Assembly (NCBI GenBank): GCA_001599295.1
Contig: BCGN01000007.1
Coordinates: 1,105,791 to 1,169,790, forward strand
Length of the DNA: 64,000 nucleotides
Reading direction: 5' to 3'
Origin: Sporopachydermia quercuum
Lineage: Eukaryota > Ascomycota > Sporopachydermiomycetes > Sporopachydermiales > Sporopachydermiaceae
Below are positions 1 to 64,000 of the stretch, in pieces (position 1 is the first letter of the stretch; each line of letters starts with the position of its first letter). The notes below the pieces were generated by a model. That model was not told the DNA's origin, did not search any database, and was given only the letters and a program-made list of their open reading frames with translations. A program made the translations under genes and the position numbers.

Positions 1-248
1 GGTGGTGGATTCCATCATCTGCTGAGGATAGGAAAACAAGAAGAATTAGTACTAAAGGAAGAGGTAAGTACTCTTCTCAAGTTAGTCTTACCAGACTCTG
101 GCATATCGATTAATCTACCAGGAGTTAACACTAATTTGAACACCAGCTAAAACACGAGCTAAAATAAGAGCCAAGTCCACCATAACACAAGTATTATGGA
201 TTCCTGATATTTCAGCGAGTTTGTCACGCTCTTTTTGGGGCCAAAANN

Positions 249-279
<31 letters not shown>

Positions 280-580
280 GACCATCACCTGGTGACAATA
301 ACACTTGAGCGTTGATATGGACAATGTATGTAAAGTATGACCAAGAGTTTTCCCTGAGCCGTACCTGCGAAACCCCTACGTCTCTACCGCCTAATGCAAT
401 GTACCAACGCTGTACTCTTGACTTTGAATAGCAGAAGGATTAGGATTGGAGAAACCTTGTTTCTCATCTCCTTCATAACGTAACTTTGGAATCCTGGAAA
501 TCCTAGGAATCCCTCTAAACTAGCTGAGAACGAAGAACANCAGAAGTTGTCCAACGAAGCATGAAGCTGGAGCTATTTGG
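1..580 (-). pseudogene. Decayed DBP2-like DEAD-box RNA helicase relic
   Basis: Translation of the minus strand gives, in order, pieces that match the front half of the Dbp2/p68 helicase core, but in changing frames. YVMKEM and GFSNPNPSAIQSQ (about 430-490) correspond to the Q-motif region. ALGGRDV lies near 375-395, a damaged motif I near 350, VHINAQVLLSPGDGP at 285-335, and TPGRLIDM-like PGRLIDMPESGKTNLRR at about 70-120. The P-loop is no longer intact in any one frame. A run of about 30 T (A on the given strand, with two Ns) interrupts the match just after the LSPGDGP block. No frame is open across the region, while the intact genes nearby keep their frames, so decay is likelier than sequencing error. 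The relic reaches the window edge, so its full length is unknown. An intact DBP2 should lie elsewhere in the genome. Confidence 0.72.
247..276. repeat. Poly(A)/poly(T) tract
   Basis: About 30 consecutive A on the given strand, preceded by two Ns, inside the DBP2-like relic. The exact length is uncertain because of the Ns. Confidence 0.9.
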
Positions 581-639
581 CGGATACGTAAGTTGATATC
601 AACAAGTCAATATTAGTGGGGGGTTGGATGAAAATTCAC

Positions 640-800
640 ATTTACTTATATTTCCTTGTACTTACTTCATTTCCTTATATTTACTTTATTTCCTTATAGT
701 GACTTATATTTACTTCTTACATATATGAATATATTATACTATATTCACTTCATTTCCTTATGTTTTCCTCCTTTTACTTCTTTTCCTCCTTTTCCGTATG
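640..800. repeat. Pyrimidine-rich imperfect repeat
   Basis: A low-complexity stretch built from variants of TTATATTTACTT and CATTTCCTTAT that lies just beyond the 3' end of the LAM-family gene and runs slightly past its stop. The unit CTTCATTTCCTTAT occurs at least twice. Nothing coding is visible. Confidence 0.6.
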
Positions 801-826
801 CTTCCTCCTTTCCTCATTTTCGTATG

Positions 827-3800
827 TCATAAACAATTTCTCAGCAGGTTCAGTCTCTGCTCCATTATTTGAATATATTGCTCCAAATCCTTTGCCGAAA
901 TGTCTGTTCCGTTGTTGTCGTTTATGCTTTTGGTGTTGTCGTAAATAGCTTTAAGCCATTTGGTCTTATCAATTGAGCCATTTCCATGCAAATTTCCGAT
1001 CTCCTGCNGGTTTTCATTCAAATTGGTTCTGGTGGTTATCCAATTCCACATTTCTTCTTCTTCTCGTATCAACAGCCCGCTGTTATTGGTCAATTGAACT
1101 GAACCATTCAATCCATAAGGAGTTCCATAGAGATTGCCAAGGATTCCANAAGAAATTCCATGATTTCCCCTCAAAAGCTCAAGAAGCTCAGTTATCAACA
1201 CGATTCCAAACACTTGCAGGCCAATTATAACTATCACGGCAAGAAACCACACATTTCTGTCAGTGAAAAGCAGTTTATACCCAGCGGCAATCAAACTGGC
1301 GATAAAACTGATAATTGACTCAAAAATCCGCAGTTCTTTGCCGACAACCTGTTCGATCTGCTCCACGGTATGCGCGGCGCCGATTCCAGCTTCCTCCACG
1401 GCNTTTCCAACTACCTCTTCCACTATTTGCAAGGATTCCTCAACAATTGACTGTTTCCTGCTGCCAGCAAGAGAAGTTCTACGGGTGCCGGCTTGGATGT
1501 CGCTGGTAATAGTAGGGGAAGACTCAGTAGGAGCCAAACCGGCTCCGGCCAGAGTGTTCTCGGCCTCAGTGCCTAACTGAGAAGCCGAGCCGAGTTCGTG
1601 TTCGAGCATTTCCCCGAAAAGTTTCCCTGCCGCGGACTGCGCCTCCCGAGTTCCCTTTTCAATCATCCCTTTTACCCAGCTGGAACCAATCCAGGTTATA
1701 TAAGAGGAAATCACGAGCCGAGTTTTATTATTCTCGGCCCAACAGAGCATGTACCGAGAATTCACTAAAAATGCATTCCCGCTCGGAACGTCAGGAGAAG
1801 ATGTGGTGGAGACGATATGCACCCAATCATCCAAGTTATATTCAAGTCTCTTTTCGGTAACTAGAACCCTGGTTTGCTTTGGCCCGATTGGGAAATGGAG
1901 TTTCTTAATGTATTGGAATTTTCTCTCCTTGTCGGTAAATTCGCCTAATGGAGAAATGTCGAAGGAATCAAGCTTTATAAGATACTTTTTCAGGAAAGCG
2001 GAATCTTTTCCAAAGACGGCGTTTACTACTTTGGGTAAAGGGGCGGAAAGTATTCCGTCATAGATGCTTTGTTCTTTCTTTCTGTCGATTTTGTAGGGGA
2101 TTTCGGTTGGTTTGTGGGTTGCGAGCTCGGGAAGACTTGATATAGTTTCTGCAATTGANGGTTGAACTGTTATTTTCTCGGAAGTGGCTTCGGATATTGA
2201 TTTCGAGATGCTGTTGGTTTCATCCTGGTCAAATTTCCGATTACTCTGTCCAGCTACAGTTCTCAAAGCAGGAGTGGGGGAAGCATTTTCGTCGGAACTT
2301 TTCGTTCTCGATTTCTCCGCTCCGTCCTTGTATAGCATCCCAGTTAGGAAAGAGAGTCCAAACCGGCTTTTCCCGTCTCCTGTTTTCTCCGTCTCGGATA
2401 CATCCGCTGGTTCAGCGGCTTTGGCAGCTTCGGAAATCTCTACTTCTGCTTCTGCTTCTGCTTCTGTAGGTCCCGCTGGTTCCGCCTCGATCGGCTCTAA
2501 AACTTCGTCTTCCGAATCTTGTATATCCTCTTCTTCCAATAGTATTTCTTCATCAGTTGTTATTCCACTATCCTCATCGTCCAGTTCCCGATATTCTCCG
2601 CTCTTCCGATATTCTCCTATTCTGGTTCCGTCTTCACTTTCAGTTCCGTTGCCAATTCTAGTTCCGTTCTCAACTCCAGTGCCGACAATATTCATAGTAG
2701 AACTATTACTATGGCTCAAACTNAACCCTCCAAGCAAAGCTCGGCTTTTGCTGTCCCGATTCCGCTTAGAATAAACCCAAATTTCAGTAAGAAAGTTAAA
2801 CGTACTGTCCCGAGATATAAAGCTAGCAAANATATGCTTCCCAAGCCGAGTCTCTATAATTATTCCGTTCGGGAATAACCCAGCAGTAGTCTTTTTTTCA
2901 AAGCGGATAACATCTTCTAACGAGACAATAAGGTTGGTGACCCAGCCGAGGATGTTAGAGTTAAAACAGGCGTAGTTCTCAGAGATGTACAATCTGCCTT
3001 GGAGGAGGATTTCTCGGGATAATGCGCAGCTGAAATCGTCGATAAGCCGGTCGTCTAGCGGGACGGATTTGAACAATTGGTGGAAATCCGTGTTCCGCTT
3101 TGAGGAGGCGAATTTAAAGCTTACGGCCATTTTTGTTTCCGCGAGCCGAAGCAAATCGGCCTCGTCCAGAGATTCCGAGACAGAACCGATTCCGGAAGAA
3201 GAATCGGAAGAGGAGACTGATGCAGAAGGGGGGCGTTTAGCTTTATCTGTTCCAGGCTCTTCCGATTGGAGAGAAAAAATTTCACTAACAGTTCCGATGC
3301 TCCCGCTTGAGGAATGACTTCCTGGGGTTGTTTGTGATTGACCCGATTTCCTATTATTTCGGTTCTTTTTCCTATATGTCATCATATCCGGAGTTTTCAC
3401 TTCGATACCGTTTTCTCGGAACTCGGAAAAATNGTTTCCGTCTATGGGGGTAGTGGGTGTTTTCGGAACTTTGTATCCGTCTGCTTCTTCCTTTTCTTCC
3501 GGTTTACCAGCAACTTCATCCGGTTTCCCCTTTTCCCTTCCATAAAGCCGAGCAGGGCCTATTCCTGTTCCCGTTCCTGTTGCCGTTCCGACGGATACCC
3601 CGCGTTTATGCCAATTCACATGGACGCTTCCGTCGTTCACTGATGGTCGGAAAAAATCGACGGAGGCCGTCCGGTTGTGACTAGTTTTATTACCTATTCC
3701 GGTATTTAAACTGGCAGATGACTCGTTGTTCTTACCTAATGCGGTAGAAATGTTACTAGCGGCATTCTGAGCTTTATTTAGTACGGAGTTTAAAAACGAT

Positions 3801-4741
3801 GACGTAGATTGTGACTCATGGAGACTTACCCCATTAGGCATATCCAACGGAGGCACAATCTGAGCCAGCTTTCCTGTTTTCTTCCCCTTTCCAGTTCCGC
3901 TGCCGTTGCTTTGCGATGATGTAATGGAATCAGTGTCAAACACAAAGTATGGTGGCTCGTTATGCAGTTGGGAGCTCACGGTGCTTGCTATTGAGCTCGC
4001 GGCTATTGATTCGGAATCATCCGGATTTACTTTTGCTTCAAATTCTCCCCAATCCTCGGTTGAAGAGGAAGCCGGGCTTTCGCTTCTTCTTGACGCGTTC
4101 ATCATGTTCCGAAGATTTCCGATATTAACCCCGTTCGAGCCGTTCGAGCCATTAGAGACCCCAGAAGCCGCAACCGAAGCCGAAGCCGAANCCGCCAAGG
4201 AGTCCGAGCTCGAGCCCGAGCTTGAACTTGGCCTCGGTGTGTCTTCCATATTAAGATAAATGTCTCGCGGAGATTCCGAATAGGAATGTGTTTCAGTCAC
4301 TATTGGCGGTGCAATCAACGATTTTTTATTTCGCGTGATTGATATCGGAGATGTCATGCCCGAAAGGGAAGTCGGCGCCGAAGTCACAGATACTAGATCA
4401 TCCGAGCTTTGCTGCAACGATGCATGCAGTTTACTTAGTTTGCTGAGTTTACCAGCTGATTCCGGATCCGATTCCGATTTGGATTCCGGGATGATTTCTA
4501 ATTCTGTTTCTGTATCCGTTTCCGGATCTGTCCGTTTTTCTATTACTTTTTCTGATTCCTTCTTCCCCTCTTTTTCCTCTTTTTCCTCTTTTTCCTCTTT
4601 TTCCTCCTTTTCCGTTATCTGTTCTGGTTCCGGGTCTGTTCTGCTGTCTTCTTCTATACAGTTCGCCTCAAAACCCGGTCCTAGTTCTCTCGGTTCCGGC
4701 GCCTTCACGGTTCCTAAATCTTCCGAGCTTGCGGTCGACAT
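827..4741 (-). CDS. LAM/Ltc-family GRAM-VASt sterol transfer protein
   Basis: Predicted membrane-anchored lipid transfer protein of 1304 residues. The long N-terminal half is Ser/Glu-rich and probably disordered, with an EKEEKEEKEEKE run near residue 50. A GRAM domain covers about 535-655 (residues such as FHQLFKSVP, LYISENYACFNSNILGW). One VASt (START-like) domain covers about 877-1030, with FPIGPKQTRV and a WIGSSWVKG end. A membrane segment lies at about 1162-1184 (VWFLAVIVIIGLQVFGIVLI). This order is that of the yeast Lam4/Lam5/Lam6 (Ltc) proteins, which move sterol at ER contact sites. Having a single VASt makes it closest in layout to Lam5 or Lam6, though it is about twice their length. 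The start is the first ATG of the open frame. Several single Ns fall inside and none breaks the frame. Codons are CG-richer than in most of the window. Family is secure; the exact paralogue is not. Confidence 0.85.
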   Translation of the reverse strand: MSTASSEDLGTVKAPEPRELGPGFEANCIEEDSRTDPEPEQITEKEEKEEKEEKEEKEGKKESEKVIEKRTDPETDTETELEIIPESKSESDPESAGKLSKLSKLHASLQQSSDDLVSVTSAPTSLSGMTSPISITRNKKSLIAPPIVTETHSYSESPRDIYLNMEDTPRPSSSSGSSSDSLAXSASASVAASGVSNGSNGSNGVNIGNLRNMMNASRRSESPASSSTEDWGEFEAKVNPDDSESIAASSIASTVSSQLHNEPPYFVFDTDSITSSQSNGSGTGKGKKTGKLAQIVPPLDMPNGVSLHESQSTSSFLNSVLNKAQNAASNISTALGKNNESSASLNTGIGNKTSHNRTASVDFFRPSVNDGSVHVNWHKRGVSVGTATGTGTGIGPARLYGREKGKPDEVAGKPEEKEEADGYKVPKTPTTPIDGNXFSEFRENGIEVKTPDMMTYRKKNRNNRKSGQSQTTPGSHSSSGSIGTVSEIFSLQSEEPGTDKAKRPPSASVSSSDSSSGIGSVSESLDEADLLRLAETKMAVSFKFASSKRNTDFHQLFKSVPLDDRLIDDFSCALSREILLQGRLYISENYACFNSNILGWVTNLIVSLEDVIRFEKKTTAGLFPNGIIIETRLGKHXFASFISRDSTFNFLTEIWVYSKRNRDSKSRALLGGXSLSHSNSSTMNIVGTGVENGTRIGNGTESEDGTRIGEYRKSGEYRELDDEDSGITTDEEILLEEEDIQDSEDEVLEPIEAEPAGPTEAEAEAEVEISEAAKAAEPADVSETEKTGDGKSRFGLSFLTGMLYKDGAEKSRTKSSDENASPTPALRTVAGQSNRKFDQDETNSISKSISEATSEKITVQXSIAETISSLPELATHKPTEIPYKIDRKKEQSIYDGILSAPLPKVVNAVFGKDSAFLKKYLIKLDSFDISPLGEFTDKERKFQYIKKLHFPIGPKQTRVLVTEKRLEYNLDDWVHIVSTTSSPDVPSGNAFLVNSRYMLCWAENNKTRLVISSYITWIGSSWVKGMIEKGTREAQSAAGKLFGEMLEHELGSASQLGTEAENTLAGAGLAPTESSPTITSDIQAGTRRTSLAGSRKQSIVEESLQIVEEVVGXAVEEAGIGAAHTVEQIEQVVGKELRIFESIISFIASLIAAGYKLLFTDRNVWFLAVIVIIGLQVFGIVLITELLELLRGNHGISXGILGNLYGTPYGLNGSVQLTNNSGLLIREEEEMWNWITTRTNLNENXQEIGNLHGNGSIDKTKWLKAIYDNTKSINDNNGTDISAKDLEQYIQIMEQRLNLLRNCL

Positions 4742-6725
4742 TATTCCGCTATCCTTTCCGGTATTCCCAGTTTCTCCTACTTTACTTCCNCTCTTATTGT
4801 CCTACACCAAAACACTTAATCTCACTTGCCTTTCCCTATGCGGCTTCAATGTTGCTTCAAGCTGTTCCTACAATTATACAAACCTCACACATCTATTCCG
4901 ATAGATCCTCTTTGTCTTCAAAACTTCCTATTTTATCTGTTGCGAACACCTAGACGTCTTCCGAACTGTCAAACATCTCCGATAATCAGCAGCAAACAGC
5001 GGAACGAGGCTTTGTTAAGAAGCCACAAAGTTGATTCGGGAAGGGGCGGTTCTGGAGATTATGCACCAGAGGGGTATTTCTGGAGATGGTGATTCCTGGA
5101 ATGAAGGGAGAAATAAAGGGAATACAGGAGGGGAACTGCGAGGTCTGAGGAGGGAAATTAGGAGGAACAGCCGTGGGGAGTAAGAAGGCCAATCTTGGGT
5201 GGGAATTAGTGGTAATTGTTGTAGATTTTGTAGGAAATTGACTGAATGAAGATGAGACGAGGATATGAGATAATGTAGTTCTGCAATAAATGCATACTAA
5301 TGCATAGTGATGCATACTCGTAATTCCCATTACGAAGATGACACTAAACCAGCACAGAATTAACTATGAAAGACATAAATAAGTTCTTAATAAATATTAT
5401 TGCACCAATACTCTCTCAAGTTTTATATGGTAAAGCAACTATTTGAGCAAAATACGTCAGAATTCAAGCAATTCTCTTAGCTATGTAAACCATTGTCACA
5501 TTACATCATACTAACCAGTATATGCATACACATGCATNATTATGCACTATTCTATATCATGCAGCATAGGACTAATATTCAACCTCATTCCGCTATTCAA
5601 GTCACAATACGTACAACTTAATAACTATATAAACAGGGACATTTTTTGTTATTCAATCAATAAATTTATAATAAAAGTGTAGTTGTATAAAATGGTTAAC
5701 TTTATAAACAAACTGTCTTTTAATTGAAGTTTGATTACAGCGTTGTTTGGCTCTTAACTCTATGAACTTGCTAGCTATTGGTTAAATCGACTATTAGCAA
5801 GTTTGTATAAGCAGATTGAACAGCTTGACAGCTTACATCTCTGAACAACTATACTAACGCTATTACTATTACGGCTTATCAAGTACCGAATATCACATCA
5901 TTTATATCATTTGATCCATCAGCAATCTTTCCTTTCTATCTATCATATTTTCTCACCTCAGCTTCCCGGCGCAACTATCTCCCTACTACCTCAGCTTCCC
6001 GGCGTATTTGGGAGAACATGAGAATTCAGAGCACATAATTAACCATTCTTATCTGAATGCTTTTCATTCACTTTCTATCCTTCCGGTTGGAATTGATGGC
6101 TCCACCTTCAATTTCATTATTGGTCTTTTGAGCTCAGCCAATTTCTTCGTGAGACCATTAAACAGAACAGAACNATGAATATCAACGAATTCAAACATAG
6201 CTTGTAGCTCAAAATTCTGTTAAATTGGTTTATAAACGTTTGCGGTTATTTTTTTAGTCTCCTAGTGGTCTATAAAGCCACTATTGTCCTATCCTACTTT
6301 CCTTCATATCCACTGGTTATCATGCTATCTGTTTCAACAGACTGCAAGTCTTGCTTGTTTATTTGAGGCCTAGAATCTCTATATCGGCCGAAAAGTATCT
6401 ACCGTNTTTTATTTAAATACTAAGCATGTAATTGAGTATTAATTGCCTATTTACTTGACTAAAAAGGCATAAAACTCCATTTATATGGAATCTTGAGTGA
6501 GCATAGAAGCCTGCTTAGTGCGTACATGTAACGTCTTGATAACCNCATGCGTTGATATGCATAAATATGCGATTTCTCAACTTTAATTATAGATGCCCAT
6601 TTGGACTCAATCCCGCTTTTTGAGCACAGTTCCAGCACAGGTTCCGCTATTTTCCAATCTCAGCTGACATACTAGCTTACCCTGCATCTCCACTTCGTTT
6701 ATCACATCCACCGCTATTCCCTCCG
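4742..6725. other. Intergenic: upstream of LAM gene, downstream of MNR2-like gene
   Basis: About 2 kb with no convincing gene. An open frame of 114 codons at 4986-5330 (minus) has no recognisable content. The stretch holds a 17-bp direct repeat (see 5955-6004), several TGCATA/ATGCAT words at 5290-5320 and 5522-5545, and scattered copies of CCGCTAT (4746, 5588, 6646, 6712 and 6720 regions). Confidence 0.6.
5955..6004. repeat. 17-bp perfect direct repeat, 33-bp period
   Basis: ACCTCAGCTTCCCGGCG occurs at 5955-5971 and again at 5988-6004. It is unusually GC-rich for this AT-rich spacer and lies about 1.2 kb upstream of the LAM-family start. It may be a paired protein-binding site; this is inference only. 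Confidence 0.7.
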
Positions 6726-9362
6726 CTATCCTTCAAACTTAACCTTAGTCTCACTATTTGCCTTCCGAAACTTCTTGCTCTTCCGCATCTTTGGCTTGAT
6801 CGTCTGTGGCATCAGATACCGAATAATTACCCGTTTCACAGCCTTACAGTACCAAATTACCCATTGCCGCATCACAAGAGCAATAAACCCTATCGAAAAC
6901 GGAATAGCAATCTCCCAATAGAAGAAATCAGAGTTTTCCAACGAGGGGAAATGAATAAAATTCATTCCGAAATATCCCGTTAAAAAGGACAACGGAAGAA
7001 AGATTACCGTAACCAACGACAATTGCGTCATCGCATAGTTCGACTCGGCCGAAATCGTATTGAATATCATTTGTATCATGTTTTCCGTTGTGTATAGCAT
7101 TATATCTGTATCATCGGCATATACTTGGCAATGATCGGCTACGTCAGCAAGGTATAGGTCGCATATTTCCGAAATCAAGCCGGCTCCGGTGCTCATTTGA
7201 AGTTTGGATAACGCCGTTGAGTGTTTGTTTGATCCGGTTCCACGCTTGTGCTTGGAATAATTAGGGTTTGGAGTACCCGGCAAGGGGCTGGGGCTTCTGG
7301 GTTGAACCGGGTCGGATGGCTGTGGCTGCGACTCCGGAGACTCCCGGGGCTCATTAGGGATCTTTGCATAATCACGCAGCGAATTTATCAACCCCGTGAT
7401 CGGAGTTATCACCCGCTTCAACAAAGAAAGCTCACTAATCATTAAATGCATATCCCGCGTGCTCGCCATGCTGGCGCCCACAAGAACCTCCAATTCCATC
7501 TCCGCTACCCGCTGTCTGTACGCTGTTATCACCGGATACGTCAAATCTACCCCGGCGTCCAGTATGGCCTGAAGCAGAATAGACGCGTCTTCCGACTCCC
7601 GGAGAATCGTTCTCCGGGATGTGAGCCGGGCGAAAATTGGTCGTTCCACATCCATTGCCGAGTGTTCGAAAAAGGAAATAACCGTGTTATCCCGGGTAAT
7701 AAACAGCGAGACCTGCTCAACTCCTACTTTGAGCCTTCTAGTGCCGAGCGGCCTATGAGCTTCTACCAGCGATGACCGTTTACTGTCAAATTGAATAGAA
7801 GGATTATTCCATTCCTGTAGAGACATCATGAACTCGGTTTTAGCGAGATATTTGGTAAGGGAAGTTTCGTCATCGGGGGAAGAGTCTTTTAGGGCGGGAT
7901 TAGCGTTAGTGTTAGTTAGAGTTCGGAGATAGGGGTCGGATGTAGATATGGTTCGGGATAAGGTTTGGGATAAAGGTTGGGGTTTCCCAATTGGGGAACC
8001 CGTCGCTGATTCGACGTCGATATCGCCTTTTTCGGAAAGAGGCTCAGCTCCAGGCGGTGGAGGCCAAGGCGTAGCTTCAGGCCAAGGTTTCGGTTCGGTG
8101 GTCCCTTTTAGCTTCATTTTCACCCGTTCCAGCAAACTCAATCTCCCCATTCGACTCTTTTTCACCCGAATTAGCTTCAAAAGCGGGAAACAACAGAATG
8201 CATGCTGCGGGTAAATATCTAGTTTCGTCCTTTGTGGAATATCTACCATATCTTCTATTGCCAGATTATGTAATCCATAATGCTCGGCTAACAGCTTAAT
8301 GCAATTCCACGATAATCCGTTCACATTTATCCACCGAACTTTGGACCATTTTGGCCGATTTTTGAGTAAAGATTCGAGTTCATCTGTTCCGGCGATATCC
8401 ACGACCGGGTAAGCGTCACCGGAATGAGGTTCCTCTTCTGGTGATTTGGGGTCGGGTATTTTTTCCGGAATTGTGTCTTTTGCAGAACTGGAATTAGAGC
8501 CGGAGTTGGGGCCAGGGCCTCGGCTAATAGGATCTGTCGGATTTTCGTTAAGATCTTCATTGCTCCTGATAAATCGATCTTTCGGAATTACCTCAGTATG
8601 CAAAACTCGATATCGGTCTTTTGAGTAATCGGTTATTGTAACTGCCGATCCTGGAGCATTCAGGATTACGTTTGTGGTATGAATATCAATTCCCGGTTCC
8701 CATCCTGCCGAGATTCGGGCGGCGGAAGGCGATGTCTTTGTCTGGAAGTAAGCCCTCTTGGACTTCCTTTTGCGTCTCTTCTTTTCCGGCCTAATCTCGG
8801 CATTATTTCCCAATTTGGCATTGTTTTCCGGAGACGGAGCATTTATTCCCGTTCTGGACGCTCTCAATTGCTTTTTTATAGATTGGACGGGTGATAACGG
8901 CTCACCGAGCGATTGGAAACTATTCCTCTCAGTTGCAGTTCCTAATCCGGCAGAAGAACCAACGCTCTCTTCTTCCGATTCCGTAGATTTGTCCTCATCC
9001 GAAAACTCCTCTTCTGATTCCGATCCGAAGTCGTCCAAAGATCCACTCCTCCTACGGTTTTTCCCCAATCGCGACCTTCCAATGCCAAGATACTTCTTCC
9101 CAAATCTCTTTAAATCTTCGGGAATTTCTTCCGAGGTACTATCAAAGTATCTGAAATCCGATTTCGGCTTTTCCGAATCGGAAAAGNAATCTTCCTCGTT
9201 CCGATTGGCAAATAAATCACCGGGAAGATCCGGTAAAGTTGGATCTCCCGAGTCAAACACTCGAGTGTTAAATGCTCCAACAGAGCTACTTTTCCTTTGT
9301 CTCTTTGGCTTTGATCTCGGCTTCGATTGCCGAGGACTTTGCTTTCTATATCCGTCCGACAT
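6726..9362 (-). CDS. MNR2: CorA-family Mg2+ transporter, MNR2-like
   Basis: An 878-residue CorA/Mrs2-superfamily magnesium transporter. The N-terminal 220 residues are Ser-rich and charged, as in fungal cytosolic tails. A soluble CorA core follows with WINVNGLSW, AIEDMVDIPQRTKLD and FCCFPLLKL. Near the C-terminus are two membrane segments (about 776-796 and 813-835), with the signature GMN at 799-801 in YFGMNF. VDIPQRTKLDIYPQH and the tail after TM2 fit Mnr2, the vacuolar Mg2+ store transporter of S. cerevisiae, better than plasma-membrane Alr1/Alr2. The Alr1 versus Mnr2 choice rests on remembered family sequence. The start is the first ATG of the frame. Like its LAM-family neighbour, with the same orientation, it uses CG-rich Ser and Pro codons. 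Confidence 0.85.
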   Translation of the reverse strand: MSDGYRKQSPRQSKPRSKPKRQRKSSSVGAFNTRVFDSGDPTLPDLPGDLFANRNEEDXFSDSEKPKSDFRYFDSTSEEIPEDLKRFGKKYLGIGRSRLGKNRRRSGSLDDFGSESEEEFSDEDKSTESEEESVGSSAGLGTATERNSFQSLGEPLSPVQSIKKQLRASRTGINAPSPENNAKLGNNAEIRPEKKRRKRKSKRAYFQTKTSPSAARISAGWEPGIDIHTTNVILNAPGSAVTITDYSKDRYRVLHTEVIPKDRFIRSNEDLNENPTDPISRGPGPNSGSNSSSAKDTIPEKIPDPKSPEEEPHSGDAYPVVDIAGTDELESLLKNRPKWSKVRWINVNGLSWNCIKLLAEHYGLHNLAIEDMVDIPQRTKLDIYPQHAFCCFPLLKLIRVKKSRMGRLSLLERVKMKLKGTTEPKPWPEATPWPPPPGAEPLSEKGDIDVESATGSPIGKPQPLSQTLSRTISTSDPYLRTLTNTNANPALKDSSPDDETSLTKYLAKTEFMMSLQEWNNPSIQFDSKRSSLVEAHRPLGTRRLKVGVEQVSLFITRDNTVISFFEHSAMDVERPIFARLTSRRTILRESEDASILLQAILDAGVDLTYPVITAYRQRVAEMELEVLVGASMASTRDMHLMISELSLLKRVITPITGLINSLRDYAKIPNEPRESPESQPQPSDPVQPRSPSPLPGTPNPNYSKHKRGTGSNKHSTALSKLQMSTGAGLISEICDLYLADVADHCQVYADDTDIMLYTTENMIQMIFNTISAESNYAMTQLSLVTVIFLPLSFLTGYFGMNFIHFPSLENSDFFYWEIAIPFSIGFIALVMRQWVIWYCKAVKRVIIRYLMPQTIKPKMRKSKKFRKANSETKVKFEG

Positions 9363-10806
9363 ATTTCACAGAATATTTGACTATTTAGCCGTGAAATCCA
9401 GATGCTTAAGTGCGAAATCCTCTTCTCTTCCGAGTAATCATTATGGTGATTGTGTGGAAGCATAAGACGCCCAGAGCAAGGACAGACGAACAATGGATTT
9501 CTATGGATTTAATGCTTTTCCAATCAATGAAGAAAATACTATGTTTTAATATATGAGTTTTTGGCTCATTAGAGAGGTNTTATAGTAGTTTCATAGGAAT
9601 TTATTGCACTATTTATTGCTTGATTGTACATTGTTTAGCTGGTGATGCGCAGGAAAAAAAAAAAGACAATTAGTATGGTGAAAGGTTAAATCTGGAATAG
9701 GAATGAAGATGCAAGAGTTTGTGCAAGATGGAATGTTATGCATGTCTGTGCATGAGAAAGGAGGAACAATAGGATGAGATAAAGAAATAAGGAGAGATAT
9801 GGAGGTTCAACGAGAGGGAAAAAGAGATTTATCAGTTACTTTAAAGTTCAAATCTTTTTGGAATTGAATCGCTGGAAAGTGCAAGATCTCGATATTACCT
9901 TTAGTGATTTTTCAGGAAATGAATGTGGGAAAACTGAANTGCCAATATGCAGTTATANGTAGAATTTCTGCGGTGTGCTATTTAAGGTTTAAGGTTTTTA
10001 TCGGTCAGAAAACACATTTGAACCTTCATTGAGAGAATGCAATTGTTATTCTCTAGACAGCAATGTAAATAGTAGCTATAGATCTCAAAGCGCTTAGTCA
10101 CCACCTTCAGGCTACATTTTAATAATTTATTTATTGGCATTTTCCTACCGTATAAACCGTTTCATATAGCATTTAGTACCAATCTCAATTCCACTCTCTA
10201 ATCAGTTATACAGTTAAAGTTGTACCTATATTACCAAATGTTTACCCCCATGCATGTTTTCTGCAGCAGTCTGCATTAAACAAGCATACTTCACGGTCTC
10301 TCCCTCCTTCAATCTAGCACTACATTCTCCGCTTTTCCACTAAACCTCAACCTCTACTTTTATACCCAGCTAAACAGGCCTTTCGAAACAATCACTTTAT
10401 CCCAAAAATTCAGTGTTTCTCTCATTTTTTTCCTCTATTTTACCCTTTTTCTCTGACTTTCCTCCTCCTAAAAACCAGTCTCTCACCTTNCCCCGTACAT
10501 GGCTACCTTCCTGTTTCGGCTAAAACCTTAACGTTATTCCTCTCAATCTGTGGCAAGCAAATATCATCTCATCACGTAGATTTCCAATGCCTTTTTATGT
10601 CTATCAATGGTTATTTATATCTATCAACAGTTGTTTCATTGTATATAAACCTGAGAAATAAAGCCAATAAATGCATACAATCGTATATTAACACTACAGC
10701 CAGTTCAACGAACTCATTTGCGAGTTTTTCACTTAGCTCGTCATTGATTTACAGCTGACCATCAACGTTCTCATTGTCATCCTATAGTCACTCTGTTCTT
10801 GATGCC
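9363..10806. other. Divergent intergenic region, MNR2-like / mitochondrial protein gene
   Basis: Promoter region for both flanking genes. It is AT-rich with a pyrimidine-rich stretch at 10310-10480. TGCATG words occur near 9739 and 10251. No RNA gene or coding exon is evident. Confidence 0.6.
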
Positions 10807-11982
10807 AATATGATGTGCCCATTGCTAAGATCTTCCTCTCATTTGCTTGCTACGAAACCACCGAAAGCCGTTTTAGTAAATCCAACGCTCCCCATAATGA
10901 ACAGGCCATTTAATTTACTATTAACACCAGTGCTATCAACCAGACAATTCCATCAAAATACCTATCTGAGCCAGTATTCCCCTAACAGACTGCTACAGGA
11001 ACGAAAAGCTAACATTGGCAAGCTTGTGATGGAATTAAAGGAGTCAGTACCTAATTTATTACAGGAACATCTACCAAAACATTTACTTCATTCTAATATT
11101 ATTCTGAAAATATGTCCTATTAGTTATCCCCATTTGCCTACCATCAGAGGATACATCAGCTATGTAGCAGCTACCTCATTGATACAACTAGCATTGAGTA
11201 CTCTGGTGCTGAGCCCAAAGGTCAAACTGCATATAAGCTCAATTCAAGTTGATGAAGGCACATTTCCTGAAGGATTTGATGAATTTGGTCCGGATTTCGA
11301 TTACGAGGGAATCCTTGGTAGCTCTATTGGTAAGAATGGGGACAATTTGCATATGTTTGATTGGACCACCAAGGTTTCCATGCACTGGAGAACTTGTGGC
11401 GATGGGTGTGTTCATTTGAGTGAGAACAGCAGTAAAGATGTTCAAGAGACGTCGAAAGAGGATTCCAGCTCATTTGATCAATCGGTTTCATCGTCGGTTA
11501 GGGATTTACAAGGTTTAGCTACTGACACGGGTATGGCGATGAATGGTGATATTGTTGGTTGTGTTGAGACCAGCAGGACAAATGGTGGAAAAAACATAGC
11601 ATTTGCCAGCGGTAATAGGAGTAATAGCAGTAACACTAAAGATCCATCAGCAGGAAAACAAGCAGGGACATCCACTGGAACAACAGCAAGTTTATCGTCA
11701 TCTACTGTTCAAGCAGCAAAACATCAGTCTCAAAATGAATCTCAGCCTCCTTCAAGTGCTCATAACGCCCCTGACGTTCATGACACTACAGATGTAACTA
11801 AAACAGACATTGACGTCGATTGCGATAAGATGATTTCTGGGATTTTCGTGTTTGAGCTTACTCCCCTGTGTGATCAGGTCCTGGTTCATTCTATTGAGAA
11901 TGTAGAGCTGATTGATCAGTCAAGAATGCTTTATAATGAAGAAGATGGCACCCGGATTGGCAGATTCAGANTTACAAGCTAA
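10807..11982 (+). CDS. Probable mitochondrial protein, possibly Mco32/YGR053C-like
   Basis: A frame of about 391 residues. The open frame extends 33 bases further upstream, but the first ATG is at 10807 and another in-frame Met is 29 codons on (MNRPFNLLL). Both starts give a basic, Ser/Arg-rich, acid-free N-terminus typical of a mitochondrial presequence. The middle (about residues 190-335) is a Ser/Thr/Asn-rich low-complexity linker. The flanks look folded: residues 60-190, and a C-terminal block with GIFVFELTPLCDQVLVHSIE. That C-terminal pattern resembles a little-studied fungal mitochondrial family (YGR053C/Mco32), recalled from memory and uncertain. An N at 11971, four codons before the stop, means the last residues may be misread. 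Confidence 0.5.
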   Translation, partial: NMMCPLLRSSSHLLATKPPKAVLVNPTLPIMNRPFNLLLTPVLSTRQFHQNTYLSQYSPNRLLQERKANIGKLVMELKESVPNLLQEHLPKHLLHSNIILKICPISYPHLPTIRGYISYVAATSLIQLALSTLVLSPKVKLHISSIQVDEGTFPEGFDEFGPDFDYEGILGSSIGKNGDNLHMFDWTTKVSMHWRTCGDGCVHLSENSSKDVQETSKEDSSSFDQSVSSSVRDLQGLATDTGMAMNGDIVGCVETSRTNGGKNIAFASGNRSNSSNTKDPSAGKQAGTSTGTTASLSSSTVQAAKHQSQNESQPPSSAHNAPDVHDTTDVTKTDIDVDCDKMISGIFVFELTPLCDQVLVHSIENVELIDQSRMLYNEEDGTRIGRFRXTS

Positions 11983-14104
11983 ATAGGAACGGTAAGGAGA
12001 AGCGTTTCAACTAGAGAATGAACTAGAAAAGAATTGGAAATAGCAAGCACACATGATATAGTTCAATTACTTGAGAACTTAATGCCAAACCAGTATACTA
12101 GTGATAATGCTGTCATGTATTGNTTAATTCATTGATTAAGATATCTATTATGTACAGACAATGCTGGAATTAGTTGTTTAGTTACACACAACTGAAAATC
12201 AGCAATGCTTCAGGAATCGGCAGTACACAGCGTTCTGCTCATTATTCATTATTCATTGTTCNTTGTTCTTTGTTCATTGTTCATATTACTGCAGTGACAT
12301 TGCAATCATTTAGGAATGGAATGAAATAANAATCAACGTCTCGATATTTAACAATAATATCGTCACAATGTCAAGGTTATTTGATATCATTACTTCCTGA
12401 ACATTTGACACTTGGTGATCTAATAGCAACAATGGTATCATATTCTTTGTATAAATGCTTAAGACAATCAAGTGAATTGCTAGCTGTTGGGATCTGGAGT
12501 TCAATTTACCTAACAAGTGATTGATTTTTTTGATTTCTATGTTGGACTCAGCAGCATTTACTGTGTTCTGTGTTGATGGNTATCTGGCCTGCTGGTTTTA
12601 CGATTTCATCGTTTTCTTGGATTTATTTTATGGATGTTTACTTTGCTGTTTTATTTAAATNAAAAACTCCTCCTTGCTTCTACTTCCTTCTTTCTCCTCT
12701 TCTTTCCTTTTAACTGTTTGATTTTCAGTTGTTTCTTGTAAATATGTCAATACAATTTGAATAATACTAACAAAGGCTATCGATATCTTTGATTGCTAGA
12801 AAGTTAACCAGAAAAGTCAAGGGATTTGATCAAATACTCAATCTTATTTCCTTTTCAATCACCTTCGGAACGATACAAGAGAGCAAATAATTATGCAAGT
12901 AAATGTTTACTTACTACACGGCACATGGCATTTAGGCCTTACAGAACCTTCCCATGTTGAAGACCTTCAGAATTAGTTTTCATAGTTATTATAGTACAAC
13001 TAGTTATTAAATATTATGTTAAATTAAATATTATGCTATATAAATTGCTTATCCCCTAATAAGACAAATGATACTAGTAATGCAGGTAGTTCTACCTATA
13101 CCATCAACTATTCTTGTTTTTGTAGATAATTCACTATCTTGAGAAATAGTTCCTTGTTGTTCCTCTTAGATATAGTGTAAGGAAAGTCCGGGTTGACCTT
13201 CTGAGTGATCACTATCACCATACCATACCAATGTTGTTTGATGCTGATCGCTTTTCGCTTGTCTGTTTTCTTCTCCATTTCGTTTGCCAAAGTCACTTCT
13301 TACTCTTGGGCATCTAGATTGACCGACAGTGTATTAAGATCGAAAACCTATCATACTATAAAGTACTACTGACAATAACATAACAGGTGGCTTCTGAAAA
13401 TTCTATTGCTTTTCAATAGCCACCAGTTGACAGAAGCTAAAAACTCTGTCAAATGCCTCCGTGCATGCTGAGGGCACTCCTGAGAAGCACTCTTAGTTGT
13501 ATGCACTTATATAGTAGCCAGCTGAAGTGAAGATTTCCTCGTTTTAATTGTTACTCCTCTATTCTACAACCGTTTAAAACTATCAAGTGAAAAAAAAAAA
13601 ATTTAGATTGATGTAGAACAACTAAAAACTATCAAGCAAGTATAAGTTATTGATGAATCAACAACAGAACAAACTTGTAATAGTTGGCGATGAACTAGTA
13701 TGAGATGAGATAAGATGAGACATATGAGAATACTAGTTGTTATCACAGCACTCATGCCATGACGATATAAGACAATAGTAAGTGCAAATAGTTAACAGCG
13801 ATAGAAATAATTAAATCAGAATAAAACAGGAATATGCAACTAAGACAAATTAANAAAGAAAAAAATTGAGGNATGAATAAATAGGAATAACAGGAAAGGA
13901 AGAATTAATCAAAACTAACACCAAATACCTAATTCAAAATCATTAAAACCCTTATCAAAATACTAATCCCGGCTCCGACTGTTAAACCATAAAAATAAAT
14001 GATATAAATGAAGATAAAATAAAGGTACAAATAACCATAAATATGAAAGTGAATAGAAAATTATTTATCATAACGTAACTGATCATTAAGTTGTTTTCTG
14101 TTAA
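11983..14104. other. Convergent intergenic region
   Basis: About 2.1 kb of AT-rich DNA between the 3' ends of the mitochondrial-protein gene and the KSP1-like gene. It has short tandem ATTCATT/TTCATTGTT repeats near 12240-12280 and an (A)10 run near 13590. A 62-codon minus-strand frame at 13108-13296 is not recognised. No RNA gene was identified. Confidence 0.55.
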
Positions 14105-15655
14105 CTAATTAACAGGGATTGAAATATTCAACTCTTCGTCATCGAAATCGTCCCAGTTGAACTTTTCTTGATAAGAAGTGAAATCAAAGAACTCTTCATT
14201 CTTAATTGGTTTCTCATGAATGTTAAGAGACATCACCATGTTAGAAATATCATGATCAACATAATTTGCGAGCCTTTCATTACCTAATACTGAAAGATTG
14301 ATTTCGGATCTCTTAGGAATGGCAATTGGCTTCAAATCTGTTGTTGATTTAGTACTAATAATCTTGCTAGTATGAGCGTTGGATTCGGTTCCTCGTCTCT
14401 CCTTCTTTAATCCAGTTTCGGAACCAATGCGTGGTAAGGCGTTGATTGGATTGGTGTTGAAACTGACCCTTGAGTCAGCAACCTCGCCATAAGAAGAGTA
14501 AGTGTTATTGGAAGCACCAGATAACCCACCAGCAGACAATAAAGAAGGCACCGAAGAAACATTGGTGCTAGACACATAATGGTGCCCATTTTCCAAATCA
14601 CCAAGCAAATTGGCTTGTTTGTAATCTCTATCATCCATAACAAACATTTCATCTTCTTTATCATCAACAACGTCAGATACAGCGGTAAAGTTACCATCAT
14701 CACTGTAACAATCATAATCAGCAACAGCATCATCAATGGTGAAGGTCTCCAACTTGTCTAAACATTCAACCATTCTTTCAAGTGATCTCTGTTCCGGATC
14801 AATAACTAAACCACATCTAACAACATTTAAGCAGTCAGCTGTCATTGATGGGTAAATATCGTACAAAATTTCGTAGTTAGCTTCATAATGTTGGAACATC
14901 TTTTCTTCTTCTTCGTTAGCCCCATGAACAAACGGGCATTTTCCAAAAANAATGTATAAAATAGTCACAGCAACTGACCAGATGTCCAATTTCGAGCTGT
15001 CATATCCACCCAAAACTTCACGATTAAATGATTCCTGAAATGAGCCTCTTAAATTGTTTTCTTTAAACATCTCAGGGGCCATGTACTTACTGGTACCGAC
15101 TTCAAGATCACCAGATACTCTATTGGTAGTGGCAAGACCCCAATCGCATAACTTCAATGATCCATCATCAGTAATCAAAATGTTCTCTGGTTTGATATCA
15201 CGATGATAAATACCTTTAGAGTGGGCATATTGGACAGTAGAGATCAATTGCTTAATGAAACTAACTGCATCATCGGTGGTTTCAATCAAACCTTCAAGTC
15301 CATTAGTCTTCAAGTACTCATACAAGTCACCAGTCGACTCGTACTCTAAAACAATATATTGGTTCAATTTAGTATCAAAATGGTCCAGCATTGTAACGAT
15401 GCCGGGGTGATCACCAAGAATCTTATGAATTTCAATTTCATGATTAGCTCCAAATTGGTAGGTCTCAATTGATGACTTAATTTGGCATTTAATAGCAACA
15501 AATTTATCATCAATAACTCTTTTAGCCAAAGTAACATCTCCAAACGACCCAGTGTTGAGGTTGGAAATATACTGGTACTTAGAATTCAGTAATAATCCAT
15601 GGTTCAAATACTGAGAGTACGTGAGATCGTCAGTGGTGCAAGCTTCTACTGACAT
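14105..15655 (-). CDS. KSP1: Ser/Thr protein kinase, KSP1-like
   Basis: A 516-residue kinase with an N-terminal catalytic domain. Visible motifs are the Gly loop NTGSFGD at 34-40, ATP-anchoring Lys56 in VAIK, HRDIKPEN at 151-158 with catalytic Asp153, DWG at 171-173 in place of DFG, and APE at 193-195. GIYHRDIKPENILI with DWGLATT and a FTIDD sequence just after the domain match yeast Ksp1 (Ran1/Pat1-related group), which acts with PKA/TORC1 in filamentous growth and autophagy control. The C-terminal 200 residues are Ser/Asn-rich and end in an acidic FNWDDFDDEEL segment. At 516 residues it is about half the S. cerevisiae Ksp1 length. Sks1/Vhs1 kinases are the main alternative, but they carry HCDIKPEN and DFG. 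Confidence 0.75.
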   Translation of the reverse strand: MSVEACTTDDLTYSQYLNHGLLLNSKYQYISNLNTGSFGDVTLAKRVIDDKFVAIKCQIKSSIETYQFGANHEIEIHKILGDHPGIVTMLDHFDTKLNQYIVLEYESTGDLYEYLKTNGLEGLIETTDDAVSFIKQLISTVQYAHSKGIYHRDIKPENILITDDGSLKLCDWGLATTNRVSGDLEVGTSKYMAPEMFKENNLRGSFQESFNREVLGGYDSSKLDIWSVAVTILYIXFGKCPFVHGANEEEEKMFQHYEANYEILYDIYPSMTADCLNVVRCGLVIDPEQRSLERMVECLDKLETFTIDDAVADYDCYSDDGNFTAVSDVVDDKEDEMFVMDDRDYKQANLLGDLENGHHYVSSTNVSSVPSLLSAGGLSGASNNTYSSYGEVADSRVSFNTNPINALPRIGSETGLKKERRGTESNAHTSKIISTKSTTDLKPIAIPKRSEINLSVLGNERLANYVDHDISNMVMSLNIHEKPIKNEEFFDFTSYQEKFNWDDFDDEELNISIPVN

Positions 15656-18600
15656 TCTTTATTATTTCGTTTCTTTATTTATCAATTGATTTCTGAGGGA
15701 CTAAATTTGAAACTCAAACAAAAGATACTCAATACCAATCAAAAACACACACTTAGTTCTTCAGTGTTCCAAACCTGCTATAAAAACAAGCGATGTCTTT
15801 GAAGCAATAATTATCTTCTTCAAACTAAAAGGCAGTTTTGATGTGTATTGTAATGTTTTCAGATTAGAACTGGTTGTTATGTTAACTCATTTAATGTGTC
15901 GCGGTTTTACTTGTATTGGGTGTTGTTCCTCTGTTCCGTTTTTCTTTTGCTTCTTTGAAAATATTTCAATTTGATTTCCAAGCGCTTCGTGTCTTCTTAA
16001 TATATTCTAAAATAGTATGATCTTGTAAGAATTACTGAACTGCTTTCAATCTTTGATATTCTTCGCTTTGTTTGCTTATCGCTTCAACAAGTTGCTATAG
16101 GTTTATAAGTGAGTGTGATGTTTCTGACAACATAATCCAAATAGTGGTGAATAAAAATCTAAACTTGATATTATAGTCTCTTAGACATTAGTTTACTGTT
16201 ATAATTGTTTAATATTAGTTATTAATAACAATGTATAATAATATAGCATGAGCGAAAAAGCCATTATATCTGTATCGATAAGGATAAGAAGCAGGAAGTG
16301 AGAAACTGAGTGTTTCGGTAGTGTATATAAAGGATCTGTGGTTTTGGGTGGTTCTGGGATTTGATTTCAAAATCTCCATGTGAATTTGCCATTGATTTTA
16401 GCCTTTGTCCGGATAATAAGGTTAAGAATTCGACACTGGTTCCCACTACTGGAAGTTAATGAGGATATGCCTTACAAGGAAGGAGCAAAATAGACTTACA
16501 TGTGCATTTCTAACAGGAATGACTAATTCTGGGACTAAACCATATATGCACAATTAGCGGTTAAGTTTGGTGACTGATCAAAGAGCTGGCAGAAGGAAGA
16601 CTTTTTGGTTGTGGAGTGAAGGCAATAGAAACGACCCTAATGTGTTAAGTTTGGTTATTTTAGTGAAGAATCTTGAAATATAGAATGAGAAATTTTTCAG
16701 CTTTCAAGNTAAATGACTGAGTTCAAATCTTATGCGCTGTATAGTATTAAACAGTTCGAGTTAGTTCTGACAATAGAGAGACTTCACCTTGTCTAATTGA
16801 CTCAAATTGGGAGGTAGTACAAGAGACTCAAGTAATTTAGCGTGATTTGTTACAAGAACTAAGGTTAAGATCAGAGATTAAGGCAGACCTGAGCTTCTTA
16901 GTCCAATCTTAGTCGAATGTCCCCCCACTCCCGGACAGGTTCTTTCATTTGTGGTAGCCATAACATAATTCACGTGAAATGTCTTGCTGTTGGTTGGCCA
17001 TCTTTCGAATCGTTTAATAGACCAAGTAGTTCGAGATAGTTATCTACTGATAAATACTATTTGACATTTCTTACTCGATCAAACCTTGTAAGACATTAGC
17101 TCTTGAATCGCAATTTCAATATGCTATTGTGGTTTTCGGTATCAGAGTTATTGCATACAATTCCCCATTTCAGTCTCATCGTTATCTAGGACCCAATTGC
17201 CAATTGTCCATGTTACATACCACAACAAATTACTAAAACGGACTTCAAACTGGACAGCTGTACGATTTTGGAAACCCCAAATTTTAGTCCACAAGAACGC
17301 TGCATTCCCAAACCTGGTTCATTCTGGAGATAAAGTTCCATTTTAGATGGTGTTATTTTCGTTCTGAGCAACGAAAATTACCACTCAATATGTCATTGGG
17401 ATCATCAAATTTATGACTGATTTCTTATCAAAAACTAAGATGCGTTGCGCTATTTTGAGAAATCTTTTCTTTGATAAAAGAGAAGTGAGCCCGGAGAATA
17501 TTAATTATGTGGCAATATCACTTACATTAATCCCTCACCGTTATCTCGGTATTTGACCACGCATTTATTTATTTATACAAACTCTTCAGACCATTATTAT
17601 AAAANTCATGCACACTTCATGCATGATCCGTTATTCCTGCGTCATAGGCCATAGCTTCAATCAATAATAAATCACCCCCCTCTTTGTCCACAAACACACT
17701 ACTCATCATCATATCTCTGTCCAGTATCTCTTTTTGGAATGTCCGTTATTCTAGAACTTTCTCTCTTAGACTGGCAAATTGCTTGGTCAAATGACCCCAT
17801 TACCCATCTGCAAAAATACCTGATTGGGTTGCGATAACAAGTCCTGTTGCAAAATTTATTTCATAACGAAAAATGGCGTTTGTTAACAACGGAGAAGGAA
17901 GCAACTAGGATGGCAAATTTTACTGTCATAATTGACTTCAAGTATGGTAAAGAATTTTCAGGAAATGGGTTGAATAAGGATGGAAAATCGTAATGGCAAA
18001 AAAGGAATAAACTAGTGGGGTGAGAAATCCAACAACTCTATACGACAGGACTACAGGTGCCTAGAATAAGTTACCCTCATTGAGAATATGGTTAGGAGGT
18101 AAGGAGATAAAATTTTGTTTATTACGAATCACACGACCATTCAGATCTTTCTTGTAGATTTCACACGCCGCAGCCATAAAGCACTCTTATGAACTGGTTC
18201 TTAATACTTAACAACCGTTAGTGTTACTTTCTGGTAATACAACTCACTAAACCAAATAGGGGTTGGGTTAGTAATTAATGTCTACCTGAGAATAATGTAA
18301 TAAAGTGTGAATTTAAGTGATTCTCCTGAAACTTTGCATTCTTTCTGCTTGACTCTTTCAGTTCAGATTCCAGTTTGCTCCTAATAACCAATCAGCCAGA
18401 TGGCAACCTTTCTATCACCAAAGCGCGTAGTTTGTTTTTACGTAATTCTTTTGAAGTTNCAATCAGTAATCTGCTCGGGTTTAGTACCTTAAGATTGGCA
18501 TCAATATCTCAATATTTCATANTTCCTGTAAAGTATTTTCATCATACAGATATATTTTTAGAAACTGCTCCGTGGCTATCACATCACAAATCTTCTAACA

Positions 18601-18806
18601 TTTACCCCATAATTCGTGAAAACCTTAATTTCCAGCCATTGAGATGTGATGTCTATTCCCGGAAAATGCTAGATTNCTATGAAAGGTGGGGAAACGAAGA
18701 TAAAGGTTATAATCAGAATATGACAGAGGGGCAAAGTGAAAATAGTAACGTTGAACACTGACACCGTCAGAAGAAATGTAAGTGAGAGTAGTATTATCAC
18801 AATTTT
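15656..18806. other. Intergenic: upstream of KSP1-like gene, downstream of SPO11
   Basis: About 3.1 kb, the longest gene-poor stretch here. The first few hundred bases should hold the kinase promoter. The rest is AT-rich with a C8-9-rich word near 16921 and a TGCATG word at 17620. A plus-strand frame at 18375-18761 is open through three Ns but begins without an ATG and matches nothing recognised. No RNA gene was seen. Confidence 0.5.
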
Positions 18807-20236
18807 TCAGTTGTCATATTCTATTTTGGTATCATTCAAATGTCCGGTCAATATGGTCTTCGCTGGAGCCAACGAAGATATCTTTCTCAATATGTATTGG
18901 GCAGTGCTGTAACCCAAATCTTTATTCCCTACAACATTCATTTCAGCCTTAACTCCCATGAAAAGAATACGTTGCAATTGTTTGCTAGAATGTTCTTGTG
19001 AGTATCAAATAGGGCTNATGCATAAAAACTCGTATGTAAACTGCGATTTGGGTATTGCAACTAACTGTGCATTAAAGATTGTTGGTATGAACATACATTT
19101 CGATACTCGCGAGAGGTTTGATAGGTTGTTTCCTCAACATAGACATTGACAAACGAATATCAGCTTCTTTGACATATACCCACCCTCTTTTGAAGTCTGT
19201 AAGCTGTAAGCCAAGGTAGTTTATTGCAAGTGCATTATTTTGTCTGTAAACATTGAGGATTGATATACCATGAGGGTCACAGTCAACAATACATTGAATT
19301 GGTATTTGAGGGTATGATGCCTGAAATAGAATCAGGAATTGTCTTGTTAACCTNTCAGGAAACCCTTTGCCCTAGTGATACATATTAGCGATTCAACCAC
19401 CTTCAAGTACTTTGAACCAATTCCGTCGTATCAAAGCAAAATTTGAGTAGGTTGATTCTTACTGTTACCACAATCAATTTTTTATTCACAAGTCGACACA
19501 ATTCTCTAAAACAAGCTTCTTTCTCTATAACCAAGACGCATTCTATGGCATCTACTAGTTCTATTGAGCGAGCCTGATGTAGTAAAGGGATCAAAACACC
19601 AGAACAATCGGGATCTCTGGAGATACTTAGGTTTTCATGGTGCAAATAATGAATTTTCAAGTCGCCATATACTAGTCCTTTCTGAGCTGGTATTACTGAA
19701 AGATCAGTTACTGATACTCCAAGACGTTTTGAGAACAANTCGACTATGTTATCGACGGTCTTCTGAGTTTTGAATAATCCTACGTCTCGATAGTAGAGAT
19801 CTCTCTTTGAAGAGTGTGTTCCCAGTACCAGGTTAGCATGAATCATTTGGAGCAGTTTGATTGACATTGCTATCAATGTCTGTTAGTATGTGAAACAAGT
19901 GGACATTGCAGGTTGTCGCNTTGTGAATCAATAAAGATCAAGGTAAAAGTGGCACAGACCAAATTTCCAGGGTGATTCTAGTAAGCTAATTGAGGATGCA
20001 TCATTATTCTTTTTCAATTTTTTGATACTTGGTGACTTATCTACATCGCCATTATTATTGCAGCAAGGAGTAAGGTTGATTGATATATCACCGTTACTAT
20101 TCTGCAGTCCTAGTGACAGTGAACGAATTTGTTTCATTACATCCCAGAGAATATTCTCAATAGTTTCACGACAATTTCTTCCGGTTTCTAGGGAGTGCAC
20201 TACCGTGCATATTTCAGACTTTAGTGAAGAGCTCAT
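18807..20236 (-). CDS. SPO11: Spo11 meiotic DNA double-strand-break transesterase, four exons
   Basis: Proposed exons on the minus strand: 19960-20236, 19463-19869, 19097-19371, 18807-18984, giving 378 residues (S. cerevisiae Spo11 has 398). Spo11 is the topoisomerase VI A-like protein that cuts DNA through a tyrosyl link to start meiotic recombination. The winged-helix part holds KRDLYYRDVGLF with the probable catalytic Tyr119. The Toprim part holds VLVIEKEA (metal-binding Glu), TGKGFP across the exon 2/3 join, and IVDCDPHGISIL (metal-binding Asp pair). The C-terminal exon carries MGVKAEMNVV, matching the family KAEIQAL region. Introns 2 and 3 use GTAAGA and GTATGT. Intron 1 needs an off-consensus GTCTGT donor but has TACTAAC at its 3' side. 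All joins keep frame. The start at 20236 (MSSSLKSE) is the best Met; two further in-frame Mets lie upstream. Confidence 0.88.
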
Positions 20237-22222
20237 TACTCTAATGCTCTTGATTATTAACATACAACGTCCTAGATGTACAACTTGGACCTGGCAATTA
20301 CCGTTTGGTTCTTTCCANACGACCAACTACAACCATTGGTAAAAGGACTCATCCAAACATAAACTTGTAAGCTTTTGATCCAATGAATCCACTGAGGCAA
20401 GTTAATGTTGAAATTTTTCAAAGAAGGAGCCATCATGTAAATCAGTTTGCTCATATCACTTTTATTTTATTGTATGTGTTTTCTTACCGATTGTACCATA
20501 TGATCTATAAAGTGCACAAATTTGAACTGATAAGAGAATTTATCCATTAGGTAATCAATGATAATATGCTCTTATAAGCTTACATAATCTAGAAGTGATT
20601 ACTAGTAGTGTATGTACTTCTATGGCTTACCAAGGACAAAGAGTTATCAGTTGGCTCTATCATAGGATCTCTCGTCTTCAATCATATTTTTTGAGTAGTT
20701 TATATCACATATATTAATACAGAGTAATGTATTAGACTGAATAGAATCACTCACTCNGAAATTGGCAAGAAAACGGAACGGTTTATGCAATCATCTTGTC
20801 TGAATGTTTATCGAAGCAACTATATAAGATATGTTCCGACAGTCATTGAGTTCATCCAAATTCTCAATCCAACCCCAACTACTTATTACCGTATTATTTC
20901 GTTCATTCAGAGTATATAAGAGCAATCTAATAAACCAAACAATAATAACAAAATATTGGTATCATAGGTAAAACATACTTTTTTAATAAGTCCTTTACCC
21001 CGTATATAAACTCTATCCCCAGCTTATCTCAGCCGCTACTCTACCAGGAAAGAGTCACTCGTACCTGAAAAAATTATGGCCTGATGAGAAGAGTGACAAT
21101 TTTTGATGAGCGTAGTAATATCACTAGGAATCAAAGATTATAAAGACTAAATGCAAAATAGGAAATATCGTATTTGGCAATAGATCAGTAGGAATTTATC
21201 GCTTAATAGACTTGCGGTAGAAGTTATTGGGAACAAGTAGAAGCCGTCTTTTCGTTCTTTCCAAGTACTTGTCATTTCGCAAATCTCTTTTTATGTTATA
21301 GACGTGATACATACGACATACATTTCTACAGTCAAGACTCTATCCTNCACCTGTTTGTCTAATCATTCAACAGCTAATAATTAAATAATCAAGAAAAACT
21401 ACTCTGAATCCTGTTATTNGGTGGCTTTTGATTTGAAAATAGCCCTCCAGTTAAGATACTAGTCTATTCTCACTCGGTAAGTAAAGACTCTCTTGTTGTC
21501 TACCATGGAATCACCAATATGAGCCATTCTTTCAGAATGACTAGACAATTTTTTCTTCAGCTAATGCTTTGCTAAGCATCAATATGTTATCCCCAGAAAG
21601 ATTCATTATAGCTTTTTCGTCTTCATCTTACCCCACAGATTCTCTGGACGCATCATATGGTTCTAAATCTTTCCGGTTTTATCAGCAAACAGTGAAGTCG
21701 ATCACTCTTGAACATAACACCATTTCTCTTAAGAGCAACCATTAATCAGAAAAGATATATTCTCCATCGGCATTAACTGCCAACTGCAAAATGTCACCAA
21801 TCAGCATGCTCTCTCTGTCTTTCTCTATCACAATTGTTCACTATATTCACAATCAGCAAGCCTTACCACCTTTATTGTTTTATTATTTGTGTTNACCATC
21901 CCATTTTTCTCATTCCTATTATTTCCGAAGCTTATTTTCGGATTTAGACATTGTGTTCCCACCAGTGAGTGACTGAGTTATTGTGTATATGTTCACGTCA
22001 TCAAAAACATTNTTGGCACTCGGTACATCTCGGAGCTGATATAAGGCTGATAGACATACTTAATGAGCCTATGAGACATCTACTGAATGTGTAAGCATTC
22101 CAAATGAGATATGTCTGGGTTCTATCAATTGTTATTTGTTTGATGGTAGCTGACAATTGGTTTTATCTTGAATGGTTGACTAACAGCTGATTTTAGTATA
22201 AAACCTTGCCAAAGAAAGAAGA
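20237..22222. other. Divergent intergenic region, SPO11 / AIM17
   Basis: About 2 kb. A short minus-strand frame (20272-20454) just upstream of SPO11 is unrecognised. A possible flippase relic lies at 21640-21800. Otherwise it is AT-rich DNA that should contain both promoters. Confidence 0.5.
21640..21800 (-). pseudogene. Possible relic of a P4-ATPase (phospholipid flippase) fragment
   Basis: On the minus strand, EYIFSD (21745-21762) matches the run-up to the phosphorylation site EYIFSDKTGTLT of Drs2/Dnf-type ATPases. The next bases read in shifting frames as LKRN, VMFKS, and then a DK-PE pattern, the order seen after the DKTG site (LTRNVMEFKS, later DKIPED). The match covers only about 120-150 bases. 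No frame stays open and nothing convincing continues on either side. It could be a decayed gene fragment or chance; the assignment is by eye only. Confidence 0.33.
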
Positions 22223-23698
22223 ATGCTAGGCAGATTCCGAACAGTACCAGTAAAGCAATTGAGCTTGAGGCAACTCGATAAAGTGGGGCAAGCAAGGCGA
22301 TGCATTGCTGGAAACCATGTTGGTCTCAGATACTATTCAGATGCTAACCAATGTCCTCAAATTGAGCTTTTGAACTATTCTGATCATTCTATTGAGGTTC
22401 AATTGAAAGATCCTAAAGATAATCTTCTAGCTTCCCAAGGAGTTAATGTTAAATTCAGAAACTTCTTTTTGAGAGATGCATCCNTAGATAAGGATTCCGT
22501 TGATCCAAGCTCTGGTCAGAAATACTTCTCTTCGGCTCAAATCCCTTTGAATGTTAGGCCTTGCTCTGTGCAAGTGATCTCTGGTGAAGGAAATGAAGCT
22601 GATAGTTTAGAGGTTTTGTGGGCACCTAACGAATTTGATAAGAAAGTGAAAAAATCGGTTTATCCATTCTCATTTCTAAAGGCGTACTCAAGCTTAAGGA
22701 ACAGAAGGTCTCTGCGATATCTAGAGAAGCCTGTGATCAAATGGGATAAAAAATTGATTGAAAACACAGTTGCTAGAATCTCATACAATGACTATATGAC
22801 TGATAGCGCTGCACTGTTGGAAGCTTTACAATCTCTTCACTACTATGGTCTTGCATTTATCACCGATATGCCTGTACAGGCTCTCAATAGTGATGCATCC
22901 GAATTAGAATCTCCAATTCTAGTTGAATCACTAGCTAAAAGAGTAGGTAATGTTAAAGAAACATTCTATGGTGTTTCATGGGATGTGAGATCTGTCCCTA
23001 ACGCGAAAAATATTGCTTATACCTCAGTATACTTACCNCTTCANATGGACTTACTCTATTATGAATCACCACCAGGATTGCAATTTTTGCATTGTGTGAA
23101 GAATGAAGCTACTGGTGGAGAATCAGTATGGGCTGATTCTTTTAATGCTGTTAGTAAGATCTCTGATGAAGATCCTGAAGCATATAAAGCTCTATGTGCT
23201 GTCCCAATCACGTACCACTACGATAATGATGGACAGCACTACTATCAGTCTCGCCCTTTGATCGTTGAAGATATATATGGCACTAGGGACGCTAAAGGAA
23301 GACTACCAATCAAAGTAGTGAACTATTCTCCACCATTCCAAGGGCCATTTGACTTTGCTGTTACTACACCTAACTATCGAATTGAATCTGAAAAGACATC
23401 ACCAGGTTTAACCACTGTCTCTGAACACGATAGTCTTCCTAGTGAAGAAAAGTTCAATGCTTTTCATCGTGGTTTAAGGCGATTTGAAGAATTGATCAAT
23501 GATGAAAGCAATCAATTAAAGGCATCATTAGAAGACAACACATGTGTTATTTTCATGAACCGTAGAACTTTGCATTGTAGAAAAGAGTTTGATGCTGATA
23601 GTGGCGTTAGATGGTTAAGAGGTACCTACAGTGACATTGATACTTTTTATTCCAAGTTGAGGGTTTTGGAGAAGAAGTATCAACGGTTGCGTACGTGA
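22223..23698 (+). CDS. AIM17: Gamma-butyrobetaine dioxygenase-like protein, AIM17
   Basis: A 491-residue Fe(II)/2-oxoglutarate dioxygenase of the TauD/GBBH family with a mitochondrial-type N-terminus (basic, Arg-rich to about 35). Residues 45-125 form the GBBH-like N-terminal domain (FRNFFLRDAS, SSGQK), but the zinc-binding cysteines of animal GBBH are absent. The catalytic domain runs from about 190 to 475. The facial triad is X274-M-Asp276 and His451 in RRTLHCR. Residue 274 is CAN, so His or Gln, and His is expected from the family HMDLLYYE. ESPPGLQFLHC and GGESVWADSF are typical. S. cerevisiae AIM17 (YHL021C) is a mitochondrial protein of unknown role; other members hydroxylate gamma-butyrobetaine or trimethyllysine in carnitine synthesis. 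Single exon; the start is the first ATG of the frame. Confidence 0.87.
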   Translation: MLGRFRTVPVKQLSLRQLDKVGQARRCIAGNHVGLRYYSDANQCPQIELLNYSDHSIEVQLKDPKDNLLASQGVNVKFRNFFLRDASXDKDSVDPSSGQKYFSSAQIPLNVRPCSVQVISGEGNEADSLEVLWAPNEFDKKVKKSVYPFSFLKAYSSLRNRRSLRYLEKPVIKWDKKLIENTVARISYNDYMTDSAALLEALQSLHYYGLAFITDMPVQALNSDASELESPILVESLAKRVGNVKETFYGVSWDVRSVPNAKNIAYTSVYLXLXMDLLYYESPPGLQFLHCVKNEATGGESVWADSFNAVSKISDEDPEAYKALCAVPITYHYDNDGQHYYQSRPLIVEDIYGTRDAKGRLPIKVVNYSPPFQGPFDFAVTTPNYRIESEKTSPGLTTVSEHDSLPSEEKFNAFHRGLRRFEELINDESNQLKASLEDNTCVIFMNRRTLHCRKEFDADSGVRWLRGTYSDIDTFYSKLRVLEKKYQRLRT

Positions 23699-24929
23699 AT
23701 AAGCATGCGTTCACATATGAGGGTTCGTTTCTCATGCTGATGTGAAAACTGTATGGCCAAGTACGATATATAAAGAGTAATGTCTATGTTTTTANGTTTA
23801 TTTATATTTATCCCTAAGCTAGAGTATTTGTAGTTTCTGGATATCGTCATTGTTGATTTATATTTGTAGGTAGGGCGATACTTAATGCGTTACTTATGGT
23901 TCTTTAGCGTTAGAAATACAGGAATTATAATGCATTCTATGCATAATGTAGGAGCATTAAACAATCTTTCATTATTTGGTTCTTCATTGACATATTTTCT
24001 GTACTCTGTTCATCATCTTTCAAGTTTTCAATGAAATCATACGATGAGCAGTCATGTGAATCGACCGTATAAATGAATGTTCAAACATTGTTTTCTATAC
24101 TTTATCTTATCTTCTTGTCAAACGCGAAGAATATATCATATTTACCTGATATGTGGTAGTTCTTTGAGGTGTGTTCTTTGTAAGTTAAATAGTTAATACA
24201 AAAAACATTCTGTAGTATTAATGGTGGTAACATATTCAGAATTTTCTACAATTGATACATCAATTGTAGAATCTGATCAGTTATTAAAAAATACTACATG
24301 AAAACTCTTGAAATCTAATAGGTGGCAGTATTTCACATAGGATTCTTGATAACATATGTACAGTAATAATAATAGGTATCATGCAGATAATGATCCCTAC
24401 CTGGATAGCAGTTTATTCTATATTATACTTCATATACCTATTTTATACCTTATAGTGCAGATAATTCTACTTCATAGTTTTCTGATGATATATATAGCAG
24501 TTTTTGGAGCCATATATTTCTGTGCCTATGCTTAAGTATCAATCGTCATTACCAGTTCCTGTTACTATTGTAGATAAAAGTAGGGCAAAAAAAATTAAGT
24601 AGGATAAGTGATTGGTAAATAATAAATAATCTCTTAATAAAATACAATGCAAATATGCCTCTTAAGCTTCTAGTAATCAGTCATGGAGCATATGCAGTTG
24701 AAATATTTTATTGTGGTGGTATAATTTGAATTCAAGCATTTAACCAGCCTTGATTATTTATCATACTGCATACAACTGCACTCATGGCACTTATGACACG
24801 GCCTACGTTACATCTCCGACTACATCTACGTTTAATGATAGCACAAATAAATATATCAGTTCACTTAGAAATTAAAGTGCAAGATGGAGTCAATAATGAT
24901 AATCTATATAATTATTAACGACTTCTTAT
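23699..24929. other. Convergent intergenic region, AIM17 / enolase
   Basis: About 1.2 kb of AT-rich DNA between two 3' ends. Short inverted words occur at 24243-24270 (TCTACAATTGATACATCAATTGTAGA), which could form a hairpin. No coding or RNA gene was seen. Confidence 0.55.
24243..24270. repeat. Near-perfect inverted repeat
   Basis: TCTACAATTGAT is followed after two bases by its reverse complement ATCAATTGTAGA. It lies between the convergent ends of AIM17 and enolase. It may shape a 3' end or be chance; no poly(T) follows. Confidence 0.6.
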
Positions 24930-26698
24930 TCAGATATTAACAGACTTATGGAAGTCCTTACCGGCGTAGATGGCCTTATCACCGAGTTCTTCCTCAATTC
25001 TCAAGATTTGATTCAACTTGGCCAAACGTTCGGATCTAGCAGGGGCACCAGTCTTGATTTGACCGGATCTCAAACCAACAGAGATATCGGCTATAGTGGT
25101 ATCTTCGGTTTCACCAGATCTGTGGGAAACCATGACACCCCAACCAGCAGCATAAGAGTCCTTGGCGGCTTGAATAGATTCAGTAAGAGTACCAATTTGG
25201 TTGACCTTCAGTAATAAACCATCAGCACACTTCTTTTCAATGGCTTCCTTAATTCTGAGAGGGTTGGTGACGGTCAAATCATCAGCAACAATTTGGATGT
25301 CAGTGTTGGCGAAGAAATGGGTCCAGGCATCCCAATCGTCTTCAGCGAAAGGATCTTCAAGGGAAACGATAGGATAGTCCTTGATTAATTCAAGGTATAA
25401 ATCAGACAATTGCTGACCAGTCAACCACTTGGAAGGGTCAGAGTTAGGGTTCTTGAAGTCTAAATCGTACTTTCCTTCCTTGTAAAATTCAGAAGAGGCG
25501 GCATCAAGAGCAATACCGACCTTTCCTTCGTAACCAGCTTGCTTGATAGCGTTGAAAACGAGATCAAGAGCTTCTCTTGGGGATTCGATATCAGGGGCAA
25601 CACCACCTTCATCACCAACGTTACCAGCAGAAGTACCGTAGGTCTTCTTGGCCAAAGACTTCAAGATTTGGTAAACTTCAGCGCCGTATCTAAGACCTTC
25701 AGAGAAAGAAGGAGCACCAAAAGGAACAATCATGAATTCTTGGATGGCAAGGGCACCGCCAGCGTGGGAACCACCGTTAAGAACGTTTTGGAAAGGAACA
25801 GGTAAAACGTATGGCTTAGGAGAATCAGCCAAGTCAGAAATATGAGCATACAATGGGACACCCTTTTGAGCAGCACCAGCCTTAGCAGCAGCAAGGGAGA
25901 TACCGAGGATGGCATTGGCACCGTACTTACCCTTGTTAGGAGTACCGTCGAGCTTGATGAGGAATTCATCGATGGCCTTTTGGTCAGTGACAGGGATGTC
26001 AGCCTTGATCAAAGCAGGTCCCAAAATGTCGTTGACGTTGGCAACAGCGGTGAGGACACCCTTTCCGCCCCACTTGGTCTTGTCACCATCTCTGAGTTCC
26101 AAAGCTTCGTGCACACCAGTGGAGGCACCAGAGGGAACAATAGCTCTGAATAAGCCTTTTTCAGTGGTAAGGTCAACTTCAACAGTTGGATTTCCTAGAT
26201 TATTGTTAGCTTGAATGTTTGAATGGTGACTTTCACTTTTGGAAGTTCTATTTTCCGGATTTCCTCACTCAATTGCTTTTCCTTCGGTGAATTTTCATGA
26301 TAAATCGATTAGCTCTCGTTCAACCGAAACCTCAATTCCGTCTAATATCAGGTGTCAGATATTTCCTATTCCTATCGTAGTGACTTCTCCAGAATATTCT
26401 TGAGACATGCATTATTCCTGCGCAATTATACACATCCACTGCCAGCTATAATAAGTAGTCGCTGCAGGTAGTCAAATGATACACCAAGAGCAATTGCAGC
26501 TCTGGACTCAATTGACAGGCGGACGGTGAACAATTGAACATACAATAAAATAAGTCTCCGATGAAAGCAGAAAAGAAGTAACAAATAAGCAAGTGGAGGA
26601 AAATGGCCTATTCTCAGTTAGATCATCAATAGATCGAGCAATTCAAACTTACCACGAGAGTCGTAGACGTATCTGGAGTGAATCTTTTCAATAGCCAT
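24930..26698 (-). CDS. ENO1: Enolase (phosphopyruvate hydratase), two exons
   Basis: Exons 26653-26698 and 24930-26194 give 436 residues, the usual yeast enolase length. Exon 1 encodes [15 protein letters not shown]; the split Gly codon joins to [10 protein letters not shown]. The enzyme interconverts 2-phosphoglycerate and phosphoenolpyruvate in the cytosol. Catalytic and metal residues are visible: SGAST loop, [31 protein letters not shown] (catalytic Lys) and [12 protein letters not shown]. The intron is 458 nt with donor GTAAGT, a GCTAAC branch-like word and acceptor CTAG. The upstream DNA has a TATA box and a long pyrimidine tract on the coding strand, as in strongly expressed yeast genes. 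Codon use is highly biased (GGT, AAG, TCC, GAC), also suggesting high expression. Whether this is the only enolase gene cannot be told here. Confidence 0.97.
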
Positions 26699-26784
26699 TT
26701 TTATATAGTGTTATGTCGATAAGTAAAGAATAAGATGATTACAATGTAAAATGAACCTCAATCTTTGCTGTAATACTGTAAACA

Positions 26785-26834
26785 TGAAAAGGAAAAGAAA
26801 AAGAAAAATAAAAGAAAGAAAAGAAAAAGAAACC
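26785..26834 (-). promoter_or_regulatory. Pyrimidine (CT) block upstream of enolase
   Basis: Almost pure A/G on the given strand, hence C/T on the coding strand, between the TATA box and the ATG. CT blocks at this place are known from highly expressed yeast glycolytic genes and mark the start-site region. Confidence 0.6.
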
Positions 26835-26910
26835 AAAGGACAACGAGGTTAGAAGAAGAGAAGAGGAGTTCTGATGGAAGTGGATGCGAGAATGCAGGAA
26901 GAATAAGTGA

Positions 26911-26917
26911 TTTTATA
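26911..26917 (-). promoter_or_regulatory. TATA box of enolase
   Basis: TATAAAA on the minus strand, about 215 bases upstream of the enolase ATG and upstream of the CT block. The position is plausible for a yeast promoter. Confidence 0.55.
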
Positions 26918-29161
26918 GTGACAGATTATGTACGCAACAAGGGGTCAATTGTACGCAACAGGAAGAATGTGTCGTAGGGTAGTGGATGAGTGAGAAGCAG
27001 GTGATTGATTGAACTGAAATAGAGGAAGAACAAAGGATTTGATAATAGTACAACAAATGCGTTGTTTGTTCTTTATAGTCAAAACAGCTTACGGTTTTGA
27101 CTGTCTGTTAGCGACTCCTTCCTTTTGCAATCGGAGAAACTGAAACCATGAAGGTGATTCATCCACATTTGACAACTGATTGTTCCTCTAATGATCTATA
27201 AGGTATGCCACTTGTTAACTTATTCCATATTACATTCAATTGCTACAAGTATACTTTACTAGATCAATTTCGCCTTGTTGCTCATCATTTTCATCTTCTC
27301 TAAGAGATTCTTCACTTGTATGTCATACCTACAGTTATTACGCTATATCCAGTCCGTTGCCATTAACTGTATAAATCGTATTTATGTCAATAGATAATTC
27401 ATTACTCACTGTAATATTTTCTTCATATACTAAAACAGAGTAGTTTTCTTCTCCTCTTCGTTTCATTAAAAGTTCCTAGTCATTTAATTATACCGCAATG
27501 CAAACCCGGATGAATAGAGGGTCGATCGCAGCAGTGATCCAATTTCAATGGCACCCCATTTCGGAATAATTAAGTGAAAAAAGACAAAAATGGTGGAAGG
27601 ATTGAACTCAAATGTGGATTAATGAATAAATGTAGAAAAGAAAAACTAATAGATGGAAAGAATTAAATTAAAAAAAATAAAGAGTCAAGTAAATTCGTAT
27701 AATAGGTGAAAGAGACAAGTTTTCAAATATTCGATTGTTCTGTTCCATTTATATTGTTGCTTTGCTTGAAAATGGTTCTCAATGGATTCTGCACTCTGGT
27801 CATTTGATAGCATGTAATACCACATATAGTATAATAATATGCGGTAACTTAGGGTGATTAGCAAAGAACACGATGTTTGAAAAGCTTAAGGAGCTAATAA
27901 TGAAGGCAAATCATTAGGACAGGCCGCATGAAAATGACAAAGAAATGAACAAGGATTCATGTGGGTTCTATTTGATACTTAAGCCTGACAAGGGAAATTA
28001 GCGGTTTGACCCCTACTTGGTCAGACACATCGAAACCTATCACCGTCAATTGACTGGGATAAGACAATACACTACAATACAGAATGCTATGAAAATGTGA
28101 CAGAAGGCACTTCCAATTGAATGAGAAATGAATCAACTATTACTATTTCAAAGAATATCATCATATATATTTATAGGAGAAACAGAGAAAATGAGGTACT
28201 TCGACTCCATAGCCAGGCTAATTCTAGCTAGGTCAACTGTAGCCATCATACCAATTGTAACTCGCAATTCTATCTGTCACTTTGTCACCGCTCGCTAACT
28301 ACCCAAGAGAAACAAATCAATTCTCATCAACTCCCTTGCATAGTTCATTTGATCCAACTGAATCAACCTTTGTCTCTACATCATATTAGATACCTGCTTA
28401 CTTTATCAACCATCTGATCCAACATGACTCGATTCTGTATAAAGTGCTTTTCCTTCTAATTTGCACATCGTGCACTCTTATGCATGATTCATGGATCTTG
28501 CTGCATTATGAAATCTAAACTGAAACTTCCGTATATTTTTTAAACTTACTCTTGTTGCAACCATGCTAGACTGAATTGAATAGGAGATGCAACGTTGTGA
28601 TTAAAATCAATTTTAGTAACAAATAACGCTGCCGAATGGTTAACTATTCTATATTTGAAACTTACAATCTTTTTCTTTATTCATGTTTTTACTTTTCCTT
28701 TATTATGCTCTAATATATTTACAAAGCAAGACAATCTTCAGTAGGATATCGGAAATATGTACCGTATATTTATATTAGAAACTTCACACATAGTTTCCGA
28801 TATTGTCCATTTCCAGTCCCAATTAGAATCCGAATAGATTCTCCCTCGAACAGGTCTTATTCGGTCTAAGGGACTGAGGAAATTTTCAGGAAAACATCAA
28901 ACTATCATGCAATTGCAAAGTCACAATATATAAACCCCACATTTGAGGAAATTCCTTTTGATTCCTTTCGATTGCTCCATAGTTTACTGTTCTGGCTCAT
29001 CTCATCAACTCAATTTAAGATTAATTCCTGATCTTACCGCTTTTACCCTACCTTTTCCGGAACTCGAAAATAATTCGGAGAGCGAATACAAAGAGTTGAA
29101 CAGTGACAATCAATTACCATACTAACAACTCCCAATCAGTCTATTTTGATAATAAAGTGAG

Positions 29162-30286
29162 TTAATCGGTGAACTTGAAACTTCCACTTGCCATTGTAAT
29201 GGATCCTCCACGATAGGAGCCTTTCTTCATCTTATTCTTGGCCTTAGTAAAGCCTTTACCTCGGGTTTGCATTAACTTATCATTGGCCACTTCACCCCAA
29301 TTTCCAGCAGCTCCTTTATATGTATTATCTTTGACTACTTCACTAGCAAAAACAACTTTCTCACGTTCAATTCTGGAAAAATGTTTTCTCTTTTTACTAG
29401 AACTTTCATTACCAGGTTCTGGTGATGTAGATGTGTTATCAGAGGTATCACCGTAGGATCGTTTCAATGATTTAGATTTTGCTTCTGTTGAATTGGATTC
29501 GGATTTACTGGATTTTGTTTTGGGATTTGAGTCAGAATCAGAGTCAGAGTCAGAGTCAGAGCCAGATGTTGAATCAGAGTCAGAGCCAGATGTTGAATCA
29601 GAGTCAGAGCCAGAGTCGGAATCAGAGCTCGAGTCGGAACTGGAGGAATCAGAAGAGCTTGAGCTGGAGCCAGATTCGGAGTCAGATTCGGAGTCAGATT
29701 CGGAGTCAGATGAACTGGAGTCCGCTTTTTTCCCTTCTTTCTTTAGTGTAACAGCTTTTGATTTTGGCTTTTTCGTCTCAGGTTCAGATTCATGTTCAGA
29801 ATCTGAGGAGTCGGAATCAGAATCGGATTCAGAGTCCGACGAATCGGAACCCGAAGAATTAGAATCAGAATCAGAATCGGAATTGGAATCAGACTTTTTA
29901 CTTGCTTTATTGCTTTGTTCCTTCTTCTTATCATCTTTCTCATTTGTCTTTTTATCCTCGTCTTCGCCACTGTCACTGTCGCTATCACTGTCGCTTGAGC
30001 TAGAACCACTATTGCTGTCGCTGTCGGTATCACTTGAGCTATCACTATCATTTTCTTCACCTTTCTTCAGATCCTTAACAGTTTTGTTTTCCTTCCACAT
30101 ATGATAGATTCCTTCCAAAGGAAACAAATCATTTCCCATATCTCCAACTTCTTCATCATATTTCTCAACTTCCTTCTTCAATGCTTTATATGCTTTTGGA
30201 TAGCTTCTTTGTAAGAAGTCCAATACATATGGAGCAAGCTCTTGCTTGCTTGCTAATGCTGTATAATCAATCTTAGATTCAACCAT
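29162..30286 (-). CDS. SRP40: Srp40 (Nopp140-type nucleolar chaperone)
   Basis: A 374-residue protein with the full Nopp140/Srp40 layout. An N-terminal LisH-like segment (LAPYVLDFLQRSYPKAYKALKKE, about 17-40) comes first. The centre (about 85-275) is almost only Ser, Asp and Glu in SDSDSD-type repeats broken by Lys-rich patches, a typical CK2 substrate. The conserved C-terminal SRP40 domain (about 300-374) has FSRIEREKV, DNTYKGAAGNWGE and a GKGFTKAKNKMKKGSYRGG tail. Srp40/Nopp140 chaperones box H/ACA and C/D snoRNPs in the nucleolus. Length is close to S. cerevisiae Srp40 (406). Single exon; the start is the first ATG. The Ser/Asp codon repeats form a long imperfect DNA repeat at 29520-29720. 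Confidence 0.93.
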   Translation of the reverse strand: MVESKIDYTALASKQELAPYVLDFLQRSYPKAYKALKKEVEKYDEEVGDMGNDLFPLEGIYHMWKENKTVKDLKKGEENDSDSSSDTDSDSNSGSSSSDSDSDSDSGEDEDKKTNEKDDKKKEQSNKASKKSDSNSDSDSDSNSSGSDSSDSESDSDSDSSDSEHESEPETKKPKSKAVTLKKEGKKADSSSSDSESDSESDSESGSSSSSSDSSSSDSSSDSDSGSDSDSTSGSDSDSTSGSDSDSDSDSDSNPKTKSSKSESNSTEAKSKSLKRSYGDTSDNTSTSPEPGNESSSKKRKHFSRIEREKVVFASEVVKDNTYKGAAGNWGEVANDKLMQTRGKGFTKAKNKMKKGSYRGGSITMASGSFKFTD

Positions 30287-32169
30287 TTTGAACTTTTCCC
30301 CACTCTATAAATCCATCGTAGGTTGCGATTGCAAATGTGATCTATCTATGTAGAGATTAATTGTTCGGTTCTATAGAACAATAAGCAACCCCAAACAACA
30401 GATACAACGAGCTTTATCTTTTTGTATAATAAAGAAAATTTTTGAAAAAAAAAAAAAAAAAATGCAATGGTTGAACAGAGTTGCTTTTTTGGGAAGCAAG
30501 AACTTAAGCTCTTAAACAGATTACCTAATCAACTAACAATAATATTTGTTTATGACATAATCAAGGAAGAAGAATTGATTTGAAATCACGAAATCCTTGA
30601 AACCTGAGTATATTGGTGATGAGATCAGTTAGTAGTTCAGTATGAAATGCAGAACATTGATCGAGAAAATGTTGTCTATGTTCCCATCAAAGTATCTAGA
30701 TAGTGAACATTCGATCCATCATACTGTTGTATAACAAATAATAGTACCCATTACCCATATTTGCATTGTGATCTTTTAGCTGCCTCGTTTTTAAACATTG
30801 AATGTTCCAATTACATGGATCTCACACCAACACTTGATTCCCCAACCGCCAACACTCTAGCACTAACAAGAGAATCAAGCAAAATGCTTCCGAAGGAAGT
30901 TATAGATATAGAGACTCCAAATAGCTATTTCAATTTTCACATCAAGAAATCTCTAACCGAGGCTTCAGTTGATGCCATAAACCGTTTTAGTGTTAGGGTA
31001 TATGCGGTATTAACTTCGCTCGCATGTTGTTGCAGGTCGTCACTTGTAGATTAATGGTGATGAAAGGCATCCATGATAAATCGGAGCTTCAACAGAAAGC
31101 ACTTGAATACTCAGAAGCACCTATTGAAAACTCCTGAAAGTAAGAAATCTTTTCTAATGGTACGTTTACCAGGTATCCTTTCNATGACCCTTTTAGGCGC
31201 TCTCTTAATGATCTTTTTCCATCTCTATCTCTCCTTTAATGGTGAGACTTCTAATCTTCTTCAGTAGTAGTGTAGTTTTTTGGCGATTCAGTTCCACGAG
31301 TATTTCATTTTCATGTCAAACCTTTAGGTCTACAAGCATCATCTACTTTAACCCATATTTTGCTTCAAAAAACATCCCAACCTCTGGTTGTCCACATTTC
31401 ATAACAGCTATCAAGCAGTTCAATCTCTGAGAAGACCTCTACTACCAATGTTGTTTTCCTTATCAAGCAACTAATCACTCTTCAACATATATAACCATCA
31501 ACGGATCTTCTATTATTAGTCTAGCTTCAAATTCCAGTGACACAGCTCATGAACGGCGCTCTCTTATATCAACCGCCCGTCGTAACAAATCATTTCCATT
31601 CCAACAAACCATCTCTTTTATCAATGGCATTCTGAATGGCATTCTTCCCGTCTATCAATAATTCACAATCTTCCTTCTGAGTGTTCATGTACCTCTTATC
31701 GCGCATATTCATGCATACTTTTCTTCACATGCATTTCCTATTCGATACAGCAGCAGTAGACGAATTCAGTTGCTGCTTGACTAATCCATTTCCTTGTGTT
31801 GTTCTACTCGCTGCTACGATAGAGCTATTTCTTAGTAAAGGAAGAAAATATACAATTATATAACATATGTACTGGTCTTGTTTGCTTGTTGTTTGCATAA
31901 GTTGCGCTATTGGCTTTCTGGTTAGCACTACCACTGTTTCACGAGTTTACTTGTAATAACAAGGTGCGGCAGACACCGTTATCTATCCTAACGCAGACTT
32001 AATTATTTGGACCTACATAAGATAAAACTACACTTACATCGAGAAGCAAGTTTTGTATACGTTGTTTTTAGATGATTGATAGCAACAGCAGTGGTTGAAA
32101 AAATAGAACTAAAGAGGAATTAAGAGGAAAAGCAGGTTGCTAGATTATAGAGTATATCAAGTGCTAGCA
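30287..32169. other. Divergent intergenic region, SRP40 / b5 reductase
   Basis: About 1.9 kb. It begins with an (A)18 tract at 30445-30462. Plus-strand frames at 30761-31054 and 31073-31267 are open; the second encodes a hydrophobic stretch (residues like TLLGALLMIFFHLYL). No homology is recognised and no clean splice pattern links them to the reductase, so they are not called. Confidence 0.45.
30445..30462. repeat. Poly(A) tract of 18
   Basis: An uninterrupted A18 run (T18 on the SRP40 strand), about 160 bases upstream of the SRP40 start. Poly(dA:dT) tracts of this kind exclude nucleosomes in yeast promoters. Confidence 0.85.
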
Positions 32170-33424
32170 ATGGGTCAACCACATTCAATTGAGCGATTAG
32201 AGCAAATCAGCGTAAGTAAATGCATGAACACATTATTGATGGTACCACATTTTACTTGAACTGTTGTATATCAACTTTCATCCCAACCTTGTAAAAGACC
32301 TCATACTAACTATCATCATACAGGCTCAATTGACTCCTAATCCTACTTCTAGTGAATCGCCAGTGGCTTTCACTGGAGGATGGGTCAAACTGAAGGTATG
32401 TGAATAAAGCTGAAGTAATATAGTAAGAGAAATATGTTTTACAACTGTAAATATGGAAGCCCTTCAACTGACGAAAACTAACGATTGAAGCTCATTAAAA
32501 TAGAAAAACTGACTAGAAACGTAAGTTGCAACAAGTGATTATATAATACTATAGATCGTACACTCTATTTCCAGGTACCTTTGTTTGCAACGAAATCTCT
32601 TATACTAACTATCAATACAGACAAATCGGTTCACATTTGAACTGCCATCACCGGACCAAGTAGCTGGGCTTCCTGTCACATCTTCATTAAGCATTCGATA
32701 TAGAACACCAGATGGGCAAACTATCACCAGATCATATACTCCAGTGAACAATTTACATGATAAAGGATTTATTCAGTTGATCGTCAAATGGTACATTCGT
32801 GGTCTGATGTCTACCTATTTATTTTCTAGACGAGTGGGCGATTATGTTGAGTTTTTCGGTCCTAAGAAGAAGTATCCATGGAAAGCAAATGCCTTAAAGG
32901 AAGTTGCATTATTAGGCGCTGGAACGGGTATCGCTCCANTATACCAACTGATTGAGGGTATATTATCAAATCATGATGATAAAACCAAAATTTCATTGTA
33001 TTATGGTAATGTATGTATTTTTGTTGGCTGATATGACAGATAACTATTGATGCATTTATTGTCGATCTTGATTTTTTGAGCTTCATTACTTCATATACTA
33101 ACAGTACCCTTCTAGCTGTCTGAAGATGACATTCTACTGTCTGAGAGTTTAGACCAACTAGCTTCTGTTTTTCCTGATCAATTCTCAGTGACATATTTCA
33201 TTGATAGACCCAAGAACAAAGAAAGCTGGACTCATGAGGTAGGATTCATTACTAAAAGCTATCTGAAGAATCATCTATTTAGCCCTAGCATTGGAAATCA
33301 AGGGCTTATCTTTGTATGTGGCCCTGGACCATTCCAAGAGGCATTCTTGGGAGATGGTACCAACGAGAAGCCTGGTATTCTGTATGAATTGGGTTATTCT
33401 GACGATCAAATATATGAATTCTAA
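32170..33424 (+). CDS. NADH-cytochrome b5 reductase-like protein, four exons
   Basis: Exons 32170-32211, 32324-32395, 32621-33010 and 33116-33424 give 270 residues. All three introns are phase 0, with donors GTAAGT, GTATGT, GTATGT and each with TACTAAC 12-14 bases before the acceptor. The FAD domain has ITRSYTPVN (RxYTP); the NAD domain has GAGTGIAP (GxGTGIxP), YGN, CGPGPF and a DDQIYEF end. These are the CBR1/MCR1/PGA3 signatures of flavoproteins that pass electrons from NADH to cytochrome b5 or similar partners. Fungal members usually begin with a membrane helix. Here the first exon encodes MGQPHSIE, which fits an N-myristoylation signal, unless an upstream exon has been missed. The paralogue is not determined. 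Divergent to SRP40 and convergent with NDC80. Confidence 0.85.
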
Positions 33425-33684
33425 ATTTGTCATTGTCACATTCACTTTCAATGTATGCTATTCGTTTGATAGTTGCTTTACTTGCTAGGAATGCAGTTTT
33501 AGTTTACTCATCATACGCTGACAAACAGCACAACATAACCCTTAGGTGTAAAGCATCCAATGCTTGAAATTTTTTCAAATAATAATAATATTACTAATAC
33601 TAATATATATATAATCATAATATATAATACATGAATACCAGAGGGTATTTACCTTATCTCTTCCTCAATTACTGATTAACAAGC

Positions 33685-35748
33685 TTATTTATCAGAATTG
33701 TCTTCCTTTTCTAATTCATTCAGAAAGAAAGTCTCGTGTGATTCTAAGCTTGATTGAACGTGTAGTTTGAAATTAATAATAAATTCAATCATACTTTGAA
33801 CTTCACGATGCATTGCCTCTCTGACCGATTTTAGATTTCGTTCAAGCTTATTATACTCCATAGTTACTGTTTGATACCTTTGTTCAATGCTCATGTTGCT
33901 TTTCTGGAGATCTTTACTCATTTTACTTAGTTCTCTCTCCAAACGTTCAATCTCAGCGTTGGATGATGATAAATCAGCGCTAGTTGTTTCGTATAATTCT
34001 TCGTAGGAAAGCTTTTCGCTATTCAGCTTAGCTTCCAGTGCTTCAACTCTTTCCTTCTTGTCAATGAAAGACTCATTCATCAAATCTAGCGTTTCCTGAA
34101 GTTTGATTGAATCATCTTGTAGTCTATGAACAACATTTGCAACTTCATTTCTAATATTCTGTAGTTTAATTCGGAAATCCCGGGTTAAGTCTTTTCCTTG
34201 TAAGAGTTGATCAGGCTTTAGTCCCAGTTTATCTTCAGATAACAAGTTGTCCATCGTCACTTCAAAGTTGGTATCATTTTCACCACTGAATCGTGAAATC
34301 GCTGACCGAATTTTATATATTTGAGTGTTATACTTATCTATGTGTTGGATTAGAGAACTAGCAAGCTCAGACACCTCGTTTTCCTTTCCTTGCATTCGCT
34401 TTTCCAGTTCAAAATGTTTCTCATCAATAGATTCTTTGATTTTGAGTAATCGTTCATTTTCATTGTTTATTCTGTCAATTTCGGCAGGTTGTAAGCCCTG
34501 CTGCGCTATCTGCTTATTCAACTCTTCTTTCTCTTTTTCATATTTGATTTGTAGCTGCTTGATATTCTGGATTTCTTCTTCAATACTGCGGATGGTATTT
34601 TCTGTTTTATTCTTCTTGGACTCCAGTAGTTCAGTAAAAGCTTGGAATTTTTCAATATCACCTTCCAAAGTCTTTGCTTTCTTTTCTGCGGCCTCTAAGA
34701 ATGACGAGTATTTAGAGATTTCCCTTAGTTCATTCTCCAACGCAGTGTTTTCTTCGTTCAATTCCTTTATCATATCATTCAGGGGCCCATTGATTTGATT
34801 CAGTTCTTGTTCCAACTCTTCTAAATACAGCTGTGACGATCCTTCTTCGTCCGCCATGTAGCTGGCGTATGAGTTAATGAAGTACTGGGTTATTAGTTGG
34901 TTGGTTCTAGTAGATTCTGTTTCATCGTCCAGTTCATAATCATGGTTATCGAACTTATCCATAGTAGTATTGAGTTCCACCAGCCAGTGCAACACACCTA
35001 GAAATATATGCCAGTTTTGGCCGCCCACTGCGGAGATTTGGGACTTGTTTATGCTTTCTAAGTAAGGATAACAAATAGATTTCAAAATGAAAAACACTTC
35101 GAAATCAATTGATCGCGTAAACTTATAGCCAGGGTCTAGTTTCCTGTAGAGCCATTGAAAGATGATGACAAAATCCTTTTGCGTGGGACTTCTAAGCGTT
35201 TTCTGGTTTAAAGGATACTTCATTTCTAACTCAAATCGATGAGACTGTAAAAATGCCATAATTTCTTCTTGCATCATCTGTTGATATTGCTTATCTCTTA
35301 GTGGTCTTGGATCCTTAGTAAGAGTGCTGCCAGAACCAATGATGGTTCCAACACCTATTCCCATATTTATATTTCCATTGCCCATCCCAAACGACGACGG
35401 TCGCTTCTTTGCTGATGAAGGAGCATAACTATTTCTGAAACTACTTCTTTTGGTAAGATTGGCCCCACTGTTATTCTCTTTATCTATGTCCATTGACATA
35501 TTACCTCCAGAGCTATTTNTAGGTATTCCCATAGACTTCTGAGGTAGAACAGATAGCCTGCTGTTGGTGCTAAACACTGGGGCTCCAACTGTGCTCTGTC
35601 TCATGTTGACAGCTAAAGATCGACTGGAGTTTGAAGCCGAGCGCTTGAGGGATGATGTTGGCTGTGGGATATGAGATGTGTTTTGGTCTAATGGTTGCAA
35701 TGGATTTGACGCTTGAGAGCGTCTGTAGTTAAATAAATCCTGTGACAT
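33685..35748 (-). CDS. NDC80: Ndc80/Hec1 kinetochore protein
   Basis: A 687-residue protein, almost the length of yeast Ndc80 (691). The N-terminal 120 residues are a basic, Ser-rich tail, the Aurora B-regulated part in the family. The calponin-homology domain (about 130-275) contains DPRPLRDKQYQQ, PTQKDFVIIFQWLYRKLDPGYKF and a VGGQNWHIFLGVLHWLVEL end. The rest is coiled coil to about 680, with a non-helical break around 490-510, where family members carry the loop region. Ndc80 pairs with Nuf2 and, with Spc24/Spc25, binds microtubule plus ends. Single exon, start at the first ATG. It faces PAN6 across about 1 kb of shared upstream DNA. Confidence 0.96.
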   Translation of the reverse strand: MSQDLFNYRRSQASNPLQPLDQNTSHIPQPTSSLKRSASNSSRSLAVNMRQSTVGAPVFSTNSRLSVLPQKSMGIPXNSSGGNMSMDIDKENNSGANLTKRSSFRNSYAPSSAKKRPSSFGMGNGNINMGIGVGTIIGSGSTLTKDPRPLRDKQYQQMMQEEIMAFLQSHRFELEMKYPLNQKTLRSPTQKDFVIIFQWLYRKLDPGYKFTRSIDFEVFFILKSICYPYLESINKSQISAVGGQNWHIFLGVLHWLVELNTTMDKFDNHDYELDDETESTRTNQLITQYFINSYASYMADEEGSSQLYLEELEQELNQINGPLNDMIKELNEENTALENELREISKYSSFLEAAEKKAKTLEGDIEKFQAFTELLESKKNKTENTIRSIEEEIQNIKQLQIKYEKEKEELNKQIAQQGLQPAEIDRINNENERLLKIKESIDEKHFELEKRMQGKENEVSELASSLIQHIDKYNTQIYKIRSAISRFSGENDTNFEVTMDNLLSEDKLGLKPDQLLQGKDLTRDFRIKLQNIRNEVANVVHRLQDDSIKLQETLDLMNESFIDKKERVEALEAKLNSEKLSYEELYETTSADLSSSNAEIERLERELSKMSKDLQKSNMSIEQRYQTVTMEYNKLERNLKSVREAMHREVQSMIEFIINFKLHVQSSLESHETFFLNELEKEDNSDK

Positions 35749-36739
35749 GATAGTGGGGATGATTTTATGTCAATAACTAAAGCACTTCAAAATGGATGTG
35801 TGATAGTTGTATTAATGGTGCTCTTTTATTGTTTGCTATTAATTTCGGGGTTATATCTTTTGACTCGAACCTGCCTGACTTCACTTCCTTCGTCTACTGT
35901 TTCCTGATCGCAATCCTGAATGGTAATACCTAGAATAGTGTCAATCTACAATATTCCCTTGACAGCAGGCAATCCAGTCTTGTAACACAGTATTGTAGAT
36001 CCTATTACTAGTATCACTACAAGTAAGTACAGTTATAGAAGCTGATCAGCACATCATGGACAAGCGATTACTTTTCATTGCAAAAAAATACGAACTGTCG
36101 CAGAGTTGATGTGAAATAGGCACAAAAGATAAACGAACACAGGTACCACAATATTTACAAAAGTCTCTTTTAGGAAACTAGCTATCAGCCCGTTGTGTTG
36201 CTACAGAAACGGTAAGAAAGTATCCCAATCAGGTACTACTCACCTAAAGTGTCAATTTTACATCATTTCCGGAATTCACGGCACTCAAAAGCTTGTTATC
36301 AATAACGTAATCATTAATCAGTTTTTCCCCACGAGTGAAAAATTATATTGATTTGTATGGAGGATCGCTGTTTCTATGGATAAACCTTCTTATTATGAGT
36401 AGTAAGGCTCTTTTGATAATTAGTCATACGGAAGAATCAGATATAATTTGTTTGTTGAGGGATTGAAATATTTGCTTGCTGAGCGTATTTCTGTGAATCT
36501 CGACTGCACTGCATTGCTAAGTATATTGTTGGCGATTATTGTTGACTTGCTCTATGGGGATATCCAACTTTTAGTGAAAAGTCACTGCTAACAGTAGATC
36601 TGTTTGATCAGTACACTAGGTTTTTGCATATTACTGGAAGGAAAATCAAAATTTTGAGGCCTGAAAAGAGGTTTATCTGGTTTGCTATTAATCCTCTACT
36701 CACCATTAGATTGCATCATCATCTATTGCTTGTCACCAC
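35749..36739. other. Divergent promoter region, NDC80 / PAN6
   Basis: About 1 kb of AT-rich DNA that should contain both promoters. No other gene or RNA was seen. Confidence 0.6.
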
Positions 36740-37834
36740 ATGGCACAACTACACTTTTCTACTGCCAAAATGTCTGAGCCCTTGATTATAACCACGGTAG
36801 CTGAATTGAGAGCTTGGAGACGTGAAAAGCTAGTTAAAAATGAGTCTGTTGGCTTTGTAGCTACTATGGGAGCTCTTCATGATGGCCATCTATCTCTAGG
36901 TATGTTATTTCTCATTACTTCATTGTGTATTTGCGGAGTCATCTCACAGATTCTTATCTTGTACTAACAAAATACAGTCAAAGAGTCCCTGAAAAACAAC
37001 GACACCACCATTGTTTCCATCTTCGTTAATCCATCTCAGTTTGCTCCAACCGAAGATCTAGATTCTTACCCTAGAAACAACCAAGGAGACATCGATCTCC
37101 TCCAAAGGCTATCTCACACGATACCAGACAACGTCTCAAGGAAGGTCAATGCTGTATTTCTTCCTTCTGTTAAAGAAATGTATCCTTCTGGCATCACTAC
37201 CCATAAGGATAAACAGCAAGGAGCTTTCGTTGTTGTGAAAGGAGTAAGCGAGCAATTAGAAGGTGCCTCAAGACCTCAGTTTTTTTCCGGGGTTGCTACA
37301 GTTGTAACCAAGCTTTTGAACATAGTAACTCCTACCAATGCATATTTTGGCCAAAAGGATATTCAGCAAACTATTGTCGTCAAACGTTTGGTGAAAGATC
37401 TATTGCTGAATACTGTGATCCAAGTGGTAGCTACTACTAGGCACCCGTCTGGTTTAGCAATGAGTTCTAGAAACGAGTATTTGTCACAGGAAGTTCGTGA
37501 TAGAGCTAGCATAATATATAAATCATTAGAAGCTGCCGTTGGGGTTTATAGAACGAGTTCTGGGGAAAAGGTGCCCGTGAAAGACATACTTGCGGCTTTG
37601 CATAGAGTATTAGATCCAGTGGCACAGGCACCTAAGGGCAATATCGACGATGACAGTGATGGCAGTGAGTTCTACCTTGATCTAGAATATGCGTGTATAA
37701 ATGACAAGGAGACGCTTCAAGAGCTGGAATATGTTGATAAGAGCCAAGGGGCTATTTTGAGTCTTGCTGCTTTTGTTCCTAATGGTGATGGCAGCTCTAT
37801 GAGAACAAGGCTTATAGATAATATTGTGTTATAG
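36740..37834 (+). CDS. PAN6: Pantoate-beta-alanine ligase (pantothenate synthase), two exons
   Basis: Exons 36740-36899 and 36978-37834 give 338 residues. The enzyme joins pantoate and beta-alanine using ATP, the last step of pantothenate synthesis on the way to coenzyme A. The nucleotidyl-transferase motifs are clear: ATMGALHDGH (HIGH-like) ending exon 1, SIFVNPSQFAP, YFGQKDIQQ, and the KMSKS-like MSSRNEYLS. The 78-nt intron has donor GTATGT, TACTAAC and acceptor TACAG, and splits a Val codon so that LSL joins VKES. An in-frame second Met (MSEPLII) 10 codons on is an alternative start. The length is slightly above S. cerevisiae Pan6 (309), partly through an acidic insert near 290. Confidence 0.95.
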
Positions 37835-38781
37835 GAGTAGAATAAAGATACAGGGATATGTTGATACGAAACAAGAGAAACCAGAGGTTGTGCTGTGAGC
37901 GGCTAGTTGTCTGTTTTATGAGAACATCCAGCTGTTGATATTTGGGGCGTTGCACGAACGACAACAGTTGGAACAAATGACGACTGAAGGAGAGAAGAAG
38001 GCGAGAGAGAAAGAGTATAGAATGAAAGAGGAGATACTGGATTCCAAGGTTCTGAATTCGAAGATTGCAGGTTGTCTATTACATCCATCTTCAAAATCCA
38101 CCATGAAAATAAGAATACTAATCATTCTTCTACCACCATATTTGAGAACTATGAATGAAAAGTTTTGATTTAACTAGCATAAANCAATAAAGTAAATACC
38201 ATACAAAAAAACATGTATAACGGTTCTCTTGTTTATATTTCACTTATAATTATTTATAGTTACTTATAATGACTATTAATCATTTATAAACGAACATAAT
38301 GATGTATATATTATGGCTATCAATCGTATTGTGTGTTAGCACATTGATATGTTCCCAAGGAACTATGAATGACCTTTACGTTAATGAAGACTAATCATAT
38401 TGGCTCCTTTTATATATTCATCTACTGCAATGAGAATAATGAGACCGATTATAGCTTTTAACGCTACATAGCTAACTCGTAATTAAGCAGCTACTAATTG
38501 ATTATTTGCTAGCGCTGTTCATATTAGGTCCCTTATCATAAACTTATATTGACACTAATATCTGCTTGAATCTCTAATAGCTTTAGAGCGGTTGACACAG
38601 AAATATTGATAACATTACAGCTCCATTATGGTGTAATAAACATAACATTAAACATGATAATTCTTTAATGGAGTAAGCATAATAGGCATGGTAAACTGTA
38701 GAAATCTTCAACATATGTCATAAACAGCTACAGCAAAAAGTCATTATGTTCATTATATACTATTATGGTTCTACAAAATCT
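37835..38781. other. Convergent intergenic region, PAN6 / HBS1
   Basis: About 950 bases between two 3' ends. Short open frames at 37903-38168 overlap one another on both strands and show no family features. It is very AT-rich from 38200 on, with repeated TTATAATTATTTATAGTTACTTATAATG-like words at 38240-38290. Confidence 0.55.
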
Positions 38782-41700
38782 CTATACAATAACCCCTGAA
38801 GCTATAGACCTACCATCCTTCCGAAGAACTATACGGCCTAAATCCTTATTCTTATACGCAGACTCCAAAGGAATCGAACCATCAACGATTTGAATCTCAA
38901 CTAATGCACAGCTTCCACTACTCAAATGGCGAGCGTTCTTCTTCAATTCGTTTCCTGTTTGTTTATCCAATGTTGCTTTAATCTTAGAAATCTTGCCTGG
39001 TAAATTAACACGACCTCTATGAACCATAACAGGAGTTCCTACTAATAAAGGTCTTTTAATAGTAAACACTAGCAATTGACAGTCGAATTTTTGAACAGAT
39101 TCAACTACATTATCAGCAGGACATAAAATATCACCAGCTGCCAGTTCAACAAGGTCTTCGCTGGTTAAACCTTTCAAATCAAGCACTGGGTTCTCTCCTG
39201 ACACGGCTATTTCGCATTTCTTATCGTCAATAGTGATATCTGTTACTACAGCTTCTTTCCCACTAGGGGCAATCACGACATCATCACCGGTTTTCACTAC
39301 ACCGCAGTTTACCCTTCCCTGGACAACTAGAGTATTTCTATGTTCTTTCATGTACACATCAAACACATCTAACCTGAATGGTACATCATATTGACGATTA
39401 ATGGCCTTAATGCTTTCTAAGTTATGAAGAAGAGTTCCTCCTGTATACCATTCGCCTATATGAGTATCAGGATCAGGTTCATTTACCACGTTGAATCCCG
39501 TTAAGCCTGATACTGGTATGAAAGAAACATCACTGAGAGAGAAACCTGAAGCAACTAAGAAATCGCCTAATTTCTGTTTAATTTCTTGATACCTTTCTTG
39601 AGGAGCTGCTACAACGTCTATTTTGTTGACAGCAACAACAAGTTTCTGGATGCCTAGAGATTTCACAAGAACCGTGTGTTCTTTCGTTTGCCCGTCGAGA
39701 TCGAATCCTGATTCAAAAGCATTAGGAGAAGCGTCAATGACTAGCAGAGCAACGTCAGCTTGACTGACGCCAGCAATCATATTAGGCACGAAATCCTGAT
39801 GCCCAGGAGCATCAACAATGGTGAATTTTGTTGTTTTAGTTTCGAAAGAGCTCATACAAATGTCAACTGTGACACCGCTGTAAGATTTGTTAGTATTGTA
39901 GTATTGATCGTAAATAAGGTTCAGTAGTGCATCATAGTGCATATAGAATATGTAAATTAATACATAGACTTGCATTATCATCCATCCGCCCTCATTAATA
40001 TTCGTCAAATGGTACTTACTGAGCACGCTCATCAGCAGTTTGATCCAAAACCCAAGCAAGAGCAAAACTGCCCTTTCCAATGTTCTGGCTTTCTTTCCTC
40101 AGCTGTGCTATTGTCTTCTCGTCAACTGCACCAACATCGTATAATAATCTACCCATCATAGTAGACTTCCCAGCATCAACGTGACCAATAACAACAAAGG
40201 ATATAGTGTTTTTTTCAGCTTTACGGCTGATTTCCTTCTTCACATCAATCTTTGTGTTAGAAACATTGCCTTTCTTCTTCCGCTGGTTCCCAGTGCTAGT
40301 AGAGTTAATATCAAGCTTCTTGATTCCATCAGCTACATTGCTATTAGCATTGAAAGCAGCTTGCTGAGCCTCAAGCACTTTGGCATCTGGCGATGGATTG
40401 GAAAATCCTGCTTTTGCCTTCTGGCTTGTTTTGGACACTGGATATAAAAGACAGGATATGTTAGAAGATTGTAAATAGTTGGGATGTTCAATGGTACGAT
40501 TAATGGCTGCAGGGATATTCGATATGAGGAAAACAGAGATTGATGAGTTTGGGCTTATGGATTGCAGTTTTGGATTGGTGAATAATGTGTTATTGCACAG
40601 TTCCTCAAGCGATTTTTGTTTGTCTTTGATTACCTGATGAGGGAAACGAGTTTCAGTAGAAGTAGCTACAGAAGCTTTAGCTCCCTTAGTGCCATTAGAG
40701 CCAGCAGGGCTAGCGTCATCGAAATCAGAGGAATGTTCAGTGTGTTGTTTCCGCTTATATTTCAATTTCGCCAGACTTCGTTTCGTAGAAGTAGCAGAGT
40801 CTAATGATTCGACTGTGCTTGATGAGCTTGATTGTCTGAAAAGGCTTAGCCTGCTTTGAGAAATGGGGTTAGGATTGGTCCCTGAGGAGTCAGTGGAAGA
40901 GCGTGGCAGATCACGTGATCTGGTGATCTTTCCAGTCAAGAAAGTGTCCTCNCTGGAGCTGTCTCCGCTACTAGCATTACTATAACTATGGCTCTGGTTC
41001 TGGTTCTTATGCTTAGTTCTGAAAGCTGCTAGTCTATTTGATGGTTTCTCGGCTTTTCCTAACTCCCGGCTTCCTTTCTTTGCCAACAGCAGCTGTTCCA
41101 GTTTAGAAAGAGGTTTCTGCCGTTGATTCATTGACTCATCAGTACCAATTGACGTCTGGTGTTCTTGTAGCTCCTGCTGTTCATTATCTTTCTGTAGTAT
41201 ATCATCACCATGAGCCCCAGTTTTCTTTTTCTCTCTTAATAGCGAAAGCTTTGAAGTCAATTTCGACTTTGAAGCTATTTCTGAACTTGGAACATCTTCA
41301 CCACCTAAATAAGCCCGAAAACCCAAACCCTTTTAGAATGTGTTCCTAATAAGCAACGAAGAAGAGATAAAATAGAATAAGAATAAATGAGAAAAGGATT
41401 AAAGGCATCAACAGGATATGCTGTTGTATGCATGATTCAAAGAAATATAGAAAGGTGATTTACGCAAATCATACATACCAGTAGTTGGCTTGAGTTTTAG
41501 CTTATGTTTAGTCTTTAACACTTGGAACGACTTATTCACATCAAAGTACTGTAACCATAGAACGTCTCTCAGCTCATCGTCGGAAATTGAATGTTTATAA
41601 TCGTTTAATTTTGCCTTCAAGCTTGGCAAAAGCTTGTTTATTTCTTCTTCATCTTCAGGGGTTATTTCTATAGTTGTTAGTACTGACCGTCCAATGNAAC

Positions 41701-42019
41701 GAGACACTAGAGATGTTGATGCAGAATGTGACATGCTGCAAATCACTCAACAGTCTAATAGTGAATATTTGTTGCTTATCTTATTATCCAACGGCACTTA
41801 CCGTTCTCGTCGCTATAGTGATCATCGCTATAGTATTCCAAGTCTAAATAATGTAAATAGTTAGCAAAGGCAAATTAGACACTATACATCTCTAACTATT
41901 TACTAACAATGATGCTCATTGCAATAGCTTTCATCTTCGTATACTCAGCTATTTCTATCCTTATTTCACCAGCTCACTTTTGCATACATACCATCATCGT
42001 CATAATCAAGTTTACCCAT
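38782..42019 (-). CDS. HBS1: HBS1/SKI7 translational GTPase gene, five exons, two probable splice forms
   Basis: Exons 41992-42019, 41802-41843, 41479-41667, exon 4, and 38782-39877. Exon 4 can start at 41304 (long form, 879 residues) or 40437 (short form, 590 residues); both acceptors leave the same phase. The short form has the Hbs1 layout: acidic N-terminus (MGKLDYDDDDLEYYSDD), small N-terminal domain (DELRDVLWLQYFDVNKSF), then EF1A-like GTPase with GHVDAGKST (about 171), DQTADERAHGVT, DAPGHQDF and NKID, and beta-barrel domains ending LRKDGRSIASG. Hbs1 with Dom34 rescues stalled ribosomes. The long form adds 289 Ser/Lys-rich residues with repeated [SN][KR]LxxLF-like motifs, as expected of a Ski7-type exosome-bridging region. 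Introns use GTAAGT/GTATGT; branch sites are TACTAAC or variants. Known family biology: several yeasts make Ski7 and Hbs1 from one gene by alternative splicing. That this gene does so is inference from the sites. Confidence 0.93.
40438..40466 (-). other. Alternative 3' splice site for the short HBS1 form
   Basis: On the minus strand a branch-like TTCTAAC is followed by a pyrimidine-rich stretch and ATCCAG, with the exon beginning at 40437. It lies inside the long open exon 4. The join to exon 3 completes a Val codon and leads straight into the conserved segment before the GTPase domain. Its branch and tract look stronger than those of the upstream acceptor at 41305-41306. Confidence 0.75.
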
Positions 42020-43053
42020 TATACTAGATCACTGTGAATGCAATGTCAATACAATATGATATGTGATGTGTTGATTCAATTCCTACCATACAGTGCTATC
42101 CGTCAGTAAAATAACCAAATAGCAACTTCTTCGTCAGCTTCTAATTACTAGATTTATAGTTATCTTTTCTTCTATATGATCCAGTTAGATCTTCTATTTA
42201 ACTGTCGATACCTTTTTATTCCTTTTATCACTTATTACAAGAACCAGACAGAATGAATGATCGAGTTGATGGACATTGAAAATACACAGACCACATGTCC
42301 CATGATAGGTACCCTGATTTATTACAATCTGGCTGAACCTCGGAAAATATGCAATTAGTCATCTTCTCCGATACATGTTCATATCGGAAATTATTTAAAC
42401 CCTCTTCCTTATAATATCCGGAGTTTCCTTTTAGGAGTAAAGTACCCGAAATCGGATAATTAATCCCAAAATAGCAATTGGATTAATTAGGCTGATAAAT
42501 AGCTGATAAATGCCTGATGAAATAATCAATCAATCATTGATCATCACGTTAGCTACTGTTACTTAATTTTCTACGCTATGTTAAATATTATTATATATAT
42601 ATATATATAAATATATCATCTTTACTCTACTTTATAGCAAGGGTAAAATCATTTTTTGAGAACCTTTAATATTCGTATAAATGAGTAATAGTTTGTTGGC
42701 ATTGTTGCAATTATCTTGTGCAGATCAAATTGAACGTTCAAATGCTCGGTCAAGTAAACAAGAGCAATTAACTGGAAAAGATCAACAAAAGATCAACCAG
42801 ATTAAAAAGCAAACTCACCATAAACAAACCAATTAATATTTAAACTAAATAGCGACAAGTAAGGACAACAAGTGAAAGCTGCCTAGGTATCGACAAGCTT
42901 TGGAGACGACGGTACTGCGGGTATAGTTTTGTGTGTTCAGTTGTAGATGTTATACAGTTTACAACAGTAAGCGCCTTGATAGTAAAGAGTCAGCGCTTAG
43001 TTTTAGGAAAAAGGAAGCTCACTAAGTTTCATATTTATAATTCTCGCTACATA
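42020..43053. other. Divergent promoter region, HBS1 / NECAP-like gene
   Basis: About 1 kb of AT-rich DNA with an (TA)9 microsatellite. No other gene was seen; the plus-strand frame is open from 42931 but family homology begins at 43054. Confidence 0.6.
42592..42609. repeat. (TA)n microsatellite
   Basis: Nine perfect TA units between the divergent HBS1 and NECAP-like genes. Confidence 0.85.
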
Positions 43054-43936
43054 ATGGGATTGTCATTGGATACAACGCTCGCGGTTATAAAAAACGTGAT
43101 TGTGAGCTCAATTCCGCCTCCAGATACGTGGAAACGTGAGAGAAACAAAGGAGAATTCTACGCCGCAGATTGGCTGGGTATGGAGGTACTCTGGGAAGGC
43201 ACAGTGATCATAAATCAGGTAGAAGTGTTTGAAGATGATGATCAAGGAAACCAAACAAACGATTTGGACACTTATTGCGAACTGCTATTCGTGAAGAACG
43301 TAAAATCNCCAGAAACAACAACATTTATGACAGTTCGGTACAACCCATTTGAAGAGTCAGAAGCACCGGAACTAATAGGAGTAGTGGAATGCCAAGATTT
43401 CAGAAAGAATTTTGTTGTATTCCCTCTTGTTCAAGATATTGAAGGAGATGGAGTTGTGCGATTAGCACTGTGTGCCAGACTCAAGTCTATCGGCGATGCT
43501 ACGGACTTTGAGTTCGCTTTAGAAGACTATAGAAAGTAAGTATTGAGGACACCGAGGGAACAGAGGGAACTGATAAGAAAGCTCTTTCTCGACATTTTGG
43601 AAACTGAATTATCGACGTTGTACTAACAACTTGAATTATAGCACTGCTAGATCCATTTTAAACAAGTACGAAGAACCAAGCAACACAACAACGATAAGTA
43701 AAATGTCGTCAGCGAGCAGCGACAGTGCCAGAGGACAAAACTTTGATGACGATGATGATGATGATGATGAGAGTTCTGCTATTAACATACCTTCACTAAA
43801 AGCACCTCCAACAAGCTCGGTGCAAGATGGAATAAATACACCGTTTTCTGAGCTAACAGTGCAGGTTGATACCAATTACGATGATGATGATGACGACGAC
43901 GACGATTTTGGCGACTTCAATGAGTCTGTCTCATAG
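43054..43936 (+). CDS. NECAP-like clathrin-coat-associated protein, two exons
   Basis: Exons 43054-43535 and 43642-43936 give 258 residues. The first exon is a complete PHear-type NECAP domain: SIPPPDTWKRERNKGEFYAADW near the start, an acidic loop, a VECQDFRKNFVVFPLVQD strand pair and DATDFEFALEDYR at its end, equal to FDFNVALQDHFK of animal NECAP. Animal NECAPs bind AP-2 and AP-1 and act in clathrin-mediated uptake. The intron (106 nt) has GTAAGT and TACTAAC and splits an Asn codon so that EDYRN joins TARSIL. The tail is acidic, with two Asp runs from GAT/GAC repeats, and ends DFGDFNESVS, a plausible short adaptor-binding motif. As far as known, S. cerevisiae has no clear NECAP. The frame is open upstream to 42931, but the Met at 43054 fits the domain start. 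Confidence 0.85.
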
Positions 43937-44389
43937 AAGTGCCGGAGGGACCCTTAGAATATCTACGCTAAATATGCATGTAAGGCAGTTCTTTACAATT
44001 TGGATGGAACAAAGCAATAGCAATACAGAATAAACTGAATGTAATAATGGAACAAAGCCAAAGAAATATTGAATATTATATACAGAATTGACAATTGCTC
44101 TAAACAACTATCTCAATTACCTTTAATAGAAGCAAAAATGACAAGGGCAGTGAGATTTAAACAATGTCAAATAATCAATAGACAGCCAGTTGCACTTTTA
44201 TGTACATAATCACCAAGAAAAATGCTTCAGATCATAGCTATAAATGTTATGTTATATCAGTGCATTGTTCATCTATCATATCTTAGTGAACATATTATAG
44301 TGTAGAACATATTACACCACTAATACTATCAAATACTAATATATGCATCACCAGTATAAATAGAAACCGACTTTCGTCTATCATAACAT
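43937..44389. other. Convergent intergenic region, NECAP-like / MRPL20
   Basis: About 450 AT-rich bases between two 3' ends, with a TGCATG word at 43975. Nothing else is visible. Confidence 0.6.
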
Positions 44390-44995
44390 TTACTCATCCC
44401 GATACCTAAGTTTCTTTCTCTTCGCACTATCAGCCTTAGCAAGAACCTTAGATTTACCCCATGAACTCTTGATAATCTCCAGCCTTCTATTCATTTCTTT
44501 AACCTGCTCTTCACTAGCTTGTGAACATAGCGAGATGAAAAACTTGGAACAATTGAACTTTTTGGCCAAAACAGCTCGTGTGTTAGTAACAGGATCTTCT
44601 CTTCGTAGACTTCTGATCTCAGCAATGTCGGCTTCAGTTAAATGGTACTTCTTAGCTGATTCACTCAGCTTTGGCATATATTGTAGCTGTTCATCCGGAA
44701 CGACAGAGACACGAACGTTGTATTCGAATTTCTTTCTAGGGTCTGACTCAGGAATAAATAGATTTGGGGTTTCTGTTGCAGGTTTAGCTGATGGAGCTGG
44801 TGTGTAGAATAATCCATCTCGGATAATTGGATTCACGTTTGACGCTGATTTCACTGGATTGTATTTACCTTCCACTCTGTTGATTTCTGGAATAACAGAG
44901 TCATGTTTGAATCTTCTGGCGGCATTGGAGAATTTTTGCGTGACATTTGAGCTTGAAGCCAATCTCAAACTTCTCGTGCTGAATTTCAAACTCAT
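44390..44995 (-). CDS. MRPL20: Mitochondrial large-subunit ribosomal protein mL58 (MRPL20)
   Basis: A 201-residue protein, close to S. cerevisiae Mrpl20 (195). The N-terminus (about 1-30) is rich in Ser, Arg and Lys and free of acidic residues, a good matrix-targeting presequence. The body contains FIPESDPRKKFEYNVRVSV and the family block YHLTEADIAEIRSLRREDP with NTRAVLAKKFNCSKFFISL, followed by a basic C-terminus. mL58 is a fungal-specific protein of the 54S mitochondrial subunit. Single exon, start at the first ATG. Divergent from PRP16. Confidence 0.93.
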   Translation of the reverse strand: MSLKFSTRSLRLASSSNVTQKFSNAARRFKHDSVIPEINRVEGKYNPVKSASNVNPIIRDGLFYTPAPSAKPATETPNLFIPESDPRKKFEYNVRVSVVPDEQLQYMPKLSESAKKYHLTEADIAEIRSLRREDPVTNTRAVLAKKFNCSKFFISLCSQASEEQVKEMNRRLEIIKSSWGKSKVLAKADSAKRKKLRYRDE

Positions 44996-45848
44996 TTTTG
45001 ATGGATTCGTTGTAGATAAGTGTATGGGATGTGAGATTGCTGTTTGTATGTTTGCACAGTTTCCTTCAGAACGTGGAATGNTGGCAAGACAAATGATAGT
45101 TATATGCTATTCTTTGGCAACGATTGTTTGTTTTCAGTCCAATATTCTCTTACCAATACTTTCTTTCCAATAATTCCTTACCAATGCTCACTCTGTTCCA
45201 CTATCTTTCCCGTACTATGTATGATATGATATTCGTTATTGAGTTCAAACCAGAGATGTACAACTGAACTGTTGAATCTATCTTCTGTCAAATACGTGCT
45301 GTTGCTGTACTAGGCAAATCGCTATCGGCGACTCTTAGAACTCCAATTATGATATGATATGATATGGTAATAATAAGTTTAAAAGACTAAGAAATGCAGT
45401 GTCATCATCATCCCATTAGCCGCTGTGCTATGCTAAGGGTCTTTTGATTTGATATTTCATTCCCAACGAATTTTTCAGTGATGAATGAAAAGGGAGTTAC
45501 CCGGAAGGTGTCTCATTTAGGGGGACAGGAATGTGAATGAAGAGAAATGGAGATAAAGGGGCTTCTCAAGACTTGACAAAATGTATGAATAACATAGAGC
45601 AAAGAATGAGTCAATTGGAAGGTTAGTAACGTGACTAATATGATCTTTTCGCTCTCCCCCTTTATATCTTTTCCGTTATTTTCAAAATGCAAACATTATC
45701 TCTTATTAACAATACTTTCATCAATTACTATCCATTTACTCCCATACACGACCAGTAAATGTTCGTACTTATGTAACTTATTACGCTGAGAATTGTCTAT
45801 TTCACCCGAATCTGCATTTTCTCCGGATTATCTTTCCGTGAAAGGAAT
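44996..45848. other. Divergent promoter region, MRPL20 / PRP16
   Basis: About 850 bases. A short tandem ATATG repeat lies at 45350-45366, with a related TATGATATGATA word at 45222. No extra gene was seen. Confidence 0.6.
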
Positions 45849-48800
45849 ATGACCAGTATCAACAACAATGATACCTCTGCCACTTCTGCAACTTCTGGGA
45901 ACTCTGGTAGCTCTTCTAGCAGTGACCTGAGCCAAAAGATAGCTACAATTCTCACTGATGAATCAAATGCTGTCAATACGACTTTTGCTGCTCAGATAAT
46001 GAAAATATGTCAATCCCAACAAGATGTGACCTCGTTTATCAATGTTGCAAAGGTCCTAGGAAAGTTCTCTAATGACAAGCTGAGCGCTGTATATAAGTTG
46101 GTGAAAGATAGTAGTGGAGGTTCAGGGATAAAAAAAGCTGTTGCAACAATTGAGACTGCGACTCCGACTGCTATTCCTACTGGAAACGATGATTCTACTG
46201 ACAGATATACTAAGAAAGCACTATCAACAGGGAAAAGCTCACTTTTAGATTATGATGAGCAAATCGAAGATGACGAGCTTGCGTCAACTCCAGTGATCAA
46301 GTTCAAACGGCAAAACAAATTCTTTGCTAAAACAGCGGCATCATTAACTTCAGGATCAGGAAAGAAAAGAGTGAAACTGGATTTTGACGATTCTTCTGAA
46401 CCAGAAAGTGACGTATCCTCTACAATTAATAGTCAATATATTCCTACAACTCTTCCTGCTACTAGCAGTAATGCTGACAAGCCGGGTTTATCTCAAGCGG
46501 CTTCTAAAAGACTTCAAGAGATCCAACAGAAAAGAAGGCAGAAAAACCAGGATTTCGCTGCTACTTCTACTTCAACCGCTACTTCTACTAAATCTATTTC
46601 CAGAGTGTCATCTTCTGCTAATCCAACTTCTCTGTATCATGACGGCGACACCAACACCTACGCCGACACCGACCCCTATTATCCTGGTGATATACCTGAG
46701 GAAGACACGGAAACTGCCATAGCATTGGAACGCGATTGGTACGGGGCCGATGAAACCACTGGCTCTCATGTCCCCGGTGACGATTCTCACAACCCGTTCA
46801 CGGACTCCACCATATATAACACTACAGAAGAGTCCAATTTAGAGAGAAAGTTTCAGAAGAGGATCTCTCTGGCCCGTAGAGAGAAAATACGTGATAACGA
46901 GCTGTGGGAAGACAACCAGTTACGCCAATCTGGTGTTGCAGGCACCAGAAGAGCCAATATTGACGTGAACGAGGACTCTAAAGACTCCCGGATAATCCTT
47001 ACTGTGCACCACTTGGTACCGCCTTTTCTCGATGGCAGGAACACATTCACGACTCAGAAAGACCCCGTGCCAGCGTTTCGCGATAGCCAGAGCGATCTGG
47101 CGGTGATAGCAAGGAAAGGAAGTGCGCTGGTGAGAGAACGGAAGCAGCAGAGAGAAATCCAGCGCCAAGCAAGACAGGCAGCTTCGCTAGAGGGCACTTC
47201 CCTGGGAAACATGCTAGGCGTGGAAGACAAGGTGAAAAAGGAAGTTTTACAACACGAGAGAGAAAACAACAGCGGAAAAGAAGCTGGCGATAGCAAATTT
47301 GCTGATCACTTCAAGAATAGCAGCAATTCCACCAGATTGGCCCTTATAAACCAACGGAGATCCTTGCCTGCGTTTGCTGTGCGCGAACAGCTTCTCACAG
47401 TAATAAAAGATAACCAGGTGACTATCGTCATAGGCGAAACTGGTTCAGGAAAGACCACCCAATTGACTCAATATCTCTACGAACAAGGCTACGGCAAACA
47501 GGGCATGATAGGCTGCACCCAGCCGAGAAGAGTAGCTGCTATGAGTGTGGCTAAACGGGTCAGCGAGGAAATGGACGTTAAACTGGGTTCTACGGTTGGC
47601 TATACAATTAGATTTGAAGATATTACCAGCAAAGACACCGTGATCAAGTATATGACCGATGGCGTGTTGCTTCGGGAATCTCTTATAGATAAAGACCTTG
47701 ATAAATACTCTTGTATTATTATGGATGAAGCTCACGAGCGAGCATTAAATACCGATGTACTATTGGCACTGTTTAAACGTATATTGACGAGAAGACGGGA
47801 TCTGAAGCTGATAGTAACGTCTGCTACTATGAATGCAGACAGATTCTCGGAGTATTTTGGCACGGCGCCGCAGTTTACTATCCCTGGGCGTACGTTCCCA
47901 GTTGACGTTTTGTTTGCCAAATCTCCCGTAGAGGATTATGTGGCGGCAGCTGTGAAACAGGTTCTCACGATACATTTCCAGGGATCACCGGGAGACATTT
48001 TAGTGTTTATGACTGGCCAGGAGGATATCGAGGTCACGTGCGAGGTAATAGCGGAAAAGATGTCAACTTTCGAAGATACTCCCAAACTGGAAATTCTGCC
48101 TATTTACTCGCAAATGCCCGCAGATTTGCAAGCGAAAATCTTTGATAAGGCAGAACCCGGTGTCCGGAAAGTGGTGGTGGCTACAAACATTGCCGAAACG
48201 TCTTTAACCCTGGACNNCGTAATGTATGTTGTAGACTGTGGCTATAGCAAGCTGAAGGTGTATAATCCGAAGATGGGAATGGACACTTTACAGGTTGTCC
48301 CAATATCTTTGGCTAATGCCAATCAACGGTCTGGCCGGGCTGGGAGGACGGGAAAAGGGACAGCGTATCGTCTGTACACGGAACGGGCATCTCGTGACGA
48401 AATGTACCCTCAGACAATTCCCGAGATCCAACGGACAAATTTAAGCAATACACTGCTACTGCTGAAATCACTAGGAATCAATGATTTGCTCCAGTTTGAT
48501 ATAATGGACCCGCCGCCGGAAGATACTATGACAGCAAGTTTGTATGATCTCTGGGCAATTGGAGCATTGGATAACTTTGGGCAGCTTACGCCGTTAGGCA
48601 GGAAAATGTCTACTTTCCCTATGGAACCAACCCTATCTAAGCTTTTGATAGAATCGACAAAATATGGCTGTTCAGAGGAAATGGTGATCATTGTTTCTAT
48701 GTTATCGGTACCAAATGTCTTTTATAGACCAAAGGAAAGAGAAGAGGAGTCTGATGCGGCAAGAGAGAAGTTTTTCGTACCGGAATCTGATCATTTGACG

Positions 48801-49472
48801 CTTCTACATGTTTACACACAATGGAGAGCCAATAGGTATTCAGGAGTATGGTGTAGTAGGCATTTCCTGCATAATAAATCTTTGCGGAGAGCAAAAGAGA
48901 TCAAAGAACAGCTGGAATCTATTATGGTGAAGCAACGGTTTCCCATTAAATCCTGTGGCTCCGATTGGGACGTCATAAGGAAATGTATATGCACTGGATA
49001 CTTTTCTCAAGCGGCCAAAGTGAAAGGATTTGGAGAATATTCAAGTCTGCGTACAGGGATGGAGATGAAGTTGCATCCTACCAGTGCTTTATATGGGTTA
49101 GGCTATTTGCCTGATTATGTAGTGTATCATGAATTGATTCTCACCACTAAGGAATATATGAGCGTGGTTACTGCTGTTGATGCCCGCTGGCTGGGAGATT
49201 TCGGCGGAGTGTTCTATGAAGTGAAAGAGAAGGAATTTATTGCAGGAGAAAGCGAGGCTGTTGTGAAGCAGACGTTTTCACGCAAAGCTGAGCTGGAAGC
49301 AAAGATAGCTGCTGATCGGGAGACAATGGAGCTGCGGAAATCGGTTGACAAGGTTAAAAAAAACAATAAGGATAAATCTATATCAAACAGTGTTTCGGTA
49401 GGTTATTTGACGGGTTCCAATGGCAGAGGAATTCGGAATAAACGTGGAGGCCGAGTCCGAAGAGCGTTCTGA
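45849..49472 (+). CDS. PRP16: Prp16 DEAH-box splicing ATPase
   Basis: A 1207-residue single-exon gene. Prp16/DHX38 remodels the spliceosome between the two splicing steps and proofreads branch-site use. The first 480 residues are a Ser/Thr- and charge-rich N-terminal region. The helicase core carries GETGSGKTT (about 528), [16 protein letters not shown] (about 625), TSATM (about 657), [18 protein letters not shown] and [10 protein letters not shown] (about 827). The winged-helix, ratchet and OB-fold parts follow, with [11 protein letters not shown] and a basic RGGRVRR tail. [17 protein letters not shown] and the long charged N-terminus favour Prp16 over Prp2, Prp22 and Prp43. Two Ns at 48217-48218 fall in LDGVMYVVD and keep the frame. 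The intron-rich neighbours depend on this enzyme, though the gene itself has no intron. Confidence 0.95.
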
Positions 49473-49579
49473 AGTGTCTCCAGAAAAGCCCCTCGATAAA
49501 ATATTTCGGAGACTATGTAAAAAAGCGGAGATGGTATGGATGAAAATCATTATTTCCGGTTTAATTTTTATTGTTGATT

Positions 49580-50751
49580 TTAACTGACGTAATCAAAAAA
49601 TAACAATAGAAGAGCAAACACGATAGACAGAATACATATTAATCTTGTAAGCTTCTTGTTACGTTTTCTGGCCGATTCAAGCTGTTTATTACCGGAAGAA
49701 AGGTTGTCTTGTGCTTGGAAAGAGTCATCCAGTAGACTGTTGATTTGTACTGACTGAGCAGACAAGTGTTGAGACAACTCACTCTGTAATTTCATAATCT
49801 CTAATAAGGACTGCTCGGCCATCTTAGCTTTCTCTAGCTGATTCTCCAAATCTTGAAGAATCGTCGTATTTTCTGTTTCTAGTTCCTGCAGTTGTTCTGG
49901 CTGGAGACTACTCACTAGATCCTGCGACTCTTGTAGTTCTTCTTGGGTCATTTTCAGAGGTGCACTTCCATTGCTCACCATGCCAACGCTTCCTGATNCT
50001 ATGAACATATCATCACCAGTATTCTCAGGCAGCTTATGCAAAATACTTTTATCAGCTTCTTCTTTCTTCCGCAGTCTGGCTTCTTGTTGTGATGACTCCA
50101 AGTTACTCACTTCTTTCAGTAAAATCCCTAATGATGAAATGATGCCTGACCTACATCTTGTGATGGAGTCATTGCTCAGTTGAGTCTTGGAAGGACCAAA
50201 AAAGCTCAAGGCCTTACGTTTTCCGAGTTTCTCGTTTCTGTCATGTTCATACTTCTCAAGAAATTTCAGCTTGTTTATAGCTGTTTGAATGATGCTACTT
50301 GCTTCGTAGTCGATATCATCTCTTTCTTGATCTGTCAAGACTATATTGCCTTCATGCTTAGAGCCGAAACCTTTAAATGATTCTTTATGGTGAGAAAACG
50401 GCGCAATGTTAGAAAGATATGCTGTTCTTATACGCAGAAGGTTTGCTCGTAGAGTTTTCAAATGTGTGTACTATTGATGTTAGTATGAGAAATGAGAAGC
50501 AATGGAAAATCGAAAAATTCAATGCACAATGCACAACGGAAACAATAGGAGGAAGTAAGGAAATAAATGGTCTTCATCTATCGTTTTTGAAGCAGATTTC
50601 ATGTTTGACATACAAGTTCCTTGCATTCAGAAAGAAAGCTATCTTGAAATAAAGGCTCAACAGGTTCTGGCTGTTGTTGATGATAGTCAATACTGTTTGA
50701 ATCTTTGACATGTCGTACACATTCTAAGAAGGCAGTAGTTAAGTCCGACAT
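49580..50751 (-). CDS. UFE1: ER t-SNARE Ufe1 (syntaxin 18 type), two exons
   Basis: Exons 50614-50751 and 49580-50470 give 342 residues (S. cerevisiae Ufe1 has 346). Exon 1 encodes MSDLTTAFLECVRHVKD to CKEL; exon 2 continues YTHLKTLRANLL. The 143-nt intron has GTATGT, TACTAAC and acceptor AATAG, and is phase 0. Ufe1 is the syntaxin of the ER needed for Golgi-to-ER retrograde fusion, working with Sec20, Use1 and Sec22. Visible parts are an N-terminal helical region with syntaxin-18 features (LTDQERDDIDYEASSII), the SNARE helix from about 235 to 315 (LQPEQLQELETENTTIL, SLLEIMKLQSELSQHL), and a C-terminal anchor (RLICILSIVFALLLLFF). It is convergent with PRP16, with only 107 bases between stops. 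Confidence 0.93.
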
Positions 50752-52734
<1,983 letters not shown>

Positions 52735-54614
52735 GAGCATAGGATTGGTAGAATAATATGCGAGAGAAGTGAATATGAATATGAAAAATGATTGAAACGT
52801 CTATACATCTACAATCTTCACAACTATAAGGAAATATGAGTATTGGTGTTACTATACAAGTATGAGGTCTTTACAATTGCAGTTATAATAGATTTTGACT
52901 AGAAACATAAATATTTCATTGCTAGATTATAAATGCCTGACTGCAGCAATTATCACCACTTGCTGAACTGAAGCCCAAACGTATAGGTTTTGTTTTCCTG
53001 GTGATTTTGGTTGATTTTGTGTAATTTGCTTATTAGAAGCTAGGCTTTCGGTTCAGTTTCTTGCCGCATGNTTTTAGCGAATCCTCCAGTGAATCGTTTG
53101 TAAGTATGCAGCAGAAAAGTATGCAATGTATAGTTCTGACTGATGTGAGAGACATTAACTCACTACTGATTACATCTTCTGCTAGTTGCAAAGGCTATCG
53201 AAAAATAAACCGCTTCTTAATATTTCATTACTAATGGAAGCTGAATACTATGTGCAGTTCCATTATGTTCCAATACTGTTTTATGTTTATCCATGTTCTT
53301 TTTACTGTGTTGATTCATACATCAGATTTGACTGTAAGTATCTTTTTATTTAGTTGTCAATATATTGGTGCCAGCTTGTCAGCTCATTAGCAACTAGCAC
53401 CCTATAAGAGCAATGACTGAGTACATTATTGCTTATCTAATGTAATGACTTCTTTCTGCATATCTGCTCATAAACTATGCATGCAATTCGTTCGGATTAA
53501 ACATCTAGTCAGAAGAAAAGCCAGTGAATTTTCATAAAATCAGTGATTTAGAAGAAATGCTAGCAGATTCATTAGTAGAATTACTAGTAAATATNTATGT
53601 ATTCCAATGAGGAAAACCTTTCAGTTAGTTTGCTTCTTCTTAGTATAATACCTTTCACACTGTAGTCTTCTTCTAGAACATACAGGGTTCTTGTAGTGTG
53701 TAACAGCAAGAAGAAAGAAGAAGAAGCAAGAAACATATAACATATATATCTTGAATGTTCACATTAACTATAGAAGTAAAAGAGAACAACAAAATAAGAA
53801 AGATCTTTGCCATTGACAAGAAAACTAATCAACTACAACAGCTATAGATTTATAATGTACATTGATTAAATAGCTAAGCATTGTTTAATACAATATTGAT
53901 AATAGTAATGTTAACGATAATATGATAATAATAACAATAACATATAAAAATTATTATACGTTAATATCAATAACAATGATAATCCAAATAATAATTCATC
54001 ATGTGCTTCCAGTCCGTTTGTTCAAACTCATCCAACGCATTTCTTCATTCATTCTTTTCCCTTTCAGGTTTTTTCAATTTTTTTTTTTTAGGAGACAACT
54101 AGCTATTTTACTTCCAGCATAAATAGACAGAAATATGTCTTTCCAAGACCATTGAGTAGACTGCCTGAATATTAATGAATACCATAGTGAATTCAAATTG
54201 TTCATGCACTCATGCTAGACAGATCAACCAAAAGGTATAGTGTAGAGTACTACTATAAACAATAATACTTCTGCTAATAGTAGTGCTATTGTTGATAACA
54301 ACAATAATATTACACCATAGTTACTGCCGTCATCACTAGTTATACTATGCTGTATTGTTGAGACCATATTGCTGCTACAGATTGTTGGTAACCTACTTTT
54401 AGTCGTTTTCAAGTTCCTCTGCCTAATTCCAGTACGTTTGTCTCGTTTGGCACGCAGAATAAGTAACAATTCACTAGGAAACTATTCCTCGGTAATTTCC
54501 ATATCCTGTGTGACTATTCCTTCAGCGATGCCCTGGGAGTTCTTTCTCATAGAATAAATAAACAATATGGCTGTAGCTACAAGTGAATGCATTTATCACC
54601 GTTCCTGTTGCTCA
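52735..54614. other. Convergent intergenic region, CDC21 / SGO1
   Basis: About 1.9 kb. The stretch 53720-54000 is extremely AT-rich with ATAATAATAACAATAACA-like runs, and a (T)11-13 run lies near 54077. A TGCATG word lies at 53478. Small frames near 54224-54557 are unrecognised. No RNA gene was identified. Confidence 0.55.
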
Positions 54615-57395
54615 TTACATGATAGAAACTCTCCTACTTCTAGTTACCCGTTTACTGCTCTTTCTAACCGCTGCTTCCAAACCGTTCATTTTCAAGTCGT
54701 TTATTTCATCGTCGTCGAAGTCAAAGATACTTGCAGTGTTAGAAACATCTTTCAACACTTCGATTTGGCTGGATTTCCGTTTTCTTGCTGCTCTGGTCGA
54801 AATATTGCTTAGTTGTTTGATAGGAGGAAACTCAGGATCTACACTTGAAGAGTCGGACTTGTTGATAGTGTTGCTAGTATTGCTGGCATTACTGGTATCT
54901 CTAGTTACCGGATCATCGTCCTGTTGCTTCTGCTGATCACTTTCATTATCGTTATCATTATCGTTATAAACTTTCATGCTTTCTCCAGCATTTCTTCTGC
55001 TTATTCTTCTGTTTCTAGATGATTTTCTTCTAGTGATTAAGCTGTTTCTCTCTTCTAATTGGTTATAGTTTGGTTCATTTGGCTCTGAATTGTTTTCCGT
55101 TGGCTGTATAGGCGCGTTTTCTTGTTTTATAGGACTATTATTACTGTCATTACCGTTGCTGTTGCTGTTATTGTCAGAATTAGTAGGAATAGAAGTAGAA
55201 CTAGCATTACTAGTATGAGCACTACTATCTGTTCTAAAGCTATCCCTTGTGCTTCTTCTACTGTTTCTAGAGCTACTGCCCCCCCTAATATGCTTATCTT
55301 CTGGCTCTTCTTCCTTTACGACTTCCCCGTTTGCCCCTCCTGCCCCACTAGTCCTGTGTCCTGCTTTACTCTTACCCCGTTTCCTTTCCTCGTCTATCAG
55401 TATTAACTCTATTTCATCATCCGCATCGCAGATCGCGGGGGCCAAAACTGCCGTCGGTCTCCGCAGCTTCGTATTAAGACTCTGTTCCTTATAGTTCACT
55501 GGTTTTCTTTGCCTTCGAATCCGGCCTGTAAATGTGTTACTGCTGTTACTATTACCGTTATTGCTACTACCATTTGCATCATGCTCTTCATTATGTAGAC
55601 TGTTGATACTATGAGGCATTTTCTCAGTAGTCAAGGCAATAGACAATGCTTTGTTTCGTGAGCTTTTAGGTGGAGGAGGTTTTCTGGGTTGAGGTGGCTG
55701 GGAGGCGGTAGGAGAAGCGTTGATGGCGTTTAAATGGGTAGTTGAATGGATATTTAGCTTGTTGTTCGCATGGCTATAGTTGATGCATCTATCAGAAAGA
55801 GCTTTTCTAGCTGAATGGCCTAACTCGGAGTCAGTATTGTTGGTACTATTGCTACTGTTGATACTCACTGTACTGTTTTCCTTACTGTACTTTCTCCCCT
55901 TTCTATCCTTATGATTCTCCGGCTTGTTCATATTATTACCCCTATCGTTGATTCCTTTTCCCTCGCCTATGCATTCATTTTCCTTGTTGTTAAACACGGT
56001 GGAGTTCCTTCTGGCATGTTTTGAGGTTGTTTTGTTCTTCTTGGTTGTTTCTCTGTTGCTTGGTGGCAGAATGTGTATTTCCTGCCGAGTGTCGATAGGG
56101 CTGATGATAGCTAATTGGATAGGAATATCAGGAGAGTCGGGAGACTTTGTAGAAGTATCGGAAAGAGAAATAACGGAATTAATGTTATTTAGTGATTTGT
56201 TACCTTCTTTGTTTCCTTTTTTGTTTTCATCTTCATTTATTTCCTCTTCTTCTTCTATTATAACGTCTGTTGTAGATAGAGACAGTGAGTCTTGGTCGTA
56301 GATAGAGCTGTTGATAGGAATAGGAACAGAAATTACAGAAGAGTTAGAGTTAATGTTATTATCTTCATTATCGGTTGTCGTTTCCCTTAATTCATAGTGA
56401 GAACTTTCATTCCTGGACCTATTTTCATTGTTGTCAGTTTGAACATCACCTTCACTACTATTATTACCATTAGTATGCTCAGAATCTGTGGTTTTCTCAG
56501 CTATAGCTTTTTCAGTGATATCAACGCACATTTGGTATTCATTTTCCCTGTTGCCATTGCTGCAAGAATCACCATTATAGCTGCCGTCAGCATTGTCGCT
56601 ATGACCCGCATCGTTATAGCTGTTCCCACTATTTCTGTTGATTACGGTGTGGCTTATAATCTCAAGCTCCTCTTGCTGATTCGCACTTTCATTCTCAGCC
56701 TCATTTGCCATCTCGCTTTCCGTGGGAACAATGACAATTGACTTCCTTCTGCTTGATCTTCTCCTTTTAGCAATCTTATGNCACTTTTCATCTTCCGGAG
56801 AAAAAGGTTTTCCTTTGGCCATTTTATTCTCATATAATCTAGTTTCTATACTAAGATGAGAGCTAGAGATGTTCTCTCTAGTTAATTCATTGCTTGGAGG
56901 GTCCTGCGAACAGTCTTTTGCCGCTGCATTACTTGGTGATGGTCCTAGCTCTAAGCTATCCGCAAGAGCAGACCTTTGGAGCAACAAAGGTATTCCTGTA
57001 GATGGCGCACTCTTAATAGCTTTTCTTTCTTGTAATATTTCTCTAGATGTTCCGTTCCAGCTGTTTAGCCCTTCGTTTTCTCTCAATTCGGCAAACACAT
57101 TGCTTATCTCTTCGAACTTTCCAACTACAAATTCCTGTAGGTAATTTAGGTGAGCTTCAAGCTTCTGTTGCTGATGCTCCAATGCTTCATTTTTCTCACT
57201 TCGCAGTTGCAGGTTTTCCCTTATCAACTGCGAAACTCTTTCTTCCAATGAGGATATCTTAGACATCATGGAAGAGTTCGCTTTGGCAAATGCTCTGTTC
57301 TGTAGAATCAGTTTCCTTCTTGCGAGGTCCAAATGTTCTATTTCCAGTGTCTTCTGGCCTGGGATCAGTTTATTATCGATGGCTAATTTGGCCAT
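54615..57395 (-). CDS. SGO1: Shugoshin (Sgo1)
   Basis: A 926-residue shugoshin, longer than S. cerevisiae Sgo1 (590). The N-terminal coiled coil (about 20-110) has the family look: NRAFAKANSSMMSKISSLEERV and SQLIRENLQLRSEKNE, the PP2A-binding helix. A long Asn/Ser/Asp-rich disordered centre follows. The C-terminal basic SGO motif is clear in GRIRRQRKPVNYKEQSLNTK, which binds phosphorylated histone H2A at centromeres. The extreme C-terminus repeats basic RRKSSRNRR and RAARKRKSS patches and ends VTRSRRVSIM. Shugoshin protects centromeric cohesin and senses tension. The frame is open further upstream, but the first ATG is at 57395 (MAKLAIDNKLIPG); a short upstream exon is possible. Divergent from DAD2. 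Confidence 0.9.
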   Translation of the reverse strand: MAKLAIDNKLIPGQKTLEIEHLDLARRKLILQNRAFAKANSSMMSKISSLEERVSQLIRENLQLRSEKNEALEHQQQKLEAHLNYLQEFVVGKFEEISNVFAELRENEGLNSWNGTSREILQERKAIKSAPSTGIPLLLQRSALADSLELGPSPSNAAAKDCSQDPPSNELTRENISSSHLSIETRLYENKMAKGKPFSPEDEKXHKIAKRRRSSRRKSIVIVPTESEMANEAENESANQQEELEIISHTVINRNSGNSYNDAGHSDNADGSYNGDSCSNGNRENEYQMCVDITEKAIAEKTTDSEHTNGNNSSEGDVQTDNNENRSRNESSHYELRETTTDNEDNNINSNSSVISVPIPINSSIYDQDSLSLSTTDVIIEEEEEINEDENKKGNKEGNKSLNNINSVISLSDTSTKSPDSPDIPIQLAIISPIDTRQEIHILPPSNRETTKKNKTTSKHARRNSTVFNNKENECIGEGKGINDRGNNMNKPENHKDRKGRKYSKENSTVSINSSNSTNNTDSELGHSARKALSDRCINYSHANNKLNIHSTTHLNAINASPTASQPPQPRKPPPPKSSRNKALSIALTTEKMPHSINSLHNEEHDANGSSNNGNSNSSNTFTGRIRRQRKPVNYKEQSLNTKLRRPTAVLAPAICDADDEIELILIDEERKRGKSKAGHRTSGAGGANGEVVKEEEPEDKHIRGGSSSRNSRRSTRDSFRTDSSAHTSNASSTSIPTNSDNNSNSNGNDSNNSPIKQENAPIQPTENNSEPNEPNYNQLEERNSLITRRKSSRNRRISRRNAGESMKVYNDNDNDNESDQQKQQDDDPVTRDTSNASNTSNTINKSDSSSVDPEFPPIKQLSNISTRAARKRKSSQIEVLKDVSNTASIFDFDDDEINDLKMNGLEAAVRKSSKRVTRSRRVSIM

Positions 57396-58607
57396 GGCAT
57401 TTTCAAAAGCTAGAACTGGTAGCAAGTTTGGAAGTAGTATAATAGCTGGGTTAATAGCTTGGGAGAAGTAGTCAGAAACTTTTTGTGTATGGTAAGTGAG
57501 TGTGGAGGATGTGCTGAGCTGGGTAAGTTACTATTGATAGTGCTGGAAACGTAAAATGCTGGTATTTGATAGCGATGACTGATTCTCTGGTATTTTTAGC
57601 GTTTTCTCCTTCTGCTTTTGCCGTTGTTGCTTCTATTCGCGCACTCCTCCTATAGAGGTGATCCGATGTGTGTGTGGTGATGTGCCGTCAGGCGATCGAC
57701 TGCTATAGATTTCTTGGCTAAAAACAGCTCTTGAAAAGCCTAAATTGTAGTTTTCCAGATAAAACTATTTGCCGATCAAATAAACTGCTTTAATTTCTTC
57801 TAAGCATATGGAAAATAACAGATTATCCAACAGTTGATGCTCTCTTGTATGTGGTTGAGAAAAAAAAGGGCCTTCGAAAGAATGACGGTTTTGTGTTTAT
57901 GTGCTTCCTGAATGGGATAAAAGAACGATAGGAATATATGATTATGTGATTTATATTTGGAAACTTTCTGATTATGTAATCTAGTAAGTGAATTTGCTGG
58001 AGGTCAATATAGTGAATGGCTAGTGATGTGGTATTAGGGTTCTTCTAATATTTACAGATAAATATTAATTATTAATACCAAGAATTGGATATCACTTTTA
58101 CTTGTTTTTCTTTTCATGGAGCTTTATACTCAGTAATTGATTAGCATACTGTTTACCTATTTCCATTGTCCTAGAAAAGCCGAGATAGTTGCTTTCAATA
58201 TCATCTCCGCTTTACCCAAACACGCCCTTGAAATGAGACGCAATATTATTCTTCTCTCATGTGACTTTTGTTTATCTATCCTATCTTTTCTCCTTGCCGT
58301 TTTCTTCTTTTACTGTAGCTATTCTAACTATTATTAGTGAATGTGATTACTAGCTACAACCCTTTTATTGTTGTTACTGCAAATAGATTATTTTGCAACG
58401 AATACTATTGAATAGCTACTGTTTTATCTCAGTCTTGAATCAGCGTTCCATCACCAAATAATCAACTGTTTGAAAACCTGTACCGGAAACTCTCAGTAGA
58501 CACAGTATCATATTCTCTGCATTGTATGATTCATTATTGAAGATCTGCTTGCCGGAATAAACAAACAAATACTGAGATTTCTTTCAAATATTAAAACATC
58601 CTCAACA
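57396..58607. other. Divergent promoter region, SGO1 / DAD2
   Basis: About 1.2 kb shared by two chromosome-segregation genes. A 66-codon plus-strand frame at 58137 is unrecognised. No other gene or RNA was seen. Confidence 0.6.
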
Positions 58608-59395
58608 ATGATGCGTCCTGCAACTCGAGCAAGAAACGAAAGAAAGAGTATGTTGAACACCGCAAGCAGTCAACAGCCAGTAATACTACAAACTAGAGAG
58701 CAAGCGTTGCGAAGCAAGATTGAAACTAAGAAGCAGGAACTAGAAGCATTGATGATCATAAAACAGCTTAGTTTGAACATGTCTAATCAAATGGAATCAC
58801 TGAAAAGTAGTCTAGAAACATTAGCTGATGGCTCAGAAGGTATGTGTATCAGGAGATGTTTATCTATGGAACGATTTGCTGTTGATTTGCAGTTAATTAT
58901 CAGCTGATTTTCAGGAACAGCTTTATCTTCGGTGCTGAAAAGGACCTGTAGGCACATTTCAGAACCATTTACTAACGAAATGGAAACAGCTGTTGCACAG
59001 GTTGTGTCGAACTGGAACAACATTCTCAGTGCCATCTCTTTAGCCTCAAGTAAGTGTTTTTTCTTGTGTGATAAATTGGCATAAATAAGTATTGATAGTG
59101 ATTTGGCAGATAATTGATTAATGTTAAGGCGCTGTTGATGATGATGTCAAATGCACTGGCCAACTAGCGCGACGATTGTATCAAGCTGGTTGACTATGGG
59201 ATATCTCTACCTACTATTCAATGTGATAAACTCCTGTTCACTCTTGGCTATCCTTTTATCTTACGCTTCATGTGCTCATTCACTAACATTCAATTAGGAG
59301 GTCTTGCTAACTATGCTGAAGATACAAACGAAGAACAAAGCGATTCTGTTCTTTTACCCGAACAACTAGTTAGAATGCGCAGAGAAGGATTGTAA
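58608..59395 (+). CDS. DAD2: DASH complex subunit Dad2, three exons
   Basis: Exons 58608-58839, 58990-59049 and 59298-59395 give 129 residues (S. cerevisiae Dad2 has 133). The first exon ends in the coiled region LRSKIETKKQELEALMIIKQ and SLKSSLETLADGSE. Exon 2 supplies AVAQVVSNWNNILSAISLAS, the most conserved Dad2 block. Exon 3 ends VLLPEQLVRMRREGL, also a family feature. Donors are GTATGT and GTAAGT; the 3' sites follow TTTACTAAC and TCACTAAC. Two nearer AGs in intron 1 also keep frame or splice-like context, but only the acceptor at 58989 rebuilds SEAVAQVVSNW. Dad2 is part of the ten-protein DASH/Dam1 ring that couples kinetochores (including Ndc80) to microtubules. Confidence 0.92.
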
Positions 59396-60672
59396 GAGTA
59401 GCAAGTAAACCGTGCAACAGGCTACCTGTTCGAACATCGAGTATTGGCTGTCTCCAGGTTCAATGCTGCGGGTTCAGCCTTCAGGAACAATCAACAGCAA
59501 TTAACTCGTTTCAGTTATGGCTATTATCAGCCCTTTCAAGCTTGCATGATTGGTTCTTATTGGGCAATCCCGGTTCTCATTCCGACTAGAATTCTGTGTT
59601 CTTTCCAATAATGATTGAAACCTGAAAGTCTTGTTGAGAAGAATACTCTGGAGTACCATATTGATATAGCCAACACTAATGGTTAGCTCTAACGGAAAGA
59701 ATCCAACTTATTCTAGAAAGTACAGCATATTCAGTGCTGCTGAGAGTATAATTGAGATCATCAGAAAAGCCAATCAGCAATGGACGATTGACAATTGCCA
59801 ATTGTCAACAGATAACTTGAGTCATTTCGATAGAAGGATAGATTACAAATATTAATTATTCTGAATAGCCTCACAGTGCCATCGGAAGGAAAGAATTATA
59901 CAGGTAAATGTTACTATCTATATTCTTCTATCATAGTCTTCTATCACAGTCTAAGCGTAATATCTTCGTTGCTCAGTTATTTCTAATTGCGCTGCCCGCT
60001 CATAGCTCATAGTATGTGCTGGTAGTGTGTACTGTGAAGACTAAAGCAAGTAAATATAGTAGATCTTTGTTTTCACTTCAAGCGTTTACGTTTACTTGTT
60101 TATTCCGACAATAAACTCCTCACATTTTACTGACGATAATTATGAATTGTGCCGTACTTCTTCTACAGCTATAATTNATGAAGAGGTCAAGTGCTGATAA
60201 TCACAGCTTTGTTAAATACTACTTTACTGTGTGATCAGTTTTCTTGATTATACAATGCGTGCTATAATTATAGTGATTATACATTATAATGCAATGTCAA
60301 TGCTGCAGTAGATAGTAACAGATATTAATAGAATTAATGAACATTGTAAATATTAATAGATTCTGGCCTTTCAATAGAACTGATACATATGTTAATACCC
60401 AACTAATTAAGGTCCAGTACATATGTCGTGCAAGCATAACCCAATCAAAGAACGAACGTTGTTTGCAATTAAATTAAGTTCCTCAGGTGTATTGGTGCGG
60501 TTTATCAGTATTCTTTCGTTAATCAACATAAAGTATTCAGTTCCGGCTGTTGATAGTTACCATTGTTAGTTAATCAACGATTAGGAAGAAACCATTCTGC
60601 TGTGAGTGCTCATTATGCCCCTTATAATTCATCATCCCACACCAATTCCATCGTGCTCTCTCATCTTACCTG
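59396..60672. other. Convergent intergenic region, DAD2 / NUP133-like gene
   Basis: About 1.3 kb of AT-rich DNA between two 3' ends. No coding frame, RNA gene or notable repeat is supported. Confidence 0.55.
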
Positions 60673-63600
60673 TCAAACAGCCTCCTTCGCAGCATTCTCA
60701 ACATTTGCTATGAACTTTTCCAATACTTGGCTATCAATAGATCTCACTGCATTGAAAACTGACTCAATCTCTGCTTTATACTGCTTCATTCCATTGCTTT
60801 GCTTGTCGGGATAATAGGGTGCATAAGTAGTTTCAACATCAGGCATTGAACTAATCGATTGAATAATTGCATTAGCGAATGGTTCATCTATAGATAGTAC
60901 TCCTGTTCANTTGAGTTAGTGATTGTTCGTTTTGAAGGAGAAAAGGTTAAATAGAAAGAAGAAAGCCAGCAAAGAAAAGAGGGTCGTCAGTGAATAATAT
61001 GTACTTCTAGCACTTTAAGACGTACTATGTATGATATAATGCGACGATGATGNTTGTTGCTTGCAGTTTAATAATAATAGCTATAATTATGAAACCCCGC
61101 AGTTTCTGTTCTTTCTATATTAATCAATGCTTTTATTGTCGTTATTGTCAACATTGATGATATTGTCGAATTGATTAATTAGCTGTTACATTTCTGTTGC
61201 TAGTTCAAGTAACAATAATTAATCAACTACAACTAATGCATACCGAGGTATGAACAGAAATTTGAAATCGACAGTAGTTGTACTTTTCGCACTACTACCA
61301 GAAATAGCAACATCAGTTAATGACAACACTAACTCCGCGCACGAACATTATTTTAATATACCATTGAAATAGTTGAATTTCGCATTGACATTAATTAACA
61401 TGGTATTCACACTTTCTCACCTATTTTGTCCCAAATGATTCAAACAAAATGCTTACCGTCGATATATAAGTTAACTAGTGTCTTATACAGATAGCTTGTT
61501 CTCACGTTATTCTTCTCAATGTTTTCCCTATTTATATTCCATTAGCACTTATTCACCGAATCATCAACCACCAATCATTTACCAAATCATCAACCAAAAG
61601 CTTGCCACTTACCTATCATACTCCAATACTCTTAGCCAGATAACTTCTCGTAGTGACCTTTTAACTTCCTCTCCATCACGAATATATTCCAACACTGTAA
61701 CGCCAATGCTATACAGCTTATCCATACTATCATTAAAAAGTCTTTGCAGTGTAATTAAGTCAATCAATTCTACAAGCACCAAGTCCTCCTTTTTATAGAC
61801 AATTTGGTTATACACATATTTCAAAATTGTAGCTGACAACGGTGCTTTTTTTCCTTCCTCAAGCTCAGTAGCTCTTGTTAGAATGCTCTGTTTCAAATCG
61901 TTGCCATTGATACTCTGAATAAGCGAAAGATATTGCTGTTCACCTCTCAGCAAAGGTAGTTTATGTTGAATGTACTTCATTTCAATTCTGCTGCCGCTGT
62001 TGGTGCTAGCGGTGTTACTATTATTTTTGTTGCTACTAGCAAGTAATCCAAGTTTCGCCAATGACAGTTGCAGAATCCTGTTATCCAATCCTTGCTTATT
62101 GTTCTTCCCACTCTGGAACAACCCTTTGATTCCATTTTCATATTCTCCTGCCTCTAGTCGATACTCGATGATCCATCTGATAGGTCCCACTACATCAGTG
62201 TATTTGGCCAGAAGCTCATTCCGCAACGCCTTTTCTTCAGGGAACTCCATCAGCAGATCATACAATTTCCCCTGGTTGATGAAATAGACACAGTACTGTT
62301 CAAACAGTGGTTTCCCATACAGTTTAAACAGATTACTCATAGTGCTTTGAAAATGTTGATGCTCCTCTGAATTAAATCCAAAGTTTGCTATAATGGACTC
62401 TCTCTTGATGTTGGAGATGGAAACGATAGCCGGCAGAATAGCAAACTCCTCAGCTAGAAGGAAAGCTATACTATGGTTGTTGGTAGTTGTAAGAAGTTCC
62501 AGCCAGTCATTTTGAGCTGTTTTGATCGTTTTCCAATGGCTGATAGCTCCATCTCCAGATCTATTGCTAGTACTAGTGAAATCATCACTAATCAAACGTG
62601 TCTTTTCACAAGAGACTTTCAGCATAAATCGAACAAGTTCTGGCAGCTTCTTAACCAGATTTTCATCTACTGANGTGCTACTTATTCGTTTTCTTACCCC
62701 TTCATATAGTCTTCCCAGCTGTTTGAACAGATCTATACTACTAATCCATGTTTCGGTATTCGCAACAAACTGTTCTTCGTACTCAGGAAACACTTGAGGA
62801 TAGAAAAAGCTTCTGAAGTCTCCAATAGCTTTGCTCAAACACTCAGCCAGTTTCAGCCCAATAGAAATATTGTCATTGGTCTTATTATACTCTCCTATCT
62901 CTCTATCATCTGTTTTCCTGTCTAGTACTAGTTTTAGCATATCAACAATGAACAGCATGCAATCGCTAAGCCGGAATTCAATCAGATCATCAATGGACAC
63001 TCTGCTGGACTCGTTTATATAGGAAAAAATATTGCTCAGATCGTTGTCGGCTTGGAATAAGGATAGAAGCTCCTTCAGGACAGTGACTTGTTCTAAAGCT
63101 GTAATAGCGGTCAGTCGGGAAGATGCATCTAGTTGGAACAGCAGTCCGGTGCTCTTAAGGAAATAAACCAGTCGCCACAGGGCTACTTCCTTAAACAAGG
63201 CAATATCGTCAATAGATTGCAATAATGGTGCGAAATAGATCCAGGAGCCATCGGAGATAGAAGTGATGATTTGCAGAGTTGCAGTGGTGAGCTCCGCAGG
63301 CGATTCTATCATCAGGGGGATGTTATCAAAGCGTAGGATGTTTCCTGGCTCCATTCCGTAGATTATAGCTTGACTGATTTTGCTTTTAATAAGAGAGAGA
63401 TGAGATGAGTTTGCCGGAGATGTAGTGATAGTGGCTCTATCTGTCTTGGTTGTAGAAGTACTTGTTGTAGATCTGGTGGAATCAGTTGGGTTAGTGAACC
63501 GTTCAATCTCCATGATACCGAAGCCCTGAACAAATAGCAGAACAGTGGAATTAGTAGAGCACATGCCTATAACACTAGTACCACCATTAACACTACCATT

Positions 63601-64000
63601 ACCATAGCTGCCGCCGAAAACCATCCCACTGTAAGCATCCTGAGCCCCAATGCCTACAATTCGAACTGAAGAATCAAACAGTACCAAATCCTCCCAACGT
63701 AGCTTTGAACCTTCGTCTGCTGAATTGCCATTTACTTCTGCTTGCATTCCTATGCTTGGTGGTAGAGCATCGATAAGAACTACACCGTATTCAAATACAA
63801 TATAAGCTGTGTTCCCAGGAGCAGGAAGCACTATCTGAGGAACCACTGAACCTCCAATTGCCGCTACGCAGCCTTTCAGTTCATGAGCACTACGGATATT
63901 TGAATAGGATCCTGCTTCAGTATTAAACAGCATATATACTCTCTTGTCGTTGCTATAAGTCGAAAAAGATGTGAGAAGCAGCAGACTGTCGTCGATGGGG
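60673..64000 (-). CDS. NUP133: Nucleoporin, NUP133-like, 5'-partial, at least three exons
   Basis: Exons in window: 61613 to beyond 64000, 61457-61527 and 60673-60902; about 890 residues are visible and the frame is open through the right edge (DSLLLLTSFSTYSNDKRVYM). The N-terminal part looks like a beta-propeller ([22 protein letters not shown]). A long helical part follows with VGPIRWIIEYRLEAGEYENG, the style of the Nup133/Nup155 alpha-solenoid. The last exon ends with NAVRSIDSQVLEKFIANVENA. Donors are GTAAGT and GTAAGC; acceptors follow GTGCTAAT and TCACTAAC; all phases agree. Nup133 is a tail member of the Y-complex scaffold of the nuclear pore. Nup157/170 or Nup120 are alternatives; the assignment is by pattern, not alignment. 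Confidence 0.7.

Follow-up and report, generated by a model that had tools for sequence, protein, structure and literature searches.

A probable dual HBS1/SKI7 gene with two 3′ splice sites in Sporopachydermia quercuum

Does a single gene of Sporopachydermia quercuum encode both Hbs1 and a Ski7-like protein through a choice between two 3′ splice sites? The question is raised by an HBS1 gene within a 64,000-nucleotide stretch of DNA (hereafter the window), for which the initial annotation had proposed this arrangement. Marshall et al. 2013 (PMC3597508) describe the production of Hbs1 and Ski7 from one gene of Lachancea kluyveri through alternative 3′ splice sites, with evidence from rt-PCR, western blot and complementation, and with the elements S1 and S2 located between the sites. 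The same use of sites is reported there for Aspergillus nidulans and Saitoella complicata on the basis of rt-PCR and sequencing, with the alternative intron just upstream of the element S3. The premise that dual SKI7/HBS1 genes with alternative 3′ sites are established is consistent with that account of three ascomycetes.

Gene structure and the two acceptors of intron 3

The gene was read from the sequence as five exons on the minus strand, running from position 42019 to 38782 of the window.

41992..42019, minus strand: exon 1, with the start codon; common to both isoforms; donor GTATGT
41802..41843, minus strand: exon 2, common to both isoforms; acidic stretch that opens the HBS1_N domain
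41479..41667, minus strand: exon 3, in both isoforms; bulk of HBS1_N; ends in phase 1; acceptor after TACTAACAACTATAG
41305..41478, minus strand: intron 3, near form; acceptor TTTAG with the AG at 41306-41305; nearest branch-like site TTCTAAA, not CTAAC
40438..41478, minus strand: intron 3, far form; acceptor CCAG with the AG at 40439-40438; TTCTAAC branch site upstream
40438..41304, minus strand: Ski7-type insert of 289 codons; translated in the long isoform, part of intron 3 in the short one
40020..40437, minus strand: exon 4, part in both isoforms; S3 motif FSNPSPD and start of the GTPase
38782..39877, minus strand: exon 5, in both isoforms; remaining GTPase (DAPGH kept), later domains and stop codon
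41346..41348, minus strand: additional acceptor TAG; pyrimidine tract (42/50) the strongest of those examined; leads to a stop after 99 residues

The donor of intron 3, GTATGT, follows directly on the phase-1 end of exon 3 at 41479. Splicing to the near acceptor starts exon 4 at 41304 and gives a protein of 879 residues, and splicing to the far acceptor starts it at 40437 and gives 590 residues; the isoforms differ by 867 nt, or 289 codons, containing no stop. The initial annotation had described a phase-1 end of exon 3, two phase-matched acceptors, a 590-residue short form and 289 stop-free added codons, and each of these was reproduced, the last as the difference between 879 and 590 residues. 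The locus has the layout of a dual gene, with one donor, two in-phase acceptors and an open frame between them. Full retention of intron 3 is predicted to lead to a stop after 109 residues. Downstream of the in-frame stop, three YAGs precede the first motif of the insert and all are in phase (exons starting at 41304, 41280 and 41274), so the exact start of the insert is uncertain by 8–10 residues.

For intron 2, an acceptor with its AG at 41737-41736 was rejected because it breaks the frame; the acceptor TACTAACAACTATAG, ending at 41668, restores it and yields the 590 residues. The assembly contains a single N base within intron 2 (sequence line 41660) and another within the insert (sequence line 40940), the latter producing one X in the protein. 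Other genes of the window are enolase (24930-26114), NDC80-like (33685-35748), DEAD/DEAH-type helicase (45849-49472) and shugoshin-like (54615-57425).

The identity of the common parts was assessed using Pfam, where every domain scored above its cut-off: HBS1_N (residues 12-81) with 47.6 bits (cut-off 26.4), followed by GTP_EFTU with 160.9, GTP_EFTU_D2 with 31.4 (cut-off 30.3) and an eEF1A-type C domain with 75.0 bits. An HBS1_N domain followed by an eEF1A-type GTPase and its later domains identifies the gene as HBS1, and the best solved-structure matches were Hbs1 chains (mammalian, S. cerevisiae and other). GHVDAGKS (G1) and DAPGH (the catalytic His of G3) were invariant across a 13-row alignment. 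Both HBS1_N and the GTPase domains lie in exons of both isoforms, in agreement with the proposal of a common GTPase body. From the codon that spans intron 4 (39877/40020 junction) the protein reads ERAHGVT, and the 12 other aligned proteins carry R before GVT.

Among the 120 best of 633 matches to the long form, the best named ones (Blastobotrys adeninivorans, Nadsonia fulvescens and Trichomonascus ciferrii) were 47-50% identical over 57-59% of the query; for the exon 5 protein the closest relative reached 49% among the best 120 of 983 matches. The GTPase part was at most 54% identical to the 27 relatives placed in a 28-row tree, where the window protein sat on a long branch outside any well-supported small group. 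The database matches and the tree together suggest a yeast that branches deeply within the Saccharomycotina.

The 16.4 Mb assembly was searched in six frames, with only the best candidates scored. It contained one HBS1_N match, and the next-best matches to the long protein, all at 35% identity, were two copies of eEF1A and one of eRF3; the eEF1A copies lie at G000:C2:1092696-1093997 and G000:C6:374407-375708. The insert together with S3 matched only itself in this genome. A separate SKI7 gene elsewhere, which the initial annotation had named as an observation that would speak against dual coding, was not found in the assembly by this search, which a strongly diverged copy could escape since only the best candidates are scored. 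The genes for SKI2 and MTR4 are both present.

Coding character and motifs of the insert

The insert contained no stops in its coding frame, compared with 13 and 33 in the other two forward frames. Dinucleotide shuffles of the insert had a mean of 15.4 stops and a minimum of 4, and none of 2000 was free of stops. Codon use resembled that of the common exons more closely in the coding frame than in the other five frames of the insert, and its G+C content was 42%, as against 32-38% in introns 1, 2 and 4 and the near form of intron 3. These properties bear on the possibility that the locus has one productive isoform, either because the insert is a former Ski7 exon that splicing now skips or because the long form alone is made. 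A weak near acceptor and a diverged insert count in favour of that explanation, and yet it would leave the kept frame and the presence of both acceptors unexplained. Together with the 289 stop-free codons of gene-like usage, the far acceptor, which lies inside coding sequence, is still in phase and still has TTCTAAC as its branch site, and two S1-like sites (below) are preserved in the insert. We regard a single productive isoform as very improbable.

The initial annotation had pointed to four motifs of the type [SN][KR]L..[LF] as suited to Ski7. All four are present, at residues 104, 153, 176 and 237 of the long form; the mean in shuffles was 0.11 and at least four occurred in 0/20000, a figure that is flattering because the pattern was chosen after sight of the sequence. 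The motifs were also scored with matrices built from relatives: S1 from the SKLAxL-type sites of 52 relatives, S2 from 38 PSxFxxxLF-type sites and S3 from 55 relatives. The names S1 to S3, taken from Marshall et al. 2013 (PMC3597508), are our own putative assignment of the elements scored here, made from their position and from yeast Ski7. With the S1 matrix, sites from residues 152 (5.7 bits) and 103 (3.9 bits) were both above the 95% shuffle level, and the better of them (from residue 152, with SKLEQL) was equalled by 8 of 3000 shuffles. The motifs at 176 and 237 scored below even the shuffle median, so that two of the four proposed motifs behave as S1 and two do not. The two acceptors enclose two S1-like sites. 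Three CTG codons at 41087-41101 (minus strand; residues 155, 158 and 159 of the long form) correspond to leucines of the S1-like SKLEQLLL, an indication that CTG is decoded here as Leu and not as Ser.

The position of the better site raises a further possibility. A single ATG occurs in frame within the insert (41131, residue 145), and it lies 8 residues before SKLEQL, as might be seen if Ski7 were produced from an alternative first exon, with transcription starting inside intron 3, translation beginning at this ATG and the near acceptor unused. This would follow C. albicans, for which Marshall et al. 2013 (PMC3597508) report an alternative start, by 5′ RACE, in place of a near acceptor that is missing from this species and three relatives, and the branch-like site of the near acceptor in S. 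quercuum is weak. However, the 57 codons from the near acceptor to the ATG are open, where about three stops would be expected at the shuffle rate, the other S1-like site (residue 103) sits upstream of the ATG, and in-phase YAGs exist here that are absent from the C. albicans group as described in that paper. On balance, an alternative start appears unlikely.

No match to the S2 matrix was detected between the acceptors, 1537 of 3000 shuffles scoring as high. S3 (F..PSPD) was found downstream of the far acceptor as FSNPSPD from residue 387 of the long form, with 25.0 bits and 0/3000 shuffles reaching this score; it begins 11 residues past the far junction, within the part common to both isoforms, and continues as PSPDA (residue 394), where all 12 of the remaining sequences in the 13-row alignment have PSPDD.

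How these elements are distributed was surveyed in 233 proteins from the listed database matches, of which 165 contained GHVDAGKS. Where more than 250 residues precede GHVDAGKS (99/165), F..PSPD occurred in 98 of the 99 proteins; where the front part is shorter (66/165), it occurred in 18 of the 66. After the 98 had been thinned to 55 long relatives, an S1-like motif was recognized by pattern in all 55, with every one of the 72 copies upstream of S3; 43 relatives had a single copy and 12 had at least two. An element NTVYLP before S3 was dropped as a marker, with a site in only 8 of the 55 relatives.

A profile built from the window region and seven relatives matched the S. cerevisiae Ski7 chains 8qca, 8qcf, 5g06 and 5jea (E 1.7e-8 to 1.4e-6), and lower in the same list the unrelated chain mL77 (E 0.1) stood above a human HBS1L isoform (E 3). 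The match to Ski7 owes much to S3, which is in both isoforms, and to the seven relatives in the profile. When the window was left out of the profile, the short N-terminus scored 28.6 bits and the long N-terminus 20.6 bits. The insert alone scored -8.5 bits against the seven-relative profile (best of 500 shuffles, 4.7) and -12.7 bits against an insert-only profile of relatives (best shuffle, 3.3). Because the whole-insert profiles fail, the designation Ski7-like depends upon the S1-like sites, position and architecture rather than on overall similarity. The comparison of the insert with Ski7 and its relatives that the initial annotation had suggested is therefore positive for the S1-like sites and negative for S2 and the whole-insert profile, and a role of the insert as an exosome/Ski adaptor is predicted from short motifs.

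Splice signals and the choice of acceptor

The 5′ ends of the introns in the gene are GTATGT or GTAAGT. CTAAC precedes the acceptors of introns 1, 2 and 4 and the far acceptor of intron 3, whereas the near acceptor has only CTAAA. To place this difference in context, 15 donor candidates bridging two open frames in 264 kb of the genome were compared with 201 controls: CTAAC was found near the acceptor in 7/15 candidates and 31/201 controls, and CTAAA in 1/15 and 23/201. In simple signal windows over the same 264 kb, ACTAAC occurred 67 times versus 43 in one shuffle, and all CTAAC 128 versus 143. CTAAC as a whole is not clearly enriched, and its lack at the near acceptor is therefore weak evidence. 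Alternative use would fit a weak near site paired with a strong far one; a site that is not used would look equally weak.

The fifty bases preceding the near acceptor contain 26 pyrimidines, those preceding the far acceptor 33, and those of the other introns 27-29. The acceptor at 41348-41346, 41 bases upstream of the near one, has 42, the strongest tract of the ten acceptors examined in the gene. One extension of the dual-gene reading is a three-way switch at intron 3 between Hbs1, Ski7 and unproductive 41348-41346 acceptors, with an insert carrying at least two S1-type docking copies in place of the single copy seen in 43 of the 55 relatives. We consider this doubtful; if it were true, splicing to the third acceptor, which ends the frame after 99 residues, would reduce the amounts of Hbs1 and Ski7 alike.

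Counted against the dual reading are the CTAAC-less near acceptor, the better tract 41 bases upstream, the diverged insert, the absence of an S2 match, the two named motifs that do not score as S1, the PSPDA of S3 and the debt of the Ski7 profile match to S3 and the seven relatives. Taken together with the domains, the S1-like and S3 elements, the place of the far junction and the failure to find a separate SKI7, the data are nevertheless best explained by one HBS1/SKI7 gene that encodes both proteins by way of two 3′ splice sites, a reading that we judge to be probable (roughly 0.8) and that agrees with the central proposal of the initial annotation. One pre-mRNA would carry one donor after 41479 and two acceptors. 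Splicing to the far acceptor would produce a 590-residue Hbs1 that rescues stalled ribosomes. Splicing to the near acceptor would produce an 879-residue Ski7-like protein, in which the added 289 residues are predicted to bind the Ski2-Ski3-Ski8 complex and to assist in holding the exosome. Both acceptors are presumably used, and the binding partners given for each isoform are likewise presumptive.

Comparison with known HBS1/SKI7 genes

The arrangement most closely resembles SKI7/HBS1 of L. kluyveri as described in PMC3597508: a single gene, alternative 3′ sites in one intron, a common N domain and GTPase, an S1-type motif between the sites, and a far site just before S3. It differs from that gene, which has one intron and contains S2, in having four introns and no detected S2, and we infer the use of both sites here. 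Like the genes of A. nidulans and S. complicata in the same paper, it is a multi-intron gene with the alternative intron at the same position upstream of S3; unlike them, where use of both sites was demonstrated by rt-PCR and sequencing, it is read from sequence alone. With C. albicans HBS1/SKI7, as reported there, it has in common a single gene, the kept far acceptor and Ski7-like sequence upstream, the difference being that a near acceptor is present here and an alternative transcription start is used in C. albicans.

A similar pair was found in the annotation records of the filamentous ascomycete Orbilia oligospora, where HBS1 is recorded as P0041 (753 aa) and as P0124, "variant 2" (560 aa); no other two of the listed matches compared had C-termini that were identical. 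As here, a single block (193 residues) holding S1-like motifs separates the long record from the short one, and the downstream edge of the block lies 13 residues from F..PSPD, compared with 11 here; unlike here, the Orbilia insert has PSGFAKSMF, of S2 type.

Human and plant HBS1/SKI7 also produce both proteins from one gene through alternative splicing, as presented in PMC6143672 and PMC11540850. According to these sources, human SKI7 and HBS1L have residues 1-144 in common and differ in their C-terminal domains, and Arabidopsis SKI7 has a zinc finger, both unlike the gene described here. The output of plant SKI7 is reported to be lowered by unproductive splicing (PMC6143672), and if the unproductive 41348-41346 acceptor is used in S. 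quercuum, it would be a fungal case of this plant SKI7 regulation.

Two-way splicing of HBS1/SKI7 was described for fungi in 2013 (PMC3597508), and the present gene is probably a further example, not a new phenomenon. It adds a lineage to an old alternative-splicing event in which two RNA quality-control factors are encoded by one gene, and it indicates that dual HBS1/SKI7 genes may be read directly from unannotated genome sequence.
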